A stretch of DNA of 64,000 nt from Kordiimonadaceae bacterium (GTDB lineage: Bacteria; Pseudomonadota; Alphaproteobacteria; Sphingomonadales; Kordiimonadaceae): NCBI GenBank assembly GCA_017640725.1, contig JAEPQB010000002.1, forward strand, positions 434,001-498,000, in the 5' to 3' direction. Below, one piece after another: positions 1 to 64,000 of this stretch (the first letter of the stretch is position 1; each line of letters starts with the position of its first letter). A program made the translations under genes and the position numbers. The notes beneath the pieces are model-generated. The model was given only the letters and a program-made list of their open reading frames with translations, did not search any database and was not told the origin of the DNA.

Positions 1-389
1 ATGTTTCTGACCGCAAGTTCCAGCACCTCGGCATTACCAGTAAGTTCTACCGCGGTCGCCTGGGGCGTACCGCTCAGCTTGCCCATGACAATCGGCGCCA
101 GAGGGTCGCTATAAAGAAAATCGACAATTTCGTTGAGCCGAGACCTCTCCCGCGTCAGCCAGGGGTCATCCCCGTCATAGCGCTTGTTCACTATCGCCAT
201 GTAGCTGTCGTAAAAATCCTTGATGACAGCCGCCAGCAAGCCCGCTTTGGAGTTGAAATAATGGTAGGCGAGCCCTTCAGACACACCGGCTTTCTTCGCA
301 ACATCATTCATTTCAAAATCACCCTTGCCCTCACGCAAGCAGGCTTTCGCCGCCTCCAGAATTCCAGGTGATGCATTTTTGCGCGCCAT
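1..389 (-). CDS. TetR/AcrR family transcriptional regulator (3' end outside window)
   Basis: The gene runs off the left edge; 129 codons are visible from the ATG at 387-389 and no stop is reached. The N-terminal 50 residues form a TetR helix-turn-helix: ILEAAKACLREG leads in, DVAKKAGVSEGLAYHYF is the recognition region, and NSKAGLLAAV follows. It is transcribed divergently from the PhyH-like dioxygenase at 500. A perfect 11-bp-arm palindrome lies between them at 458-480, so it probably represses that gene and perhaps itself. The effector is unknown; a lipid or acyl ligand would suit the target. The family call is firm, the target is inferred from position. Confidence 0.9.
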   Translation of the reverse strand, partial: MARKNASPGILEAAKACLREGKGDFEMNDVAKKAGVSEGLAYHYFNSKAGLLAAVIKDFYDSYMAIVNKRYDGDDPWLTRERSRLNEIVDFLYSDPLAPIVMGKLSGTPQATAVELTGNAEVLELAVRN

Positions 390-457
390 ACGGCTTCTCT
401 CAGAACTTTGGGCTGTTTTGAATACCGGAATCTTCTTGCCATAAATTGTGGCATCTG

Positions 458-480
458 TAAATTGAGTTGAACTCAATTTA
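458..480. promoter_or_regulatory. Perfect inverted repeat, probable TetR operator
   Basis: Arms taaattgagtt (458-468) and aactcaattta (470-480) are exact reverse complements around one base (469). The site ends 19 bases before the ATG of the PhyH-like gene and 69 bases upstream of the divergent TetR start. Length and symmetry are typical of TetR operators. Binding by the flanking TetR is inferred. Confidence 0.8.
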
Positions 481-499
481 ATAAACCAACAGGTGTGCC

Positions 500-1390
500 A
501 TGGAACTACCCAAGCCGCAAATAGACCAAGAAGCCTTGAAGCCCTGGCTGCAAGGGCGCGCGTTTGACGATTGGTATGCCGAGTATGATGACAAAGGCTA
601 TGTGGTCTTTGAGGGCATCATGCCTGAGGATGACGTTGACGCCGTGCGCGGTGCGCTCACGCCGCATTTTACAAAACCGGGCCGCAACGACTTTGAAGGC
701 TTCAAGTCAAACCGCGTCTATGCGCTCCTGTCTAAAGCCCCGGAGGTGTTCGCCCCAATGGCCAGCCATCCGCTTGCGATGGCGTTTGTTGAGCGTGAAC
801 TGGGCACAAGCTGCCTGTTGTCAGCCATGCTCGCCATCAACCTGCACCCCGGCGAGAGTGTGCAGGACTGGCATATCGATGACAATCACATCAACGTCCC
901 ATTGCCGCGGCCACCCTTTGGGGTCAGCACTTTCTGGACGATTGACGCCATGACGGACGATAACGGCGCAACCGAGATCATTCCCGGCAGCCATAAATGG
1001 ACGCAGGCGCAGTTTGATGATGTTGGGGGCGTTGACCAAGAAGCCATCATGCATGCCGAAGGACGGGACATGAATATCGACCCTAAGCCGCGCGCGGATG
1101 CCATTAAAGCGACGATGCCTGCTGGCAGCTTGATGGTGGCAAAAAGCACATTGATGCACCGGGGCGGCGCTAACAAATCAGATGCGTCCCGTTTGATTGT
1201 TACGCCACAATATTGCGCCGGTTGGTCGCGGCAGCTCGAAAATATGGTGCTGACCATGAGCAAGGAAAAAGCAGCGGCCCTGCCAAAACGTGTTCAGGAA
1301 CTCATGGGCTATTCGATCCACGGCATGTTCATGGGCTATGCGGACGGCGAACACCCGGCCAAAGTGCTCAGGGCCGCAGCAGCCGGTTAA
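500..1390 (+). CDS. Phytanoyl-CoA dioxygenase (PhyH) family protein
   Basis: This is a 296-residue Fe(II)/2-oxoglutarate-dependent oxygenase of the PhyH family, predicted cytoplasmic. The facial triad is visible: His125 and Asp127 in DWHIDDNH, and His220 in LMHRGGANKS. Arg231 fits the 2-oxoglutarate carboxylate ligand. IIPGSH near 160-165 is also typical of the family. Such enzymes hydroxylate fatty acyl-CoA, quinone-like or small-molecule substrates, and the substrate here cannot be read. The ATG at 500 follows the TetR-type palindrome at 458-480, so expression is probably derepressed by a ligand. The 3' end overlaps the convergent TetR gene at 1368 by 23 bases. Confidence 0.88.
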   Translation: MELPKPQIDQEALKPWLQGRAFDDWYAEYDDKGYVVFEGIMPEDDVDAVRGALTPHFTKPGRNDFEGFKSNRVYALLSKAPEVFAPMASHPLAMAFVERELGTSCLLSAMLAINLHPGESVQDWHIDDNHINVPLPRPPFGVSTFWTIDAMTDDNGATEIIPGSHKWTQAQFDDVGGVDQEAIMHAEGRDMNIDPKPRADAIKATMPAGSLMVAKSTLMHRGGANKSDASRLIVTPQYCAGWSRQLENMVLTMSKEKAAALPKRVQELMGYSIHGMFMGYADGEHPAKVLRAAAAG

Positions 1391-1961
1391 CTGCGTCTGC
1401 CGCCATGTCTGCGAGCCTGGTCGGCTTCATGTCATTGCCGTAACCAATGCGGCCAGCGACACCATCAACAATCGACAACACAAGCAATGTGAGCGTCTCT
1501 GCACTTTCGTGGCTGGTAATGCTGCCACCGGCCTGCCCGCGCATGACAGTTTCTTGGATGGCTTGCTTCAATTCGTCATCCGATTGTGTGAACTTGGCTT
1601 GCATGGTCGGATTGCGGCCGGCTTCTGCAATCAGTTCGGCATAAAGCTGGGCTTCTTCAACAGTGGTTTCAGCGACCATCGCACGTGTCCCCTCAACAAG
1701 GGCTGTCAAGGCGTTGCTCTCGCTTCTAAGATAGGCAGCAAGCTCCGCCACATCTTCGCGCTCCCACTCTGCCATGCCTTCAATTATTGCGTCTTTTGAG
1801 GGGAAATAATTGTAAACCGCACCGGCGCTCAAGCCTGCTTCTTTGCAGATAGCGCGCATGCTGGCGGCATGGAAGCCGTCGCGCACAAAACAGGTGGCAG
1901 CGGCTTCCAGAATTTCGCGTTTGCGTTTGGCTTCAAGCTTATCGTCTTTGGTGCGCGGCAC
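1368..1961 (-). CDS. TetR/AcrR family transcriptional regulator
   Basis: A 197-residue protein with a TetR DNA-binding domain in the first 60 residues (REILEAAATCFVRDG, then ICKEAGLSAGAVYNYFPSKDAIIEG) and a helical ligand-binding C-terminus ending in a YcdC/TetR_C-like segment. It starts 3 bases after the stop of the sterol desaturase-like gene, so the two form a translationally coupled operon. The likely operator is the AACGAA/TTCGTT palindrome at 2915-2928 ahead of the operon, which would make it autoregulated. The effector is unknown. Confidence 0.9.
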   Translation of the reverse strand: MPRTKDDKLEAKRKREILEAAATCFVRDGFHAASMRAICKEAGLSAGAVYNYFPSKDAIIEGMAEWEREDVAELAAYLRSESNALTALVEGTRAMVAETTVEEAQLYAELIAEAGRNPTMQAKFTQSDDELKQAIQETVMRGQAGGSITSHESAETLTLLVLSIVDGVAGRIGYGNDMKPTRLADMAADAVNRLLRP

Positions 1962-1964
1962 AGC

Positions 1965-2864
1965 CTATCCTTCTTGTCTCGCTATTTGCTGGGCGGCCTT
2001 CGGTTTGGGCGCCTCTGGTTCCCAGCCCGGGTGCGCGAAGGCGAACTTCCATGCCTCTCGCCAGGTTTTTGCCCGCCACACGTCCCGCAGGATCGCGACA
2101 TACTCATGGAAGTTGAGCACAAAGGGGTTGATGCTTTCAACCGGCTTGGTGATGCCAAATTTCACTGGCGCTTTTTCTTCTTGATACGTGCCGAACATAT
2201 GGTCCCATATCATCAGAACACCACCATAGTTTTTGTCCAGATACTCCGGGTTACTGCCATGGTGCACCCGGTGCGCGGACGGTGTGTTGATGATTTTGTC
2301 GAGCACACCAAGTTTGCCAATCTTTTGCGTATGTATCCAGGTCTGGTAGGTGGCGTTCGCGGCCACGGCAATTAATGTCACCACAGGGTCAAAGCCGATA
2401 ATCAGCATCGGGATCAGGAACAACCACTCGAACAACAGCTCAATCCAGTTCAGGCGGAAAGCGGTTGTCAGGTCAAATTCTGGCGACGAGTGGTGGGTTA
2501 CATGATAAGCCCAGAAAAACCGCACTTCATGCTCGGTTCTGTGCATCCAGTAATAGAGAAAATCACCAAGGAGCAACGCAGCTGCCCATGTGAGCGGCGT
2601 CATTTCAATCTCAAAAAGCGCAAAGGGCGCGATGAAATAATACGCCGCGAACAGCACAACCGCACCCACAAAATAGCCGGCAAGCTCGCCTCCCACAGCC
2701 ACCATGAGGTTGGCCAGGCTTTCGCTAAACCGGCGGCCGGTTTTAAGTGCCACGTCCACAAGCGCCTCAACAGCCGCAAGGCCGATAAACGTCAAGCCGA
2801 TCCATTCCATTGCTACAAACCAACTGTCATGTTTGGCGAGCGTCGCTTCAATCATTTCAAACAT
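1965..2864 (-). CDS. Sterol desaturase / fatty acid hydroxylase superfamily protein
   Basis: A 299-residue integral membrane di-iron oxygenase. Three histidine clusters mark the active site: HRTEH, HVTHH and HRVHHG, embedded among four or more hydrophobic helices (about residues 20-40, 45-80, 85-105 and 140-165). Members hydroxylate or desaturate sterols, alkanes, fatty acids or ether lipids at the cytoplasmic membrane face. The ATG at 2862-2864 opens a two-gene operon with the downstream TetR gene, and a palindromic operator lies about 50 bases upstream. The particular lipid substrate cannot be told from sequence. Confidence 0.9.
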   Translation of the reverse strand: MFEMIEATLAKHDSWFVAMEWIGLTFIGLAAVEALVDVALKTGRRFSESLANLMVAVGGELAGYFVGAVVLFAAYYFIAPFALFEIEMTPLTWAAALLLGDFLYYWMHRTEHEVRFFWAYHVTHHSSPEFDLTTAFRLNWIELLFEWLFLIPMLIIGFDPVVTLIAVAANATYQTWIHTQKIGKLGVLDKIINTPSAHRVHHGSNPEYLDKNYGGVLMIWDHMFGTYQEEKAPVKFGITKPVESINPFVLNFHEYVAILRDVWRAKTWREAWKFAFAHPGWEPEAPKPKAAQQIARQEG

Positions 2865-2914
2865 TATTCATTCCTATCCTTCGCTCCCGTATCCCGGGCT
2901 TGATGGGTATATAG

Positions 2915-2928
2915 AACGAACGTTCGTT
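2915..2928. promoter_or_regulatory. Palindrome AACGAACGTTCGTT, probable TetR operator
   Basis: A perfect 14-bp inverted repeat lies 51 bases upstream of the desaturase-like start. The GAACG/CGTTC half-site type is common for TetR regulators of fatty-acid genes. Because the operon carries its own tetR (1368-1961), an autoregulatory operator is the simplest reading. Confidence 0.75.
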
Positions 2929-3105
2929 TTTTCAATAGAAAAAGTAATATTCCCGTCCGGTCAGCAACGGCGACCGTTGCGTAGCAAGCATTTGATGGTT
3001 GCACTCGGTTTTATTGCGTCAATAATGCTGGACAGTTCGTAGGTATGAACAACAACTAAAAATAAACGACCAAAAAATGACCAACGACTAAGAGGAAACA
3101 AAACC

Positions 3106-4236
3106 ATGGCTATCAAAGCCCTCATCAGTGGAACATTATTATTTTTAAGTTCCGTCATCACAACCGCCGCCTTCGCAGCAGCAGACTATAAAACCGACGG
3201 TTTCTCGTTCGTGTCAGACGGCAACGTGCTGGATGGCATCATCAGCCGCCCGGTTGCGGGCGACGCAGCCTCCATCCTTATCCTGGTTCACAGCTACGGT
3301 CCCACCAATGTGGTTGCGGGCGACCGACACAAGGACATCCGCTCCCGTTTTGCCGCCAAGGGCATTTCTGTTGTGGTGTGGGACAAACCCGGCTGCGGCA
3401 ACAGCGAGGGTGCGTTTGATATCAACCAACCGATCGAAAGCAGCGCCATCGAGATTGTTGAGGCCGTTGCTGCGCTCAAAGCATCTGGCGAGCCCGGATC
3501 AGAGCAAATTGGCCTGATTGGTTTCAGCCGCGGCGGTTGGATCGCACCGGTGGCGATCAGCAAACGCCCGGACATCAGCTTCTGGATATCCGTGAGCGGC
3601 ACAGACACCTTTGAAAACTGGGGCTATCTCTTGCGGTCCAATATGGCGCTTGAAGGCTACTCGCCGTCAGACGTCAACATCGTCTATAACGAATGGATCA
3701 ACGGCAACCTCATTTTCAATGAAGGTGGCAGTTACCAGCAATATGTGAGCGCAACAAAGAACTTCCGCCGGAATGCCTTTGTGCAAAAAATCACCGGCCA
3801 AACTTATGTGGAGCACACACCCGGCACGCCTGAATATGCCACCGCCCGCGAGGAGTATGTGGCCGCCCAGCTCGATCACAGATCAAAAGGCATTTCCTAC
3901 GACGATGAGACCGGCCTGCCGATTGTCGTGCGCGACTTCGACAAAGTGCTGAGTGCGATCTCTGGCCCCGTGCTGGCGATTTTTGGCGACAATGACAAGC
4001 ATGTTAACTGGCGCACCACAAAGGCACTCTATGAGCGCACGCTTGGGGCTAGAACCCCGTCCAACCTCACAGTAAAAGTCTTTGAAGGTGCAGACCATAG
4101 CCTTCGCATGGGCAAAACCGGTGGGTTCTTCGAACCGCACAGCCGGGAGTATTGGGATATCCCCTATGCTGACGGCTATTATGAAACGATGATCGAGTTT
4201 GTCTGCGCCAACAGCTTTTGCGCGCCTTCCCGCTAA
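3106..4236 (+). CDS. Secreted alpha/beta hydrolase
   Basis: A 376-residue exported serine hydrolase. The first 24 residues form a Sec signal peptide ending near AAFA. The alpha/beta fold shows LVHSYGP (oxyanion strand), the GFSRGGW nucleophile elbow around residues 141-147, a candidate acid in IFGDNDKH and the catalytic histidine in GADHSLR. The sequence around 180-280 is a long insertion or cap domain. It resembles periplasmic dienelactone-hydrolase or peptidase-like hydrolases; the substrate is unknown. It stands alone between the desaturase operon and a convergent gene. Confidence 0.85.
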   Translation: MAIKALISGTLLFLSSVITTAAFAAADYKTDGFSFVSDGNVLDGIISRPVAGDAASILILVHSYGPTNVVAGDRHKDIRSRFAAKGISVVVWDKPGCGNSEGAFDINQPIESSAIEIVEAVAALKASGEPGSEQIGLIGFSRGGWIAPVAISKRPDISFWISVSGTDTFENWGYLLRSNMALEGYSPSDVNIVYNEWINGNLIFNEGGSYQQYVSATKNFRRNAFVQKITGQTYVEHTPGTPEYATAREEYVAAQLDHRSKGISYDDETGLPIVVRDFDKVLSAISGPVLAIFGDNDKHVNWRTTKALYERTLGARTPSNLTVKVFEGADHSLRMGKTGGFFEPHSREYWDIPYADGYYETMIEFVCANSFCAPSR

Positions 4237-4253
4237 CCAACGTTTAACACGGT

Positions 4254-4838
4254 TTAATGCTCGGCACCCTCGCTTGCTTTGTCCCAGGCGGGCGGTGGCG
4301 GCGCGATCGGCTTGGTTAGGTCAAAGCTCACCATAAAGTCGCGGCCACCGGGCCGCGTCAGGCGGTAGTTGAACATGCCGCCCGCCACAGACATCTGCCA
4401 TGTGTTTTGAACCGAGGCATTGAGCCCTTCGCGCTCAAAGAGGGCAATGCTCGCGGCGTCCACCGGGAAGTTGACTTCCGTGTCCCCTGCTGCGCCGTCA
4501 GGCGCCATGCTCATGCCGCCGTACCACGTAACAGCGTCTTCGCTGCCATCCGCGTGCCGGTGGTCATGCTTCAGCCGCAGGCCGCCTTCCATGCGGGTGA
4601 TCACCCAAATGCGGCTAAGGTCATCATTGAACGCCAGCGGCACGCGAACTTCCGTGGCGCTGCAGTCGCGCACATGCATCACAAGGGTGGCGGCGCGCCA
4701 GGGGTCATCATCTGCACCGCGCGAAACTGTGCCCGCAAACGCCTTACCGCAATTGGCCTGCAAGGTTTCAAACATGCCCTCTGCAGACGCCCCCACAGCC
4801 ATCAGGCCGGAAATCAATAATCCCAATACCGCGCGCAT
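4254..4838 (-). CDS. Uncharacterised secreted protein
   Basis: I place the start at the ATG at 4836-4838, which has a strong AGGAGG-type ribosome site in acaggagggc and opens a clean signal peptide (MRAVLGLLISGLMAVGASA). A longer reading upstream would bury this signal. The 194-residue product is periplasmic or secreted. It has conserved-looking blocks (LQANCGKAFAG, LKHDHRHADGSED, TWYGGMSM, NFPVDAAS) that I associate with an uncharacterised proteobacterial family having a His/Asp-rich segment, possibly metal-binding. Function is unknown. The C-terminus carries a PPPP stretch. Confidence 0.75.
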   Translation of the reverse strand: MRAVLGLLISGLMAVGASAEGMFETLQANCGKAFAGTVSRGADDDPWRAATLVMHVRDCSATEVRVPLAFNDDLSRIWVITRMEGGLRLKHDHRHADGSEDAVTWYGGMSMAPDGAAGDTEVNFPVDAASIALFEREGLNASVQNTWQMSVAGGMFNYRLTRPGGRDFMVSFDLTKPIAPPPPAWDKASEGAEH

Positions 4839-4990
4839 ATGCCCTCCTGTCGCTTGCGCCAACCCTAAAAAGCCGATTGCCAATTCACAAGCGAAACGAA
4901 ACCAGCACCTGTACATTTCATCTCGTTGATCATGGACTAAACTTCCGCTAAAATTGCATTTCAACGCCATGGGTTGCAGGGGAGGCAAAA

Positions 4991-5353
4991 TTGACGATCA
5001 AAGCAGATCCATACATCACCATATCGCGTGCAGCCATCACACTGGCCTTGGTTGCGGGTTCGATATTCAGCGTCTATCTGGCGTACCTATTGTTCATCAA
5101 AGGCGTGGGCCAAGGGACAGACGAACTGCAAGTAGACATATGGGGCCTCAGCATCTCACCCGGCAGCATCGGCACTGCTTTTCTGGCGATTGCAATTGTG
5201 TTCATTTTTGCGTCAGTAAAAACCAAGCCTGTGTTCAGCTACAAAACGCAGGAAACGCCGCCAGAAAAGACCAAGAAGCGTGGTGGCGGCGGCGGTGGTG
5301 TAGGCCCAGGTCGTCAAACCAGCGTGGCCATGGGTCCGGTCAAAGACGTCTAA
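4991..5353 (+). CDS. Small two-helix membrane protein
   Basis: A 120-residue protein with a TTG start, supported by GGGGAGG 7 bases upstream. Two hydrophobic segments (about residues 12-36 and 58-77) flank a short polar loop. The C-terminal tail is cytoplasmic-looking: basic, with PPEKTKKR followed by six glycines. It is transcribed divergently from the secreted protein at 4254-4838. I do not recognise the family. Confidence 0.65.
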   Translation: MTIKADPYITISRAAITLALVAGSIFSVYLAYLLFIKGVGQGTDELQVDIWGLSISPGSIGTAFLAIAIVFIFASVKTKPVFSYKTQETPPEKTKKRGGGGGGVGPGRQTSVAMGPVKDV

Positions 5354-5436
5354 ACTAAAAGTCGCTGCCTGAAACACCGTTGCTCAGCCCCCTGGCTTGC
5401 CCCTATGCTGCACGTCGGGACCAGGGGAGACTTTGC

Positions 5437-7188
5437 ATGAAAAAGCTGCTGCTTGCGGGCGCGGTACTTGTTGTTACGTACATTAGTGTCAGCCTTTGGC
5501 TCGCGCCCCCGAGCGCACCACAGCAAATGATCTTCCACGGCGGACCGATCGTGACGATGGAAGACGCCGCGCCGTCAGCAGAAGCCATCATAATTGAGGA
5601 CGGCATCATCACCGGCATCGGCAGCCTCGCGGACCTGCAGGCACAGTCACCATCCGCAAGCCTCTATAACCTTGAGGGCAACACCCTGATGCCCGGCCTC
5701 ATTGAGCCGCACAGCCACCCCATTGCCGCCGCGCAGTTTGCCGCCACCATTGATGTTAGCGGCTTTACCCACACCAGCCGCGCTGAGGTTATTCAAGCGC
5801 TGAAAGACAATGTGGACGATACGCCCACCCCGTGGGCGCTGGCGTTCGGCTGGGACCCGGTGATGGTCAATGACCTTGAGGCGCCAACACTTGCGGAACT
5901 GGATGCCATCGCGCCCGAAAAACCGCTGCTGATCCTCACGCAGATGATGCATGACGCTTACGCAAACTCAGCCGCGCTGGCGGCAGCCGGTATTACGTCA
6001 GACACACCCAACCCGACCGCGGGTGAGTTTGTGAAGGATGCGAGCGGGCAACTGACTGGCACCATCCGCGAAGTGGGCGCAATTAATGTGCTGTTTGCCG
6101 CCATGCCCCCTGCCCCAGCGGGCGCCAATGACCTTTTGTTGAACCTGTTCATGGCCGAGTATGCCCGCGCCGGATACACGACCGTGGGGGTAATGGGCCC
6201 TGTGGGCAATGACGCTGACCCTATCGGTCTATTGAAGCGCCGCAGCGGAACGGGCGCGCCGATCCAGACCATGGTCTATGCCCTGCCCGGCCAGTTGGCG
6301 GCAGAAAGCACGCCGGAGGGCAGAGGCGGCACCGCACCGGTGGTGGGGGTCAAATTCTGGATGGATGGCAGCCCCTATGCGGGCGGTGCGGCCTCGACAG
6401 AACCGTATGAAGTCAACGCGCTGACAACTGAGCGCCTGCACCTGAAACCCGGCCATATCGGCGCGGTGATGATCCCGGAGGATGAGTTTACCCGGAACTT
6501 CACGGAGTTTCACACCCGCGGCTTCCAGATCGCGACCCATGTGCAAGGCGAAGAAGCGGTGGAGCGAGTTTTGGATGTGGCGGAACGCGTGCTGGCAGAC
6601 CACCCGCGTGCTGACCACCGCCACCGGTTGGAGCATAATGCGCTTATCAGGCCAGATCAGCTGGCGCGCGCGCACCGGCTTGGTTTCACCACCAGCTTTT
6701 TCATCGACCATATTCGGTTTTACGGCGACAAGCTGCCCTTGCTGTTTGGCGCGGAGCGCACCGCCCGCTATATGCCCATCGGCACAGCCCTTGAGGCCGG
6801 GCACACGGTGACAATCCATGCGGACCACCCGGCAACGCCCATTGGGCCGCTGCGGTCCTTAACGACACTCCTGAAGCGCTCACCCAACAATGGTGGCGAT
6901 GCTATTGGGCCGGAGCAGATCCTCAGCCGCACCGATGCGCTGAAGGCCATGACCCTCAATGCCGCCTGGCAATTGGGGCTAGAGGACACGCGCGGCAGTC
7001 TGAAAGTTGGCAAGCAAGCGGATTTGTTGGTGCTATCACAGAACCTGATGACTGTGCCAGTGGATCAAATTGAAGCAACTCAGGTAATCGGCACCTGGAT
7101 CAACGGCCAGCCGGTCGATACCCGCCAAACCACCCGCACAAATGCGAGCCTTTTGTGGGATGTGCTGATGGGGATGACCGGCCTCTAG
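5437..7188 (+). CDS. Amidohydrolase family protein (YtcJ-like)
   Basis: A 583-residue metal-dependent hydrolase. The ATG at 5437 follows AGGGGAGA and opens a signal peptide or membrane anchor (KKLLLAGAVLVVTYISVSLWL), so the enzyme is probably exported. Metal-site blocks are EPHSHP (HxH) near residue 100, FWMDGSPY, ATHVQGE, HRLEHNAL and TIHADHPATP. This order fits amidohydrolase-3 enzymes such as YtcJ, which hydrolyse amides or formamides. The C-terminal KVGKQADLLVLSQ strand closes the composite beta domain. The substrate is unknown. Confidence 0.85.
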   Translation: MKKLLLAGAVLVVTYISVSLWLAPPSAPQQMIFHGGPIVTMEDAAPSAEAIIIEDGIITGIGSLADLQAQSPSASLYNLEGNTLMPGLIEPHSHPIAAAQFAATIDVSGFTHTSRAEVIQALKDNVDDTPTPWALAFGWDPVMVNDLEAPTLAELDAIAPEKPLLILTQMMHDAYANSAALAAAGITSDTPNPTAGEFVKDASGQLTGTIREVGAINVLFAAMPPAPAGANDLLLNLFMAEYARAGYTTVGVMGPVGNDADPIGLLKRRSGTGAPIQTMVYALPGQLAAESTPEGRGGTAPVVGVKFWMDGSPYAGGAASTEPYEVNALTTERLHLKPGHIGAVMIPEDEFTRNFTEFHTRGFQIATHVQGEEAVERVLDVAERVLADHPRADHRHRLEHNALIRPDQLARAHRLGFTTSFFIDHIRFYGDKLPLLFGAERTARYMPIGTALEAGHTVTIHADHPATPIGPLRSLTTLLKRSPNNGGDAIGPEQILSRTDALKAMTLNAAWQLGLEDTRGSLKVGKQADLLVLSQNLMTVPVDQIEATQVIGTWINGQPVDTRQTTRTNASLLWDVLMGMTGL

Positions 7189-7224
7189 TAGATAGAGAAG
7201 CGCAACTGCAGTTGAGCCTCGCCC

Positions 7225-8007
7225 TTATTCCGCAACGATCGCTTGCTGAAGAAATCTGTAAACACTTTGATTGTAAGGGAAATGAACCGCTTTGCTCTCT
7301 GTGTTGATATCATAACACTTGTAGCGCCGCATTTGTGGAATCACTAAATCCATCAAAAAGCCTGTTCGTGTTTGCCAGTTGAGAAAAATAGATTTTACTG
7401 CCCCATCCGCCCTGTCAACGAGTTCAAAGTGCTCCACGCTTCTAACTTGGCGAGGAAACAATATTGAGCCAGATCCATGGTACTCTGACAGGCCTTGGCC
7501 GCTGCGCAGCTCAAATTGTGGGTCCGCGAAAGATGTCTGATCAGTGTAGCAAAGATTTTGTTCCTTAGCGTTCGCTGCCAGCACTTTGGCCACCCTTTTT
7601 CGGTCATTCTCAAGCCGTACCTGAAACTCAGAATCACACGCTGCAGGGTCTGCGCTGAGAGAAGCGTTAGTCCAATACACCAGACGATCGTGCTCGCCGA
7701 TATACTTCACATGCATTAGGGATGGATGTGCTAGAACTTTGGCAGTAGAGACGCCCAAAATGCTAAAAGCTAGCTTATCAGTTTTGACGGGTTCAAGTTG
7801 CACAACACCACCATAAAAACGGCAGTATGTTTGGAGACCAAAATAAACATACAGCTCATGGGCGAATGGAGCGATGCAGAGCATTCCAGTCAATACAGTC
7901 CGCTTTAGATCAGATATACCGGGCTTGTTAGCAAAAAGGCCCTTGCCAACGAGAAGCATCGAATAAACCCAAGCTGCGGAAACACCCAAGAACAGGAAAA
8001 ATGCCAA
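7225..8007 (-). CDS. Uncharacterised membrane-associated protein
   Basis: A 260-residue protein that I do not recognise. The N-terminus has one to two hydrophobic helices (about 2-20 and 36-55), followed by a soluble domain with several cysteines (C62, C124, C152, C232). The start is uncertain: a TTG at 8005-8007 sits downstream of a GGGGGG run, and no ATG is available in frame. The coding sequence is visibly less GC-rich than neighbours, like the gene at 9756, hinting at later acquisition. It lies 26 bases downstream of the TetR gene on the same strand and may be cotranscribed. Confidence 0.6.
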   Translation of the reverse strand: MAFFLFLGVSAAWVYSMLLVGKGLFANKPGISDLKRTVLTGMLCIAPFAHELYVYFGLQTYCRFYGGVVQLEPVKTDKLAFSILGVSTAKVLAHPSLMHVKYIGEHDRLVYWTNASLSADPAACDSEFQVRLENDRKRVAKVLAANAKEQNLCYTDQTSFADPQFELRSGQGLSEYHGSGSILFPRQVRSVEHFELVDRADGAVKSIFLNWQTRTGFLMDLVIPQMRRYKCYDINTESKAVHFPYNQSVYRFLQQAIVAE

Positions 8008-8033
8008 CGTTCTCGCCCCCCCAAAATTGTGTT

Positions 8034-8684
8034 CTAAAACAATCTCGCTGCGAACCAGTCGCGGAAGTCTTTGGTGGCTTCTGTGCCCGTTAAGCCAATC
8101 AGTTCCGCCAGATTCGGCCCGGCGATGCCGTCGCCCACCGCTGTGGTTGCGACCAGATAGATGATGAACCTTGCGTGGCGCTCTGCTACCTCGTCTTTCA
8201 CCACCATGTCACCGGCGGCGGCTTTGATCGCCATCACCACACCGGTCTGAATGCGCTCAAACGACGTGCGCAGGGTTTGCTCCGCGCCCGAAAGGTCCCC
8301 GCCCCTGAGCATGGTCCAGGCCAGCAGGCGCGCGTGCCCGTCGTCCGACAGCACCTCAAAAACACGGAACAGCACCGTATGGTCTTCAGGGAAGACGCGG
8401 TCATCACGCGCGTCGCGTGTTTCCATCACCGCCAGAATGTCAGAGAGAAGTTCTTCAACCATTTGCTCGGCCAGCGACACACGCAGGTCTTCCGCGCTGC
8501 CGAAGTGATGCAGGATGGTGGAGTGGGTCACGCCCGCAATGGCGGCGATTTCCTTAATCTGCAGCCCTTCAGGCCCCACGGCTTTCAGCCGGGATTTTGC
8601 CGCACGCAAAATCAGCGCGCGCGCCTCCTCGGGGCTGCGGCGAATGCGTTTTTTGGGCGCCTCTGCAGTACTCACGTTTACCAA
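8034..8684 (-). CDS. TetR/AcrR family transcriptional regulator
   Basis: A 216-residue regulator whose helix-turn-helix spans about residues 20-65 (ILRAAKSRLKAVG, IAAIAGVTHSTILHHFGSAEDL). A TTG at 8682-8684 with GAGGG upstream is the best start; a GTG at 8675 is the alternative. It is divergent from the first coq4-like gene (8833). The 148-bp intergenic region carries two 15-bp direct repeats and an inverted repeat. The same direct-repeat motif recurs ahead of the second coq4-like gene at 17.4 kb, so this TetR could control both. That link is inferred. Confidence 0.88.
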   Translation of the reverse strand: MVNVSTAEAPKKRIRRSPEEARALILRAAKSRLKAVGPEGLQIKEIAAIAGVTHSTILHHFGSAEDLRVSLAEQMVEELLSDILAVMETRDARDDRVFPEDHTVLFRVFEVLSDDGHARLLAWTMLRGGDLSGAEQTLRTSFERIQTGVVMAIKAAAGDMVVKDEVAERHARFIIYLVATTAVGDGIAGPNLAELIGLTGTEATKDFRDWFAARLF

Positions 8685-8715
8685 GTCTTCATTCCCTCTT
8701 CGTAAAGATAGTTGG

Positions 8716-8752
8716 CCTATCGATATTTTTGTTCGGCCCTATTGATATTTTT
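8716..8752. promoter_or_regulatory. Tandem 15-bp direct repeat upstream of coq4-like gene 1
   Basis: cctatcgatattttt (8716-8730) and cctattgatattttt (8738-8752) differ at one base and are spaced 22 bp start to start. Near copies occur as a pair, 33 bp apart, upstream of the second coq4-like gene. Both periods are multiples of 11 bp, as expected for a protein binding the same helix face. The binding protein is unknown. Confidence 0.6.
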
Positions 8753-8790
8753 ATCGTTAAGGCGTATGTTATAAACAGTAATGTTGATAA

Positions 8791-8808
8791 CTATTGTACC
8801 AACAATAG
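8791..8808. promoter_or_regulatory. Inverted repeat ctattgt-N4-acaatag
   Basis: Perfect 7-bp arms (8791-8797 and 8802-8808) around acca, 24 bases before the ATG of coq4-like gene 1. It is a plausible operator for the divergent TetR or for a second regulator. Confidence 0.5.
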
Positions 8809-8832
8809 GTTAGCTGACGCAAGGACGGCAAG

Positions 8833-9576
8833 ATGACGGCGACCACATATGAACCCCCGAAAATGGAATTCCGCAAGGCATGGCGCGCGCTCAATGCGCT
8901 GATCGCTGACCCTGAGGACACCAGCCAGGTATTCACCATCATGCGGGCGCTGACCGGCAAGTCCTTCTACAAGCAGTATCTGAAGTTCAGGAAGAACAAG
9001 ATGGGCGCGCAGGTTCTGGAAGAAAAGCGCAACCTGATTGACACGCTGGTGGACCGGGAAGCCTTGAAACAATACCCCGAAGGCACGCTTGGCAAGGCCT
9101 ACATCGATTTTATGATCCGCGAGGGCATTTCGGCTGAAGGCCTCGCCGAGATCAGCGAAGATAGCTACGACGAGTTTGAAGACAAGGACATGGAGCGTTA
9201 CGCCTTCCGCACGCGCGACATGCATGACCTGTGGCATGTGGTCACCGGCTATGGCCGCGACGGGCTTGGCGAAGTGTGCGTGGTCGCGTTTTCGTATGCG
9301 CAGACCAAGCAGCTGGGTTTCGCCGCCATTGCGCTGATGGGTGCTTATGACTTTTCGCGTCGGTTCCCGGGCAATCGCATTTTCCGCGCCGCCTGGCAGG
9401 CTTACCGCATTGGCCGCAAGGCTGAGTGGTTCACTGGCCAGGACTGGGAGCATCTGCTGACCCTGCCGATTGAAGACGTGCGCAAGATGCTGAAGGTGCA
9501 AACACCCGACATTTACCTTGAGCACGACGAGGTGATTGCCAACACCAGACCAGAGGCGCTTGCGGCCGCCGAATAA
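8833..9576 (+). CDS. Coq4 family protein (ubiquinone biosynthesis), paralogue 1
   Basis: A 247-residue Coq4-like protein. The hallmark metal motif HDxxH-x11-E is complete: His131, Asp132, His135 and Glu147. In eukaryotes Coq4 organises the ubiquinone complex and has been linked to C1 decarboxylation/hydroxylation of the ring; bacterial homologues are less well studied. The soluble, helix-rich sequence lacks a signal peptide, so it should act at the cytoplasmic membrane face. It is about half or more identical by eye to the product at 17409-18203. The leader carries direct and inverted repeats, and a terminator follows at 9602. Confidence 0.88.
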   Translation: MTATTYEPPKMEFRKAWRALNALIADPEDTSQVFTIMRALTGKSFYKQYLKFRKNKMGAQVLEEKRNLIDTLVDREALKQYPEGTLGKAYIDFMIREGISAEGLAEISEDSYDEFEDKDMERYAFRTRDMHDLWHVVTGYGRDGLGEVCVVAFSYAQTKQLGFAAIALMGAYDFSRRFPGNRIFRAAWQAYRIGRKAEWFTGQDWEHLLTLPIEDVRKMLKVQTPDIYLEHDEVIANTRPEALAAAE

Positions 9577-9601
9577 CAGCTTGCGGGCGAAGACCGTGAA
9601 A

Positions 9602-9641
9602 GGGGCTCCCACCAAATTAACTTAGGCGTGGAGCCTTTTTT
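9602..9641 (+). terminator. Intrinsic terminator after coq4-like gene 1
   Basis: Stem ggctcc(c)ac (9604-9612) pairs with gtggagcc (9628-9635) and is followed by six T residues. It lies 25 bases after the stop codon. Confidence 0.8.
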
Positions 9642-9755
9642 GTGGGCTGCGCATAGCCAGTTGGTTACACACAGACACTAAGCCTGTAGAGTGATCCGAC
9701 AGCAGCGCCCGCACCAATATGGGTGGGAAAACTGTGATCGAGTTGGGAGGGTGGC

Positions 9756-10553
9756 ATGTTCAAGTTTGCTTTGGCGGTACTCACCGTATTGGGGATGAAG
9801 CAACAAACTCTGTCTGACATAAACTTGGCGTTGCTACCCGATTTCACTAACCAAACCTGTTTCGCGCAACAAGTTCAGGTCACCGATTTGTCCGAGTGGT
9901 GCGAAGACGTGGAAGCTTTGTCGCGGCAAAGCGTTGCTCCCGGTGACACAAACACGGGCAGATACTTGGCTCGATTGTCAAATTTAAAGGACAAGCACGC
10001 GGCCACCTATGATGAGGAAACTCATTTGGAGAAGAAACTGGGTCTTTTGGAAGTTGCACTGCTGAGAGAGCAGACAAAGCTTTTGAACGCTTTTCTCTCA
10101 CGAATGACTTACCAGGGAAAATACGATTCAAAGCGTTCAGTTTTTCAGAAAATCAGATTATTGTCCCTGCAGGCCAGCGTCGGTTTGAACGAAGATCCCG
10201 ATGCAATTGATGACGCGGTTCGTGTACTCCTGAATAGCTATTTGAGTGACAAAGCTCTCACCTATACTGACCGAGCAGGTACCATCGTCGCCGGCAATTT
10301 TGCATACTATTACATCACTAATAATGAATTGCAGAAAGGCCTCGAGCTTCTTCAGTCGTGTACAAATCACTCGATTGCCAATGCTTCAGTGCCCCTGACA
10401 ATTCCGTGTTTTTACCAGATTTTGAGAAGCCAGTCTTTGGACCAAAAGGTAGTCCAACAAGTTGCACAGTCGCTGCAAAGCAATATCTGCGGGGGGCTTC
10501 ATAAGTCCGTTTGCGAAGCATTGTCTCCCGAACTTAAACCATATCTCCAGTAA
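9756..10553 (+). CDS. Uncharacterised exported protein
   Basis: A 265-residue product beginning with a short hydrophobic segment (FKFALAVLTVLG) consistent with a signal peptide, though no clean cleavage site is obvious. The remainder is predicted to be helical, with a repeat-like region (residues about 95-215) that could be TPR-like, plus scattered cysteines. I do not recognise the family. Base composition is more AT-rich than flanking genes. It ends directly against the convergent PD40 gene at 10554. Confidence 0.6.
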   Translation: MFKFALAVLTVLGMKQQTLSDINLALLPDFTNQTCFAQQVQVTDLSEWCEDVEALSRQSVAPGDTNTGRYLARLSNLKDKHAATYDEETHLEKKLGLLEVALLREQTKLLNAFLSRMTYQGKYDSKRSVFQKIRLLSLQASVGLNEDPDAIDDAVRVLLNSYLSDKALTYTDRAGTIVAGNFAYYYITNNELQKGLELLQSCTNHSIANASVPLTIPCFYQILRSQSLDQKVVQQVAQSLQSNICGGLHKSVCEALSPELKPYLQ

Positions 10554-11537
10554 TCAAGGCCGCAGCCGCTCGATGATGTCGGCACTCATCCAGTACACGT
10601 CGCCTGCCACCACTTTGCGCCAGCCACCATTGGCTGGCTCGCTGGTACGGCGGGAGAAGAAGAAATATTTCCCATCACGGCTCACAACCGGGCAATAGTC
10701 CAGCCGCTCTGTGTTCACCTCCGGTCCCATATTGATGGGCGCGCCCCAGCTGCCATCCGCTGCGCGGTACGAGATATAGAGGTCGCCGCCGCCGATGCCG
10801 CCAGCTCTCTCCGATGAAAAGATGAGATAGCTCTCGTCTGGTGCCACGAAGGTGTCGCCCACGCTGTTGCCGCCGGGTATTTGAACCGGCACCGGCGCCT
10901 CAAAACCGCCGCCAACTTTGGCTTGCGCGCGGTGCAGTCCATCGCGGGAGGCGTCGCCGTCCCCATTTGCATAGGTGGTGAAATAGAGGCTGCCGTCCGC
11001 AATGACCGAGGAATAGACCTCCTGCGCGTCGGTGTTTATGGGCGCGGGCAGTGGCGACGCCGGTTGCCATGCACCGTCCTCGCCTTTTTCGCTCACCCAG
11101 ATATTCAGGTTCCCTTCCCCGCCGGTTTCCGGCTCATAGGGCCCCATGAAATAGAGCCGCTGACCATCGGGCGACAGGGACATATCCGCCGCCCATGTGT
11201 GCGGCGAGCCCGGGTAAAGGCGCAGGCTTTTGGGTGGGTTCCAGCCACCATAGCTGAAGGTCGTGTGGAACAGGATCAATCGCCCCTTGCCCGGATAGCC
11301 CTGTTGCTCGTCAGGTCCATCAATCATGCGCGTGAAGAAAAATTCTTTACCGTCCGGCGAAAACACGCTGTTGAGTTCAACAGCACCCGTGTTCACCATG
11401 CCCGGCGCAAACAGCTTTGGCGTGTCCCCTGGCGGCACTTGCCCCAAATAGGGGCTTTGGTGACTATCAAGCGCCACGCTGCCTGTGGCCATAGTCAGCG
11501 ATAGTGCAGCCATTGCTGCGCGTGTTATCCCCGGCAT
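10554..11537 (-). CDS. Secreted PD40/WD40-like beta-propeller protein
   Basis: A 327-residue exported protein. The first 22 residues are a signal peptide (AAMAALSLTMATGSVA). Repeated PD40-type motifs give a TolB-like propeller: SVFSPDGKEFFFTR, DMSLSPDGQRLYFMG, SYLIFSSERAGGIGGGDLY and PVVSRDGKYFFFSRR. Such proteins are usually periplasmic binding or sensing modules. It lies downstream of, and on the same strand as, the S9 peptidase (82 bases between), another propeller-containing type, but carries no catalytic domain itself. Ligand unknown. Confidence 0.82.
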   Translation of the reverse strand: MPGITRAAMAALSLTMATGSVALDSHQSPYLGQVPPGDTPKLFAPGMVNTGAVELNSVFSPDGKEFFFTRMIDGPDEQQGYPGKGRLILFHTTFSYGGWNPPKSLRLYPGSPHTWAADMSLSPDGQRLYFMGPYEPETGGEGNLNIWVSEKGEDGAWQPASPLPAPINTDAQEVYSSVIADGSLYFTTYANGDGDASRDGLHRAQAKVGGGFEAPVPVQIPGGNSVGDTFVAPDESYLIFSSERAGGIGGGDLYISYRAADGSWGAPINMGPEVNTERLDYCPVVSRDGKYFFFSRRTSEPANGGWRKVVAGDVYWMSADIIERLRP

Positions 11538-11619
11538 CGCAATCCTCCGTAATCAACATGGAAAACACTAATGACTACGGAAGACGGAGGCAACGGGTTG
11601 CGCACCAGAAGGCGCACCG

Positions 11620-13704
11620 TCAGCTGCCGCACTGCCGCTGCTGCTCCCTATCCCCACAGATGCTGTTCTTGTCAAACACCAGCGATTTCCGCAGGTAGCG
11701 CGCCAACTGGGGGCTGATGTCTGCGTCCATCCTGCCGCCCAAATGGTCGGCCAGCGCTTTTTCCAGCATGTAAAAATACGCTTCCCTGTGCAGGGCTTTT
11801 CGGGGGCTGTGCGGTGCCGATGGTTCAACCAGAAATGTCACCTGCTTGTTTGCCTGATGGAGCTTCAAGGCATAATCCCGCACATCCAGGATCGACACCC
11901 GCTTGTCTTTTTCCCCCGCCCAAATGTAAAGCGGGCGCTTGATATTTTGCATGGCTTCAGCGGGCGACTGTTTTGTCAGCCGAAGCGCGTCCTGCGGGTC
12001 ATTCGGGTCCACAACAAGCCGTATGAAGTTCGCATAGCGAACCTGCCATTCAGGGCCTTGTTCTGCGTTCTTGGCAAAGCGAATGGCGTCCACAAGATTG
12101 GCGGGCGGGGCACCAGCAAACCCGACCTGAAACAGGTCAGGGGTGAACGCAAGCGCACCCAGAACCGAAAAACCGCCAAAGGAATGGCCGGAGATACCCA
12201 ACTTGCCCGGGTCGCCCACCCCGCGCGACAGCACATACTGCATGCCGTCCAGAATGTCCTGATGCACCCTGCCGTTGCCAAAGTCACGATTGGCACTCAG
12301 GGTAAACTGCCTGCCAAACCCGGTGGAGGCGCGGAAATTGGGCTCAAACACCGCGTAACCCCGGTTGGCAAGAAACTGCGCCACACTATTGTAGCTGCCG
12401 ATTGATCGGCTCCACGGCCCGCCGTGCGGCACCACAACCAGCGGCACTTCGCGTGGCGCCAGTCCATTTGGCAGCGTGACATATCCCAGCTGTTGCCCGC
12501 CATCACTAACCGGATACCAAACAGGCACGCGAAGGGCCGGCTTAAAATCTGTATCACTTGCGGCCTGACGTTGGGCATACGGGGCGGTTTCCATTGGCAA
12601 GAGCACGTCATCGCTGCCCGCTCGGTAGATACCGACCCGCGCAGTTTTGCGCCCAGGCCCCACATCAAACGCCAGCCAGGTTTCACGATCTTCGCTTGCT
12701 TCCAGTTCAACGTATTCTGCCTTCAGGCGCGGCTTCAGTCGGGCCAGAATGTCTGACGTATTTGCTGTTAATCCACCATGGGTGATGTGCTCATCCCGGT
12801 AAAAAGCAACATCAGGTTTCGCGGTGAGCGGGTCAATCATGACCGATGCCAGATCAAACCTGCCGGATGGGTCCGTATGCACCAGCGATGTCTCACCACT
12901 GTTGAGGTTGAGCGCATACAAAGACGCATGGTCGGTCTCGAACCGGCCTTTCATGTATAGGGTGCCCGACTGTGCATCAAAGCCATAAAGCGCACAGCCA
13001 TCATTGCCGCTGCATGAGGTGATTGTTTGGGAACTGTCGCCTTGCAGGTGCAGAACTTCCATCATGCCCTCATGCAGTTCAAGCAAGATACTCACGCTGC
13101 CGTCAGAGCCCATCAGGAAATTCACGGGCCGCTGCGCGCTCTTGTGCAGCTGCGTGCGTGTACCGTCCGCGCTCACCCTGTACAAAATGGATTGCTGTCC
13201 TTCTTCGCTTTGTTTGGCGACAAAAAAGGCATGCGGATGCTGCCGGTCAACTCTATAGAAAACCTCATCACGGTCACGATCCAGATTTATGACAAAACCG
13301 GGTGCTTTGCCCGCATCCACCGGCACTGCTGACACCCCTTGTGCAGAGGTCACAAAAATATATTGGCTGTCTGCCGACCAATAGATGTCATCCAGCAGTT
13401 TGCTGGTCAGCAGCAGGCTGTGATCTTGGCTGATGGTGTCAAAGAGCCAAAGGGCGCGCCGCCTGCCCTGCTCTATCACATAGGCCAGTGATTGCCCGTC
13501 CGGGGAAAGCCGCACACTGTCAATGGCGCGCCTCTCTATCATTGCTGCGCGGGCAACAATCGGCGACGGTGCGCGCGCCGTGCTTTCTGCAATCGCGTCG
13601 TCCAGCGTGTCTGCTTGGATCGGTTGCATGGTTAGCGCTGAGGTTACGGAGGCTATCAGGGCAACAGCTGCCCATCGCCACCTGACTATAAGTGAGCGTT
13701 TCAT
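11620..13704 (-). CDS. S9 family (prolyl oligopeptidase-type) peptidase, secreted
   Basis: A 694-residue serine peptidase with a start at ATG 13702-13704, chosen because it opens a signal peptide (KRSLIVRWRW then a hydrophobic stretch to QAD). The N-terminal 400 residues form a propeller-like domain (SVRLSPDGQSLAYVIEQG). The C-terminal alpha/beta hydrolase domain has the nucleophile in GHSFGGFS (Ser near 505), an acid in GEKDKRV (near 595) and His in SAPHSPRK (near 630). It probably cleaves dipeptides or oligopeptides in the periplasm. It sits 79 bases downstream of the ABC permease gene with no terminator seen, so it may belong to the GntR-controlled operon. Confidence 0.9.
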   Translation of the reverse strand: MKRSLIVRWRWAAVALIASVTSALTMQPIQADTLDDAIAESTARAPSPIVARAAMIERRAIDSVRLSPDGQSLAYVIEQGRRRALWLFDTISQDHSLLLTSKLLDDIYWSADSQYIFVTSAQGVSAVPVDAGKAPGFVINLDRDRDEVFYRVDRQHPHAFFVAKQSEEGQQSILYRVSADGTRTQLHKSAQRPVNFLMGSDGSVSILLELHEGMMEVLHLQGDSSQTITSCSGNDGCALYGFDAQSGTLYMKGRFETDHASLYALNLNSGETSLVHTDPSGRFDLASVMIDPLTAKPDVAFYRDEHITHGGLTANTSDILARLKPRLKAEYVELEASEDRETWLAFDVGPGRKTARVGIYRAGSDDVLLPMETAPYAQRQAASDTDFKPALRVPVWYPVSDGGQQLGYVTLPNGLAPREVPLVVVPHGGPWSRSIGSYNSVAQFLANRGYAVFEPNFRASTGFGRQFTLSANRDFGNGRVHQDILDGMQYVLSRGVGDPGKLGISGHSFGGFSVLGALAFTPDLFQVGFAGAPPANLVDAIRFAKNAEQGPEWQVRYANFIRLVVDPNDPQDALRLTKQSPAEAMQNIKRPLYIWAGEKDKRVSILDVRDYALKLHQANKQVTFLVEPSAPHSPRKALHREAYFYMLEKALADHLGGRMDADISPQLARYLRKSLVFDKNSICGDREQQRQCGS

Positions 13705-13783
13705 ATCGTTTTCCACTGTCGTTTGTGCCCTTCGATGGGCTATTGGAACCACCGCCAAAAGCGATGGCTCATTTATGATTTTT

Positions 13784-15652
13784 TTAGGCTGGCGCGGCAG
13801 ATGCCTCTGCCACTGGCTCAGGCCCAGTTTCCTCAGGGCGCCACGGGTTCATCAACAAACAAGCAATGACGATGGGCAGCCCCAAGAAAGCAACCAACAG
13901 CAACCAGGTGGTTGCAACCGGTTTCGGCATATTCTGGCGCCGCACCAGAAATACCACTGCGGCAATGGCAAACAGATGCAACAGGATCGCCACGCCATAC
14001 AGGGATGGCGGGTAACCGACCATGCGCTCCGCGGTCCAAGGTCGGCCGTCAGTGGTGCGGGGGTCGATCAACGCAACCATGTTGTCATAAACAATAGACA
14101 ACACAGGTGCCGCCATTTCCAGGTGGTGCCGGATCCACCCCGGGTGGGCGTACGTGTCGAAAGTTCGCGTATAGACCTGCTCCGTTTCACCACCCGGCTT
14201 AGAGTGCAGAACAATTATGCCCGGCTTGTCGAAGGCAAGCAGGTCTGGTCCGCTATAGACCACCAGATAGCCATCAACCATTCGGTAGGTCTGCACATAA
14301 TAAACACTGTTCGGGTCAACCGGATGTGGCACAATATGATCCGGCTCTGCGGCATAATATTCATCCGCAAATGTTTCCCGATCAAACAGCAACAAAGAAC
14401 GGCTGGTCGAAAGCGCCACATAATGCTCTTCAATCTGTGGCGGACCAATGATGCGTTCACCGGTAGCTGGTTGAAACTTTTCGATCAGGTGCCGCTCGTT
14501 GAAATCAAGAAAATACATGCCATCCGAAGTGACCATGAGATTGTTGCCAGAGATAATTGGCACTTCGCGGAACCGGTCTTCGGCGCGCGCCTGATCAACA
14601 CTTTCCAAAAAGCCGTTTCGACCCACTGCGCCCACCGGTTCCTGACTTATGGCATGGCGCCCCTCGAGCAGCATACTGCCATGAGAAAACTGCCAAACAG
14701 TGTTACTTTCGCTGTCGGACAGGGCATATTGCTGGTCCTTAATGAAAAGCTGGCCTCTGTGCGGGAACGGTGCAGCTTTTGTGGACACAATCGCCGCGTC
14801 CGCAAGGGCCGCCTGCTGACCAAACTGTGTGGCCCTGGGGTGGGGACTTCCCTGCAGCGCATAGTTTACGCGGTCAGCGGCATCAAGGTTCCAATAATAG
14901 CGGAAAGTGCCATCAATCGGATTATTGTCAGGATGCGTGCCCATAATGAATTTTGGCACATGATAGGTCATGGTTGAGGACATCGTCAGCCCATACATAA
15001 CCGAAACAGAAAGCGGTACCGCCATCAGTGCGATGGCCCATGGCTTGCGGACATGCTGCGACAGGTTTGGTTTGAAGCTCACCGCATTCAAAATTGCAAG
15101 CAACGCCACCATTAGGATGGGGGGCAGAAACTGGCCAACGGCTGATTGCGGGGACGGTATCAGCAAGATCAAAATCAAGGGCGCAAAAAGAAAAGAGCCT
15201 TTGTTTGCGCTCAGCGCCGTCAAGCTACCAACCAGATACGCCGCACAACATAGCATAAAGAAATGCAAGACATAGGCATAGTGACGACCATCAATGACCG
15301 TTGCTGTCGCCAAATCGAGCCCCGCCACCATAAGAAACCATGGAACCGCGATTGCGATGGCCAGAACTGCCATACCCGCCAACATGACAGCGCCATAAAT
15401 TTTTTGTGGGTCCACAGGGCGGTGGATCAAAAACGTCCAGTGGTTTTTGCGGCGGTGCAGCAGCATTTGTGTGAGACCAAAAGCCATGCTGCCAAACATC
15501 AGGGCCACACTCAGGACGGCCACGGGCTCTGAGTTAGGATCAAGAAACGGCCCTAGCCGGGAAATAAAAATGGCGGCGACCAGAAAAGCTATCATGGCCA
15601 GTCCGGCCGCTTTTCGATATCGCAGGAATTCACATACAAGTATGTTTTTCAT
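13784..15652 (-). CDS. ABC transporter permease-like protein with large extracytoplasmic domain
   Basis: A 622-residue membrane protein following the ABC ATPase gene after 10 bases. About seven hydrophobic helices occupy residues 15-225. A polar stretch of roughly 310 residues (about 230-540) follows, then two final helices (about 550-570 and 578-600). The polar part contains repeated strand-rich segments (SDGMYFLDFNERH, HYVALSTSRSLLLF, YLVVYSGPDLLAFD) resembling propeller blades and is predicted periplasmic. This is unusual for an ABC-2 type permease. Position strongly suggests it is the membrane partner of the ATPase at 15663; cargo or function is unknown. Confidence 0.75.
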   Translation of the reverse strand: MKNILVCEFLRYRKAAGLAMIAFLVAAIFISRLGPFLDPNSEPVAVLSVALMFGSMAFGLTQMLLHRRKNHWTFLIHRPVDPQKIYGAVMLAGMAVLAIAIAVPWFLMVAGLDLATATVIDGRHYAYVLHFFMLCCAAYLVGSLTALSANKGSFLFAPLILILLIPSPQSAVGQFLPPILMVALLAILNAVSFKPNLSQHVRKPWAIALMAVPLSVSVMYGLTMSSTMTYHVPKFIMGTHPDNNPIDGTFRYYWNLDAADRVNYALQGSPHPRATQFGQQAALADAAIVSTKAAPFPHRGQLFIKDQQYALSDSESNTVWQFSHGSMLLEGRHAISQEPVGAVGRNGFLESVDQARAEDRFREVPIISGNNLMVTSDGMYFLDFNERHLIEKFQPATGERIIGPPQIEEHYVALSTSRSLLLFDRETFADEYYAAEPDHIVPHPVDPNSVYYVQTYRMVDGYLVVYSGPDLLAFDKPGIIVLHSKPGGETEQVYTRTFDTYAHPGWIRHHLEMAAPVLSIVYDNMVALIDPRTTDGRPWTAERMVGYPPSLYGVAILLHLFAIAAVVFLVRRQNMPKPVATTWLLLVAFLGLPIVIACLLMNPWRPEETGPEPVAEASAAPA

Positions 15653-15662
15653 CGAAGTGTCC

Positions 15663-16580
15663 TCAGTTTTTTCTGTCGTATGCGCCTGACGGCGATTTAT
15701 GATTTTTTGTTAAAAAGGCATTCACCGCGCGCTCCAGATTGACGCTGGACTGTGAGATGCTGGACGCGCCCATATTTGCCAGTTGTTGGCCAAAGTCTGG
15801 GCCTTGGTCCGCCACCAAAATGTGATGCTGACCGTCGATGAGTTTGGCTGTAAGAAACCCGGGCATCTTATCCCTGGCGAACATATCGCCAACAAATTCA
15901 CCAACCCAGTAGCTGACCCGCTGAACAAATTCGTCTGGCGAAGAATTGTTCACCAAATGGCCTTTTTCCATGATGATCAGTTTGTCGGCGACGCGTTCGA
16001 TCTCTTCCATTTGATGCGAGCAGTAGATGATGGTGCTGTCATACTCGGTTTCGGTGAACATCAATGCTTCAAGAAATGATTGCTTGGCGACGATATCCAG
16101 ACCCAGGGTTGGCTCATCTAGAATGAGCACCGAAGGTGTCTGGGCAAGAGCCATGGCAAGGTTCAGGCCAGCCCTCTCCCCCCGCGAAAGGCCTGACACC
16201 TTTTGCTTTGGGTCCACGTCAAAATAGCCAATGACCTGATCAAAAATTTCCTGGCTCCAGCTGGGGTAAAAGGCGCGCTGAAAGTCCATCACCCCTTGCG
16301 CCGTCATCCAGGTTGGCAGGGTGTGTTCTTCGTTGACATACCCGACGCGGCCGCGAACGCTTTCAGGCAGGGACCTGCTGTCCTCCCCCAGCAAATAGCC
16401 TGCACCACTGGTAGGCGATTCGATACCAAGCAGAATCCGGAAAAGCGTAGACTTTCCGGCACCATTGGACCCGACAATTGCATGAATGCCGCCCGGATCA
16501 ACCTTCAGAGAAAAATCTGACAAGGCCTTTTTGGCACCGAACGTTTTGGTGAGATTTATTGTCTCGATGAAATGCTGCAT
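15663..16580 (-). CDS. ABC transporter ATP-binding protein (YtrB-like)
   Basis: A 305-residue ATPase. The start is the ATG at 16578-16580 with GAGG upstream, 7 bases after the gntR stop; a longer frame overlapping gntR is less likely. Walker A is GSNGAGKST (residues 37-45), the signature is a degenerate LSRGERAGL, Walker B is VLILDEPTLGLD, and the switch His lies in YCSHQME. About 90 extra residues after the fold may contact the permease. Gene order gntR-ATPase-permease is that of Bacillus ytr-type operons, which respond to cell-wall-active compounds; an equivalent role here is inferred only. Confidence 0.9.
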   Translation of the reverse strand: MQHFIETINLTKTFGAKKALSDFSLKVDPGGIHAIVGSNGAGKSTLFRILLGIESPTSGAGYLLGEDSRSLPESVRGRVGYVNEEHTLPTWMTAQGVMDFQRAFYPSWSQEIFDQVIGYFDVDPKQKVSGLSRGERAGLNLAMALAQTPSVLILDEPTLGLDIVAKQSFLEALMFTETEYDSTIIYCSHQMEEIERVADKLIIMEKGHLVNNSSPDEFVQRVSYWVGEFVGDMFARDKMPGFLTAKLIDGQHHILVADQGPDFGQQLANMGASSISQSSVNLERAVNAFLTKNHKSPSGAYDRKN

Positions 16581-16587
16581 GTTTTTG

Positions 16588-17001
16588 TTATCCTCGTTTT
16601 GTGCCGTTTTCCGGCGCGCCTTTGCCAAGTTTTGTTAATGCTGCTTCCACTCTTTCGAGAATCTCCTGGTCGGAAAACTCGAGGTAAGCGATCTCGTTTG
16701 CAAAAGCATCAACGGCCCCAGTCAGGCGTTTTTCTTGTTCTTCCTCGCTCAGTAGCTGTCGTGGCTCGGACACAAATAGTCCCAGACCCTGTCGGGCCTC
16801 TAGGAGGCCTTGAGAAGTCAATTCCGCATATGCCTTGGCAACGGTATTGGCGTTGATTGTGAGCTGCATTGCGAGCCCCCTAACACTGGGGAGCTTGGTA
16901 CCCGTCGGCAGATTTCCCTGAGCGATCTCCATGCGCAAACCGTCAACGATTTGCTTGAAGATCGGCCGGGAGTCGCCTGTCACAATCTGGATATTTATCA
17001 C
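16588..17001 (-). CDS. GntR family regulator, YtrA subfamily
   Basis: A 137-residue regulator. I choose the GTG at 16999-17001, giving the usual YtrA-type start MINIQIVTGDSRPIFKQIVDG. The longer frame to 17073 would run through the operator. The winged helix covers residues 10-75 (LPSVRGLAMQLTINANTVAKAYAEL), followed by a short helical dimerisation tail rather than a ligand domain, as in YtrA. It leads the operon with the ATPase and permease genes and most likely represses it through the palindrome at 17025-17049. Confidence 0.88.
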   Translation of the reverse strand: MINIQIVTGDSRPIFKQIVDGLRMEIAQGNLPTGTKLPSVRGLAMQLTINANTVAKAYAELTSQGLLEARQGLGLFVSEPRQLLSEEEQEKRLTGAVDAFANEIAYLEFSDQEILERVEAALTKLGKGAPENGTKRG

Positions 17002-17024
17002 GTGCCAATTCGTTCCAAAGATCA

Positions 17025-17049
17025 ACTGTACTATTTGTACTAGTACAGT
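17025..17049. promoter_or_regulatory. Inverted repeat, probable YtrA/GntR operator
   Basis: Arms actgtact (17025-17032) and agtacagt (17042-17049) are exact reverse complements around 9 bases, and a nested gtactagtac palindrome lies at 17037-17046. The site is 24 bases upstream of the GntR GTG start. Autoregulation by that GntR is inferred. Confidence 0.75.
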
Positions 17050-17335
17050 AGATACACATGATGACTCCGTCAAGACCCGGCGCAGAAATTTTAGCAGGAA
17101 ACAACGTGAATGTTAGGCATACTGCCGCTTTGACACGCAGTGAGAAGCCTTTTGAGGTTGGCAGAGAGCTTACCTCAAAGGCACTTCTGCCGGTGATGCA
17201 GCTTGTCATTGTGTTTGGTGGAGGCCCGCACGAATCATGGAGAGGCCTGGGGTTTACCTATCTGGGCGGTGGAAAAACCGGAAATTTGAAAGTCCTTTCC
17301 AATTGCAGAAAAAGCTATCATAGCCATTCACTTTT

Positions 17336-17393
17336 CCTATTGACATTTATGTTCATTAATATCATCTTCTTATCAACATTCTTGTTCATTAAT
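17336..17393. promoter_or_regulatory. Paired direct repeat upstream of coq4-like gene 2
   Basis: Two copies, cctattgacatttat (17336-17350) and cttatcaacattctt (17369-17383), are each followed by gttcattaat and are spaced 33 bp. The first copy matches the repeat at 8738-8752 at 13 of 15 bases. A TTGACA hexamer at 17340-17345 inside the first copy could also be a -35 element. The right copy ends 15 bases before the ATG. Confidence 0.55.
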
Positions 17394-17408
17394 CCGAAGG
17401 ATACAGAC

Positions 17409-18203
17409 ATGGCGACCTCCTCAGCCCCCACTTTGACTGTTGTAAATAGCGAGAGCTATACCCCACCCAAGATGGACTTTAAGGGTGCGTGGCAGGCCTT
17501 GAAGGCGCTGATGGCGGACAAGGAAGATACAAGCCAGGTGTTTAAGATCATGGGGTGCCTCACCGGCAAGTCGCTTTGGAAGAAGTATCTTCAGTTTTCT
17601 AATACCGAGGTGGGCAACCGCGTACTGGCTGAAAACATTGACCTGCTGGATACCCTCGCGGACCGCCATGCCCTGTCGCAGCTGCCGGAAGGCTCACTGG
17701 GCCGTGTATATCTTGATTTCATGAAGCGTGAGAACATCAGCGCCGAGGGTTTGGCGGAAGCAAGCGATGGCCGCTATGAGCAACTCACCCATGCCGGGCT
17801 GAAGCGCTACGCTGTTCGCTCCCGCGATATGCATGACCTGTGGCATGTGGTGTCTGGCTTTGGTCGCGATGGCCTTGGTGAAATTTGCGTAGTTGCTTTT
17901 TCTTACCCGCAATCCGGCTCCCACGGATTTGGTGCGATTGCCCTGATGGGTCTGGTGAACCTAACACGCGAGTATCCAAAACGCGGTATTTGGAAAGCGG
18001 TATGGCAGGCCTACCGCATGGGTAAAAAAGCGGCTTGGCTGCCTGGCCAGGATTGGGAACATCTGCTGACTCTGCCATATGAAGAAGTCCGCAAGCAACT
18101 GAAGTTGTCTGACCCGACTTATTACGCCGCACTCACCGACATTATCGCCGAAACACGCCCTGAGGCGATTGCCGCGAAGAATGAGGCGCTGCAGGCAGCA
18201 TAA
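17409..18203 (+). CDS. Coq4 family protein (ubiquinone biosynthesis), paralogue 2
   Basis: A 264-residue paralogue of the product at 8833-9576. The ATG at 17409 is preceded by GAAGG and gives an N-terminus alignable with paralogue 1 from YTPPKMDFKGAW onward. The HDxxH-x11-E metal motif is intact (His142, Asp143, His146, Glu158). Shared blocks include DTSQVFKIM, EGLAE, SRDMHDLWHVV, GRDGLGE and GQDWEHLLTLP. Two Coq4 proteins so close together suggest condition-specific versions or a heteromer. It has no adjacent TetR of its own, but its promoter carries the same repeat motif as paralogue 1. Confidence 0.88.
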   Translation: MATSSAPTLTVVNSESYTPPKMDFKGAWQALKALMADKEDTSQVFKIMGCLTGKSLWKKYLQFSNTEVGNRVLAENIDLLDTLADRHALSQLPEGSLGRVYLDFMKRENISAEGLAEASDGRYEQLTHAGLKRYAVRSRDMHDLWHVVSGFGRDGLGEICVVAFSYPQSGSHGFGAIALMGLVNLTREYPKRGIWKAVWQAYRMGKKAAWLPGQDWEHLLTLPYEEVRKQLKLSDPTYYAALTDIIAETRPEAIAAKNEALQAA

Positions 18204-18246
18204 AGTTAGCTCGAGAGGTACAGACTTATTCTCTCGGGGAAGGCGG

Positions 18247-18272
18247 AAAGGGCGGCATTTGTCGCCCTTTTT
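18247..18272 (+). terminator. Intrinsic terminator after coq4-like gene 2
   Basis: Stem aaagggcg (18247-18254) pairs with cgcccttt (18263-18270) and ends in a T tract. It lies between the stop at 18203 and the convergent GST gene. Confidence 0.8.
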
Positions 18273-18292
18273 GCATTGTTTTCGTAAATTTT

Positions 18293-18892
18293 TTAGGCGT
18301 CTGCCTCGCGCGCAAGGGTGCGCTGGTACGCGGGCCGCGCCAGGCAACGCTCGATGTAAGCCTCAATCGGGCTGCCTTCAGGCAGGATGCCGAACATCTT
18401 GAGGAAGTTGGCGGACGATCCCAGCATCACATCGGCGGCCGAGAATTGTTCCCCTAAAATCCACGGACCATTTGCCAGACCGGCCTCTAGTGTTTTGACC
18501 ATACTGTCGAAGTCACCCCATCCATGCTGAAAAGGCTTCGGCTCCCAGCCGCCGAACTTCTCTGCCATTGCGGGCTCCAGCACACCGGGTGTGAACATCA
18601 TCCAATAAAGATAGTTGCCGCGCGCCAGATCATCTATTGCCGGGGCCAGCCCAGCCGCTGGATACTTGTCCGCCAAATACATGCAGATTGCCGCTGATTC
18701 GGACAGCATCACATCACCGTCAGCAATCGCGGGCACCTTGCCCATCGGGCTTGCCACACGGAAGTCCATGGTTTTTTTCTGGGCCTCGTCCTGAATGTCA
18801 ATCTGGCGAACTTCAAAGGGTTCACCGAGTTCCTCCAACATCCATAAAGCGCGCGCTGCCCGGGTTCTTGGGCACCAAAACAGTTTGATCAT
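18293..18892 (-). CDS. Glutathione S-transferase family protein
   Basis: A 199-residue two-domain GST. The thioredoxin-like N-domain spans residues 1-80 (IKLFWCPRTRAARALWMLEEL, KVPAIADGDVMLSESAAICMYLADKY). VPAI with its cis-proline and ESAAI form the glutathione-binding site. The all-helical C-domain follows (LGEQFSAADVMLG is the N-capping box). The first motif has the Cys/Ser-type active-site region of bacterial beta-like GSTs. Predicted cytosolic, conjugating electrophiles to glutathione or reducing peroxides; substrate unknown. Monocistronic, convergent with coq4-like gene 2. Confidence 0.9.
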   Translation of the reverse strand: MIKLFWCPRTRAARALWMLEELGEPFEVRQIDIQDEAQKKTMDFRVASPMGKVPAIADGDVMLSESAAICMYLADKYPAAGLAPAIDDLARGNYLYWMMFTPGVLEPAMAEKFGGWEPKPFQHGWGDFDSMVKTLEAGLANGPWILGEQFSAADVMLGSSANFLKMFGILPEGSPIEAYIERCLARPAYQRTLAREADA

Positions 18893-19037
18893 CTATAGCT
18901 CCCCAGCTGTTTTATAGTGTGACCGTATCACCGTCACTTCTGTGCCTCAATTGCCAAAAACCGTTGAAAAAGCTTTTTGCGACCCACCAACATAGGATAT
19001 AGCTGAGGCAATTTCCGACAAACCATTGAGGCACCCA

Positions 19038-19961
19038 ATGGAACAATCCCTGACTTTGAAAACTGAGTATGGCCTTTCTGGCACCAGCCTACGCTTTGGC
19101 GCAATTGCCTACGGTTGCTGGCGTTTTGCCGGCACCGACGTTGCAACCGGCACAGCCAAAATTGAAACTGCGCTCGAAAGCGGCTTTACGCTGATCGACA
19201 CCGCCGACATTTATGGCACCACTTGGCCAGATGGGTTCGGTGAAGCCGAAGCACTGCTGGGTGATGTGCTTGAAGCCAACCGCGGCCTGCGCGACAATAT
19301 GGTGCTGGCAACCAAAGGCGGTATCGTGCCAGGGCAACCCTACAGCTCGGCGAAATCATACCTGATCAAGGCATGCGAAGATTCGCTCACGCGCCTCAAA
19401 ACCGATGTGATCGACCTCTATCAGATCCACCGCCCGGACCTGCTAACGCCGTTTGAAGAGGTTGCCGACGCCTTCAATACACTGTTGTCTGCCGGAAAAA
19501 TTCGTTCCGCTGGCGTATCGAATTTTACAACTGCGCAAACTGCAGCTCTTCAACATTACATGGACCGGCCACTTGTTTCGCACCAGCCGGAATTTTCTTG
19601 CGCTGAAACAGCGCCAATCACCGATGGCATTCTTGATCAGGCACAGGAAAACAACATGGTGGCCTTCGCCTGGTCGCCGCTTGCTGGCGGTCAGTTGGTG
19701 TCCGGAAAGGCTGAAGCGCCCCATGCCGACAAGATCAAACGCATCGTCCCAGTGTTGGACCGTATCGCAGAAGAAAACGACGTTGACCGCAGTGCAGTTG
19801 CGCTTGCCTGGCTTCTGGCACATCCAGCGAAAGTTGTTCCCATCATTGGTACGCAAACGCTTGAGCGCATTCGCAGCAGCGCCGATGCTCTCAAAGTCAA
19901 AATGACGCGCCGCGATTGGTACGATGTTATGGAAGCCAGCCGCGGCGCCCCCATGCCATAG
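19038..19961 (+). CDS. Aldo/keto reductase (YdhF-like)
   Basis: A 307-residue NADPH-dependent oxidoreductase with an (alpha/beta)8 fold. ATG 19038 is preferred over an upstream TTG because GAGG lies 6 bases before it. Signature segments are FTLIDTADIYG (catalytic Asp and Tyr), ATKGGIVP (Lys), DVIDLYQIHRPD (His), AGVSNFTTAQ, and the C-terminal VVPIIGTQTLERI cofactor loop. It reduces aldehydes or ketones in the cytosol; the specific substrate cannot be told. It is a single gene, convergent with the solute-binding protein. Confidence 0.9.
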   Translation: MEQSLTLKTEYGLSGTSLRFGAIAYGCWRFAGTDVATGTAKIETALESGFTLIDTADIYGTTWPDGFGEAEALLGDVLEANRGLRDNMVLATKGGIVPGQPYSSAKSYLIKACEDSLTRLKTDVIDLYQIHRPDLLTPFEEVADAFNTLLSAGKIRSAGVSNFTTAQTAALQHYMDRPLVSHQPEFSCAETAPITDGILDQAQENNMVAFAWSPLAGGQLVSGKAEAPHADKIKRIVPVLDRIAEENDVDRSAVALAWLLAHPAKVVPIIGTQTLERIRSSADALKVKMTRRDWYDVMEASRGAPMP

Positions 19962-19970
19962 CGCTTTGCC

Positions 19971-20750
19971 CTACTCGGGTTCAGGTGACGACAGCAGCTG
20001 TTTCAGCTGCTGCTCTGCCTCGGCTCTGATCTGCGTCAGGGTTACGGGTTCAGACCGCACATCAAGCAACTGCTGCCAAATGGCTTCTGCTTCTGTTTGG
20101 CTGACAGTGCCTTTGCGAGAAAACATGAGATAATAAGACGCCTGATGATCAGCGGTTGGTAATATCTTCAGTCGCCCCCGGTATGCGGGCTCACGCAAAT
20201 ATATGTCAGCTACGTCGCTCATCACGACAACTGAAGCTACCCGCCCCCGCTCCAGCATTTTAAAAAGGCTATCAAAAGACTTTGCGCTTTGAACAACGGT
20301 GTCGCGCTCTTTGAGCAGGTCAGAAAAGTTGTAACCCAGCGGCACCCCAACTGGTTGAGGCAAAGAAAATCGGCTGCCATTCCCCTCATATTCGGTGCCA
20401 GCTCTGACAATCACAACATCGCGGGCACGCGATAGAAATGCCGCTTCGTCTGCAGCGTCAGCTGCCCCCTCAGGATATAGGAATTGTTCTGTTCGGTCTT
20501 CGCGGTAAGAGGCGGATACCACACCGTCAAAGGCGCCTCGGGCGGCTGCGTTCAGGCAGCGGGTCCACGGCAGAGCTGTTACATCAACGGCGCGACCATT
20601 GCGCAATATGGCTTCTCGGGTCAAACCAACATGGGTGCCAACCGCCTCACCCTCCAACACGAAAGTAAGAGGTGCAAAAAAATTATCGTCTGTGCACAGT
20701 CGAATAGGTTCCGGTTCGTCTGCCCAAGAAATTGAAGCAGGTATCGCCAC
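19971..20750 (-). CDS. Orphan transporter substrate-binding-like protein (SBP_bac_3 type)
   Basis: A 259-residue reading with a GTG start at 20748-20750. The mature part (IRLCTDDNFFAPLTF, GLTREAILRNG, FDGVVSASYREDRTEQF, FDSLFKMLERGRVASVVVM) matches family-3 periplasmic solute-binding proteins of about 235 residues. Upstream in frame the sequence encodes SDIFNWRSLVCLVAIPASISWA, a good signal peptide, but it has no ATG, GTG or TTG ahead of it. The true start may be non-canonical or a frameshift may be present. No permease or ATPase adjoins, so it may be a sensor-type orphan. Confidence 0.7.
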   Translation of the reverse strand: MAIPASISWADEPEPIRLCTDDNFFAPLTFVLEGEAVGTHVGLTREAILRNGRAVDVTALPWTRCLNAAARGAFDGVVSASYREDRTEQFLYPEGAADAADEAAFLSRARDVVIVRAGTEYEGNGSRFSLPQPVGVPLGYNFSDLLKERDTVVQSAKSFDSLFKMLERGRVASVVVMSDVADIYLREPAYRGRLKILPTADHQASYYLMFSRKGTVSQTEAEAIWQQLLDVRSEPVTLTQIRAEAEQQLKQLLSSPEPE

Positions 20751-20858
20751 CAGACAAACTAGTGATCGCCAATTAAAGATGTCAGACCCCCACGGTTTTT
20801 CTATCTTGCTTATAGGTCGCGTGGTTTAATATGTCGTTAAAAGTCGGCGGAGTTAACA

Positions 20859-21236
20859 GTGGCATTTGAAACAACAGAAAATACGGATGAAGCCTTTGCA
20901 GCCATCATGGCGCACGGCCTTACGCTGCCCGAGGCGTGGGAAGACCACCCGTGGGGCGAAACCGTGTTAAAGGTGCGCAAGAAGGTGTTTGTATTCCTGA
21001 ATGGCAGCAAACCTGGCGTGTTTGCCATGTCTGTCAAACTGCCCCGTTCGGCCGAATTTGCCTTGCTTCACCCTTTCGCCAGCAAAACCGGCTATGGGCT
21101 TGGCAACAGCGGATGGGTTACCTGCGAATTCAACGACGGCAATGAAATTCCGGTCGATATGCTGGTTGAATGGATGGAACAAAGCTTTACCGCCGTTGCC
21201 CCCAAAAAACTGGCGGCGCTTATTCCGGAATCGTAA
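20859..21236 (+). CDS. MmcQ/YjbR family protein
   Basis: A 125-residue protein of the YjbR/MmcQ family (CyaY-like fold, suggested DNA-binding). The GTG start at 20859 follows GGCGGAG. Typical blocks are LPEAWEDHPWGETVLKV, KVFVFLN, SVKLP, and GWVTCEFNDGNEIPVDMLVEWMEQSF. The molecular role of the family is not settled. It lies upstream of trxB on the same strand with 168 bases between. Confidence 0.88.
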   Translation: MAFETTENTDEAFAAIMAHGLTLPEAWEDHPWGETVLKVRKKVFVFLNGSKPGVFAMSVKLPRSAEFALLHPFASKTGYGLGNSGWVTCEFNDGNEIPVDMLVEWMEQSFTAVAPKKLAALIPES

Positions 21237-21404
21237 CGACTGCCCCCATTTCCGCTTATCGGCGCAACCGATCAAACATATTGAAACATTCAATGGCACA
21301 AGAGGCTGACTGTGCTTGGCAAGCGCGCCTGCACCTATTATGTAGGGTGCAAGGTTAGGACAAGACGGGGCTGTGTATCGTCCCGCCGTTTAAGGAATTC
21401 TGTC

Positions 21405-22367
21405 ATGAGTGACACCAAACACACCAAGATGCTGATTATTGGTTCGGGCCCAGCTGGCTACACCGCAGCCATTTATGCTGCGCGCGCCAACATTCAGCCG
21501 ATGATCGTAACTGGCATGCAAGCTGGTGGGCAGCTGACCATAACCACGGACGTGGAAAACTACCCCGGTTTTGCCGACGCTGTGCAAGGCCCTGATCTGA
21601 TGGAAGCCATGCGCCAGCAAGCGGAGAATGTGGGCACGGAAATCATTTATGACCTCATCAACGAAGTGGACCTGAAGTCAGTGCCAAAGCGCGCCGTGGG
21701 CGACAGCGGCACTGTTTACACTGCTGACACAATCGTCATTGCAACCGGCGCACAGGCGCGTTGGCTTGGCCTGCCTTCTGAAGAAAAGTTCAATGGTTAC
21801 GGCGTCTCGGCATGTGCGACCTGTGATGGTTTCTTCTACCGCGGTAAAGAGGTGATTGTGGTTGGTGGTGGCAACACCGCCGTTGAAGAAGCTCTGTATC
21901 TCGCGAACATCTGCTCGAAAGTCACGCTGGTGCATCGCCGCGACGAGTTGCGCGCTGAGAAAATCCTTCAGGACCGCCTGTTTGCTGCCGCAAACATCGA
22001 TGTTAAGTGGGACCATGTGCTTGAAGAAGTGGTGGGCACCGAAGAGCCACTTGGCGTAACTGGCGTGAAGCTGAAAAGCGTGCACACGGACGCGATCACA
22101 GAACTGGACGTGCACGGTGTGTTCATTGCAATTGGGCACACACCTTCAACGCAGATCTTCAAAGGTCAGCTTCCGATGGATGATGAAGGTTATATCGAGA
22201 AGAAACCAGATAGCACGGAAACAGATATCCCGGGAGTTTACGCTGCCGGTGACGTGACAGACAAAGTCTACCGCCAGGCGGTGACAGCAGCTGGCATGGG
22301 CTGTATGGCTGCCCTTGAGGCCGAGAAGTATCTTGCTGTGCTGGAGCATGCACAAGCGGCTGAATAA
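21405..22367 (+). CDS. trxB: Thioredoxin-disulfide reductase
   Basis: A 320-residue flavoenzyme that reduces thioredoxin with NADPH. The ATG at 21405 has AAGGA upstream; a longer frame from 21312 lacks this. FAD site GSGPAG is at residues 13-18, redox pair Cys137/Cys140 is in [16 protein letters not shown] site is [12 protein letters not shown] near 155, and FAD tail motif is [21 protein letters not shown]. Length is that of low-molecular-weight bacterial TrxB. A strong terminator follows at 22388. Confidence 0.97.
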
Positions 22368-22387
22368 ACGCTTGCTCGCAACCAAGA

Positions 22388-22418
22388 AAAAGCCCGCTGA
22401 CTTTCAGCGGGCTTTTTT
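22388..22418. terminator. Intrinsic terminator between trxB and the DUF547 gene
   Basis: Arms agcccgctga (22391-22400) and tcagcgggct (22404-22413) are perfect complements with a 3-base loop, flanked by A residues on the left and T residues on the right. It probably serves both converging genes. Confidence 0.88.
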
Positions 22419-22423
22419 GCTTT

Positions 22424-23560
22424 TTACTGGATCGCCAGTTCACCGGGGTCGTCATCTTTATCTTCTTCCGGTGTTTTTTCCTCAGCGGCCTCTGATGTGC
22501 CGGCAGCAACTTCCTCGATGTCCACGGTACCTTCCAGTGTGGATCGCTCGAAGTTCAATTCCCGGCCAATCAGCGTATGCCTGACATGTGATGGCAATCC
22601 CTTCACTGCAAGGGTTACCCCCCCTGCTGTCTCGGATGAGGTATGGACGGATAGCCCCGCTTCATGCAGCTGGCCATTATACAGGTCAGCAATGTTCCAA
22701 TCATCAACGCGCGGATCGAAACTTTCAAACTCAGCCAACCGCCGTGCGAACGACGGTCGTGCATGCTGCCTCAAGTGGCGCATCACGTCAGCCTCAAAGT
22801 CAGGGAATTGATCTGCCATGCGACTATAATAAGTGGACACTCGGAGTTCCCCGTCCCAAATCTGGGTGCCGCGCACGCTGTTGACAAAATCACGGGCATT
22901 TTGGCGCAACTGATCATTCAACCGGTCACTCTTGAAGGCTTCTTTGCGAATATCCGGCGTGCCAACCGCCCCCATGTAAAATCCGTAAATCACCAGCGGG
23001 TCACGCCAATTGGCAAGAACATGGTCCTGGATGTCCATAAGCGTAATCGGCTGATCGCCGAGCATATAAGTTTCGCTAACGAGGAAAGACCTTGGATTTG
23101 ACCGATCAAACAAGGGCTCAAGATTGGTGATCGGATACTCTTCGGCGATTTTGGCCAAAACAATCACGTTATGCATATTAAACCAGTAGACCAGTTGCTC
23201 AGTTCGGCTCAGGTCCTTCAGCGGCAATTCGCTCGGCAACGCCAGCAAGTCATCCCGAATGGCGCGAATGACGGCTCTGTGGTTGTCCCTATATTCATGG
23301 AAGGCAACTCTGCGCGCTTCAAATCGGGAAGCGGTGCGGCTACCGCTATACATTCTCGTCATGGAATTGGTTTTGATACGACCTGCCCGCTGATGCGTGG
23401 ACGGTCCCATATCAATGACCGACTTCGACAGCACATAATCCAGATCGCTATAGTCGATCCAGATGTCAGACCTTGGATTGTGGTCTTTTGGCAAATCTGC
23501 AGCTAATACGGTCCCTGAAGTTGTCAGCATCAAAGCTACTACGAATAACAGCGACTTCAT
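22424..23560 (-). CDS. DUF547 domain-containing secreted protein
   Basis: A 378-residue protein. ATG 23558-23560 follows GGGGGCGAAG and opens a signal peptide (KSLLFVVALMLTTSGTVLAA). The DUF547 core is visible around residues 95-260: EQLVYWFNMHNVIVLAKIAE, followed by FVNSVRGTQIWDGELRVS. The family includes plant and bacterial proteins of unknown biochemical function; the Asn/His in WFNMHN could be catalytic. The C-terminal 80 residues are variable and acidic, ending in EEDKDDDPGELAIQ. Predicted periplasmic. Confidence 0.85.
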   Translation of the reverse strand: MKSLLFVVALMLTTSGTVLAADLPKDHNPRSDIWIDYSDLDYVLSKSVIDMGPSTHQRAGRIKTNSMTRMYSGSRTASRFEARRVAFHEYRDNHRAVIRAIRDDLLALPSELPLKDLSRTEQLVYWFNMHNVIVLAKIAEEYPITNLEPLFDRSNPRSFLVSETYMLGDQPITLMDIQDHVLANWRDPLVIYGFYMGAVGTPDIRKEAFKSDRLNDQLRQNARDFVNSVRGTQIWDGELRVSTYYSRMADQFPDFEADVMRHLRQHARPSFARRLAEFESFDPRVDDWNIADLYNGQLHEAGLSVHTSSETAGGVTLAVKGLPSHVRHTLIGRELNFERSTLEGTVDIEEVAAGTSEAAEEKTPEEDKDDDPGELAIQ

Positions 23561-23649
23561 CTTCGCCCCCTTTATGTATTCATAACGCAATACACCTACA
23601 CAGTACGTAAATTAGCTGAACACTGGATTAATATGAGGTCAAACCCAGG

Positions 23650-24177
23650 CTAGCCCTTGCCCTTTGGCGGTTGCACAAGCTTGCGGGCCCGCGCCTGCAT
23701 GGCTTTGGTGCCCTGCTCCAGTGCAAACTTCAGCGCTTTCACAGAGGCATTCCGGTACGCAGCATGTTGTTTGGACAGATCACTGAGCGCCTGCATGGCA
23801 CTGGTGCGGGCGATGCTTGAGTTTCCTTCATAAAAAACAGCTTCAAGCCGCTGCAGAAAAGTTTTTTGTTGCGGCTGGGAAAGCGCAAGCCCGGGCAGGA
23901 TTTTGGCTAACTGCTCCATGGTTTCCCACTGGCCTTTGGCAAATGCCTTTAGCATTTGCCCCACAAAAGGCTGCAGCAGCTCCGGATTGTTTTTGAAAAC
24001 TGTTAACAAGGCGTGGGCTGCGTGGGAGCCGATGGTTTTGTTTGGGGACGTCAGCGCGTCCACAAGTGTAGCCAGCAGCGGTGGGCTTTTCAGGACAATC
24101 TTGGCAACAGCAGTAGAGTTGGCAACAGCGTTCCTGCGCCCCTCTGCTAACATTGCCATAATTTCACCGGGTTGCAT
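23650..24177 (-). CDS. Helical (HEAT/ARM-like) repeat protein
   Basis: A 175-residue, entirely alpha-helical product with repeated helix pairs (SHAALLTV-type segments around IGSHAAHALLTVFKNNPELL, TSAMQALSDLSKQHAAY) suggestive of HEAT or ARM repeats. The C-terminus is basic (RARKLVQPPKGKG). Its ATG follows the stop of the small winged-helix gene by 3 bases, so the two are translationally coupled. I do not recognise a specific family. A role as protein partner of the winged-helix protein is inferred from coupling. Confidence 0.7.
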   Translation of the reverse strand: MQPGEIMAMLAEGRRNAVANSTAVAKIVLKSPPLLATLVDALTSPNKTIGSHAAHALLTVFKNNPELLQPFVGQMLKAFAKGQWETMEQLAKILPGLALSQPQQKTFLQRLEAVFYEGNSSIARTSAMQALSDLSKQHAAYRNASVKALKFALEQGTKAMQARARKLVQPPKGKG

Positions 24178-24180
24178 GCC

Positions 24181-24477
24181 CTACCCCGAAAAAACGTCTT
24201 CCACCGCCTGTTTGGCCTCATGACCCTTGTCGGTCAAAATGATTACATTGCTGCCCGACTTGTGCGGCTCCAGACCGACAAGCCCCGCATTCCTGAGCGG
24301 CGCCATATACTGGAAGACTTGCATGTCCGACAGGCTCATCGCAACAGCGATTTCGCCAATGGTGGGTGTTTCGAAGTCCGCAATGACCATAAAGGCAATC
24401 ATGGCTTCGGCATTCAGCGACGGATAACGCATTCTAAGTGCGTCCGTTGCAGCCTGCAGTATTTCCTTGTTGCTCAT
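24181..24477 (-). CDS. Small winged-helix (MarR-like) protein
   Basis: A 98-residue protein from ATG 24475-24477. A longer upstream frame has no supported start. The sequence AFMVIADFETPTIGEIAVAMSLSDMQVFQYMAPLRNAGLV, with GLEPHKSGSNVIILTDKGHEA as the wing, reads like a MarR-type winged helix without the flanking dimer helices. It is coupled to the helical repeat gene downstream and divergent from the LysR gene at 24611 (133 bases between). DNA binding is likely by fold; the target is unknown. Confidence 0.72.
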   Translation of the reverse strand: MSNKEILQAATDALRMRYPSLNAEAMIAFMVIADFETPTIGEIAVAMSLSDMQVFQYMAPLRNAGLVGLEPHKSGSNVIILTDKGHEAKQAVEDVFSG

Positions 24478-24610
24478 CACCCATCCCCAAACGCGGCAGT
24501 GCAAGTGTTTGAACACTAGGATTAATTGGTAAACATAACGTTGACCATATCCCAAACTCTTGCCGCGCCCTGTATTCGGTGAGATAGTGCGCCCACACCG
24601 GGAGGCACAT

Positions 24611-25504
24611 ATGGACTGGGACAGGCTTCGTATTTTTCACACTGTGGCGGAAAGCGGCAGCTTCACAAGTGCCGGGGCACAGCTGAATTGCAGCCAGTCC
24701 GCCGTTAGTCGCCAGATCAGGGCCCTTGAAGACAGTTTGAATGTATCCCTGTTTACCCGTCATGCGCGCGGCCTTGTGCTAACGCAAGAAGGCCAGGAAC
24801 TGTTTGAAACGGCGCGCGAGGTGGTGCACCGCATTGACGAGACCGAGCGCCGCCTGATGGAATCCAAAGAGCGCCCCTCTGGCCTGTTGCGCGTCACGAC
24901 CATGGTGACTTTTGGCGCCGTGTGGCTGACACCGCATCTGGAGCAATTTGTGCTCGAGTATCCGGAAATTGACTTGCAGGTAAAACTGGATGACGAAGAC
25001 CTGGACTTGTCCGCGGGCGAAGCAGATGTGGCGATCCGCCTGCATGAACCCGAGCAGGCCGAGTTGATCCAGCGCCCGCTTGCTACCTTTCATGTGCATA
25101 TGTATGCAAGCCCCGAGTATCTTGCGCGCAAAGGCACGCCCGTGAGCACAGCCGACCTTGATGCCCACGATCTGATCACCTTTGGCACCAGTACAGCCCC
25201 GGTGATCCGGGGCCTCAATTGGCTTCTTGAAGTGGGCAAAGAGACCCACAAACGCAAACCACGGCTGGAGGTAAACAACCTTTATGGCATCATGCATGCC
25301 GTTGAAGCCGGCATGGGCATTGCCGTTTTGCCTGACTATCTGGTGCACAATCGGCAAAAGCTGGTGCGGGTGCTGCCTGACGTGGAGGGCAACAGCTTCA
25401 ACAGCTATTTCTGCTACCCGCCCGAGCTTAGGGGTTCGTTGCGGGTAGCGCTCTTTCGCGATTTCCTGATCCGGCAGATCAGGGCTGAGAGCAATATTCT
25501 TTAG
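24611..25504 (+). CDS. LysR family transcriptional regulator
   Basis: A 297-residue LTTR with ATG 24611 after GGGAGG. Residues 1-60 are the helix-turn-helix (RLRIFHTVAESGSFTSAGAQLNCSQSAVSRQI split across the fold, then LEDSLNVSLFTRHARGLVLT). Residues 90-290 are the periplasmic-binding-protein-like effector domain (LLRVTTMVTFGAVWL, DVAIRLHEPEQ, GIAVLPDYLV). It is 13 bases ahead of the ABM gene on the same strand, so the two may be cotranscribed. The divergent winged-helix gene is another possible target. Confidence 0.93.
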   Translation: MDWDRLRIFHTVAESGSFTSAGAQLNCSQSAVSRQIRALEDSLNVSLFTRHARGLVLTQEGQELFETAREVVHRIDETERRLMESKERPSGLLRVTTMVTFGAVWLTPHLEQFVLEYPEIDLQVKLDDEDLDLSAGEADVAIRLHEPEQAELIQRPLATFHVHMYASPEYLARKGTPVSTADLDAHDLITFGTSTAPVIRGLNWLLEVGKETHKRKPRLEVNNLYGIMHAVEAGMGIAVLPDYLVHNRQKLVRVLPDVEGNSFNSYFCYPPELRGSLRVALFRDFLIRQIRAESNIL

Positions 25505-25517
25505 GCGGAGCCGAGCC

Positions 25518-25826
25518 ATGATCCGGGTTATCTACCGCTGGAACGTATCGCCTGAGCGGAAGCAAGAATTCGCAGACGCATGGCAAAAGGCGACACGGGC
25601 AATTCACGGCGAAACACCCGGAGCGCTTGGCAGCTTCTGCCTGGAAAACATTGAAGACGTGGATGAAGTGCTCACTGTCGCGCTCTGGCACTCGGAGCAG
25701 CAGTGGCGGGACTTCATAGGCAGTGCAAAGCAAGGCCCCATGGCTGCGCTTCATGACATCGGCACGCTGCTTTCAACCACGCCCTATAACCAATTGGGCG
25801 ACGAAACGGTTGCGCTTGAGCTCTGA
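25518..25826 (+). CDS. Antibiotic biosynthesis monooxygenase (ABM)-like protein
   Basis: A 102-residue dimeric ferredoxin-like fold protein. It starts at ATG 25518 with AGGCGGAG upstream. Segments VIYRWNVSPERKQEFADAW, GSFCLE and TVALWHSEQQWRDF are characteristic of the ABM superfamily, which includes haem-degrading IsdG-like and quinone monooxygenases. No haem-ligand histidine is obvious in the usual place. It follows lysR by 13 bases, suggesting coregulation. Confidence 0.78.
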   Translation: MIRVIYRWNVSPERKQEFADAWQKATRAIHGETPGALGSFCLENIEDVDEVLTVALWHSEQQWRDFIGSAKQGPMAALHDIGTLLSTTPYNQLGDETVALEL

Positions 25827-25838
25827 CCACTTGGCCCG

Positions 25839-27500
25839 TTATTCCGCCTTTAGTATCTCATCGCCTTCCTGCATGGCGTAGACCACATCCATGCCTGAAA
25901 CCACTCGGCCGAACACTGTGTAGCGCCCGTCCAGATGGCGGTTATGTTCCAGATTGATGAAAAACTGGCTGCTGCCGGTATCGGGGCCCGCCGTTGCAAC
26001 GCCAACCGTGCCCGGCATATGGCTTAAGGCACCCCACTCTTCGCGGATGGTGCCGTGACTGAACTGGCGCATATCATCAATCTGGCCAAACTGGGCGACA
26101 AAACCCGGAATGACCCGATGCCAGATCATGCCATCCATTGCACCCTCGCGGACGAGGGAGACAAAGGCATGGCCTGAGTATGGCGTACCTTCGAACATTT
26201 CGATGGTGATGTCACCGCGCGTTGTTTGGAGCGTTATGAGCGTGCCGTCGGACGCAGCTGCTTCCACATAGGGCACCGTAGGGCGCACCGGCGCTGGCCT
26301 AACCGCATCCGGGTCCAGCGTTCCTTGCACCAGTCGCGCCCGAACCGGATCGCGGGAGGTATCCAGATAGCTTTGCAGCATCGCGCGGCCTTCGTCACTG
26401 CCTGCCAGCAAAGCGATGGCGCGAAACGCTTTGTAGAAACTGCCGTCCGCAAGCCATGTCGCGGCAACCTCACGGGCGCGTTCGTCACCAAGCCGCACAA
26501 GCCCCTCCAGCGCCGTGACGGCAAGCCATGGGTTTTCATCTTCAACAAAGTTCCAAATCCGTTCCTGCACGACCGCATCTGCATCTTCGCGAGCGGCCAG
26601 CGCAGCCAGAGCCAGCTGCTTAAACTCAGGTGCTGCATCCAAAAGCAGCGTCATCAGGAAAGTACGACTTTGTGGATCAGACAGTGACCCCATCCCCCGA
26701 ATGGCTGCAACAGCATATCGCTGAGCCTCCAGGGAGTTGAGACTATGCTGTGTCGCTGCTAGTCCCAACCAAGTAAAAGACTTCTCACCAAATTGCGACA
26801 ACAGTCGAGTGAGGTGATACGTTTGCGCCTGGTCGGCATCTTCAGAATCTAACGTTGTCAGCTGTTCAAGCTCAAGCGTAGTATCCAAATTGCCAATTCG
26901 GGTTAGAAAGTATGCAGCTTCAAACCCAAGCTTGCCGGGTTTGCCAGCAAAAGACAGGATTTGCTCAAAATCCAATCCTGGAAGATCCGCCGGCGTTAGG
27001 CCCGAATAGGTGATGGATTGCATCAGGCCATAAAGGGCGGCTGCTTTTTCATCATCGGATTTATCGCTTGCAAGTACGTCCGCAACCAGCGCGACGTGGG
27101 CCGCCCGGTTTTCTTCAGCTGCCGTGAAACCCAGCGCTTCGAGCGCGATGGCCCGTACGCCAAAAGAACCACCATTTTTGGCAAGATCGGCGATCTCGGG
27201 AAAAGACGCTGTATCGCGGCAGTTGGCGAGCCCCTCAAGCGCTGCAGACTGCACATCCTCGCTGGCATCCAGGAACGGGCGAATCGCTTCGCAGGCTTCA
27301 GCCCCCATCAGGCCCCAAATCCGCAAAGCACGATTATCCCAATTTTCTACCGAACGAGCCAATAATTCGGGTTCGTTTCGGCGCTCGTCAACTGCCTGCA
27401 AAAACTCAGACTGCAGACTTTGCGCGCTCACCGACGTGGACACCGCAAAAAACAGGCCTGTCACGATAAGCCCATGTAATACCGTCTTTATTTTAAGCAT
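25839..27500 (-). CDS. HEAT-repeat protein fused to a cyclophilin-type peptidyl-prolyl isomerase
   Basis: A 553-residue exported protein. ATG 27498-27500 has GAGGCGG upstream and opens a signal peptide (hydrophobic to SVSAQ). Residues about 35-395 are helical HEAT-like repeats (LAARSVENW, IRPFLDASEDVQSAALEGLANC, VTALEGLVRLGDERAREVAA). Residues about 405-553 are a cyclophilin: TTRGDITIEMFEGTPY, IWHRVIPGFVAQFGQ, GSSQFFINLEHNRHLDG, YTVFGRVVSGMDVV. It probably acts on periplasmic protein folding with the repeats as a docking platform. Confidence 0.88.
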   Translation of the reverse strand: MLKIKTVLHGLIVTGLFFAVSTSVSAQSLQSEFLQAVDERRNEPELLARSVENWDNRALRIWGLMGAEACEAIRPFLDASEDVQSAALEGLANCRDTASFPEIADLAKNGGSFGVRAIALEALGFTAAEENRAAHVALVADVLASDKSDDEKAAALYGLMQSITYSGLTPADLPGLDFEQILSFAGKPGKLGFEAAYFLTRIGNLDTTLELEQLTTLDSEDADQAQTYHLTRLLSQFGEKSFTWLGLAATQHSLNSLEAQRYAVAAIRGMGSLSDPQSRTFLMTLLLDAAPEFKQLALAALAAREDADAVVQERIWNFVEDENPWLAVTALEGLVRLGDERAREVAATWLADGSFYKAFRAIALLAGSDEGRAMLQSYLDTSRDPVRARLVQGTLDPDAVRPAPVRPTVPYVEAAASDGTLITLQTTRGDITIEMFEGTPYSGHAFVSLVREGAMDGMIWHRVIPGFVAQFGQIDDMRQFSHGTIREEWGALSHMPGTVGVATAGPDTGSSQFFINLEHNRHLDGRYTVFGRVVSGMDVVYAMQEGDEILKAE

Positions 27501-27723
27501 GCCGCCTCGCCTTTTGCATACCACCCTTGCCTCTAACCCAGTGTGAGTTCACACGTTTGTTATGAGCATCACCTGTAGCCATGCGCCTGGCGCATGGCTG
27601 GTGCGACAATATGGTGGGTTCTCCTCATCATCTGATCAATCTATATACAGGTCATCGCGAACGGGCAAACACGACGGTGATCGCCCAGCCCGCGAAAAAG
27701 TTTTGACGGTATTCCGTCATAAT

Positions 27724-27847
27724 GGCCGGCCCTGGTAACTCTCCCCCCTCCCCCACTTCACCAGGGTCGGCCAATTAATTTCCCGGGATGTATTCCGGTT
27801 TTATAGTCCCCTATAGATTTGGCCCCACTTGTTGGGGCCTTTTTTTT
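27724..27847 (+). ncRNA. Candidate small RNA with C-rich loop and intrinsic terminator
   Basis: The first element is a 13-bp stem (ggccggccctggt at 27724-27736 with accagggtcggcc at 27760-27772, one G-U pair) closing a 23-base loop rich in CUCCCCCCUCCCCC. About 50 unpaired bases follow, then the terminator at 27821-27847. C/U-rich loops complementary to Shine-Dalgarno sequences are known in alphaproteobacterial sRNAs such as the cuckoo type, which inhibit translation. The 5' end is not defined and no good promoter was recognised, so boundaries are approximate. Confidence 0.42.
27821..27847 (+). terminator. Intrinsic terminator without an upstream protein gene
   Basis: ggcccca (27821-27827), a 5-base loop, tggggcc (27833-27839) and a run of eight T residues. 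The orientation is plus strand, while the nearest upstream gene on the left is on the minus strand. Confidence 0.85.
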
Positions 27848-27950
27848 GGCCTCAATCATAGACCCCTGTCTTAGGTTTAGGACCGCTTGACTTGGCAAAC
27901 CAATCGCGCGACGGTGCGCGCCTCTTTAAATTTTCGATTGAGGCGTTCTG

Positions 27951-29846
27951 ATGAAACTGACCCAAAACCCGTCACCAAAACTGCGCTCGCTGCTGCTGGC
28001 GCTTGCGGCCTCCACGGCGCTTGTTGCGTGTGAGCCTGCGCAGAACACGTCTGAAACGGCGGCGCCTGCCGTCAGTGCGGAAGAAGTCGCGGCAGAGAGC
28101 GCACGCCTCAATGAGTGGTTCGAAGCGCAGTATGAAACCGAGCTTGCCTTCAGCCCCATTCAGCAAACCTTTCAGGGAAAGTCGGAAAACCAGGACAAAA
28201 TTGACGACTTCTCGCTTGAAGCGCAAATGGCACAGCTCAATTGGAAGCGCGCCAGTGTTGCCGAGATGAAAGCCAGCTTTGATTATGACAAGCTGAATGC
28301 AGACGCTAAAATTTCGTACGACATTTGGGCCTATCAACTCGCCGCCAACGAGCGCGCCAACGAGTTCCGCACCAACGGTTACATCTTTGATCAGATGACA
28401 GCGGTGCACTCCTTCTTCCCGCAGCTTCTGATCGCGTTCCACCGCGTGCAAACAGGCGGGGACATGGAAAACTATGTGGCTCGCATCAAGGCATCAGAAG
28501 TCGCCATTGATCAACTGATTGCCCTTTCAAAAGAAGCGGCAGCAACTGGCGCACGGCCACCGCGTTTTGCCTTTGAAAGCGTGATCGACAGCGCGCGGCA
28601 GATCATCACCGGCGCCCCCTTCACGGCTGACGGTGACGACAGCTCCATCTGGGCGGATGCAAAGGGCAAAATCGCTGCGCTGCAGGAAGCCGGCACCATT
28701 GACGCTGCGCAAGCTGAAGCGCTGACCACTGCCGCCCGTGAAGCACTGGTGAACAACTGGCAGCCAGCGTATGAGCGCCTGATTGCCTGGCAGGAAGAAG
28801 ACATCCAGAACACCAGCGAGCAAACGCAAGGCGTGAGCGCGCTGCCGAACGGCGAAGCTTACTATAACGAACGGCTGGCGAACCAAACCACCACCTCACT
28901 AACGGCCGACCAAGTGCACCAGATTGGCCTTGATGAAGTGGCGCGCATTAAAGCTGAGATGGAAGCTATCAAAAACAGTGTCGGTTTTGACGGCGACCTG
29001 AAGGCGTTTTTCGCCATGCTGCGCGAAAGCAAAGACGACCGCACGCATTATTACCCGGACACAGATGAAGGCCGCCAAGGCTATATTGATGACGCAACAG
29101 CTGCGATCGACAATATCAAAGCCAAGCTGCCTGACTATTTTGGTATACTGCCGAAAGCGGACCTGGAAGTGCGCCGCGTTGAACCGTTCCGCGAGCAACC
29201 GGGCGCAGCCCAGCACTATTTCCCGGGCACACCAGACGGCAGCCGCCCCGGCGTTTATTACGCGCACCTTTCTGACATGACGGCCATGCCAAAAGGCGAG
29301 CTTGAAGTGATTGCGTATCACGAGGGCCTGCCCGGCCACCATATGCAGATTGCAATCCAGCAAGAGCTTGAGAGCGTGCCCACATTCCGCACACAAGCGA
29401 ACTTTACGGCCTATGCGGAGGGCTGGGGCCTCTATTCTGAAATTCTCGCTAAAGAGATGGAAGGAACCTACACTGACCCATATTCAGACTTCGGTCGTTT
29501 GGGGTCCGAGATCTGGCGCGCCATCCGCCTTGTGCTCGATACCGGGCTGCATTCCAAAGGATGGAGCGAAGAACAAGCAGTTCAGTATTTCCTCGACAAC
29601 TCTGCGATCACAGAAGCGCAGGCTCGCTCTGAAGTGCAGCGCTACATGGTGCTGCCGGGGCAAGCCACCAGCTACAAAATTGGCATGATCAAAATCCAGG
29701 AACTGCGGCGCGACGCTGAAGCGGAGCTTGGTGACAAGTTCGACATCAAAGGCTTCCATGACACTGTGCTTGGTGGCGGTGCCGTGCCACTGAATGTGCT
29801 GGAGCGCATGGTCGACCAATGGGTCGCCAATGTTCAGGCAAGCTGA
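27951..29846 (+). CDS. DUF885 family lipoprotein, putative metallo-carboxypeptidase-like
   Basis: A 631-residue protein with a lipoprotein signal peptide (lipobox LVAC, Cys about residue 26), so it is probably anchored in the outer or inner membrane facing the periplasm. The DUF885 core has AYHEGLPGHHMQIA, an HExxH-like zinc motif with a Gly-Pro insertion characteristic of the family. RTQANFTAYAEGWGLYSE supplies the next conserved Glu. Family members are thought to be M32-like peptidases but are poorly characterised. ATG 27951 follows no strong ribosome site. A terminator follows at 29866. Confidence 0.88.
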   Translation: MKLTQNPSPKLRSLLLALAASTALVACEPAQNTSETAAPAVSAEEVAAESARLNEWFEAQYETELAFSPIQQTFQGKSENQDKIDDFSLEAQMAQLNWKRASVAEMKASFDYDKLNADAKISYDIWAYQLAANERANEFRTNGYIFDQMTAVHSFFPQLLIAFHRVQTGGDMENYVARIKASEVAIDQLIALSKEAAATGARPPRFAFESVIDSARQIITGAPFTADGDDSSIWADAKGKIAALQEAGTIDAAQAEALTTAAREALVNNWQPAYERLIAWQEEDIQNTSEQTQGVSALPNGEAYYNERLANQTTTSLTADQVHQIGLDEVARIKAEMEAIKNSVGFDGDLKAFFAMLRESKDDRTHYYPDTDEGRQGYIDDATAAIDNIKAKLPDYFGILPKADLEVRRVEPFREQPGAAQHYFPGTPDGSRPGVYYAHLSDMTAMPKGELEVIAYHEGLPGHHMQIAIQQELESVPTFRTQANFTAYAEGWGLYSEILAKEMEGTYTDPYSDFGRLGSEIWRAIRLVLDTGLHSKGWSEEQAVQYFLDNSAITEAQARSEVQRYMVLPGQATSYKIGMIKIQELRRDAEAELGDKFDIKGFHDTVLGGGAVPLNVLERMVDQWVANVQAS

Positions 29847-29865
29847 GGCAAGCCACAGAATTCTG

Positions 29866-29892
29866 AAAAGCCCTGCTTCGGTGGGGCTTTTT
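29866..29892 (+). terminator. Intrinsic terminator after the DUF885 gene
   Basis: agccctgc and gtggggct (29869-29888, with wobble pairs) around ttcg, followed by a T tract. Confidence 0.75.
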
Positions 29893-29969
29893 GTTGGATA
29901 CCGCTTGCTTGACTATTCTGAATGCGGCTTAAGTGATGGGTAGAGCATTCTTTAAGAAGGACATGCACC

Positions 29970-31076
29970 GTGATTGTATCCACTATCAGTATTGCCGCCG
30001 CAACGGGCGGTGCTTTTGCCCTCACCCGCCGTTATTTGCGCGGCGCAAACCTGTCGCGCTGGGACACGCCCATCGACACCACGTTTGCAACGCCAGAGCC
30101 TTCCAAAGAGATGGTGGGCGTGAATGAGTACCTGAGCCAGGAATTCAGGTTTGATGAAACGCTTGAGGCCAAGCGCGCGCGTTTCGACAGCACGGGCGAA
30201 GGCCGTGATTTTGGCTGCACCTTCAAGGCGGACACAGTTGAGTTTGACGGCGTATCAGTGCCGGGCGAGTGGACCCTTGTTGAGGGCGCGGACCCAAGCA
30301 AACGCCTGCTTTACCTGCATGGCGGCGCATTCACTGTTGGTAGCCCCAAAAGCCATAGGCCCGTGACCAGCAACCTGGCGCGCCGCACCGGCTGCGCGGT
30401 ATTTGCACCCGATTATCGCCTGATGCCGGAAAACCCGCGCATCGCCAGCGTGATTGACAGCCGCGCAAGCTATCAGTGGCTCTTGGAAAATGGGCCGGAT
30501 GGCCCTGCGGCAGCAGATAAAATTGCCGTCGCTGGCGACAGCGCAGGCGGCAACCTCACGCTCGCGCTCTCGAACTGGTTGCGTGACAATGGCCTGCGCA
30601 AGCCTGATGCGGTTGTGGGCATTTCGCCGGCAACAGACGGCGCTGCCACCGGCAATACAATCCGCAGCAACTATGAAACCGACATAATGCTGAAGCCGCT
30701 GGTGGGCATGATGCTGAAAGTCCCGCATAATTTGCTGCTTGTTGGCATGTGGCGACGCCTTGGCATGTCGCCTTCGTCCCCCACAATATCACCCGTGCAT
30801 GACCGGCTGCATGACCTGCCGCCTACGCTCATCCATGTGAGTACAACCGAGATGCTGTATGATGATGCCACGCGCTATACCAACAAAGCGCAGGCCGCCG
30901 GATCGCCAGTAACCATGCAAAGCTGGTCGCACATGTGCCACGTCTGGCATATCTTCGATCAGATGCTGCCGGAAGCGCATCACGCCATGGATGAAATCGC
31001 GAAGTTTATGCTGGCGCAAGGCGTGGGCATCGAGGGCTTTGCCGATTTCGAAAATGAGAAAAAGGTAGCTGAATAG
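29970..31076 (+). CDS. Alpha/beta hydrolase of the hormone-sensitive lipase family
   Basis: A 368-residue esterase. The GTG start at 29970 has AAGGA 8 bases upstream. The HSL (family IV) fingerprint is complete: LYLHGGAFTVGS (HGG oxyanion hole near residue 113), VAGDSAGGNL (nucleophile in GDSAG near 190), an acid around MLYDDATRY, and His in MCHVWHIFDQ near 335. The N-terminus is hydrophobic and then basic, so membrane association is possible. It hydrolyses short or medium acyl esters; the natural substrate is unknown. Confidence 0.9.
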   Translation: MIVSTISIAAATGGAFALTRRYLRGANLSRWDTPIDTTFATPEPSKEMVGVNEYLSQEFRFDETLEAKRARFDSTGEGRDFGCTFKADTVEFDGVSVPGEWTLVEGADPSKRLLYLHGGAFTVGSPKSHRPVTSNLARRTGCAVFAPDYRLMPENPRIASVIDSRASYQWLLENGPDGPAAADKIAVAGDSAGGNLTLALSNWLRDNGLRKPDAVVGISPATDGAATGNTIRSNYETDIMLKPLVGMMLKVPHNLLLVGMWRRLGMSPSSPTISPVHDRLHDLPPTLIHVSTTEMLYDDATRYTNKAQAAGSPVTMQSWSHMCHVWHIFDQMLPEAHHAMDEIAKFMLAQGVGIEGFADFENEKKVAE

Positions 31077-31149
31077 CGGTCAGCCACTATTGAAACGCAA
31101 GATGCCCGCCCCGGGGAGGGACGGGCTGGCGGCTGGAGAAGGGAATGTC

Positions 31150-32052
31150 TCAGGCCACCGGGGTGTCAGCGCGATACACCTCAAAGTCTACGTCTTCAAT
31201 TTTTACCGTGCGGAATGTTTGACCAACACCCAGGATCAAACACAGCTGCAGGTAAAAACTTGTCATGACGGGATCAAATACTTCGAAGGCGAATTCATCT
31301 GCCAACTGGGTCAGCAATAAGAACAGGCTGATCATGAAACTGGATATCACCAGTATGTTGATCGTTACGCCAATCGTGCGCATCTGGTCATCGCGCGCCT
31401 GATAGGGGTCAACTTTTTTACCGTGGAGATGCTGCGCGATAATCAGGGCATACGCACCCTGCATACCCATGATGAGGATAAGTGTGGCGTATGTTTCACC
31501 GCCCCAAGCGGTGATATCCCCAGCCTGCCAGATATAAAATCCCAGCCAAATTACGAACATGGCAACGGCAGCGAACAGGTAACTTGGATGCACGAAATCA
31601 AATAAGCGTCGAGGGCGCAAATCCGCGGATCGCACTGTGGACTTGTAGCCAGCCTGCATGTTGCTAAATTGCTGATACTCTTTGACTGCGAGATAGAGGA
31701 AAGGCGCTGCCTGCAGGAAGAAGTAAAGCATGACAAAGATTTCGTCGCCGCCTTCAAGTGCGGGCTCGTAACCGCTGCCGAGCATGTAGGCCAAAATGCC
31801 AACACCCGTTGCTGCCACGAGCTTGCAGTATGCACCGATCCACTTCAAACGCGTCATCAGACTTCTGCTTGCAAATTCAGGTGTTTTGCCCGGGTACAGC
31901 TTTGGATAGTCGATTGGTGGATAGTTATCATGCACATACCGGATGCGCTTCATCATCTTGTTCGGATAGTGGATTGAAATCACATATATCTGGCCCAGAA
32001 AAACCAGATAGAAAATTGCGAGTATCACTGTCATTGAAAAATCTGCAGGCAT
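31150..32052 (-). CDS. Uncharacterised multi-pass membrane protein
   Basis: A 300-residue protein whose ATG (32050-32052) has the strong ribosome site GGAGG and lies 1 base after the gntR stop. Seven hydrophobic segments are visible (about residues 8-26, 67-87, 95-112, 145-163, 172-195, 222-245, 255-275) with a charged cytoplasmic-looking loop after the first. I do not recognise the family. Coupling to a YtrA-type regulator suggests it is the sole regulated target, in the place normally held by an ABC transporter. Confidence 0.7.
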   Translation of the reverse strand: MPADFSMTVILAIFYLVFLGQIYVISIHYPNKMMKRIRYVHDNYPPIDYPKLYPGKTPEFASRSLMTRLKWIGAYCKLVAATGVGILAYMLGSGYEPALEGGDEIFVMLYFFLQAAPFLYLAVKEYQQFSNMQAGYKSTVRSADLRPRRLFDFVHPSYLFAAVAMFVIWLGFYIWQAGDITAWGGETYATLILIMGMQGAYALIIAQHLHGKKVDPYQARDDQMRTIGVTINILVISSFMISLFLLLTQLADEFAFEVFDPVMTSFYLQLCLILGVGQTFRTVKIEDVDFEVYRADTPVA

Positions 32053-32053
32053 G

Positions 32054-32443
32054 TTAGCCTCCACTTTGTTGGACGGATTGCATGGCTGCATTAAATGCAA
32101 GGCGAATTTCACTGTCTGTTGCGCCTCTGTCGCGGCAAACGCCCACCACGTCCGTCAGTTTTGTTGAAATCCAGGCATTGATGTCGATGCCCACGTTTTT
32201 TGGGGCATCCGGGTGCACAAAAGTGCCGCGGTAGCCTTTGGTTTGAATAATGCTGTCGCGCTCAAGCAATTTGTACGCTTTGGCAACGGTTTTGTTGTTC
32301 AGGTCCAAATCATTGGCCAGTTGGCGAATGGATGGGAGCGCATCACCAGGTGCAATTGCAGCCGTCTCAACTGCCCCCTTTATGCCATTCACCAACTGAC
32401 TGAAAACGGGAACCTCGCTGTCGATATCTATCATTATTTGCAT
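32054..32443 (-). CDS. GntR family regulator, YtrA subfamily
   Basis: A 129-residue short GntR protein. The start is ATG 32441-32443; an internal Met three codons later is possible. The N-terminus IDIDSEVPVFSQLVNGI, the helix-turn-helix LPSIRQLANDLDLNNKTVAKAYKLLERD and the short tail place it with YtrA-type regulators, as for 16588-17001. It is coupled to the membrane protein gene downstream. A perfect 16-bp-arm inverted repeat immediately upstream (32450-32491) is its probable operator. Confidence 0.88.
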   Translation of the reverse strand: MQIMIDIDSEVPVFSQLVNGIKGAVETAAIAPGDALPSIRQLANDLDLNNKTVAKAYKLLERDSIIQTKGYRGTFVHPDAPKNVGIDINAWISTKLTDVVGVCRDRGATDSEIRLAFNAAMQSVQQSGG

Positions 32444-32449
32444 ATATCT

Positions 32450-32491
32450 TGTTCCATATGTACCAGTGCATGTAGTGGTACATATGGAACA
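32450..32491. promoter_or_regulatory. Very long perfect inverted repeat, probable GntR operator
   Basis: Arms tgttccatatgtacca (32450-32465) and tggtacatatggaaca (32476-32491) are exact reverse complements around 10 bases. The site starts 6 bases upstream of the GntR ATG, so a bound dimer or tetramer would block transcription. RNA folded from it would also form a long hairpin over the leader. Confidence 0.8.
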
Positions 32492-32611
32492 TCAGGGAGT
32501 CAAGCGCCTTTTTTGTCTGCAACTTTTTCACGTTATTGCGAAAGCCGTCCCGTGCGCTTGACGGCTCCCTGATAATTTTCCACGCTTGCATCGGGCATTA
32601 GGGAGGGTTTC

Positions 32612-33961
32612 ATGAATTACCTGTTTCAAACGGTTCTGGCCGCCGTTTTTTTGTCGGCGATCGCACATGCCGCCGATAAAAAAGCCTTGGTAGGTGGGCG
32701 CTTAATCGATGGGTTTGGGCATCGTCCAATTGCCAACAGCGTTATCCTGATTGATGGCGATACCGTTGAAGCTGTGGGCACTGTCGGCACGCTTGCTGTG
32801 CCCCAGGGTTATGAGATCATTTCCACAGAAGGCATGGACGTGTTGCCCGGCCTTTGGGAAAGCCATGCTCACCTGATGCTGAATGGCCACTCCGATTACG
32901 CCCATTGGGACGAAACCTACAAGGACCGTCTGGCGAGTGAAATCATGCCCGCGAGCGCGCTGCAACTGCTGATGGCGGGCATCACATCGGCACGTGACCT
33001 GGGCGCGCCGCTTGCAGACACTGTTTCTGTGAAAGAACGCATTGCCGCCGGCGAAATACCCGGGCCACGCCTGTTCACCAGCGGCCCATTCCTTCAGCAT
33101 GAAACATCGCCTGACGTGGCGCACTTCCGCTGGGCGGTGACAAGTGTTCAGGAAGCACGCGCCCGCGTGAACGAGCTTGCAGACGCAGGAATGGAGATCG
33201 TGAAACTCATCGATCAGGACCGCATGGAGCTTGAAGTCGCACAAGCAATTGTCGACACGGCCCACGAACGCGGCATGAAAGTTGTCGCACACTCCCACCG
33301 GCCTGACGAGATCCGCCGTGGCCTTGAAATTGGTGTGGACAATTTCGAGCATACCGGCCTGACAACCGCGCCCGAATATCCCGCCGATGTGATGGCCATG
33401 TTGAAGGAACGCACCGCAACCGGTCGCATCGCAGGTGGACCCATGTATTGGACACCAACCGTCGAAGGTTTGTGGAATTATCCGCTAACGGTCGACAACC
33501 CGGAAAAGCTTGATGGCACTTGCTGGCATGCAGGCCTTCAGCCCGACACCATTGCAGACATCAAAGCCTCCATCCAAAAACCCGGCCAGTTTGCCTACTC
33601 CGCCCTTGTGCCCCTGCGCAGGCCGACGCTGAAGCGCAAGATCGCTCAACTGCGCGAAGCCGGGCTGGTGTTGCTTGTGGGCACTGATAGCGGCATCCCG
33701 ATGAAATTCCATTGCCAGAGCACATGGAACGAAATGGCTGCTTGGGTGGACGTATTTGAAATTCCGGTGATGGACACCATCCGTGCTGCCACCTACTGGC
33801 CTGCTGCCATGATGGGTGTTCTGGACAAACAGGGCACCGTTTCAAAAGGCAAATACGCCGACATCATTGCAGTGAAAGGTGACGTGCTTCGCTACATCAA
33901 CCTGTTGCAGGACGTGGATTTTGTGATGAAAGGCGGCGTGGTCTACAAATCCGGCGATTAG
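32612..33961 (+). CDS. Secreted amidohydrolase family protein
   Basis: A 449-residue enzyme with GGGAGG upstream of ATG 32612 and a signal peptide (TVLAAVFLSAIAHA). Metal-site blocks: ESHAHLML (HxH near residue 86), AHSHRPDEI, NFEHTGL and VGTDSGIP (Asp). This is the imidazolonepropionase/prolidase-like type, similar in layout to the enzyme at 54488-55792. It likely cleaves amide or peptide bonds of small molecules in the periplasm; substrate unknown. The end overlaps the convergent proC by 4 bases. Confidence 0.87.
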   Translation: MNYLFQTVLAAVFLSAIAHAADKKALVGGRLIDGFGHRPIANSVILIDGDTVEAVGTVGTLAVPQGYEIISTEGMDVLPGLWESHAHLMLNGHSDYAHWDETYKDRLASEIMPASALQLLMAGITSARDLGAPLADTVSVKERIAAGEIPGPRLFTSGPFLQHETSPDVAHFRWAVTSVQEARARVNELADAGMEIVKLIDQDRMELEVAQAIVDTAHERGMKVVAHSHRPDEIRRGLEIGVDNFEHTGLTTAPEYPADVMAMLKERTATGRIAGGPMYWTPTVEGLWNYPLTVDNPEKLDGTCWHAGLQPDTIADIKASIQKPGQFAYSALVPLRRPTLKRKIAQLREAGLVLLVGTDSGIPMKFHCQSTWNEMAAWVDVFEIPVMDTIRAATYWPAAMMGVLDKQGTVSKGKYADIIAVKGDVLRYINLLQDVDFVMKGGVVYKSGD

Positions 33962-34797
33962 TCCGCGAGCTGTTCGCCGCGTTTTTTGGCAGCTGCAACC
34001 GTGCGGGTCATTAATTCGGTCAGCTCACCTGACTGCATCAACACCTCCAGCGCCGCCGCCGTGGTGCCACCCGGGCTAGTGACGCGTTCCCTGAGTGCGG
34101 AAGCGGGCATGTGAGCCTCTTTATCAAGCAGTTTAGCAGCGCCAATAATGGTCTGGCGGGCCAACATCATCGCCGCGTCTGCGGGCAAACCATTTGCTTC
34201 TGCTGCGGCGGCAAGGGCCTCAACCATATGAAACACATAGGCGGGCCCGCTGCCTGAGGTGGCTGTTACGGTATCCATCAGGCTTTCGTCATGCACCCAA
34301 ACGGTTTGACCCGCAGCCTGCATGACTGCATCCGCCAGCAGGCAGTCAGCCTCAGAAACGCCGTCAGACGCACACAGCCCCGTTACCCCCGCGCCAATGG
34401 CAGCAGGTGTGTTAGGCATGGCCCGAACCAGGCTTGCACTGTCTCCAAGCCCTTTTTGCATTTGCATGAGCGTTACACCTGCCGCCACCGAAACCACCAG
34501 CGTGTCTGAATCCACAAGCGGTTTTTTACTTTTCATGACCGCATTGATCACTTGTGGTTTAACAGCAAGCAACAAGAGCCGCGCCCGCAGGTCATGGGGC
34601 AGGTCAGCTGCGTGGGCGACAATGGTTGCGTTTGCAAACTCAGGTACCTGTTTTGGGTCCAGTTGCGGGTCAATGATCACGAGGCCTTCTGCTGACAATC
34701 CGGCGGCAAGCCATCCGCGCACCAGTGCCTGCCCCATGTTGCCGCAGCCAACAAGCACCAGGGGTGAGAAAGACTTAAACTCTGAAAATGCGTTCAC
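33958..34797 (-). CDS. proC: Pyrroline-5-carboxylate reductase
   Basis: A 279-residue enzyme catalysing the last step of proline synthesis, NAD(P)H-dependent reduction of pyrroline-5-carboxylate. The Rossmann motif is VLVGCGNMGQALVRGW. Conserved blocks are AVKPQ, VRAMPNTPAAIGAGVTGLC, TATSGSGPAYVFHMVEALA and VTSPGGTTAAALEVL. Length is standard. It lies downstream of the YbjN gene (34874) on the same strand, and may share its transcript. Confidence 0.96.
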   Translation of the reverse strand: MNAFSEFKSFSPLVLVGCGNMGQALVRGWLAAGLSAEGLVIIDPQLDPKQVPEFANATIVAHAADLPHDLRARLLLLAVKPQVINAVMKSKKPLVDSDTLVVSVAAGVTLMQMQKGLGDSASLVRAMPNTPAAIGAGVTGLCASDGVSEADCLLADAVMQAAGQTVWVHDESLMDTVTATSGSGPAYVFHMVEALAAAAEANGLPADAAMMLARQTIIGAAKLLDKEAHMPASALRERVTSPGGTTAAALEVLMQSGELTELMTRTVAAAKKRGEQLAD

Positions 34798-34824
34798 GCT
34801 GATAAAGTCCCTTTACAAACACAA

Positions 34825-34847
34825 TGGGCGGAGCATAGCCCCGCCCA
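34825..34847 (-). terminator. Weak stem-loop between the ybjN-like gene and proC
   Basis: tgggcgg (34825-34831) pairs with ccgccca (34841-34847). On the minus strand it follows the YbjN stop but is followed only by attgtgttt, so it is at most a weak attenuator. Confidence 0.35.
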
Positions 34848-34873
34848 AAGCGCACAGCAATGATGGATGGGGC

Positions 34874-35386
34874 TTAAGCGCTGCCCGCACACTCCAGCAT
34901 TGCACTCTCAATCGCCTGACCAGGCGATTGACCACCCCACATGACGAACTGGAAGACCGGATAGAAGCGTTCGCACTCCCCAAGCGCTGTTTCGATCATC
35001 GTAATTATGTGGTCTTCCCCGATAGCTCCCAACAACGGGTCGTTCGCCAGGCTCGCGTGTCTGTAAAGTAACGCTCCCTCTTCACCCCAAAACTCGAAAT
35101 GACCGATCCACATTCGCTCGTTTATCAGGCCAATGGCCTCATAGACATCTGCACGTTTATTTTCGGGAACCTTGAGGTCGAACATGCAGGCAAATTGCAA
35201 CGTTTTGAAGTCTTCCCGCCAGAAGACGCGAAACTGCAAATCAGTGTATTGGCCACTGATAAACATAGTTAATTCGTCATCGTTATGGCGTTCAACAGCC
35301 CAATCATTGGCGCCAGCCAACTCTTCAGCCATATCAACAGGATTGATGTTCAGTACGTCGGAATGTCCGGTGGTCAAGGTCGTCAT
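34874..35386 (-). CDS. YbjN domain-containing protein
   Basis: A 170-residue soluble protein. The YbjN domain (type III secretion chaperone-like fold) is recognisable through LQFRVFWREDFKTLQFACMFD, YEAIGLINERMWIGHFEFW, GALLYRHASL and FYPVFQFVMWGG. The start ATG has GAGGGGAAAC upstream. In alphaproteobacteria this gene is frequently next to proC, as here. Its biochemical role is unknown; E. coli YbjN has been tied to stress and motility phenotypes. Confidence 0.88.
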   Translation of the reverse strand: MTTLTTGHSDVLNINPVDMAEELAGANDWAVERHNDDELTMFISGQYTDLQFRVFWREDFKTLQFACMFDLKVPENKRADVYEAIGLINERMWIGHFEFWGEEGALLYRHASLANDPLLGAIGEDHIITMIETALGECERFYPVFQFVMWGGQSPGQAIESAMLECAGSA

Positions 35387-35732
35387 CTCGTTTCCCCTCT
35401 GAGATGGGCCGCCGGAGCAACAACCGGCGGGGAAGTTACGCCGGTAAAGGTCCTAGTCTTGTCTTACCAGATGCACGAAATCTGGCTCCTTGTATTTGAC
35501 TAAACACAAGATGTAGCGTGCCACTGTCTATGAGGTCAGGCAAGAAAGAATTACGATTTCTGTCAATTTTTCTGTGGATAACTTTTTACGCGCCGGACCA
35601 CATGCCAGAAAAAAGCGGGCCTAAACAGCCAGTTAGATTCCATCGTTGAAGCGATGGATCGCCATCAAAATCCAAGCAAAAATATTTCAAAAATTGCTGT
35701 TTTTACGTAGAGCGAAGATAGGCAAAGCCTGC
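35387..35732. other. Intergenic region with no recognised gene
   Basis: 346 bases. A GC stem-loop (ccgccgg 35409-35415 with ccggcgg 35424-35430) lies in the leader of the ybjN-like gene. The rest, becoming AT-rich towards 35700, shows no convincing gene, tRNA or repeat. Confidence 0.55.
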
Positions 35733-35972
35733 TTATTTGGACTTTAGCGCTTCAATTTCGGCGCGCAGGTCTTCATTTTCCATGCGAGCTTTTTCTGCCA
35801 TTTCACGCACGGTTTCAAATTCTTCGCGCGAAACAAGGTCCATGCCGGCGAGTTGCTTGTCAAACCAGGCGCGGAACATGCCTTCCATTTCGCCTTTTAC
35901 AGAGTGTGCGGCTCCAACGGCGCCTGTTGCCAGTTTGGCCATATCATCCATGAATTTGTTGTTCGACTGCAT
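35733..35972 (-). CDS. ubiK: UbiK family ubiquinone biosynthesis accessory factor
   Basis: A 79-residue protein from ATG 35970-35972, with GGAG upstream; a much longer frame extends leftwards of the start without support. The N-terminus is amphipathic (FMDDMAKLATGAVGAAHSVKGEMEGMFRAWF) and the C-terminus is a coiled coil (EEFETVREMAEKARMENEDLRAEIEALKSK, in parts). This is the BMFP/YqiC type. E. coli UbiK assists the aerobic Ubi complex at the membrane or lipid interface. It is divergent from lgt. Confidence 0.85.
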   Translation of the reverse strand: MQSNNKFMDDMAKLATGAVGAAHSVKGEMEGMFRAWFDKQLAGMDLVSREEFETVREMAEKARMENEDLRAEIEALKSK

Positions 35973-36143
35973 GGGTCTGCTCCTAGCATTTGATGACCAC
36001 CATATGGGGCAAAATTGTTGGCTCCGCAAGGGGCGATCTGCCGCATGTACCTGCAATGCACACCGGCGACAGCCTTCCGCTGGACAGGGGGGCATAAGCC
36101 CGTATGATGTCGAGCCATAACAGACCAGCCGAGGAACTGCCCT

Positions 36144-36971
36144 GTGTTTGACTTGCTTGCCATGAGTGTTATCAACCTGCCCGAATTTGATCCGGTTGCG
36201 GTTCAAATTGGGCCTGTGGCGATTCGCTGGTACTCGCTTGGGTACATAACCGGGCTTGCGTTTGTCTGGTGGTATGTCCGCAAACTTGCGGCACGACCGC
36301 AGGCAGCAATGACAGCGCAGCATATTGATGATTTCATTACCTGGGCCATGCTCGCCATTATTATCGGTGGCCGCCTTGGCTATGTTTTGTTCTACCGTCC
36401 CGACTATTATCTTGAGAACCCTGGCGACATTATCCGCATCTGGGATGGTGGCATGGCATTTCATGGCGGTTTGTTGGGCGTGATCCTGACCGTGATTTGG
36501 TATGTACGTAAAAACAAGCTGGACCTGATGCGAGTCGCTGATGTGCTTGCCCTCGTCAGCCCGTTTGGCATCGGTCTAGTGCGCATCACCAACTTTGTTA
36601 ATGGAGAATTATGGGGCCGCACAGCCGATGTGCCTTGGGCGATGGTTTTCCCAAAAGACATATCTGGACTGCCACGCCACCCAAGCCAGCTGTATGAGGC
36701 CTTCGCTGAAGGCTTGGTGCTGTTTTTAGTGCTTCAGTTTCTTTATCACAAAACCCGGCTTGCAAAAGATGCGCCTGGCGTGATCGCTGGTGTGTTTTTC
36801 GCAGGGTACGCGCTGGCGCGCTTTTTAATCGAGTTTGTGAGGGAACCGGATGCTCCCATTCTCCTAAGCCTCACCCGAGGCCAACTGCTCACCGTGCCTA
36901 TGTTCCTGTTTGCAGTCTGGTTGATCAGCAACGGGATCAAAGCCCGACGCGCGAAGCTTGCCAAAGCATGA
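36144..36971 (+). CDS. lgt: Prolipoprotein diacylglyceryl transferase
   Basis: A 275-residue inner-membrane enzyme that transfers diacylglycerol from phosphatidylglycerol to the lipobox cysteine of prelipoproteins. GTG 36144 with GAGGAA upstream is chosen; ATG 36162 is possible. Seven hydrophobic helices and family motifs are visible: RWYSLGYITG, GGRLGYVLFYRP, MAFHGGLLGV (essential His), and RITNFVNGELWGR (Lgt signature Asn/Glu/Arg). It overlaps midA by ATGA. The window holds clients with lipoboxes at 27951 and 44821. Confidence 0.96.
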   Translation: MFDLLAMSVINLPEFDPVAVQIGPVAIRWYSLGYITGLAFVWWYVRKLAARPQAAMTAQHIDDFITWAMLAIIIGGRLGYVLFYRPDYYLENPGDIIRIWDGGMAFHGGLLGVILTVIWYVRKNKLDLMRVADVLALVSPFGIGLVRITNFVNGELWGRTADVPWAMVFPKDISGLPRHPSQLYEAFAEGLVLFLVLQFLYHKTRLAKDAPGVIAGVFFAGYALARFLIEFVREPDAPILLSLTRGQLLTVPMFLFAVWLISNGIKARRAKLAKA

Positions 36972-38032
36972 GTGCTCTAAAGCAATTCCTGATCAAACGC
37001 ATTGAAGCTACGGGGCCCATCACGCTCGCCACTTATATGGCCGAATGTCTGATGCATCCAGTGTATGGCTACTATCAAAAAGAACGTGTTTTTGGCACGG
37101 AGGGCGATTTCACAACCGCGCCTGAAGTCAGCCAGATGTTCGGAGAGATGATGGGGCTTTGGCTCGCCGATCGCTGGATCAAGATGGGCCGCCCAGACAC
37201 ACTAAACCTTGTCGAACTAGGGCCGGGTCGCGGCACATTGATGGCAGACCTTTTGCGCGCAACCTCGCCGGTTGAAGAATTTATGGATGCGATCAGCGTA
37301 CATTTTGTTGAAACCAGCACGCAGCTCCGTGCCGCCCAGGCCAACAGTGTGCCGGACGCCCGTTGGCACGACACATTTGCGGAGGTGCCTGAAGGCCCCA
37401 TGCTGTTGGTCGCGAACGAATTTTTCGATGCCCTGCCCATTCACCAATATGAGAAACGGGACGGCGCATGGTTTGAGCGTATGGTGGGCGCCGACGGTGA
37501 TGTGCTCGGTTTCATGCTTGGTCCCACTGGTGCACAGTTTGCCCTGGTGGCGGATGAAATGAAGGATGCGCCCGACGGAAGCATTCTCGAGGTCTGCCCT
37601 TCTGCACTTTCCATCACCGGCGAAATTTCAGACCGCCTCAATCAGTTTGGCGGCGCTGCCCTCCTCATTGATTATGGCTATCGTAAATCATCGCACGGCG
37701 ACAGTTTTCAAGCCCTGCAAAAACATAAGTTTGTTGACCCTTTTGACGAGCCTGGCGCCGCTGACCTTACGGCCCATGTGAATTTCGGCATGTTAAAAAC
37801 TGCCGCCATACAAAAAGGCACAAAAGTATTTGGGCCAACAATGCAGGGCATGTTCCTGATGGCAATTGGACTAGGTGCCAGAGCACAGGTTTTGGCGGGC
37901 GCGGGTGACGAAGCCCACCAGCATAAAATTCTGGCTGATCTAAAGCGCTTAACCGCGCCGGATGAAATGGGCAATCTGTTCAAAGTGCTGGCGCTTCAGG
38001 CTCATGGTCTGGATGCCCCGCCAGGCTTTTAG
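36968..38032 (+). CDS. MidA/NDUFAF7-type SAM-dependent methyltransferase
   Basis: A 354-residue class I methyltransferase whose ATG overlaps the lgt stop (ATGA). The SAM site is LVELGPGRGTLMADLL, and other family blocks are GYYQKERVFGTEGDFTTAPE split over residues 33-55, NEFFDALPIHQ and LLIDYGY. The mitochondrial homologue NDUFAF7 dimethylates an arginine of complex I subunit NDUFS2, and the bacterial target is probably NuoD/NuoCD. In many alphaproteobacteria pgeF follows directly; here three minus-strand genes intervene. Confidence 0.93.
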   Translation: MSALKQFLIKRIEATGPITLATYMAECLMHPVYGYYQKERVFGTEGDFTTAPEVSQMFGEMMGLWLADRWIKMGRPDTLNLVELGPGRGTLMADLLRATSPVEEFMDAISVHFVETSTQLRAAQANSVPDARWHDTFAEVPEGPMLLVANEFFDALPIHQYEKRDGAWFERMVGADGDVLGFMLGPTGAQFALVADEMKDAPDGSILEVCPSALSITGEISDRLNQFGGAALLIDYGYRKSSHGDSFQALQKHKFVDPFDEPGAADLTAHVNFGMLKTAAIQKGTKVFGPTMQGMFLMAIGLGARAQVLAGAGDEAHQHKILADLKRLTAPDEMGNLFKVLALQAHGLDAPPGF

Positions 38033-38033
38033 G

Positions 38034-38639
38034 TCAGCCTTTTTCATAAAGCGACGTGAGGACTTCCGGATCGGCCGGCTTGCTGTCGATACGCGCAGGC
38101 TGACCAGCAGGCAGACCAAAACCCACATCGATGTATAGTGTTTGAAAGCAGTCCGCAGAAATCAAGATAGTGTCGCTCGCATCATCCACCCGAAATACTG
38201 CTGTGGCTTTATTGAGGGTAAGCAGCAGAGTTTGACCATCCGGCCCAATAATCGGCAGCAACATCGCGCGCGCCAGGCGATTGGTGCCGTTTAAAAACCG
38301 CGTAGAAAACTGCATAACGCCGGCACACGGTGTCGAAAAAAGCGAATTCCACCACAGCTCCCCAGCGTCGCGCACGCTTGGACAAACCAAGTCCAACCAG
38401 TTTATGTCGCTGCCCTGAAACTTAACGCGCTCCACAACACTGCTGCCGATCAGGCGCGAACGCAGATCAGTAGGCGAATGAAGCTCGTACATTAAAAGGT
38501 CAGCGGCAAAGGGGGCGAAATCCTGAAGCTTCACATCAGACCGATGAGGTATTTTACCGTTCGCACGTAAGTCATCCCACGCCTGGAAAAAGGCGGAGAA
38601 AAACGGATCCTCCAACAGACTGGTGAAATCACTATTCAT
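38034..38639 (-). CDS. PAS_5-type PAS domain protein, array member A
   Basis: A 201-residue soluble protein made of one PAS-like domain. Shared family blocks with its two neighbours are FFQAWDDLRANGKIPHRSD, DLRSRLIGSSVVERV, GELWWNSLF, PCAGVMQFSTRFLNGT, MLLPIIG and DVGFGLPAG. No output domain is attached. It is convergent with midA, whose stop lies 1 base away. PAS_5 proteins are common in alphaproteobacteria, with unknown signal; Caulobacter relatives have been linked to polar or cyclic-di-GMP biology, a link I cannot test here. Confidence 0.8.
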   Translation of the reverse strand: MNSDFTSLLEDPFFSAFFQAWDDLRANGKIPHRSDVKLQDFAPFAADLLMYELHSPTDLRSRLIGSSVVERVKFQGSDINWLDLVCPSVRDAGELWWNSLFSTPCAGVMQFSTRFLNGTNRLARAMLLPIIGPDGQTLLLTLNKATAVFRVDDASDTILISADCFQTLYIDVGFGLPAGQPARIDSKPADPEVLTSLYEKG

Positions 38640-38784
38640 GAAAGAAGGCTAATCAACTTCACTGAACCACAAAACCTATTGCGACGCCCCCCGGTCGTAC
38701 ACAAAACAACATTAACGCAATCATTCTGGTGCGTCAGGTGTAATTTGTATTTTCAGCGACCGGACGACGCACCGAACCAAAAGC

Positions 38785-39360
38785 TTACTTTTTGCGCGGT
38801 TTATAGGGCCAGTAAGCCGGTGGGTTGTCTGGCAGGCCGAATCCGATGTCAAAATAGTGGCCAACCACATAATCATTGGCGACGAGCACATGTTCCATTG
38901 GCTTTTGCACCCGGATAATGGTGCCGATGTCGTGCAGGGCCAAAATCATGTCGCGTTCTGTAGCTGTCTTTATCGGCAGCAACAGTGTCATTACCTCCCG
39001 CACCGCACCGTCAGGGTAAGCCATGGAAAAGTCCATCAAACCGCCGCAAGGTTGATCAAACAACTCATTCCACCATAGTTCCGCGTCATCAAGCGTATCT
39101 TTCACAAAAAAGTCGAAAAGATTGACCTCGGGTCCAATGTTGTCGACCCGTTCGGAGACTTGACTGCCCGTAAGGCGATATCGAAGGTCGCGACGTCCCT
39201 TGCGTTGATAAATCACAAGGTTCTCGGCAAACCCCGCAAAGGCGCGCAGTTCGATCCGGTGACGAAACGGGATATCGTCATCATCACGCGCATTTTGCCA
39301 CGTCTGCAGGAAAGATTTGAACGGCTCTCTGGCCAGTAAATGTGTGACGCTTTCGTGCAT
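38785..39360 (-). CDS. PAS_5-type PAS domain protein, array member B
   Basis: A 191-residue single-domain paralogue of members A and C. Common blocks: FLQTWQNARDDDDIPFRHR, DLRYRLTGSQVSERVDNIG, AELWWNELFDQPCGGLMDFS, LLLPIKT and YFDIGFGLPD. The C-terminus ends in a basic KPRKK tail that the others lack. The spacers to A (145 bases) and C (56 bases) suggest partly independent expression. Function unknown. Confidence 0.8.
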   Translation of the reverse strand: MHESVTHLLAREPFKSFLQTWQNARDDDDIPFRHRIELRAFAGFAENLVIYQRKGRRDLRYRLTGSQVSERVDNIGPEVNLFDFFVKDTLDDAELWWNELFDQPCGGLMDFSMAYPDGAVREVMTLLLPIKTATERDMILALHDIGTIIRVQKPMEHVLVANDYVVGHYFDIGFGLPDNPPAYWPYKPRKK

Positions 39361-39416
39361 GTACTGTTAACCTGCGCCCCAATCGCGCCGACGTTTTACA
39401 CCGCTTTCAGTGAAGT

Positions 39417-40022
39417 TCAAGCTGTTTTGTGGTCAGTATCCTTTACCACTCCGCCACTTTTTTCTTTGGCTACCAAAGTTTGCGATCCCTCCGGCAATCC
39501 AAAGCCAATATCGAAGTAATGCCCCACTGCATATTTTTCACCGAATTGCGGGGCAGCACAAGGGTCACCAATGTCAATGATGTCCATCATATGATTGCGC
39601 GCGAGCAAAAGCGTTTCGCCGCGCTCTGAGATGATGGGAAGAGCGAGCGCGATCCCGGCTCTTGTTGTGCCGTTACTGAAACGGGTGGAAAATTCCATCA
39701 AACCACCGCACGGTTTGTCCATGACAACGTTCCACCAAACTTCACAGGCCTCATGAACTTCGGGCACAAAATGATCAAACAGGTTTACTTCAACGCCCAG
39801 ATTATCCACGCGCTCGGCAACGCCGCTACCGGTTAAACGATACCGGAGATCGCGGCGTCCGCGCCTTTCGTAAATCACTAGGTTGTCCAGATGATCAACA
39901 AAATTCCTGAGATGAATGTCTTGCCTGGACGGCAAGCTCCCCGATGCCCGAACAGCCTCCCACGCCCGCTGAAAGGAAGCGAAGGGTTCTCCTGCCAGAG
40001 TGGTGGTTAAAAATTCTTGCAT
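39417..40022 (-). CDS. PAS_5-type PAS domain protein, array member C
   Basis: A 201-residue paralogue. ATG 40020-40022, with GAGG upstream, is chosen over a start at 40082. It aligns with B almost throughout: FQRAWEAVRASGSLPSRQD, DLRYRLTGSGVAERVDNLG, CEVWWNVVMDKPCGGLMEFS, LALPIIS and YFDIGFGLPEG. It is divergent from pgeF, whose start is about 105 bases away. Probably it heads the three-gene set. Confidence 0.8.
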   Translation of the reverse strand: MQEFLTTTLAGEPFASFQRAWEAVRASGSLPSRQDIHLRNFVDHLDNLVIYERRGRRDLRYRLTGSGVAERVDNLGVEVNLFDHFVPEVHEACEVWWNVVMDKPCGGLMEFSTRFSNGTTRAGIALALPIISERGETLLLARNHMMDIIDIGDPCAAPQFGEKYAVGHYFDIGFGLPEGSQTLVAKEKSGGVVKDTDHKTA

Positions 40023-40126
40023 ACTGCCTCGTTTTTGCAGCTTTAGAGTAACCAGTTGCCGTTGCAGTTGCAATTCCGACAATCGAATTGCGTTGATTTC
40101 CGACAGCAGAGAGGCAAACTGGTCCC

Positions 40127-40891
40127 ATGACCAATCATCTCAAGTTCCCAGAGGTATTTTCCAACCCTCATGCTTTTCTTTCGAAAAGCGGCGGCGTGTC
40201 GACTGGACTATACCAAAGCCTGAATTGCGGCACCGGTTCCGACGATGATCCGGACCTTATTTTGGAAAACCGTCGAATTGCGGCGGAGGTTGTTTCCGCT
40301 CGCCGCGACACATCGATCGTGAGTTGCTATCAAATTCACAGTGCAACCGCGCTGGAAGTGACCGACGACTGGTGCGCTGACCGACCAAAAGCCGATGCCA
40401 TGGTGACCAGCAAACCAGGAATTATTCTGGGCATACTAACTGCGGACTGTACACCGGTGCTGTTTGAGGACAAATCGGCCGGAGTTGTAGGTGCCGCCCA
40501 TGCCGGCTGGAAAGGTGCGCACGCCGGGGTGATCGAAAGCACAGTCGCCCTAATGGAAAAGCTCGGTGCGTCACGCGCAAACATTGCGGCGGCTATCGGC
40601 CCAACGATTGCTCAACCAAGCTATGAGGTTGGCCTTGACTTCGAAGCAATGTTCCTGAAACTCTCTGGCGACTACAGCCGGTTCTTTAAACCTGGGGTCG
40701 ACGACGAGCATAGACAGTTCGACCTTCCGGCTTTTGTTCGCCATCAATTGAAGGCATCCAGCGTTGGAACAGTGCATGACTGTGCACTGGACACCTACGC
40801 CAGCGACCATCATTTTTCGTTCCGGCGCACCACCCACAGGGGTGAACCCGATTATGGCCGTCAACTGTCTGGCATCATGCTGCGTGGTTAA
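40127..40891 (+). CDS. pgeF: Peptidoglycan editing factor PgeF (YfiH/LACC1 family)
   Basis: A 254-residue member of the multicopper-polyphenol-oxidase-like YfiH family. PgeF removes misincorporated L-Ser-containing UDP-MurNAc intermediates. The metal/active site is visible: VVSCYQIHSATAL (His), ILTADCTPVLFEDK (Cys) and VVGAAHAGWKGAHAG (His). The C-terminal RRTTHRGEPDYGRQLSGIML block is typical. The ATG at 40127 has only a distant GAGAGG. It belongs functionally with lgt and midA but is separated by the PAS array. Confidence 0.93.
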   Translation: MTNHLKFPEVFSNPHAFLSKSGGVSTGLYQSLNCGTGSDDDPDLILENRRIAAEVVSARRDTSIVSCYQIHSATALEVTDDWCADRPKADAMVTSKPGIILGILTADCTPVLFEDKSAGVVGAAHAGWKGAHAGVIESTVALMEKLGASRANIAAAIGPTIAQPSYEVGLDFEAMFLKLSGDYSRFFKPGVDDEHRQFDLPAFVRHQLKASSVGTVHDCALDTYASDHHFSFRRTTHRGEPDYGRQLSGIMLRG

Positions 40892-41105
40892 ATTAAGTGA
40901 GAGATACAGGTATCGATTCGGCGCTCTCCCTCAAATTTGCACCCAACTTTCAGCAAATATGCCGCTGATTCATTGCCCAAATCTGCTCCAAAAAGGGAAT
41001 CTTGCTGAAAGATGACACAAAGAGGACTGCTTCCTTTACAGCACAAGAACACGCTGCTAAAGGTCCGGTCAAACAGGGTCAATCTTCATCACCGTGGAGG
41101 CCAAA

Positions 41106-42044
41106 ATGGGCATGAAGATTTTATCAGGGAACGCCAATCCGGAACTCGCTGAGGCGATCGGGGCATACCTCAACATTCCTCTGGCAAAAGCAGCAGTGAA
41201 GCGCTTTTCTGACCAGGAAGTTTTTGTGGAAATCCATGAAAACGTGCGCGGTGAGGATGTGTTCCTCGTTCAGCCGACAAACTTTCCTGCCAATGACCAT
41301 ATGATGGAACTCTTGGTGTGCATCGACGCGCTCCGCCGTGCCTCTGCGCGCCGCATTACAGCGGTTATCCCCTACTTTGGATATGCGCGCCAAGATCGGA
41401 AACCTGGCCCTCGCACACCGATCTCAGCCAAGCTTGTTGCTAATCTGATCACAACTGCGGGCGCTGACAGGGTGTTAACGATGGATCTGCACGCGGGTCA
41501 GATCCAGGGCTTTTTCGACATCCCAACGGACAATTTGTACGCCATGCCCGTGCTGGTTCGGGACCTGAAAGAAAAGTATGCCGGTCGCCAGCTGACAATC
41601 GTTTCGCCTGACGTTGGCGGTGTGGTTCGTGCGCGCGCATACGCGAAACGCATGGATGCCCCAATTGCTATCATTGATAAACGCCGCGAACGTGCGGGCG
41701 TCTCTGAAGTAATGCATCTGGTTGGTGAGGTTGCGGGAACAGACTGTGTGCTTGTTGATGACATCGTCGATAGTGCAGGTACGCTTTGCAACGCAGCACA
41801 AGCGCTGATGGATGCAGGCGCCAAGTCTGTATCGGCTTATGTAGCGCACGGCGTTTTGTCGGGCCCGGCATATGATCGCATCAACAATAGCGTGATGGAC
41901 GAAGTGGTGATCACGGACAGCATCCGTCCAACACAGGATGCCAAAGACAGCCCGAAAATCCGGCCTGTCACTGTGGCACCTTTGCTTGCGGAAGCCATGA
42001 ACCGGATCGCTCACGAAACAAGCGTATCAAGCTTGTTCGACTAA
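41106..42044 (+). CDS. prs: Ribose-phosphate pyrophosphokinase
   Basis: A 312-residue enzyme that makes PRPP from ribose 5-phosphate and ATP for nucleotide, His and Trp synthesis. ATG 41106 has GGAGG directly upstream; a GTG at 41094 would overlap this site. Conserved motifs: [54 protein letters not shown] and the PRPP loop [18 protein letters not shown]. Length and motifs indicate a fully functional class I enzyme. Confidence 0.97.
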
Positions 42045-42048
42045 TCGG

Positions 42049-42582
42049 CTAAAGCATCCGTTTCAATATCCGTTTCTTGCCAACCAGCTGGTGAAACAGC
42101 ACGGCACCCATGTGCAGTGCGAACAGGCTGGCGAGCGCGTACCAAGCGGCCACATGCCAGCCTTCCCAATAGTGATGCAGCGCCATGTCACGCTCATAAG
42201 GTGTGGGTATGGCAAAAAGCCCAAAGAAGGGCACATCCCAGCCCACCGTCATCAGTGAAAGAGAGCCTGAGATAACCTGCGCAGCGATGACGGCATAAAA
42301 AGCCCAGTGCACCAGTTTGGACAACACAACTTGCCATTTGATGTCGCTAAGTGGCCGAGGGCCCGGCTGGCACAGCTTCCAGCCAAAACGAACCAAAAGC
42401 AGCATGAAGGCCAGCACACCACTGGAGGCATGCAACCGGATCAGCTCTGACTTGGCGTCTCCGCGTGGCATGCCACTCAAGTACAAGCCAAGCGCCACCA
42501 GTGAAATGATGAGAAGCGCCATGCCCCAATGCAGGGCCTTGGCAGGCCAGCCGTAGCTGGCCTCATTGTTTTGAGTTGCCAT
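42049..42582 (-). CDS. Cytochrome b561 family protein
   Basis: A 177-residue inner-membrane dihaem cytochrome with four helices. Candidate haem histidines are in KALHWGMALL, IRLHASSGVL, KLVHWAFYAV and FALHMGAVLFHQL. It transfers electrons from ubiquinol to periplasmic acceptors such as superoxide. It lies 11 bases downstream of the TonB-dependent receptor gene on the same strand, so it is probably cotranscribed and may take part in iron or haem reduction. Convergent with prs (4-base gap). Confidence 0.92.
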   Translation of the reverse strand: MATQNNEASYGWPAKALHWGMALLIISLVALGLYLSGMPRGDAKSELIRLHASSGVLAFMLLLVRFGWKLCQPGPRPLSDIKWQVVLSKLVHWAFYAVIAAQVISGSLSLMTVGWDVPFFGLFAIPTPYERDMALHHYWEGWHVAAWYALASLFALHMGAVLFHQLVGKKRILKRML

Positions 42583-42593
42583 GGTAAGTTTCC

Positions 42594-44702
42594 CTAAAAG
42601 CTGGAAGTCCAGGAGACCGTGGCCCGCAAATTGCGGTTTGGTCCGGGTACGCCTGCAAAGGTGCGCACAGCGTTGGCATTGAAGATATTGTTCATGCCCA
42701 CGTCAAAGCGCCAGCCTTCAAGCGCGCCCTCGCTGGGTTGCCACACAAGGTAGGTGTCAACAGTTTCATAACTTGGACGCTCTTCAGTTGGATCGTTTAC
42801 TTTGTCAAAGCGGCTGGCGATTTCCGCGCGCATACCGATCCGGATATCATTTTCAGGCATACGAGCCTCAGCCACCAACTGCAGACGGTTGGGCGTGAGA
42901 ATACCGACATAGTCGCCGGTGTCTTCATCGCGACCATCAATGGTCGACCACGCCACCGACAGGAACAGGTAGTCGCTGCTGTATTGGCCTTCAATCTCAA
43001 AACCGTCCAGAGTTGCGCGCGCCGTGTTCACATTCTGGCTGGTACCAGACGTACACACGCCAAAGGGTGCACCAAAACAAGCGGGTGAAAATTCCACATT
43101 CACATCAAGATCAATGAGGTTTTCAACGTCATTTTCGAAATAGCTTCCTTTGATGACAAGTTTGTCGCCATCATAAGCCACATCTTCAAATGTCATGCCG
43201 ATACCAAACTCATAGGCCTGTGCTTTCTCCGATTGCAGATCGAGGTTCGGAATGAAAAAGTTTGGCGCCTGAACAAACGGACCCAGCGGAATTGTGAAGT
43301 GCAAATTGTCGGCAAACACTTCGTTGAAGGAAGGTGCACGGAACGCTTCTGAATAATTGCCAAACAGCAGCAACCAATCGGTTGGCGCGTACGAGATGCC
43401 AATCTTCGGGGACCAGGCATTGTCATTGTTGTTTAATGACGTGTCCTCAACGGAAGCGTTTTCAAAATCATCGTATCGAATGGCGGGGATTATCCGGAAC
43501 ATACCGGCCGCTGTTGCAATGCCAATGTCGGCCTGAATGAAGGCGCCGAACGTTTCTGATGTGGCATTCGGCACACCGCCACGCGTGCCGTCGGGTGTTG
43601 TGTTATCTGTGCCAACTTGCTCGTCTTCATAATACTCGGCGCCGTAGGTGAATATCACCGAGTTTTCACCGCCAAGAGCAACCGTAGACCGGTTATCAAT
43701 CACAAAACCCTTGGTTTCGACTTCACGCGAAATTTCACGTGTCGTGTCAAGCTCAGCCTCATCAACACGGGAGTTGTTGATATAGCCAACCAAGCCCAAA
43801 TCAATGAGCGGATTGTCGGGGTTATAGTTGACGCGCGCCCGCCAGGTTTCACTTTCGATATCTTTGTTCACCAAATCACCAGTGGAGATGCCCTGGCCAT
43901 TGTTTGGCTCCAGCGCATCGTTCTTGAAGCGCAGCCAAGAAGCATCAATGCGCAGGTCGTCAGTGATCTGGGAGTTGATTTTGATCATGCCAGAGCCGAT
44001 TTCATCATCGCCCTGCAGGTTTGGCCCCCGCGCCACATTAATGTCATCCGACTCGCGGAAGGTGAAGTTGGCCAAGCCACCGGTTTTGCCGTCTTTGGTG
44101 GTACCAAAGACTGTGCCCCCGACCATCCATTCGTCATTCACGCCTTGAAAACCACTTTTCAAACGGAAACCAAATTGGTCACCTTCGCCAAGAAGATCAG
44201 CCGCGTTGACAGTTTCAAAGGCGATCACACCACCAACGGCGCTGGAGCCATAAAGGGCGGAACCAGGCCCACGTACCACTTCGGCTGTGCGCAGCAAATC
44301 TGGTTCGATGAAAAATCGACCGTCGTGCCCGGACAGGAAGTTCTGGCGAACACCATCAAACAGCACCAGCACACCCTCGCCTGACACGCCGCGCAGTGCC
44401 GGAATTTCCCCTGTTCGGCGCGGGCCACCCGTGAATTGCACGCCCGGTGTTTGCGCGAAAATTTCCGCAACACTCGCCGTAATGCGGCTTTCGATTTCAT
44501 CACGGGAAACAACAGATACACTACCAGGGAACGTGAAAACATCAGATGGGCCGCGCGTGGCGGTAATGCTGATCTCTTCGATTTCTGTTGTAGCTGCATC
44601 AACGCCTGCATTCTGAGCCATAGCCTGACCGCTGATCGCCACTCCAAGCGCTAGAACTGAAACTCCCTGCCGAAGACGGTACACAGAATTCGGATTTGTC
44701 AT
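42594..44702 (-). CDS. TonB-dependent receptor, haem/haemoglobin type
   Basis: A 702-residue outer-membrane receptor. Signal peptide of about 29 residues ends at QAMAQ. The TonB-box/plug start EEISITATRG is followed by the plug (DEIESRITASVAEIFAQTPGVQF, ALRGVSGEGVLVLFDGVRQ, VRGPGSALYGSSAVGGVIAFE, each in sequence). The 22-strand barrel ends in the terminal Phe of TVSWTSSF. Spacing of FRAPSFNEVF and NPFFxPN-like NFFIPNLDLQSEKAQAYEFG resembles haemoglobin/transferrin/lactoferrin receptors. A Fur-like palindrome is upstream at 44722, so iron regulation is likely. Confidence 0.9.
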   Translation of the reverse strand: MTNPNSVYRLRQGVSVLALGVAISGQAMAQNAGVDAATTEIEEISITATRGPSDVFTFPGSVSVVSRDEIESRITASVAEIFAQTPGVQFTGGPRRTGEIPALRGVSGEGVLVLFDGVRQNFLSGHDGRFFIEPDLLRTAEVVRGPGSALYGSSAVGGVIAFETVNAADLLGEGDQFGFRLKSGFQGVNDEWMVGGTVFGTTKDGKTGGLANFTFRESDDINVARGPNLQGDDEIGSGMIKINSQITDDLRIDASWLRFKNDALEPNNGQGISTGDLVNKDIESETWRARVNYNPDNPLIDLGLVGYINNSRVDEAELDTTREISREVETKGFVIDNRSTVALGGENSVIFTYGAEYYEDEQVGTDNTTPDGTRGGVPNATSETFGAFIQADIGIATAAGMFRIIPAIRYDDFENASVEDTSLNNNDNAWSPKIGISYAPTDWLLLFGNYSEAFRAPSFNEVFADNLHFTIPLGPFVQAPNFFIPNLDLQSEKAQAYEFGIGMTFEDVAYDGDKLVIKGSYFENDVENLIDLDVNVEFSPACFGAPFGVCTSGTSQNVNTARATLDGFEIEGQYSSDYLFLSVAWSTIDGRDEDTGDYVGILTPNRLQLVAEARMPENDIRIGMRAEIASRFDKVNDPTEERPSYETVDTYLVWQPSEGALEGWRFDVGMNNIFNANAVRTFAGVPGPNRNLRATVSWTSSF

Positions 44703-44721
44703 TTTATCACCTAATTTATAT

Positions 44722-44736
44722 TGCGAATCATTCGCA
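44722..44736. promoter_or_regulatory. Palindrome TGCGAATCATTCGCA, probable Fur-type iron box
   Basis: Seven-base arms tgcgaat and attcgca surround one base, 19 bases upstream of the receptor start in the divergent spacer. A second, degenerate copy begins tgcgaatgcaagtga at 44769. GCGAAT-N-ATTCGC cores occur in Fur boxes, and position between a TonB receptor and a lipoprotein gene supports this. The regulator itself is not in the window. Confidence 0.65.
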
Positions 44737-44820
44737 GTTGCATTAAAGCGGGCTTAGCAATTAGTTTTTGCGAATGCAAGTGACTCTTATTATTATTTTA
44801 GGCTCTCAAGGGGTTTTGAC

Positions 44821-45855
44821 ATGTTTGGACAATTTAGTAAGGCAGTTGTGCTGGCAGCCGGGCTTATGCTCGCGGCTTGCACTGTGGATACGCCTACGCC
44901 GCAAGTTGCAGCGAACGACGCTGTTTCAGCTAGTTTTGAGCGGGATCGCCAAGCGATCCTGGCAATGGAAGGCGACTTCAACGTAACTTTTGATTTCCGC
45001 GAAACCGTACCGCTCAAGGCCGGATACAAAGTGAAAGACGCCTATGTTACGGGCGCTCGTGAAATCGTCCGTGTCATTGAAGACCGTGGCGACTTCATCA
45101 GCATGCAGCACATCCTTTTGGTGGGCGGCGAGAAAAAATTTCCGATCAAACATTGGCGCCAGGACTGGCAGTTCCAACCCAGCATCATCACTCGCTATGA
45201 AGGCGGTAACAGCTGGAAAAACATCAGCCTAAACGCAGCAGATGTTCGGGGCCAATGGGCGCAGTTTGTTTATCAGGTTGACGACGGTCCACGCTATGCA
45301 GGCCTTGGCAGATGGCGCTACGACAGCGGCTTTCCGGAATGGTCTTCAGACCCATCTTGGCGGCCCCTGCCCCGCCGCGATGCGACCAAGCGCACAGATT
45401 ATCATGCCATTGAAGCAGTGAACCGCCACGCCATTACGCCGGACGGCTGGGTGCACGAACAAGACAACACCAAACTTATTCTAACGGGAGATGCACCACA
45501 GGCATTGGTGCGCGAAGTTGGCGTGAATACGTATGTAAAAGCCGATGACTTGCAAGCCGATGTGGCGATGGCTTACTGGGAAAAAACCAAAGACCTTTGG
45601 GAGGCGGTGCGTGCAGAATGGACACGCCTTGAAAAGGAAACCACTGGATTCGGTCTGACTGTTCAAGGCGAACCCGAAGAGATTTATATGCAGATCCTCG
45701 GCGTGGCCACTGGTCTTGAAGAGGGCTCCATCACGCTCGAGCAGGCCAAAGCGGATGCTGTTGCCCTCATTGCAGACTATACGGCAACAGATCTGAAGCC
45801 GCTTCAGTCACGACTGGCTGAAATTCCACCATTCGAGGCAGCTGAAGGCGAATAG
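44821..45855 (+). CDS. DUF6607 family lipoprotein
   Basis: A 344-residue protein with a lipobox (LMLAAC, Cys at residue 20). The rest is soluble and rich in Trp and Tyr (IKHWRQDWQFQ, GRWRYDSGFPEW, DYHAIEAVNRHAITPDGWVHEQDN). I match this with DUF6607, a family I recall near TonB-dependent haemin receptors. It is divergent from the receptor at 42594 and shares the Fur-like spacer, so a periplasmic or surface role in iron/haem uptake is inferred. It starts with TTGACATG and no strong ribosome site. Confidence 0.8.
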   Translation: MFGQFSKAVVLAAGLMLAACTVDTPTPQVAANDAVSASFERDRQAILAMEGDFNVTFDFRETVPLKAGYKVKDAYVTGAREIVRVIEDRGDFISMQHILLVGGEKKFPIKHWRQDWQFQPSIITRYEGGNSWKNISLNAADVRGQWAQFVYQVDDGPRYAGLGRWRYDSGFPEWSSDPSWRPLPRRDATKRTDYHAIEAVNRHAITPDGWVHEQDNTKLILTGDAPQALVREVGVNTYVKADDLQADVAMAYWEKTKDLWEAVRAEWTRLEKETTGFGLTVQGEPEEIYMQILGVATGLEEGSITLEQAKADAVALIADYTATDLKPLQSRLAEIPPFEAAEGE

Positions 45856-45882
45856 CAGCTACTTTATTGACTGGAAAATGCA

Positions 45883-45911
45883 GAAGCCCGCCATTTGGCG
45901 GGCTTTTTTTT
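45883..45911. terminator. Intrinsic terminator between the DUF6607 and CPBP genes
   Basis: agcccgcc (45885-45892), loop attt, ggcgggct (45897-45904), then eight T residues. Plus-strand terminator for the DUF6607 gene; A residues on its left are too few for strong use in the other direction. Confidence 0.87.
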
Positions 45912-45913
45912 GT

Positions 45914-46627
45914 TCAGTCCCTAAGCCCCAGAAAACGCATCGTGAAGCCCAGGGAATTCATGTAGCCATGAGCCAATATTTGTGGCCATAGGTTTGTTCT
46001 GCCAATCCAGACGTAAACCAGCCCCAAGCCGAACCCAATGATGCCTGTGACCACAAACCCAAACATGCCTTGGTAATAGGCATGCCGGTAACCAAAGAAA
46101 ATGGCTGCTAATGTAACAGACACCAGTGTCGCAACAGTTGACCCGCCAAGAAAGGCCCCGAGTCGGTTGATCAAGAAGGCACGAAAAAGCATTTCTTCAA
46201 AGAAAGCAGCATGCGTCCATACCAATACCATCCAAACCAGATACATGAGAACATCGCCTTCAATGTCGCCGAACCGATCAGCGACATATCCTTTTTCAAA
46301 AAAGAGCTCGGCAATTAGGTTTCCCAGCAGGCCAAAGACGATGATACCGCCAAATACAAGGGCTGAAAGCGCCAGTGTCCGCCACCAGTTTTTTGGCCGC
46401 TTGAACCCCAGTTCTGCCCAAGTCATGCCATTTGACCGAAGGCGCCACGTGGCTACAGCCATCGCTGTAAAAGTGGAAATTGGGCCGGCATATTTGATTG
46501 TATAGAGAAGAAAAAACTGCTTCACCGCCACCAAAATGGCGATGATGATGATTGCATCTACAAGCGCGCCGAAATTCAGTCGCGTTTCATCCGGTCCGGC
46601 GTGGCCGCCGACTATATTTTTTGTCAT
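45914..46627 (-). CDS. CPBP family intramembrane glutamic endopeptidase
   Basis: A 237-residue membrane protease of the Rce1/CPBP (Abi) family with about six to seven helices. Motif 1 is FFEEMLFRAFLINRLG (paired Glu and Arg), motif 2 is IFFGYRHAYY (His), and motif 3 is LAHGYMNSLG (His and Asn). Members cleave prenylated or other membrane peptides, or act as immunity and maturation factors. No bacteriocin-like gene lies nearby, so a housekeeping or stress role is more likely. Confidence 0.88.
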   Translation of the reverse strand: MTKNIVGGHAGPDETRLNFGALVDAIIIIAILVAVKQFFLLYTIKYAGPISTFTAMAVATWRLRSNGMTWAELGFKRPKNWWRTLALSALVFGGIIVFGLLGNLIAELFFEKGYVADRFGDIEGDVLMYLVWMVLVWTHAAFFEEMLFRAFLINRLGAFLGGSTVATLVSVTLAAIFFGYRHAYYQGMFGFVVTGIIGFGLGLVYVWIGRTNLWPQILAHGYMNSLGFTMRFLGLRD

Positions 46628-46720
46628 GTGATCCCCACGTGCCGCATTTATGCGTGCTTATTGTTTGAGTCATTTCCATCCAAGGGTCACGACTATCACT
46701 TGGGATGTCAAATGAATGTC

Positions 46721-46750
46721 AAAAAAAGCGCCGGCATACTGCCAGCGCTT
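46721..46750 (-). terminator. Intrinsic terminator after the gene at 46777-47430
   Basis: Read on the minus strand: aagcgctggca, loop, tgccggcgctt, then seven T residues (46721-46727 on the plus strand are A). The stem has one mismatch. Confidence 0.8.
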
Positions 46751-46776
46751 CAATCATGATGTTATGTAGAATGTGC

Positions 46777-47430
46777 TCAACGGCGAACAAATATTGGTCC
46801 GGGCACGTCTGCATCGGGGTAAAGGCGCTCAATGCCTTTTTCCAGGAATGTTGCCATCAATGGTGCAACTCGCACATTGGCAGAGTCGATCAAATAGGCG
46901 TACTCAGAGCCCTGGTAATTCCAGGATTGCGTGAACTGCGGAACAATCGGCGTGTCCACTTCTTCACTCGCTACGGTTTTGCCTGCGGCATCGACCAAAC
47001 TTACCGTGCCCACCATACGCGTATTGAATGAAGCGAACTTGGTGAGGGAATAGTTTGTGACCCAGAATTTGTCGATCTCTACAACCAATTTATGACCAGG
47101 GTTGTGCTCTTCTACTTTTGACAAACTGTGCTCTGCCATCGCGGCAGCAAGATTGACAAAAGAAAAGTCGTCTATTTCAGGAATGAGCCTTTCGTTGGCG
47201 AACTCAGTCTCTGAAAACCTGTTTACATTCAAATTCCCGACAGGACGGCGGTTCGCGCCTTCCACCCGGTACTCTCGAAAAAACGATTCCCGTCGTAACT
47301 CAATTCTATCGATCGATTTCAGGTTTTTTTCGATGCGTGGTGAAAGTTTCACTTCCACATCCATTGCCGATGCACTCAAGGAACCAGAAAGCCCAAGCGC
47401 GACCGCGCCGATCAAATACAAATACTTCAT
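46777..47430 (-). CDS. Uncharacterised secreted protein
   Basis: A 217-residue product. ATG 47428-47430 has GGAGG upstream and begins a signal peptide (KYLYLIGAVALGLSGSLSASA). The mature part is strand-rich with segments like VEEHNPGHKLVVEIDKFWVTNYSL and RMVGTVSLVDAAGKTVASEEV, reminiscent of periplasmic proteins or lipoproteins that bind other envelope components (DUF4410-like pattern), but I cannot assign a family. Monocistronic, with its own terminator. Confidence 0.7.
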   Translation of the reverse strand: MKYLYLIGAVALGLSGSLSASAMDVEVKLSPRIEKNLKSIDRIELRRESFFREYRVEGANRRPVGNLNVNRFSETEFANERLIPEIDDFSFVNLAAAMAEHSLSKVEEHNPGHKLVVEIDKFWVTNYSLTKFASFNTRMVGTVSLVDAAGKTVASEEVDTPIVPQFTQSWNYQGSEYAYLIDSANVRVAPLMATFLEKGIERLYPDADVPGPIFVRR

Positions 47431-47542
47431 GTTGCGCCTCCAGAGCAGATGCCATTTATCCATAGTGTCCTGCATTGCCTATCATGACAATCCTGAACCA
47501 CGCATGAATAGGCTAATCGACCGGCTGGCAGCTGTTGGGGGC

Positions 47543-48346
47543 CTATTGATCGAGAATGAGACTTTCAATACCAAAACGCGCGAAAAATGCCTCAAGTTCG
47601 CCTGATCGCTTCAATTGTCCAACGAGATCATCAATTTGTTGAGCAGTGACCGGTGCATTTTTGTGCACAATCACTGGCAAAGAATAGTCGTGATCGGCAA
47701 TCGGACCAATCGCAAGCTCCGACTTGAGGTGCGGAGCTCTCTGGTACTGGCTGAGCAAAAAAATGTCCGACATTACAGCCAAGTCCACCGCCCCTGACCG
47801 CAAATATCTGAGCGTCTGACTTATTTTCTCGGCAAACACAGCATCAACAACTGACCTGATATGGTTTTGATCGGCTCTAAAGTCAGCAAAGGCATAGTGA
47901 TACCCAAGTGTCACCGCGACTTTGCGCTTTGGGTTGAGGTTGAACACGGCCTCCTTGCCACTTTCTTCCCTGCGCGCAACAAATATTTCCGTGCCGCGCA
48001 GTATGGGTGACGAAACATCAATGTCTGATTGATAGTTTTGCCAGCCCCAAACCGGCATTTCGAAAAACACGGCATCAATAACTTCGCGGCGCATAAGCTC
48101 GTACCTGCGCTGCGATGGAATGGAAACCATTTCAAAGCGGAGTTGGTCCTGCGAACGGTTCAACAGTTCCAGGAAATCGGCTGTTATGCCCTGCCCGTCT
48201 TCGACAAAGGGTTCAAATGGGTAGCCGCCAACCCTGACTAGCTCTGCGTTTTCGTGGTCAGCATGCGCTGACTCTGCACCGAAACCACCGCACATCATAA
48301 ACAGCACCATGACTGGCGCTAAAAGTATTCTTGTATTTATTTTCAT
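47543..48346 (-). CDS. Orphan periplasmic substrate-binding-like protein (SBP_bac_3 type)
   Basis: A 267-residue protein. ATG 48344-48346 starts a signal peptide (NTRILLAPVMVLFMMCGGFG to AHA). The mature domain has the family-3 fold: LVRVGGYPFEPFVED, GITADFLELLNRS, DAVFFEMPVW, RGTEIFVARRE and AVDLAVMSDIFLL. No permease or ATPase is adjacent. Orphans of this type often act as sensors or are recruited by distant transporters. Similar in plan, but not closely similar in sequence, to the product at 19971. Confidence 0.82.
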   Translation of the reverse strand: MKINTRILLAPVMVLFMMCGGFGAESAHADHENAELVRVGGYPFEPFVEDGQGITADFLELLNRSQDQLRFEMVSIPSQRRYELMRREVIDAVFFEMPVWGWQNYQSDIDVSSPILRGTEIFVARREESGKEAVFNLNPKRKVAVTLGYHYAFADFRADQNHIRSVVDAVFAEKISQTLRYLRSGAVDLAVMSDIFLLSQYQRAPHLKSELAIGPIADHDYSLPVIVHKNAPVTAQQIDDLVGQLKRSGELEAFFARFGIESLILDQ

Positions 48347-48668
48347 AGCTTCACTCACGCCAGCAAAACATCAGCTGGCGTATCCTCAAATCGACTCAAC
48401 AAAACATCATACGTCAGGTGTATTAATAGAAGGTAACTGCAGGCCGCTAACGTAAGGTGATCGGTAGCTTTTCAGCGGCTCGACAATAAACTCACAAAAA
48501 TGCCCTCTCTCTTGACGGCAATTGCTTGCAATTTGCACCGGAAAACGCTAAACCGCGCCGACTCGTCTGGGATCGCCCGTACGAGCAATCCGTCCTTGCA
48601 TCCCTGGAGGAAGCGACGGTCGGCAAACGGATGGTCCGTTTTGCTGAACAAGAGTTTGGAGAAAGTGA
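48347..48668. other. Intergenic region upstream of rplY
   Basis: 322 bases between divergent genes. A TTGACG hexamer at 48512-48517 could be a -35 element of an rplY promoter, but no good -10 is seen at normal spacing. The following 130 bases, rich in cg pairs (cgcccgtacg, gaagcgacggtcgg), would form a long leader. No gene or tRNA recognised. Confidence 0.5.
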
Positions 48669-49328
48669 ATGGCTGACGTCATCACCATCGAAGCGCAAGC
48701 ACGTGACCGGCTTGGTAAGGGAGCCAGCCGCGCAACACGTCGCGCAGGCTTCGTACCAGCCGTAATTTACGGCGACAAAAAAGATCCTGAAGCAGTTCAG
48801 ATCGCACAAAACGAAATCCAGCGGCTGTTGAACCGCGGTGGTTTCATGTCTCAAACCTACGACCTGGTCGTTGACGGCAAGAAAACAACAGTTCTTCCTC
48901 GTGACCTGCAATTGCACCCTGTTAGCGATGCACCAATGCACATCGATTTCCTTCGTTTGGGCAAAGGCGCAACAGTGACTATGGCTGTGCCTGTACATGT
49001 TGTGGGCGAAGACGAATCAACTGGCCTCAAACGCGGCGGCGTGATCAACCACACCCGTCACGACATTGAGCTGAACGTTCCAGCTGATGCGATCCCTGAG
49101 TTCATTGAAGTGAACGTTGCTGAACTGGATCTGGGTGAAGCTGTTAAAATTTCTGACGTAACGCTGCCTGAAGGCGCGACGCCAACCATCACCGACCGTG
49201 ACTTCACAATCCTTGCGATTGTGGCACCGTCTGGCCTCAAGTCCGCTCAGGGCGCTGAAGGCGAAGACGAAGAAGGTGAAGAGGCTGAAGGCGAAGCTGC
49301 TGCTGAGGGCGGAGACGCTGAAGAGTAA
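48669..49328 (+). CDS. rplY: 50S ribosomal protein L25/general stress protein Ctc
   Basis: A 219-residue CTC-type L25, which binds 5S rRNA. The L25 domain covers residues 1-92 (RDRLGKGASRATRRAGFVPAVIYG, LHPVSDAPMHIDFLRL), and the TL5 C-domain follows to about residue 185 (AVPVHVVGEDESTGLKRGGV, PEFIEVNVAELDLGEAVKISDV). The tail is strongly acidic (EGEDEEGEEAEGEAAAEGG). ATG 48669 has GGAG upstream. It heads an rplY-pth-ychF cluster usual for alphaproteobacteria. Confidence 0.96.
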   Translation: MADVITIEAQARDRLGKGASRATRRAGFVPAVIYGDKKDPEAVQIAQNEIQRLLNRGGFMSQTYDLVVDGKKTTVLPRDLQLHPVSDAPMHIDFLRLGKGATVTMAVPVHVVGEDESTGLKRGGVINHTRHDIELNVPADAIPEFIEVNVAELDLGEAVKISDVTLPEGATPTITDRDFTILAIVAPSGLKSAQGAEGEDEEGEEAEGEAAAEGGDAEE

Positions 49329-49391
49329 GACCTGGGAAGCGTACTGCGCTTCCTGCCGCACCTTGCGGCGCAACCAGATACGAGGGTTTTC

Positions 49392-50105
49392 ATGAAACTA
49401 TTTGTCGGACTGGGTAATCCGGGCGGCCAATATGAAAACCATCGGCACAATATCGGATTTATGGCGGTGGACGAGATTGTTCGCCGCCATAATTTTTCAC
49501 CTGATGTTGGTGCTGGCAAAAAAAGGTGGCAGGCGCTTACGCATGAAGGCCGCTTGGGCCGTGAAAAAGTCGTCATTGTAAAACCGCAAACTTATATGAA
49601 CGAAAGCGGCCGTTCGGTTGGCGAAGCCATGCGCTTCTTCAAGCTAGACCCTCAGGACGTGTTTGTGTTTTACGACGAACTGGACCTTGCATTCGGAAAG
49701 ATCAAAGCAAAGCTGGGCGGTGGCTCGGCAGGGCATAACGGCATCAAGTCGATTGCTGCCCATATCGGCGCAGACTTTGAGCGCATTCGCCTGGGCATTG
49801 GGCATCCGGGAGACAAATCCCGTGTCCATGGCCATGTGCTGGGTGATTTTGCCAAGTCAGAAAAAGCGGGTGTCGAGGATATGCTGAATGCAGTGGCGGC
49901 GGAAGCTGTGTGGCTGGCTGACGGCGACAGACCCAGGTTTTTGGCGGAAGTTGCGCGCAGGTTAAGCCCGCCACGGCCAGCGAAACCAAAACATAAGGAC
50001 GCACCAGTGAAGGCGTCCGCCGCCGCGCCACAGACACAGAATAATGAAGGCCCCATGGCCTCTGCGCTTCAGGCGCTGAAAGACAAATTGAAAGGGAACA
50101 ACTGA
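49392..50105 (+). CDS. pth: Peptidyl-tRNA hydrolase
   Basis: A 237-residue enzyme that recycles tRNA from peptidyl-tRNA. The N-terminal fingerprint [20 protein letters not shown] holds Asn9 and the catalytic His19. Other blocks are [37 protein letters not shown] and [11 protein letters not shown]. About 45 residues at the C-terminus ([17 protein letters not shown] onward) extend beyond the standard 190 and look disordered. Its stop overlaps the ychF start (TGATG). Confidence 0.97.
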
Positions 50106-51208
50106 TGGGTTTCAAATGTGGAATTGTGGGCTTGCCCAACGTTGGCAAATCAACGCTTTTTAACGCGCTGACCAACACCGCCAATGCGGCAGCCGCCAAC
50201 TACCCATTCTGCACCATCGAGCCCAATGTTGGCCAGGTGCCCGTTCCTGATGAGCGACTGTTCAAGCTGGCAGAACTCGCGAGCAGCAAAGAAATTATAC
50301 CGACACAGCTTTCCTTTGTGGACATTGCGGGTCTGGTTCGCGGTGCCTCCAAAGGTGAAGGCCTGGGCAACCAATTCCTCGCCAACATCCGTGAGACAGA
50401 CGCCATTTGCCATGTGCTACGTTGCTTCGAGGATGATGACATTACCCATGTCGATGGTCGTGTGGACCCCGTGTCCGATGCAGAAACTATTGAGACGGAA
50501 CTGATGCTGGCGGACCTTGAGAGCCTGGAAGGCCGCATTCATGGCCTGGGCCGGAAAGTCCGGGGCGGCGACAAGGAAGCCAAAGCCACCATGGACATGA
50601 TTGACCGCATCATTCCGCTTCTCAAGGACGGCAAGCCCGCCCGCCTGATTGATATCAACAATGAAGACGAAGCCAAGGTTTTCAAAGAGCTCCAGCTTTT
50701 GACGTCCAAACCAATCCTCTACATTTGCAATGTGGATGAAGATAACGCCGCAGAGGGCAACGAGTTTTCGCGTGCAGTTGAAGCGATGGCCAAAGCGCAA
50801 GGCGCTGGCTGTGTGGTGATTTCCGCAGCCGTGGAGGCGGAGATTGCCCAGCTCGATGACGAGGAAGAGAAATCAGAGTTTCTTGAGACTTTGGGCCTGG
50901 GGCAAACAGGTCTCGCGCGGGTTATCCGCGCTGGCTATGACCTCCTGGAACTGATCACTTATTTCACTTGCGGCCCAAAAGAAGCCCGCGCCTGGACCAT
51001 CACCGTCGGCACCAAAGCACCACAAGCGGCAGGCGTGATCCATACGGACTTTGAGCAAGGCTTTATTCGGGCTGAAACCACATCGTACGATGATTATGTG
51101 GGCAATGGCGGCGAACAAGGCGCGAAAGACGCAGGTAAAATGCGCCTTGAAGGCAAGGAATATGAGGTTGTGGACGGTGACGTGATGCACTTCCGTTTCG
51201 CGAACTAA
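50105..51208 (+). CDS. ychF: Redox-regulated ATPase/GTPase YchF
   Basis: A 367-residue Obg-like P-loop ATPase associated with ribosomes and oxidative stress. G1 is [10 protein letters not shown]3 is [20 protein letters not shown], and the base-recognition motif is the YchF-type NVDE rather than NKxD. The coiled-coil and TGS domain follow ([37 protein letters not shown]). Overlaps pth by one base, so it is translationally coupled. The stop overlaps the stop of the convergent membrane gene at 51205. Confidence 0.97.
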
Positions 51209-51867
51209 GCGCGCTTAGGCTCACTTATGGCTGGTCCAAAAGCATGCACTAAATAAGGCATGGCGCCCTGTAGGTATAGCAACAATGGTGTCGCGACCAG
51301 CCAAACCCTGCCGCCCCATGAGGCGTCCACAGTAACGATCACTGCCAACATAAACGCCGGAGCATAGTGCCAGGCGCGAAGTTGCTTGGCTTGTGCTCCA
51401 GTGCGGCGAGCACGTAGCCGAAGCAAGACTATTTGCATCAACAGGCTGGTGAACCAGAAGGCGATGCCGAAAACAAAAAAGCCAATGAAGGACGACAAAC
51501 TGGGCCGCACATAGAACCAGTTGTTCGCCGCCGAAACCGCCGCGAGGAAACTCGGTATCAATGCTGCAACAATAGTTATGCCGCATAACAGCATATGGAT
51601 GCGCTTCAGGTTTCCAACGGCGTCCGCGATGCGGTCGCTATAACAAAACCAAATCATGCCCACGCTTAAAATCTGCAGATTGAGAACGATTTCCCACCAC
51701 AGGCGGGACCGTGTTAAAAGCGCCCCAGTCACTTCTTGATAGACGTAACGATCAACAATTTCTGCGGTTATTGCGCCAGTTATCAACAGAGCAATCGCAG
51801 CCATCAAAGAGCGGCCATCCCTTACATAAAAACGAGGCGTTTTATTTGACGGAGCAACGTCTGGCAC
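51205..51867 (-). CDS. Paralogous six-helix membrane protein, array member 1
   Basis: A 220-residue protein with a GTG start and AGGGGA upstream. About six hydrophobic helices are visible. The family signature, seen in all four array genes, is [19 protein letters not shown] followed by [10 protein letters not shown], then [10 protein letters not shown], and a final [16 protein letters not shown]. The N-terminus before helix 1 is polar. I do not recognise a named family. It is the last gene of the minus-strand array and converges on ychF. Confidence 0.72.
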
Positions 51868-51963
51868 TGAAAACTTCCCCTACCCGCGGGCAAACACAAG
51901 GGTGAGCTTAGCTTATAGTGTGTTTCGGGTGAACATGATTTTGGATCAGAGGCCAACGCATCT

Positions 51964-52608
51964 TTAGCGTCGCCACCCAAAGCCCCGATAAAAATAGGGC
52001 ATTGCCCCCTGCATAAACAGCAGTATGGGCGTTGCTATCGTCCATGTGTTGCCACCTGCGGGTGCATCAATGGCGATAATGATCAGCAGCACAACAAAGG
52101 GCGCAAATTCCCCCGGGCGTAAAAGTTTTCTTTTGTTCGGACTACTGGCATCCAGCTTCCATCGACGTGCCATGACAAACCCAAAACCCCACGCCCAGTG
52201 AAGGAAACCGAGGCCAATGAACATCCAATAGATGGACGGGCTTGGCCTGACTTCAAACCAGTTATTCACAGCAGATATCAAGGCCAGAATGCTGGGCAAT
52301 AAAACCGAAAGAACCGAAAACAGGCACTGAAGAATATAGATACGCTTGCGTTTCCCTTCGGTGCGAGAGATGGCGTCAGAGTGAGCAAACCAAATTATTC
52401 CAGCGCTCAACAGCTGAATATTCAGCACCACTTCCCACCACAGGCGCGAGCGGATTAAAGCGTCGTCCATACTGGAAGTCGTCAGATATTGACGCACCAT
52501 CAGCGCGATAATGACGCCACTCGTCACCAAGGCGCAGCCCGCCATGATGGAGCGTGGGCTCCATGTTCTTTGCGCTGTCACGTCGCTGGATTCGACGCCG
52601 TCTGACAT
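51964..52608 (-). CDS. Paralogous six-helix membrane protein, array member 2
   Basis: A 214-residue paralogue (ATG 52606-52608; a TTG at 52623 with GGGGG upstream would add five residues). The signature is conserved: LIRSRLWWEVVLNIQLLSAG, IIWFAHSDAI, VNNWFEVRPS, and IATPILLFMQGAMPY. It is the copy closest to member 1. The 96-base gap to member 1 has no terminator. Function unknown. Confidence 0.72.
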   Translation of the reverse strand: MSDGVESSDVTAQRTWSPRSIMAGCALVTSGVIIALMVRQYLTTSSMDDALIRSRLWWEVVLNIQLLSAGIIWFAHSDAISRTEGKRKRIYILQCLFSVLSVLLPSILALISAVNNWFEVRPSPSIYWMFIGLGFLHWAWGFGFVMARRWKLDASSPNKRKLLRPGEFAPFVVLLIIIAIDAPAGGNTWTIATPILLFMQGAMPYFYRGFGWRR

Positions 52609-52700
52609 AGCACCGACTTTCAAAGCACCCCCAAGTGCAAAGTCAGCATAACTTTTTCCGATTGGTCAGCCTAGTCGAAATCTGTCTGTGAAAGGCCTTC

Positions 52701-53144
52701 TCACATTAGCCGACTTTCTAACCAATCAGTCCAACCTAGTGGAAAGCTACTACAATCAAGCTTTCTACTCTTTTCCTGCATACAAACTGTCGTACTTGCG
52801 GCAAGCGCACTTCCTACAATATTCAAAGCAAATATAATCACCAAAATAGCAGCGAAAACACGAACCAAGGACCAAGGAAATGATGCCACTGTCGGCACTT
52901 GTTTGCCCGCATCTTTGTCTTCTTCCGATGTCAGTTCACTTTCAATATCATTTACAATTGCCAGCGCTTCTGCTTCAGCAGCATCGGGAACCATTATCTT
53001 GTATCCCAGAGTAAAGCCGAGCTCTGGCATGGCGCCGCCTGCGCTGTGCAGGTTGTCCACATATACTGGAATTCCGCTATCCTCTAATATGCCTTTCTTG
53101 ATAAGCACTTCTGGATAGTCTGCTGTTTCATAAACAATCTTCAT
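52701..53144 (-). CDS. DUF2007-type protein with C-terminal membrane segment
   Basis: A 147-residue protein. Residues 1-75 match the DUF2007 putative signal-transducing domain (ferredoxin-like): VYETADYPEVLIKKGILEDSGIPVYVDN and then YKIMVPDAAEAEALAIV. A hydrophobic helix at about 95-115 (VFAAILVIIFALNIVGSAL) anchors it, with a short tail having two cysteines. It lies 4 bases after array member 3 and ahead of member 2, inside the operon, so it may be the cytoplasmic partner or sensor of these membrane proteins. Confidence 0.75.
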   Translation of the reverse strand: MKIVYETADYPEVLIKKGILEDSGIPVYVDNLHSAGGAMPELGFTLGYKIMVPDAAEAEALAIVNDIESELTSEEDKDAGKQVPTVASFPWSLVRVFAAILVIIFALNIVGSALAASTTVCMQEKSRKLDCSSFPLGWTDWLESRLM

Positions 53145-53148
53145 GGCG

Positions 53149-53754
53149 TCACTTTAGCGCAAAGGCCTTGTCGAGGTAAGGAACAGACCCCTGCAGGTAA
53201 ATGAGGATTGGAATCAGGCATAACCAAAAAGAAGCCCCCAACGCCAATGAGCCACCCGCAATCAGAATCAGGCTGACGATAGGCGCTAGCAACAGCAGCT
53301 TTTTTTTAGTCGACCGATCAACTTTTGATATCTTCATGCGCCGGGCAACCAACATGTTAATGAACACACCAACGACCCAGTAGCTGAACACAAAAATAGC
53401 GATAGTAATCAAACTGCTGTCGGTTGGGCGATCCTGGAACCAGTTTTGTTGTATGCCCCACAAACCAAGCCAGACCGGCAAAAGAACTGTTGCCAGTGAA
53501 AACCAGCGACGCACACGCTGAAGCGTTCGTTTTGAACCCGTCGACATCTCAATACGGTCGCTATAGCAAACCCACATTAAGGCGAAACTGAGGATTTGGA
53601 GGTTGAGAATGATTTCCCACACCAGGCGCGACCGGGTAAACACCTGCATGCCGCTTGTAGAGTTCATATATTGGTAGACCAAGAACCCGAGAATCACACC
53701 TGTAATGTTAAGCGCAATGGCACCCAAAAGGGCTCTGCCGTCAACCAACTGCAT
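53149..53754 (-). CDS. Paralogous six-helix membrane protein, array member 3
   Basis: A 201-residue paralogue, shorter at the N-terminus than 1 and 2. Signature: FTRSRLVWEIILNLQILSFA, LMWVCYSDRI, QQNWFQDRPTD, and LCLIPILIYLQGSVPY. Its loop between helices 4 and 5 is basic (RRMKISKVDRSTKKK). It lies 34 bases after member 4 and 4 bases before the DUF2007 gene. Function unknown. Confidence 0.72.
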   Translation of the reverse strand: MQLVDGRALLGAIALNITGVILGFLVYQYMNSTSGMQVFTRSRLVWEIILNLQILSFALMWVCYSDRIEMSTGSKRTLQRVRRWFSLATVLLPVWLGLWGIQQNWFQDRPTDSSLITIAIFVFSYWVVGVFINMLVARRMKISKVDRSTKKKLLLLAPIVSLILIAGGSLALGASFWLCLIPILIYLQGSVPYLDKAFALK

Positions 53755-53788
53755 TCAGCTGTCCCATGCCATTGCCCGTGATACCCAT

Positions 53789-54436
53789 TCAAATCCTGCT
53801 CTTGTTGGTTCCACGGTCATAGTAAGGAACCTTAAGAGATTTTTCCACATAGGTAATTGCCCCATGCAGAAAACACAGAAACGGCGCACCATAGAACCCT
53901 AAATTGAATGGGAGATAATCATTCATCGCAAAGAGAACGAGCATGACAACGGCCGTAACCAGCTTGGCGATTGAAAGAGGTTGGATTTTCTTCACCGAAA
54001 CATCTCGAGCAATCAACCGAAGTAGCACTGGCAAAATCAGGTTGCTGCCCACCCAAATATAGATCGCGATACTAATCATATATTTGGACATCTCAGGCCC
54101 AGGCGGGTTTCGGTACCAATCGTTCCAGGCGCCCAGAACCGTCAATATTGCTGGCATACAAACCGCGCCAAAGCTAACCAGGAAATGCAAAATGGCTCGC
54201 ACTTTCCACCAGCCTTCGGAAAACAAAATGCGATTGTGATGGCTGAACCAGATAAAGGCGCAACATAAAATCTGGATATTGAGGACAATTTCCCAGTGCC
54301 ACCGGGCGGTAGTGAGCTCAGCGCCAAAATAGTCCATATTTACATAGATGAGGCTTTGAAAAGAGAGCACCAGCCCAATCAAGAATAAAGATATGGCGCC
54401 GTATAGCGCGCGGTAATCTTTAATTCTCTTGGCCAT
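53789..54436 (-). CDS. Paralogous six-helix membrane protein, array member 4
   Basis: The most divergent member, 215 residues: LTTARWHWEIVLNIQILC, FIWFSHHNRI, WNDWYRNPPG, and APFLCFLHGAITY. The same helix pattern is kept. It is the first gene of the array; the amidohydrolase upstream has its own terminator at 54452-54479, so the array has a separate promoter between 54437 and 54452 or reads through. Function unknown. Confidence 0.72.
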   Translation of the reverse strand: MAKRIKDYRALYGAISLFLIGLVLSFQSLIYVNMDYFGAELTTARWHWEIVLNIQILCCAFIWFSHHNRILFSEGWWKVRAILHFLVSFGAVCMPAILTVLGAWNDWYRNPPGPEMSKYMISIAIYIWVGSNLILPVLLRLIARDVSVKKIQPLSIAKLVTAVVMLVLFAMNDYLPFNLGFYGAPFLCFLHGAITYVEKSLKVPYYDRGTNKSRI

Positions 54437-54451
54437 ATCTCATCCAGACGC

Positions 54452-54479
54452 AAAAAGGGCCCGCAAAGCAACGGGCCCA
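54452..54479 (-). terminator. Intrinsic terminator after the amidohydrolase gene
   Basis: Minus strand: gggcccg (54472-54478), loop ttgctttg, cgggccc (54457-54463), then five T residues. It separates the amidohydrolase from the membrane-protein array. Confidence 0.85.
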
Positions 54480-54487
54480 TGCCTAGT

Positions 54488-55792
54488 CTATTGCTTGAAA
54501 ACGCGGCCGCCTTTCATGACGAAAGAAACATCCATTAAGGCATTGATGTCTTCAAGCGGGCTAACATTCATCGCAATGATATCAGCATGTTTGCCATTTT
54601 CGAGCGTGCCCAGGCTGTCGCTCATATCAATGAGGTCGGCCGCATTCACTGTTGCGGCTTTCAGAATGTCCGCTTCAGTCATGCCAGCTTCCTTCATCAG
54701 CAGCGCTTCTTCTGCGTTGGTGCCGTGACGTGAAACGCCAGAGTCAGTGCCATAGGCGATTTTTACGCCCTCAGCATAAGCGCGCGCAAAGTTGCCCGCC
54801 ATATCGCGACCAACCCGCAGCGCTTTGGCCTTTATCGGCAAACTCATAAAGTCGCTATTTTCTGCCATTTTAACAACAGTCGCGCCAGCCAGCAGAGTGG
54901 GCACCAAATAGGCCCCTTTTTCTTTGAACAGACGGATCGACTCCTCGTCGGCGTAAGACCCATGCTCGATGCTATCAACACCTGCGCGAAGGGCTGCATT
55001 GATGCCTTGGGCCGCATGGGCGTGAGCGGCCACTTTGCGGCCAAGCGAATGCGCCGTGTTCATCACCTCAACAAGCTCGTCGTCTTCCATCTGCTGGCCG
55101 GTGCCCGTGTTGGTATCGCTTAACACGCCGCCGGTTGCTGTAATTTTGATTACATCTGCGCCAAACTTGATGGCACGGCGGGTGGCGCGGCGGCAATCAT
55201 CAGCGCCATCGCAAATGGTTTTGGAGGTATATTTCTCAAGCAGGTCTGCCCGCATACCATCAACATCGCCGTGGCCACCGGTTACGGAAACACCACCGGA
55301 GCCAATGATGCGTGGACCGTCAATCCAGCCGCGCTCAACGCCGTCTCTCAATGCATAAAGCTGTTCTGGCTGGGCACCAAGGTCACGCACCGTGGTAAAG
55401 CCTGCCATTAACGTTTTTTCAGCATAGTGAACGCTTTGCATGGCGATATCCGCGTCTGACATACGCAAGCGCTTGCTATCATTGTCTGGCCCAAGTTCCA
55501 TTTGGATATGCACGTGCATGTCCATGAGCCCCGGCATCACAAATTTATCTTTTAGGTCAATTGCGGCTGCGTCTTCTCCGAATTCAGAGGGATCGCGGTA
55601 TCCGGCCACCACCTGAGTGATGCGTCCGTTCTCAATAACAACCGTTTGCTCAGATTTCGGTGCTGTGCCAGGCACATCCAATAGCTGGCCCGCGTGAATA
55701 ACGGTCATATCCGCCAACGCAGCCGCTGAGGCAAACGCGCTCAATCCCGCGACTGCTACCGAGCGCATAAGTGTCTTTTTGATATTTTTCAT
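54488..55792 (-). CDS. Secreted amidohydrolase family protein (prolidase-like)
   Basis: A 434-residue enzyme; ATG 55790-55792 has GGAGGG upstream and begins a signal peptide ending near ALA-DM. Metal motifs: DMHVHIQME (HxH), KITATGGVL (the Lys that is carbamylated in this subgroup), AAHAHAAQGI, SIEHGSYAD and AYGTDSGVSRHG. This is the Xaa-Pro dipeptidase/imidazolonepropionase-like subgroup. It probably hydrolyses dipeptides in the periplasm. Third amidohydrolase of the window. Terminator follows. Confidence 0.9.
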   Translation of the reverse strand: MKNIKKTLMRSVAVAGLSAFASAAALADMTVIHAGQLLDVPGTAPKSEQTVVIENGRITQVVAGYRDPSEFGEDAAAIDLKDKFVMPGLMDMHVHIQMELGPDNDSKRLRMSDADIAMQSVHYAEKTLMAGFTTVRDLGAQPEQLYALRDGVERGWIDGPRIIGSGGVSVTGGHGDVDGMRADLLEKYTSKTICDGADDCRRATRRAIKFGADVIKITATGGVLSDTNTGTGQQMEDDELVEVMNTAHSLGRKVAAHAHAAQGINAALRAGVDSIEHGSYADEESIRLFKEKGAYLVPTLLAGATVVKMAENSDFMSLPIKAKALRVGRDMAGNFARAYAEGVKIAYGTDSGVSRHGTNAEEALLMKEAGMTEADILKAATVNAADLIDMSDSLGTLENGKHADIIAMNVSPLEDINALMDVSFVMKGGRVFKQ

Positions 55793-55995
55793 AGATCCCT
55801 CCCAAAGCGATGGTCCGGCAGCAATGGCTTGAACACTGCGCCCGCCCATCATTTTTATTCACCTTGTAGATCACCCCAAGGATTTAGCTCCTGCAGGCGA
55901 GTGTGGCACAGCGGGCGCAAATGTCAATTGACGCCGACGTGATTTCACGTGGTGCAATCAACACGTTAGAGGGAATTACGGGATTAGCCTGACGC

Positions 55996-56919
55996 TTATT
56001 CTGCGCCGTCAGCGCGTGACGTAACCGCTGTCTCAGCATCGTCCAGCGACGCCTGATTAACTGAAGGCAGATCATCCAGCGAAAAGTCCGTCAGATACAT
56101 GGTGACCCGGCCCATCCCGGTGGAGACTTCCGCGCGCACTGGCAAAAGATAGGCACCGTCTTCAAATGACTGGACCCAGATTTTTGGTGGTTTTGGTTCG
56201 TCAACCTTTTTGCCTTTAGCGCGCCGCTTTTCTTCCTTGCGACGGCGTTTCTCGGCTTTCTTTTTTTGCTTTTCGGTCAAAATGCGCTCACCGGCCACCA
56301 GGGTACCCCCAAAACCGCATTCATATGCCGCCCCGGCAAACGGTGACTTGCCAGACGGTTCGAGATCAATAGACTCAGCAGAACAGGACACGTCCCAGTC
56401 AAACACACTGTCACCATCAAAACTGCGCACAACATAGGGTGCGTCACCGGTGACGTCTGACAAGGACCTTTGAATAAGCGCAATTACAATAGACGCAGGA
56501 TCAGGACCCACTTGCAGGTCTTCTGGCACTGGCTCTCGTTTGAACTCTTCAAGCCATTTTTTCGGCCATTCAAGCTTGTTTTCAACCATGCCGCCATCGG
56601 CGTCAAAAGTCATGGTCTGGGCATAATCTTTGCCATCCCAGCGGCCATAATTCTCATACTTAAGTGGTATTGGCGCGCCGTCTTGAAGGGCGCCTTCCAC
56701 ACGCGCAGAGCTCCGCCCATTGGCAAAAAGCTTGGCAACCCCTCGCATCCGGAAGTCGAGGGCAAAATCATACGCCTCGTCAGCAATCGTTGCGGACGTG
56801 TTGGCCTCAGAAACCAACAGGCCATTCCAGTAAAATTTGTAAGTTGCGGTGATTTTGTCGGCAGCCGCCGCGCCCTGCGCCAAGCAGGCAATCATCGCTG
56901 TACTCAGTAAAAATCGCAT
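55996..56919 (-). CDS. DUF3108 domain-containing protein
   Basis: A 307-residue exported protein. ATG 56917-56919 opens the signal peptide (RFLLSTAMIACLAQGAAAA). The DUF3108 pattern of alternating strands is visible: YKFYWNGLLVSEANTSATI, FALDFRMRGVAKLFANGRS and PLKYENYGRWDGKDYAQTM. An unusual, highly charged insertion (KQKKKAEKRRRKEEKRRAKG at about 230-255) interrupts the domain. The family is thought to form a beta-barrel-like periplasmic fold with unknown function. Confidence 0.82.
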   Translation of the reverse strand: MRFLLSTAMIACLAQGAAAADKITATYKFYWNGLLVSEANTSATIADEAYDFALDFRMRGVAKLFANGRSSARVEGALQDGAPIPLKYENYGRWDGKDYAQTMTFDADGGMVENKLEWPKKWLEEFKREPVPEDLQVGPDPASIVIALIQRSLSDVTGDAPYVVRSFDGDSVFDWDVSCSAESIDLEPSGKSPFAGAAYECGFGGTLVAGERILTEKQKKKAEKRRRKEEKRRAKGKKVDEPKPPKIWVQSFEDGAYLLPVRAEVSTGMGRVTMYLTDFSLDDLPSVNQASLDDAETAVTSRADGAE

Positions 56920-57031
56920 AGTGTCGTGTCCCACGTTTTTTGTTTTGCGCATGCTTCACCGAAATTGTGGCCAGATCAAGGGGAATGCGACAAATCGCGG
57001 TTTTGTACGAGTGCATTATGCCGCCAGACCA

Positions 57032-58186
57032 CTAGCGGTATCGAAGCATGTCCGGCGTGATATCAGAGATCTTGGTGACACCCAGCAGCTTCATATCACG
57101 CTCGATTTCCCGTCGCATGTTGCCAAGCGCACGCTCCACACCTGCCTGCCCCGCCGCAGCGAGAGCATACAGATACATTCGCCCACCTGAGCATGCAGTT
57201 GCACCGGCGGCCAGTGCTTTCAAAACATGGGTACCCCGCCTGATGCCGCCGTCCACGATAATTTCGATCTCGCCGCCGACCGCATCCGCGATTTCCGCCA
57301 CCTGATCAAACGGTGTACGCGATCCGTCGAGTTGCCTGCCGCCGTGATTGGATATCATGATCGCAGACGCGCCAATCTCGACCGCCTTCTTGGCGTCTGC
57401 AACACTCATTATCCCCTTAAGGCAAAAAGGGCCTCCCCATTTTGCTCGTAGGTCCGCTGCGTCCTCCCAGTTCATAGACTGGTCCAGAAGGCCAGTAAAA
57501 TATTCCGCAACCGAAACGGAAATATTCGACCCCTCCGGTATGTGCGACTTGAGTTCTGCAAGCTCAAACGGTTCACGCAGGAAAAAATTGAGCGCCCAAG
57601 AAGGATGCCGCAAAAAGCTGAACAGACTGGCCAACGTGAGTTTTGGCGGTGTCGTGAAACCAGTCCGCAAGTCCCGTTCGCGGTTGCCGCCAACGATGGT
57701 GTCTACAGTCAGTGCAAGCGCATGAAATCCGGCTTCTTTGGCCTTTTCCACCATTGCGGCGTTTAAGGCCCGGTCTTTGTGAAAATAGAACTGAAACAGC
57801 TTCGGCGATGCTGTCAGCGCCCCAATTTCAGCAAGGCTCACTGTCGCCAGCGATGACACACCAAAAAGGGTGCCGTATTTTTCCGCTGCTTTGGCTACAG
57901 CCCGCTCGCCATCATGGTGAAACAGCCGCTGCAATGCGGTTGGTGAGCAAAACAAGGGCATATCAAGCTTTTGCCCCATGACTGTCACGGACATATCCAC
58001 GTCCTGAACGCCAGCGAGCACATTTGGCACAAGGTCACATTCTTCAAATGAAGAGGTGTTGCGCCGGTATGTTACTTCGTCATCTGCCGCCCCATCGATA
58101 TAATGAAATACTGGGGCTGGCAGCCTGTCTTTGGCAAGCAGGCGCAGGTCTTCGACATTATGGCAATCACTTAGTCTTCTGAACAT
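57032..58186 (-). CDS. FMN-dependent alpha-hydroxy-acid oxidase/dehydrogenase
   Basis: A 384-residue TIM-barrel flavoenzyme of the L-lactate dehydrogenase/glycolate oxidase family. Key blocks: LPAPVFHYIDGAADDE, FCSPTALQRLFHHDGERAVA, CLKGIMSVADAKKAVEIGA (catalytic-side Lys), MISNHGGRQLDGSRT (catalytic His and Arg) and EIIVDGGIRRGTHVLKAL (FMN phosphate). It oxidises an L-2-hydroxy acid such as lactate, possibly donating to quinone at the membrane. The substrate is not decided by sequence. Divergent from the MaoC gene. Confidence 0.9.
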   Translation of the reverse strand: MFRRLSDCHNVEDLRLLAKDRLPAPVFHYIDGAADDEVTYRRNTSSFEECDLVPNVLAGVQDVDMSVTVMGQKLDMPLFCSPTALQRLFHHDGERAVAKAAEKYGTLFGVSSLATVSLAEIGALTASPKLFQFYFHKDRALNAAMVEKAKEAGFHALALTVDTIVGGNRERDLRTGFTTPPKLTLASLFSFLRHPSWALNFFLREPFELAELKSHIPEGSNISVSVAEYFTGLLDQSMNWEDAADLRAKWGGPFCLKGIMSVADAKKAVEIGASAIMISNHGGRQLDGSRTPFDQVAEIADAVGGEIEIIVDGGIRRGTHVLKALAAGATACSGGRMYLYALAAAGQAGVERALGNMRREIERDMKLLGVTKISDITPDMLRYR

Positions 58187-58359
58187 AGAGCTGGTTCAAA
58201 CCTTGTATTTTGAATGTGCAGCATGCTGGTTTTACTGCTGCTTTGCCAGCCTTTAGTTTGCAAGCCGGAGGCTTCAAAACTACATGCCTCCTATTCAGTC
58301 CGTTCTCTTGACCCGCGTCGTCACCGCTCCATCTTCCCGGTCAATAGAAAGGGAAAACT

Positions 58360-58812
58360 ATGTTCAAAGTCTTTTACGAAGATTTGGAAGTTGGTAGCAA
58401 AGAGGCCTTCGGCAGCTACACGGCAACAAAAGAAGAGATTATTGATTTTGCCGGGAAATACGACCCTCAGCCCTTTCATCTGGACGAAGAAATGGCCAAA
58501 CAGTCGGTTTTTGGCAGCCTTTGCGCCAGCGGCTGGCACACATGCTCCATGACCATGAGCATGCTCGTGGACTATATGAAGGACAAAGGCTTCGCTGGTA
58601 TGGGGTCGCCCGGCGTTGACAATATTCGTTGGAAAACGCCCGTTTTTCCAGGCGACATTTTGTCAGTCAAAAGCGAAATCATTGAAAAGCGTGAGAGCCA
58701 GTCACGCCCTAACCTTGGTCTGGTGAAATCAAAATACAGCGTCTTCAATCAAAAAGACGAGCTGTTGATGGAAATGGTAACGAATGTGATGGTGCTGAAG
58801 CGGGGCGACTAA
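58360..58812 (+). CDS. MaoC family dehydratase
   Basis: A 150-residue hot-dog fold protein. The R-specific hydratase motif is visible: FAGKYDPQPFHLDEEMAK (Asp and His) followed by VFGSLCASGWHTCSM. It hydrates or dehydrates enoyl-CoA thioesters in the cytosol. It stands alone, divergent from the hydroxy-acid oxidase and convergent with msrQ (4-base overlap). Start ATG 58360 follows AAAGGGAAAAC. Confidence 0.9.
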   Translation: MFKVFYEDLEVGSKEAFGSYTATKEEIIDFAGKYDPQPFHLDEEMAKQSVFGSLCASGWHTCSMTMSMLVDYMKDKGFAGMGSPGVDNIRWKTPVFPGDILSVKSEIIEKRESQSRPNLGLVKSKYSVFNQKDELLMEMVTNVMVLKRGD

Positions 58813-59441
58813 CCTGTCGCCCGTGCTGTTTTTGGGAAAAACTTGCGCCACCTGAATGCTAACAGGGCAAGCAAGATTGCCGCATATATCAACGGCTCAA
58901 TCTGGAAACCCTTGCGCATCATGATGAAGTGCACAATGCCGAGCAGGCCGATCACATAGATTGCCTGGTGAAGGCGTTGCCAGCGTTTTGCCCCCATGCG
59001 CTTTATCCAACCATTGGTGCTGGTAACTGCCAGCGGGATCAAAAGCAAAAATGCGGCGAAACCAACCGTGATGTATATCCGCTTCATCACGTCTGACCAT
59101 AGCTCCACCCAGTCAAACAGCATATCCAGCCAAACATAGCTTGTGATGTGCACACACACGTAAAAGAAGGCAAACAGACCAATCATGCGCCGGAAGAGTA
59201 TTGGTTTTGGTGAACCAATCAGTTTGGAAAGGGGCGTGATGGCCAATGACAGCAACAAAATGCGCAATGCCCAGTCACCAGAGAACCGATTGGACGTCTC
59301 TTGTGGGTTAAACCCCAGGCCATTCGGCTGGTATTGAAACGCAAGCCACCAGTTCCAGGCGAGCCACAGGGCCGGCAATGACAGCAGGGCAAAGACAAGA
59401 GGTTTGCCATACTGTCGTAGTTGTTTTGCCGTGATACTCAT
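58809..59441 (-). CDS. msrQ: Haem-binding membrane subunit of the MsrPQ methionine sulfoxide reductase
   Basis: A 210-residue YedZ-family membrane protein with six helices. ATG 59439-59441 is preferred; a TTG nine bases earlier is possible. Candidate haem histidines lie in FFYVCVHITSYV, RLHQAIYVIG and GIVHFIMM. It passes electrons from the quinone pool to MsrP for repair of oxidised methionine in periplasmic proteins. It lies 24 bases after msrP. Confidence 0.93.
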   Translation of the reverse strand: MSITAKQLRQYGKPLVFALLSLPALWLAWNWWLAFQYQPNGLGFNPQETSNRFSGDWALRILLLSLAITPLSKLIGSPKPILFRRMIGLFAFFYVCVHITSYVWLDMLFDWVELWSDVMKRIYITVGFAAFLLLIPLAVTSTNGWIKRMGAKRWQRLHQAIYVIGLLGIVHFIMMRKGFQIEPLIYAAILLALLAFRWRKFFPKTARATG

Positions 59442-59465
59442 GCCAGTCAAATCATCAATTGAATT

Positions 59466-60413
59466 CTAGAATTTGGCGCGCAGATCCATACCCGCATACA
59501 GGTCAGCGACCATTTCGCCGTATCCATTGAACTTTTGAGTTTCACGACGCCCAAACTCACCGATGCGCCGTTCGCGTTTTTGGCTCCAGCGTGGGTGATC
59601 CACTTCTGGGTTGACGTTTGAGTAGAACCCATATTCCCGGGGTGCGGACAGGTTCCAGCTGGTTTTCGGCTCTGTTTCCGTCAGGCTGATACGGACAATA
59701 GATTTGATCGACTTAAAGCCATATTTCCAGGGCACAACCAGACGCACCGGTGCTCCATTCTGGTTTGGAAGCTCTTTGCCATACAAACCCACAGCCAAAA
59801 GCGCCAGGTCATTCATGGCTTCGTCAATGCGCAACCCTTCCACATAGGGCCAGTCCAATACCGGCCACCGAAGACCGGGCATTTGCTTGGGGTCAGCCAG
59901 GGTTTCAAAGCGTACATACTTGGCCCCGGACTGTGGCTCGATTTTCTTCAGAACTGAAGCGAGCGAAACACCGATCCAGGGAACAACCATCGACCAAGCT
60001 TCCACGCAGCGAAGCCGGTATATCCGGTCTTCAAGCGCGTTGAAATCGATCAGGTCCTCGAGTGCATATTCGCCCGGTTTGTCCACCAATCCATCGACTT
60101 GAATGGACCATGGCTTTGGCTGCAACCGCCACGCATTTTGGTACGGGTCACCCTTGCTAACACCAAACTCATAAAAGTTATTATATTGGGTCACGGCGTT
60201 CTCAGGCGTAAGCGATTCGTTTGATTTATACTCAGTCGGCCGCGCAGCCAGTTCGGCAAGCTCCCGTTCACGTTGCGCAAACACATTTGGCGCCGCAATG
60301 GCAGCACCAGCTGCAGCCGCGCCCACCATCAAGGTTCTGCGATTTAGATAAAGGCTTTCCCCGGTTACAGAATTTTCAGTTTCCTGCCAGGAATGTTTGT
60401 GCTTGATCAGCAT
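59466..60413 (-). CDS. msrP: Protein-methionine-sulfoxide reductase catalytic subunit MsrP
   Basis: A 315-residue periplasmic molybdoenzyme (YedY). ATG 60411-60413 has GGAGAG upstream; the longer frame lacks support. A twin-arginine signal (NRRTLMVGAAAAG, residues 24-36) sends it through Tat. The molybdenum ligand is Cys136 in YRLRCVEAWSMVVPW, and GAPVRLVVPWKYGFKSIKSI is the conserved cofactor region. It works with MsrQ downstream. Confidence 0.95.
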   Translation of the reverse strand: MLIKHKHSWQETENSVTGESLYLNRRTLMVGAAAAGAAIAAPNVFAQRERELAELAARPTEYKSNESLTPENAVTQYNNFYEFGVSKGDPYQNAWRLQPKPWSIQVDGLVDKPGEYALEDLIDFNALEDRIYRLRCVEAWSMVVPWIGVSLASVLKKIEPQSGAKYVRFETLADPKQMPGLRWPVLDWPYVEGLRIDEAMNDLALLAVGLYGKELPNQNGAPVRLVVPWKYGFKSIKSIVRISLTETEPKTSWNLSAPREYGFYSNVNPEVDHPRWSQKRERRIGEFGRRETQKFNGYGEMVADLYAGMDLRAKF

Positions 60414-60600
60414 TGCGCTCTCCTCTCCAAGCCTAGATAGGGGTTTGCTCTGGTAACGTCCAATCACGAAGATGTTGTCAACGTTGTCATTTACCTGTAT
60501 CACCCCGCCGTTACGAAACGCCGAGTAGCGGGAGGCATTCACTGAGTTTGCTGCAAGGTCTTTAGGGGAGACCGATGGCGGAACGTAAAGTGTTTAAGTA

Positions 60601-61188
60601 ATGTGTTTTGAGTTAAGGCCTCGAGGAATGAATAGCCAACTCGATAGTATGCGCTTTTGTACGAGCGCTGAGGCGCTGGTAGATCACTGGCTTGATTTGC
60701 GCTCGCCGGACCAATTGTGCCCCTTTAAGCGTGACTTTTCTCCCATGCATATGGGAAAGGCGCTGCCAGACGTATTCTTGACTGAATGGCGTGATGACAA
60801 TCATGTGATGGTTCGTGTTGCAGGTTCGCGCACATCACAAGTCACCATTGAGGACCGAACAGGTCAAAACATTCTGGATGTTTGCCTGGCAGAGCATCGG
60901 CCCGGCTTTTCGGAGTTCTACAGCAAGCTGCGTACGGGTCGGTTTGCGGGGGTATCCGAACACCCTCTGCCGCACCTGTCTGGAAGCATGATTGCCAAAA
61001 GTATGCAACTGCCTCTCTTGGATGAAGATGGCGAAGCAAGGTTTTTCGTAGGCATTGTGAAAACGATACCAATCGCCAGAATCCATGAAGATTTTCGGGA
61101 CCAGACAGCCTCTTCTGGCGTGAGCTTAAATGTCTGGTTCCAGAAACTCAGCACCGCAGAACTAGCGTCAGACAAGAAAATTATTTGA
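60601..61188 (+). CDS. PAS_5-like protein, diverged member D
   Basis: A 196-residue soluble protein. The start is uncertain: ATG 60601 has no good ribosome site, ATG 60628 has GAGGA too close, and ATG 60649 is also possible. Its architecture (LVDHWLDLRSPDQLCPFKRD, VMVRVAGSRTSQVTIEDRTG, SKSMQLPLLDEDGEARF-type ending) parallels the PAS_5-type array at 38-40 kb at much lower identity. It is 80 bases upstream of a further member. No output domain. Confidence 0.65.
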   Translation: MCFELRPRGMNSQLDSMRFCTSAEALVDHWLDLRSPDQLCPFKRDFSPMHMGKALPDVFLTEWRDDNHVMVRVAGSRTSQVTIEDRTGQNILDVCLAEHRPGFSEFYSKLRTGRFAGVSEHPLPHLSGSMIAKSMQLPLLDEDGEARFFVGIVKTIPIARIHEDFRDQTASSGVSLNVWFQKLSTAELASDKKII

Positions 61189-61268
61189 TAAATCAGTAGC
61201 TTCGCAGTCGGTTCTTTAATATTCTTGCACCGCTTTTGTGTCATTTCAGTCGAAGAAGTCGCAGACCG

Positions 61269-61841
61269 ATGCCAACCTACCGTTGGTCAGATGCCTATTT
61301 TCAAGCGCTCAGTTATAGTGATGCCACCAAAACGCTTGCCCGCTATTGGCACGACCTTCCAAGGCGGGAAGGCTGCATCGCCCCACATCGATCCGACTTC
61401 AAACTCACCGAAATCGGCGCTTACTTGGATGAAGTTTTCATCAGCAAGTTTAACGGGCCGGAAGAGCTAATTATTTTGGTTTCTGGGTCCAAGCTGCTGA
61501 AAATTCTTGGTGATGACATCACAGGCAAGAATATCTTCAAACTGGTGCCTGAAGAAAATTATCAACAGCAAATTGATTATTACAAGCAGCTGAGAGAACA
61601 ACCCTGCGCTGGCGCGTTAACAAGATGGGGCGCCAGCCTCAAAGAACGCCCTTTCGTATATCGCACCATGCAATTGCCGCTTCTTGGTGACACCGATGAA
61701 GTAGAGTTTTTTGTTGGCACCGGCGTGATCAAAACTACGCACACGACAGGCGACCAGCTGGCGAGGGATCACCGGGTGTATGTGGAGCAGCATGCCCAAA
61801 TATTTGTAGATATCGGTGCCGGCGTCCCGGCAACCGAATAA
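61269..61841 (+). CDS. PAS_5-like protein, diverged member E
   Basis: A 190-residue protein; ATG 61269 is chosen over a TTG at 61236 because the preceding residues look non-coding. It parallels member D: LARYWHDLPRREGCIAPHRSD, IILVSGSKLLKILGDDITG, REQPCAGALTRWGA and RTMQLPLLGDTDEVEFFVG. The PCAG segment also matches PCAG/PCGG in the 38-40 kb array. D and E probably form an operon. Signal and partner unknown. Confidence 0.68.
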   Translation: MPTYRWSDAYFQALSYSDATKTLARYWHDLPRREGCIAPHRSDFKLTEIGAYLDEVFISKFNGPEELIILVSGSKLLKILGDDITGKNIFKLVPEENYQQQIDYYKQLREQPCAGALTRWGASLKERPFVYRTMQLPLLGDTDEVEFFVGTGVIKTTHTTGDQLARDHRVYVEQHAQIFVDIGAGVPATE

Positions 61842-61853
61842 TCTTGCATCAGC

Positions 61854-63188
61854 TTACTGCTGGAAGTCGTAAATACTGCCCAGCTTCAGGATTTGAGTGA
61901 GCTCATCGAGAGCCGTGAAACACTCTTCCATCAGCTTAGGGTCGCCAAGATCACCACCTTCAACTCTGTCGCGGTAGTTCCGCTTTGCCCAAGCTTCCAG
62001 GTCGGCAACGAGCATATCATCCAGGACGGCATTTGCGCCCATCGCCCCCAGCTGCTGATCAGAGAGCGCAACTCGCAAGCGTAGGCAAGCCGGACCGCCG
62101 CCATTGCGCATGCTTTGGCGCACGTCCAAAAAGTCAGCCGCACCAATTGGGCCGTTAGATGCCAGCATTTCCTCAACGAAACTGCATGTACTGTCTGTTT
62201 CTTCAACCTCTACGGGCAGGATGAGACGCATTTTGTCCTCGCCCGGCACGGAAATCAGCTGGCTGTTGAACAAGTAAGACGATACCGCATCGCACATCGG
62301 CACTTTAGCGGATGGGACCTCAACAAACTCAAACGCGATCTCGGGCGCGGCTTCACGCAGCATTGCCTGCATGGCTGCCGGATCTTCAAAAGCTTCCTCA
62401 TGATAGAAAAAGACATTTTTATTGGACACCGCAACCACATCATTGTGGAAGGCACCGGCATTGATAGCCGCCGGGTTTTGACGAACGAACAAAGTTCTCG
62501 CCGACTTCGTTGCATGCTGCCGCGCGATTGCTTCACTCGCTTCCAGGGTTTGCCGCCCAGGGAACGTCAAATCCTTTGCCACATCAAACGCACTGCGCCC
62601 ATATACATAAAGGGCAACGCCCTCATCGCCATAATCGCTGCAGAAACGGTTATGGTTGGCAGCACCCTCGTCGCCCATGTGGGTGCCACCCGACAACGCG
62701 TCATGATGCGCGAAATGCTCGCCCTCCGGGAAATAGGCCCTCAGAACGCTTCCGGTACGCTCATGCTCGACTGAGCGGTGATACATGGCCGCAAGGTTCG
62801 CCGGGGTGAAATGCGTGCGCCCATCCGCCGTGTCAGGGGACGGTGAAATGGTGCCTGCGTTTGCTGTCCACATGGTGGCCGACGACATCAGGTTTTTCAA
62901 AAGCGCAGGGCTGGATTTCCAGGCATTGGTCAGAATTTCAGCATCGCTACCAGTAAAGCCGAGTGACCGAAGCGTCCGCAGATGCGGCCGTTCATGGGGT
63001 GGCAATACACCCTGTGTCATGCCAAGGCCGCGCAAGTGTTGCGCTTTTTGCAGCCCTTGCAGCACGCCTTCGCGCGGGTTCGCGACCAAGCCTTCGTTTT
63101 TTGCAGACGCCACGTTCCCGTATGACAAGCCGGCATAATTGTGGGTTGGCCCAACAATGCCGTCGAAGTTTACTTCACGCCAGTTCAT
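61854..63188 (-). CDS. astB: N-succinylarginine dihydrolase
   Basis: A 444-residue guanidine-modifying enzyme, second step of the arginine succinyltransferase (AST) pathway: succinylarginine to succinylornithine, ammonia and CO2. Signature segments: NFDGIVGPTHNYAGLSYGN, THMGDEGAANHNRFC, NAGAFHNDVVAVSN, LRLILPVE-type strand, and SMRNGGGPACLRLRVALSD with the catalytic Cys. Start ATG overlaps the astD stop by 4 bases, so the two are translationally coupled. Confidence 0.97.
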   Translation of the reverse strand: MNWREVNFDGIVGPTHNYAGLSYGNVASAKNEGLVANPREGVLQGLQKAQHLRGLGMTQGVLPPHERPHLRTLRSLGFTGSDAEILTNAWKSSPALLKNLMSSATMWTANAGTISPSPDTADGRTHFTPANLAAMYHRSVEHERTGSVLRAYFPEGEHFAHHDALSGGTHMGDEGAANHNRFCSDYGDEGVALYVYGRSAFDVAKDLTFPGRQTLEASEAIARQHATKSARTLFVRQNPAAINAGAFHNDVVAVSNKNVFFYHEEAFEDPAAMQAMLREAAPEIAFEFVEVPSAKVPMCDAVSSYLFNSQLISVPGEDKMRLILPVEVEETDSTCSFVEEMLASNGPIGAADFLDVRQSMRNGGGPACLRLRVALSDQQLGAMGANAVLDDMLVADLEAWAKRNYRDRVEGGDLGDPKLMEECFTALDELTQILKLGSIYDFQQ

Positions 63189-64000
63189 GCTGCGTCTCCT
63201 TTCAGCGTTAGGCCCTTGGGCAGTGCAGGCACGGCCACTTTACCGTCGGCTTGTTCCATCGTCGCCACAGCATAGGCACAATAGTCCGCCGCATAATAGG
63301 CGCTCGGCTTGTGATTGCCTGACCAACCGATGCCGCCAAACGGCGCGGTTGAGGCGGCGCCGGTCAGCTGCTGATTCCAGTTCACGATACCTGCGCGGGA
63401 GCGCGGGAAGAAATAGTCATAGTTATCGCGGTTGTCCGAAATCAGGCCGGACGCCAAACCGTATTTGGTGTCATTGGCTTCAACGACAGCCGCCGCGAAA
63501 TCGGGCACACGAATAATCTGCAAAAGTGGGCCAAAGACCTCTTCGTCGGGTCTGTCGGCAACGGCTGTAACATCGATCAATCCTGGCGACAGGAAGGCGT
63601 CACCTTCAGCCAGCTTTTCCGCCCGTCTGATGACTTTGCCACCCGCAGCCTCAAGGTCAGATTGCGCCTTCAGCACATTGTCGGCTGCCGCCGCGCTGAT
63701 CACCGGGCCCATAAAGGGTTCGGGGTCAGCTGTGCCCGCCCCAACTTCAAGGCCATCAATAGCCTCAGCTAGCGCATCGACAAACGCATCGCCTGCGGCG
63801 CCTTCCGGCACAATCAATCGGCGCGCACAGGTGCATCGCTGGCCAGAGCTAATGTATGCGGATGAAATCGTCATCACGGCAGCTGCCTGAAGGTCTTCGA
63901 CATCATGTACAATCAGCGGATTATTGCCGCCCATCTCCAGCGCCTGAATAACCTGCGGGCGGTCAAGAAGCTGGCGCGCAATGGCAAGACCCGTGTTGGC
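63185..64000 (-). CDS. astD: N-succinylglutamate 5-semialdehyde dehydrogenase (5' part outside window)
   Basis: About 271 C-terminal residues of the NAD-dependent aldehyde dehydrogenase of the AST pathway are visible. The frame continues through the right edge (ANTGLAIARQLLDRPQVIQA then EMGGNNPLIVHD), so the start lies beyond 64000. The catalytic Cys is in SSGQRCTCARRL, and EVFGPLLQIIRV with FPRSRAGIVNWNQQLTG are typical C-terminal ALDH blocks. It precedes astB in the operon; the other ast genes are outside the window. Confidence 0.95.
   Translation of the reverse strand, partial: ANTGLAIARQLLDRPQVIQALEMGGNNPLIVHDVEDLQAAAVMTISSAYISSGQRCTCARRLIVPEGAAGDAFVDALAEAIDGLEVGAGTADPEPFMGPVISAAAADNVLKAQSDLEAAGGKVIRRAEKLAEGDAFLSPGLIDVTAVADRPDEEVFGPLLQIIRVPDFAAAVVEANDTKYGLASGLISDNRDNYDYFFPRSRAGIVNWNQQLTGAASTAPFGGIGWSGNHKPSAYYAADYCAYAVATMEQADGKVAVPALPKGLTLKGDAA

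Follow-up and report, generated by a model that had tools for sequence, protein, structure and literature searches.

A predicted small RNA gene with a C/U-rich loop, conserved in Kordiimonas and related genera

C-rich loops are found in several small RNAs (sRNAs) of the Alphaproteobacteria. In GsrN, the general-stress sRNA of the Caulobacteraceae, the C-rich loop is exposed on a 5' hairpin and is a known seed that pairs with G-rich sites in mRNAs (PMC5869019); transcription of its gene depends on sigma-EcfG, and the gene is usually found close to ecfG, nepR or phyR. PmaR of Agrobacterium, which is lineage-restricted, presents a C-rich single-stranded loop on a long stem; this loop is also a known sRNA seed, and the RNA has mainly activating effects on its targets, for the most part away from ribosome sites (PMC6234868). 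The cuckoo/CcsR RNAs with CcaF1 (CIN1 loci) likewise have C-rich loops, and the CcsR RNAs share a transcript with a DUF1127 gene (PMC10253847). The alphaR8/MmgR/SisA-D type (Rfam RF00519, suhB) is built at its 3' side in the order weak hairpin, CCUCCC linker and terminator, and has a ten-nucleotide single-stranded core, UUUCCUCCCU; in Caulobacter, the SisA-D RNAs are sponged by CrfA (PMC12559287).

The locus described here lies in a window of 64,000 nucleotides (the whole stretch of DNA that was analysed) from the genome of a Kordiimonadaceae bacterium. The original prediction had proposed a sRNA gene from an orphan plus-strand terminator, a 13-bp stem with one wobble pair and a 23-base loop made almost entirely of C and U, all within the longest intergenic spacer, taken to be 450 bases. 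The spacer is indeed the longest in the window, although simple ORF calls give it a length of 426 bp. The terminator was located at 27821–27839, followed by T8, and the preceding plus-strand gene ends at 25826, leaving a gap of 2.0 kb. Folding places the 23-nt loop, AACUCUCCCCCCUCCCCCACUUC, on a hairpin that does contain a single G–U pair, but has 14 pairs rather than 13 (27723–27736 with 27760–27773); 47 bases, where fifty had been given, separate this stem from the terminator. The features are collected in Table 1.

Table 1. Predicted features of the sRNA locus, in window coordinates
Feature	Position	Strand	Remarks
Palindrome AGCCATGCG-cctgg-CGCATGGCT, predicted activator site	27577..27599	.	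Centre 53.5 bp 5' of the -10 box
-35-like element GTTCTC, non-consensus	27618..27623	+	Conserved; 18 bp ahead of the -10 box
Predicted -10 box TATATA	27642..27647	+	Position conserved
Predicted sRNA transcript, ~195 nt	27654..27847	+	Block kept from promoter to terminator; fold z -5.2
Hairpin 1, TGACGG-tatt-CCGTCA	27704..27719	+	Compensatory change; loop inserts in relatives
Hairpin 2, 14 bp including one G–U, carries the C/U-rich loop	27723..27773	+	Covariation
C/U-rich loop, predicted pairing seed	27737..27759	+	Composition kept across copies
Hairpin 3, weak	27783..27798	+	Folding; sequence variable
Linker with UCCCCUA	27803..27818	+	ACCUCCCUA in other genera; possible second seed
Intrinsic terminator GGCCCCA-cttgt-TGGGGCC + T8	27821..27847	+	Compensatory pairs

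The fold exceeds what would be expected by chance, since the segment 27720–27849 folds at −53.1 kcal/mol (z = −4.3, with none of 200 shuffled sequences being equally stable) and the longer segment 27655–27849 reaches z = −5.2 against shuffled sequence. Pairing is also retained among relatives. Within the alignment used for the first model, which comprised 12 distinct sequences and was not fitted to a model, a standard pair is present in every cell of the 18 pairs. The second alignment, of 25 distinct sequences from eight genera, was model-fitted, such that its counts lean towards the model: 98.9% of the cells of the 18 modelled pairs are paired, both sides have changed in 12 of these pairs (5.0 in shuffles), and the covariation score is 0.375, against 0.190 in shuffles. 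Sliding the pairings out of register causes a collapse to at most 54% paired cells. For helix 2 in the same 25 sequences, both sides have changed in 10 of the 12 modelled pairs, with 99.7% of cells paired, and hairpin 1 shows a compensatory A–U to G–C change with a 3-nt loop, its loop spacing ranging from 3 to >15 nt and relatives having long loop insertions. Compensatory change, which had been put forward as a check on the stem, is therefore plentiful, and stem pairing is retained in the orthologous intergenic regions. As the helices contain 24 G–U pairs and no A–C pairs, the plus strand is shown to be the RNA strand.

The covariance model (R2) gave a strong match in 26 of the 29 genomes of the window's family, with one copy in each, and BLASTN detected the element in 13 of the 18 genomes of the same genus. 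The absent copy of G003 has probably been lost to assembly, since its palindrome and −10 box are found <200 bases from the end of a contig, oriented such that the RNA would extend beyond it. When six relatives were aligned, the block from palindrome to terminator proved far better conserved than the beginning of the upstream gene, hairpins 1 and 2 being 80–92% identical as against 27–39%. Outside the family, matches were at chance level: the order-wide model search returned approximately 20 at E values up to 0.1, fewer than the approximately 37 expected by chance, and the class-wide search a single weak match (G416; E = 0.003); the plasmid collection yielded no match, nor did Rfam at the gathering threshold, and weak sub-threshold Rfam matches were dismissed as terminator-like background. 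By these comparisons, the plus strand from approximately 27655 to 27847 is a conserved, single-copy structured RNA gene, whose family is new, lineage-restricted and absent from the Rfam catalogue. The result is a well-supported sRNA family and a covariance model that can be used directly; for this lineage, our search of the literature turned up no relevant work on sRNAs of Kordiimonas. A few loci outside the family with weak model matches look similar by eye; two of these, L062 and L098, have a GACG-type hairpin, accompanied in L098 by a C-rich loop, and may be distant relatives or chance matches.

The 3' order of elements recalls alphaR8/MmgR/SisA-D, but the Kordiimonas RNA has in addition a 5' module, which contains the C-rich hairpin. 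However, its RF00519 scores are 21–28.5 bits against a threshold of 41 (23.1 for the window and 28.5 for the best relative), and scores of this size are background across the genomes and controls. Moreover, in place of the exact core the window has UAGUCCCCUA, some relatives have ACCUCCCUA and one has CUUCCUCCCU. In addition, every family genome contains another RF00519 match at a different site, and in 26 of the 29, the window's own among them, this match exceeds the curated cut-off; on these grounds, the RNA was rejected as a member of RF00519. A separate sRNA of the alphaR8/MmgR type, at G000:C7:701172-701244 (L109), does contain the exact UUUCCUCCCU core, and its 5' hairpin is GACGAG...CTCGTC. 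As in GsrN, a C-rich loop is exposed on a 5' hairpin, but the promoter here combines a palindrome with TATATA; the spacer contains no sigma-EcfG site (GGAAC-N-CGTT), the sole match in the window being at 41241–41265 on the minus strand. The long stem, C-rich single-stranded loop and restriction to one lineage are shared with PmaR, which differs in how and where it mostly acts and to which no sequence relation is shown. A relationship to the cuckoo family, which the original prediction had suggested checking, did not hold up: DUF1127 is absent from the neighbourhood, the RNA is single and has just one hairpin with a C-rich loop, and Rfam gave no match at threshold. On the features tested, the RNA stands outside alphaR8/MmgR, GsrN and cuckoo, and most likely works like such C-rich sRNAs.

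The gene 3' of the RNA varies: six loci have DUF885 there, eight have a proC-like gene in convergent orientation, and six have a gene for a periplasmic-type protein (the latter two names were assigned by eye). The upstream side is mostly occupied by a divergent cyclophilin/HEAT gene, and around the window copy lie genes for a cyclophilin/HEAT protein, LysR, ABM and DUF885. A leader would retain its gene; because the gene that follows changes from lineage to lineage and in many cases points towards the RNA, the element is by its genomic context an independent sRNA gene and not the leader of a downstream gene, an independence that, with the conserved fold, bears out the small RNA gene originally predicted. 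It is correspondingly improbable that the RNA acts in cis, as a leader or attenuator of the next gene. DUF885 does lie on the same strand in the window, with the terminator approximately 100 nt ahead of its ATG, and it adjoins the RNA in six Kordiimonas, but other copies adjoin an unrelated or convergent gene, the eight proC-like loci among them. Additionally, a conserved block, CTTGAC...GCGCGACGGTGCGCG, between the terminator and DUF885 (27888–27925 in the window) suggests that DUF885 has its own, separate promoter. We consider it very improbable that the hairpin is a DNA-level protein site from which no RNA is made: although hairpin 1, taken by itself, is a clean palindrome, its spacing varies as described above, the G–U pairs of helix 2 fall on one strand only, and a terminator follows. 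No greater probability attaches to a dual-function RNA that encodes a small proline-rich peptide, MAGPGNSPPSPTSPGSAN, from an ATG at 27722. The 18-codon frame is present in the window and in a second genome of nearly the same sequence, but most relatives have lost the ATG, reading AAAGG instead, and indels shift the frame, on which grounds this reading was rejected; the conservation is, moreover, explained by covariation.

The loop contains 77–93% C+U and from 0 to 3 G in all 26 copies, with the motifs CUCCCC and ACUUC recurrent among them; as this composition, with its near-absence of G, persists through the compensatory changes of the stem, the loop is, on this comparative evidence, under its own constraint. 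A second C-rich motif, ACCUCCCUA, lies 5' of the terminator in several genera and is degenerate in the window, where folding indicates that the linker can form a small hairpin. The C/U-rich loop could conceivably serve as a decoy that, instead of pairing with mRNAs, titrates an RNA-binding protein or some G-rich sRNA, in the manner of CrfA but with the roles of the C- and G-rich partners reversed. The loop is long, repetitive and of low information, which suits titration, and sRNA networks do exist, an alphaR8 match being present in every family genome; nevertheless, the ACUUC conserved in most loops suggests more specific pairing, and we regard a decoy as unlikely, if less so than the readings discussed above.

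By analogy with the described C-rich sRNAs, whose loops set a precedent for binding to G-rich ribosome sites or leaders (PMC5869019), pairing of the loop with G-rich ribosome sites would be the likeliest mechanism. The pairing with Shine–Dalgarno sequences envisaged in the original prediction is thus plausible, but its specificity was not borne out. The loop duplex energy is −9.2 at start regions of the window versus −7.9 inside genes, whereas a reversed-loop control gives −9.9 and −7.7, respectively; since the reversed loop pairs as well, the preference for start regions is generic. The pattern GTGGGGGAG occurs before ATG about four times as often as the reversed-pattern control, and the corresponding target search revealed no orthologous gene that recurs among the 30 loci compared. 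Overall, we think it probable that the element is an independently transcribed gene for a trans-acting sRNA of Kordiimonas and its relatives. We infer that transcription starts, probably near 27654, at a promoter that has a TATATA box and a poor −35 region and is switched on by a dimeric activator bound to the palindrome, and that it stops at the terminator. Hairpin 1 may act as a cap or stabilizer of the 5' side, whereas hairpin 2 would display the long unstructured C/U loop for pairing, probably on Hfq (the genome encodes an hfq gene), with G-rich ribosome-site stretches of several mRNAs, mostly lowering their translation. A unit with an intrinsic terminator and a conserved, exposed seed would place the RNA in the general class of trans-acting Hfq-dependent sRNAs, and make it a further case of the recurring use of C-rich loops in Alphaproteobacteria.

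The palindrome, AGCnATGC-N7-GCATnGCT, and the TATATA-like box were both found by script in 25 of the 26 sRNA copies, and in every one of these 25 the palindrome is centred 52.5 or 53.5 bp before the box; at −35, most copies have GTTTTC or GTTCTC rather than TTGAC. A palindrome at fixed spacing together with a poor −35 region is a pattern of activator-dependent promoters, and we therefore infer that the sRNA promoter is one of these. At seven Kordiimonas loci, a small-protein gene is preceded by this palindrome with a spacing of exactly 53.5 bp, including one locus in the window's genome (L019; the others are L071, L072, L089, L093, L095 and L096). An order-wide pattern search also found it ahead of similar small proteins in families f6 (L174), f7 (L154) and f8 (L150–L152), and at each small-protein locus it lies approximately 53–54 bp before a −10-like box. 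The proteins are unannotated, are approximately 65–120 aa in length and contain a YSFMDLLxxxGxVP-like motif once or twice each; among those tested, none matched Pfam above the cut-off. Based on the identical palindrome and spacing, one putative activator probably drives both the sRNA and the small-protein gene. More tentatively, though still as a serious possibility, the sRNA may be the non-coding arm of an undescribed regulon, in which one dimeric activator, bound at this palindrome approximately 53.5 bp before the −10 box, would drive the RNA and an unannotated [YF]-x-F-[MF]-x-L-[LM] ... G-x-[VI]-P small-protein family in several families of the order. The common promoter, itself undescribed, ties the two together unusually clearly, and both are testable together. 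At one further locus (L153, the same site as L015; f4), the palindrome lies 54.5 bp from a TATAAG box before a 109-aa protein, which gave no Pfam or NCBIfam match and is phasin-like by eye. The palindrome is also found at L092, where it lies between two genes, one similar-looking and the other nitroreductase-like, and ahead of a small protein with a TonB C-terminal domain (L155).
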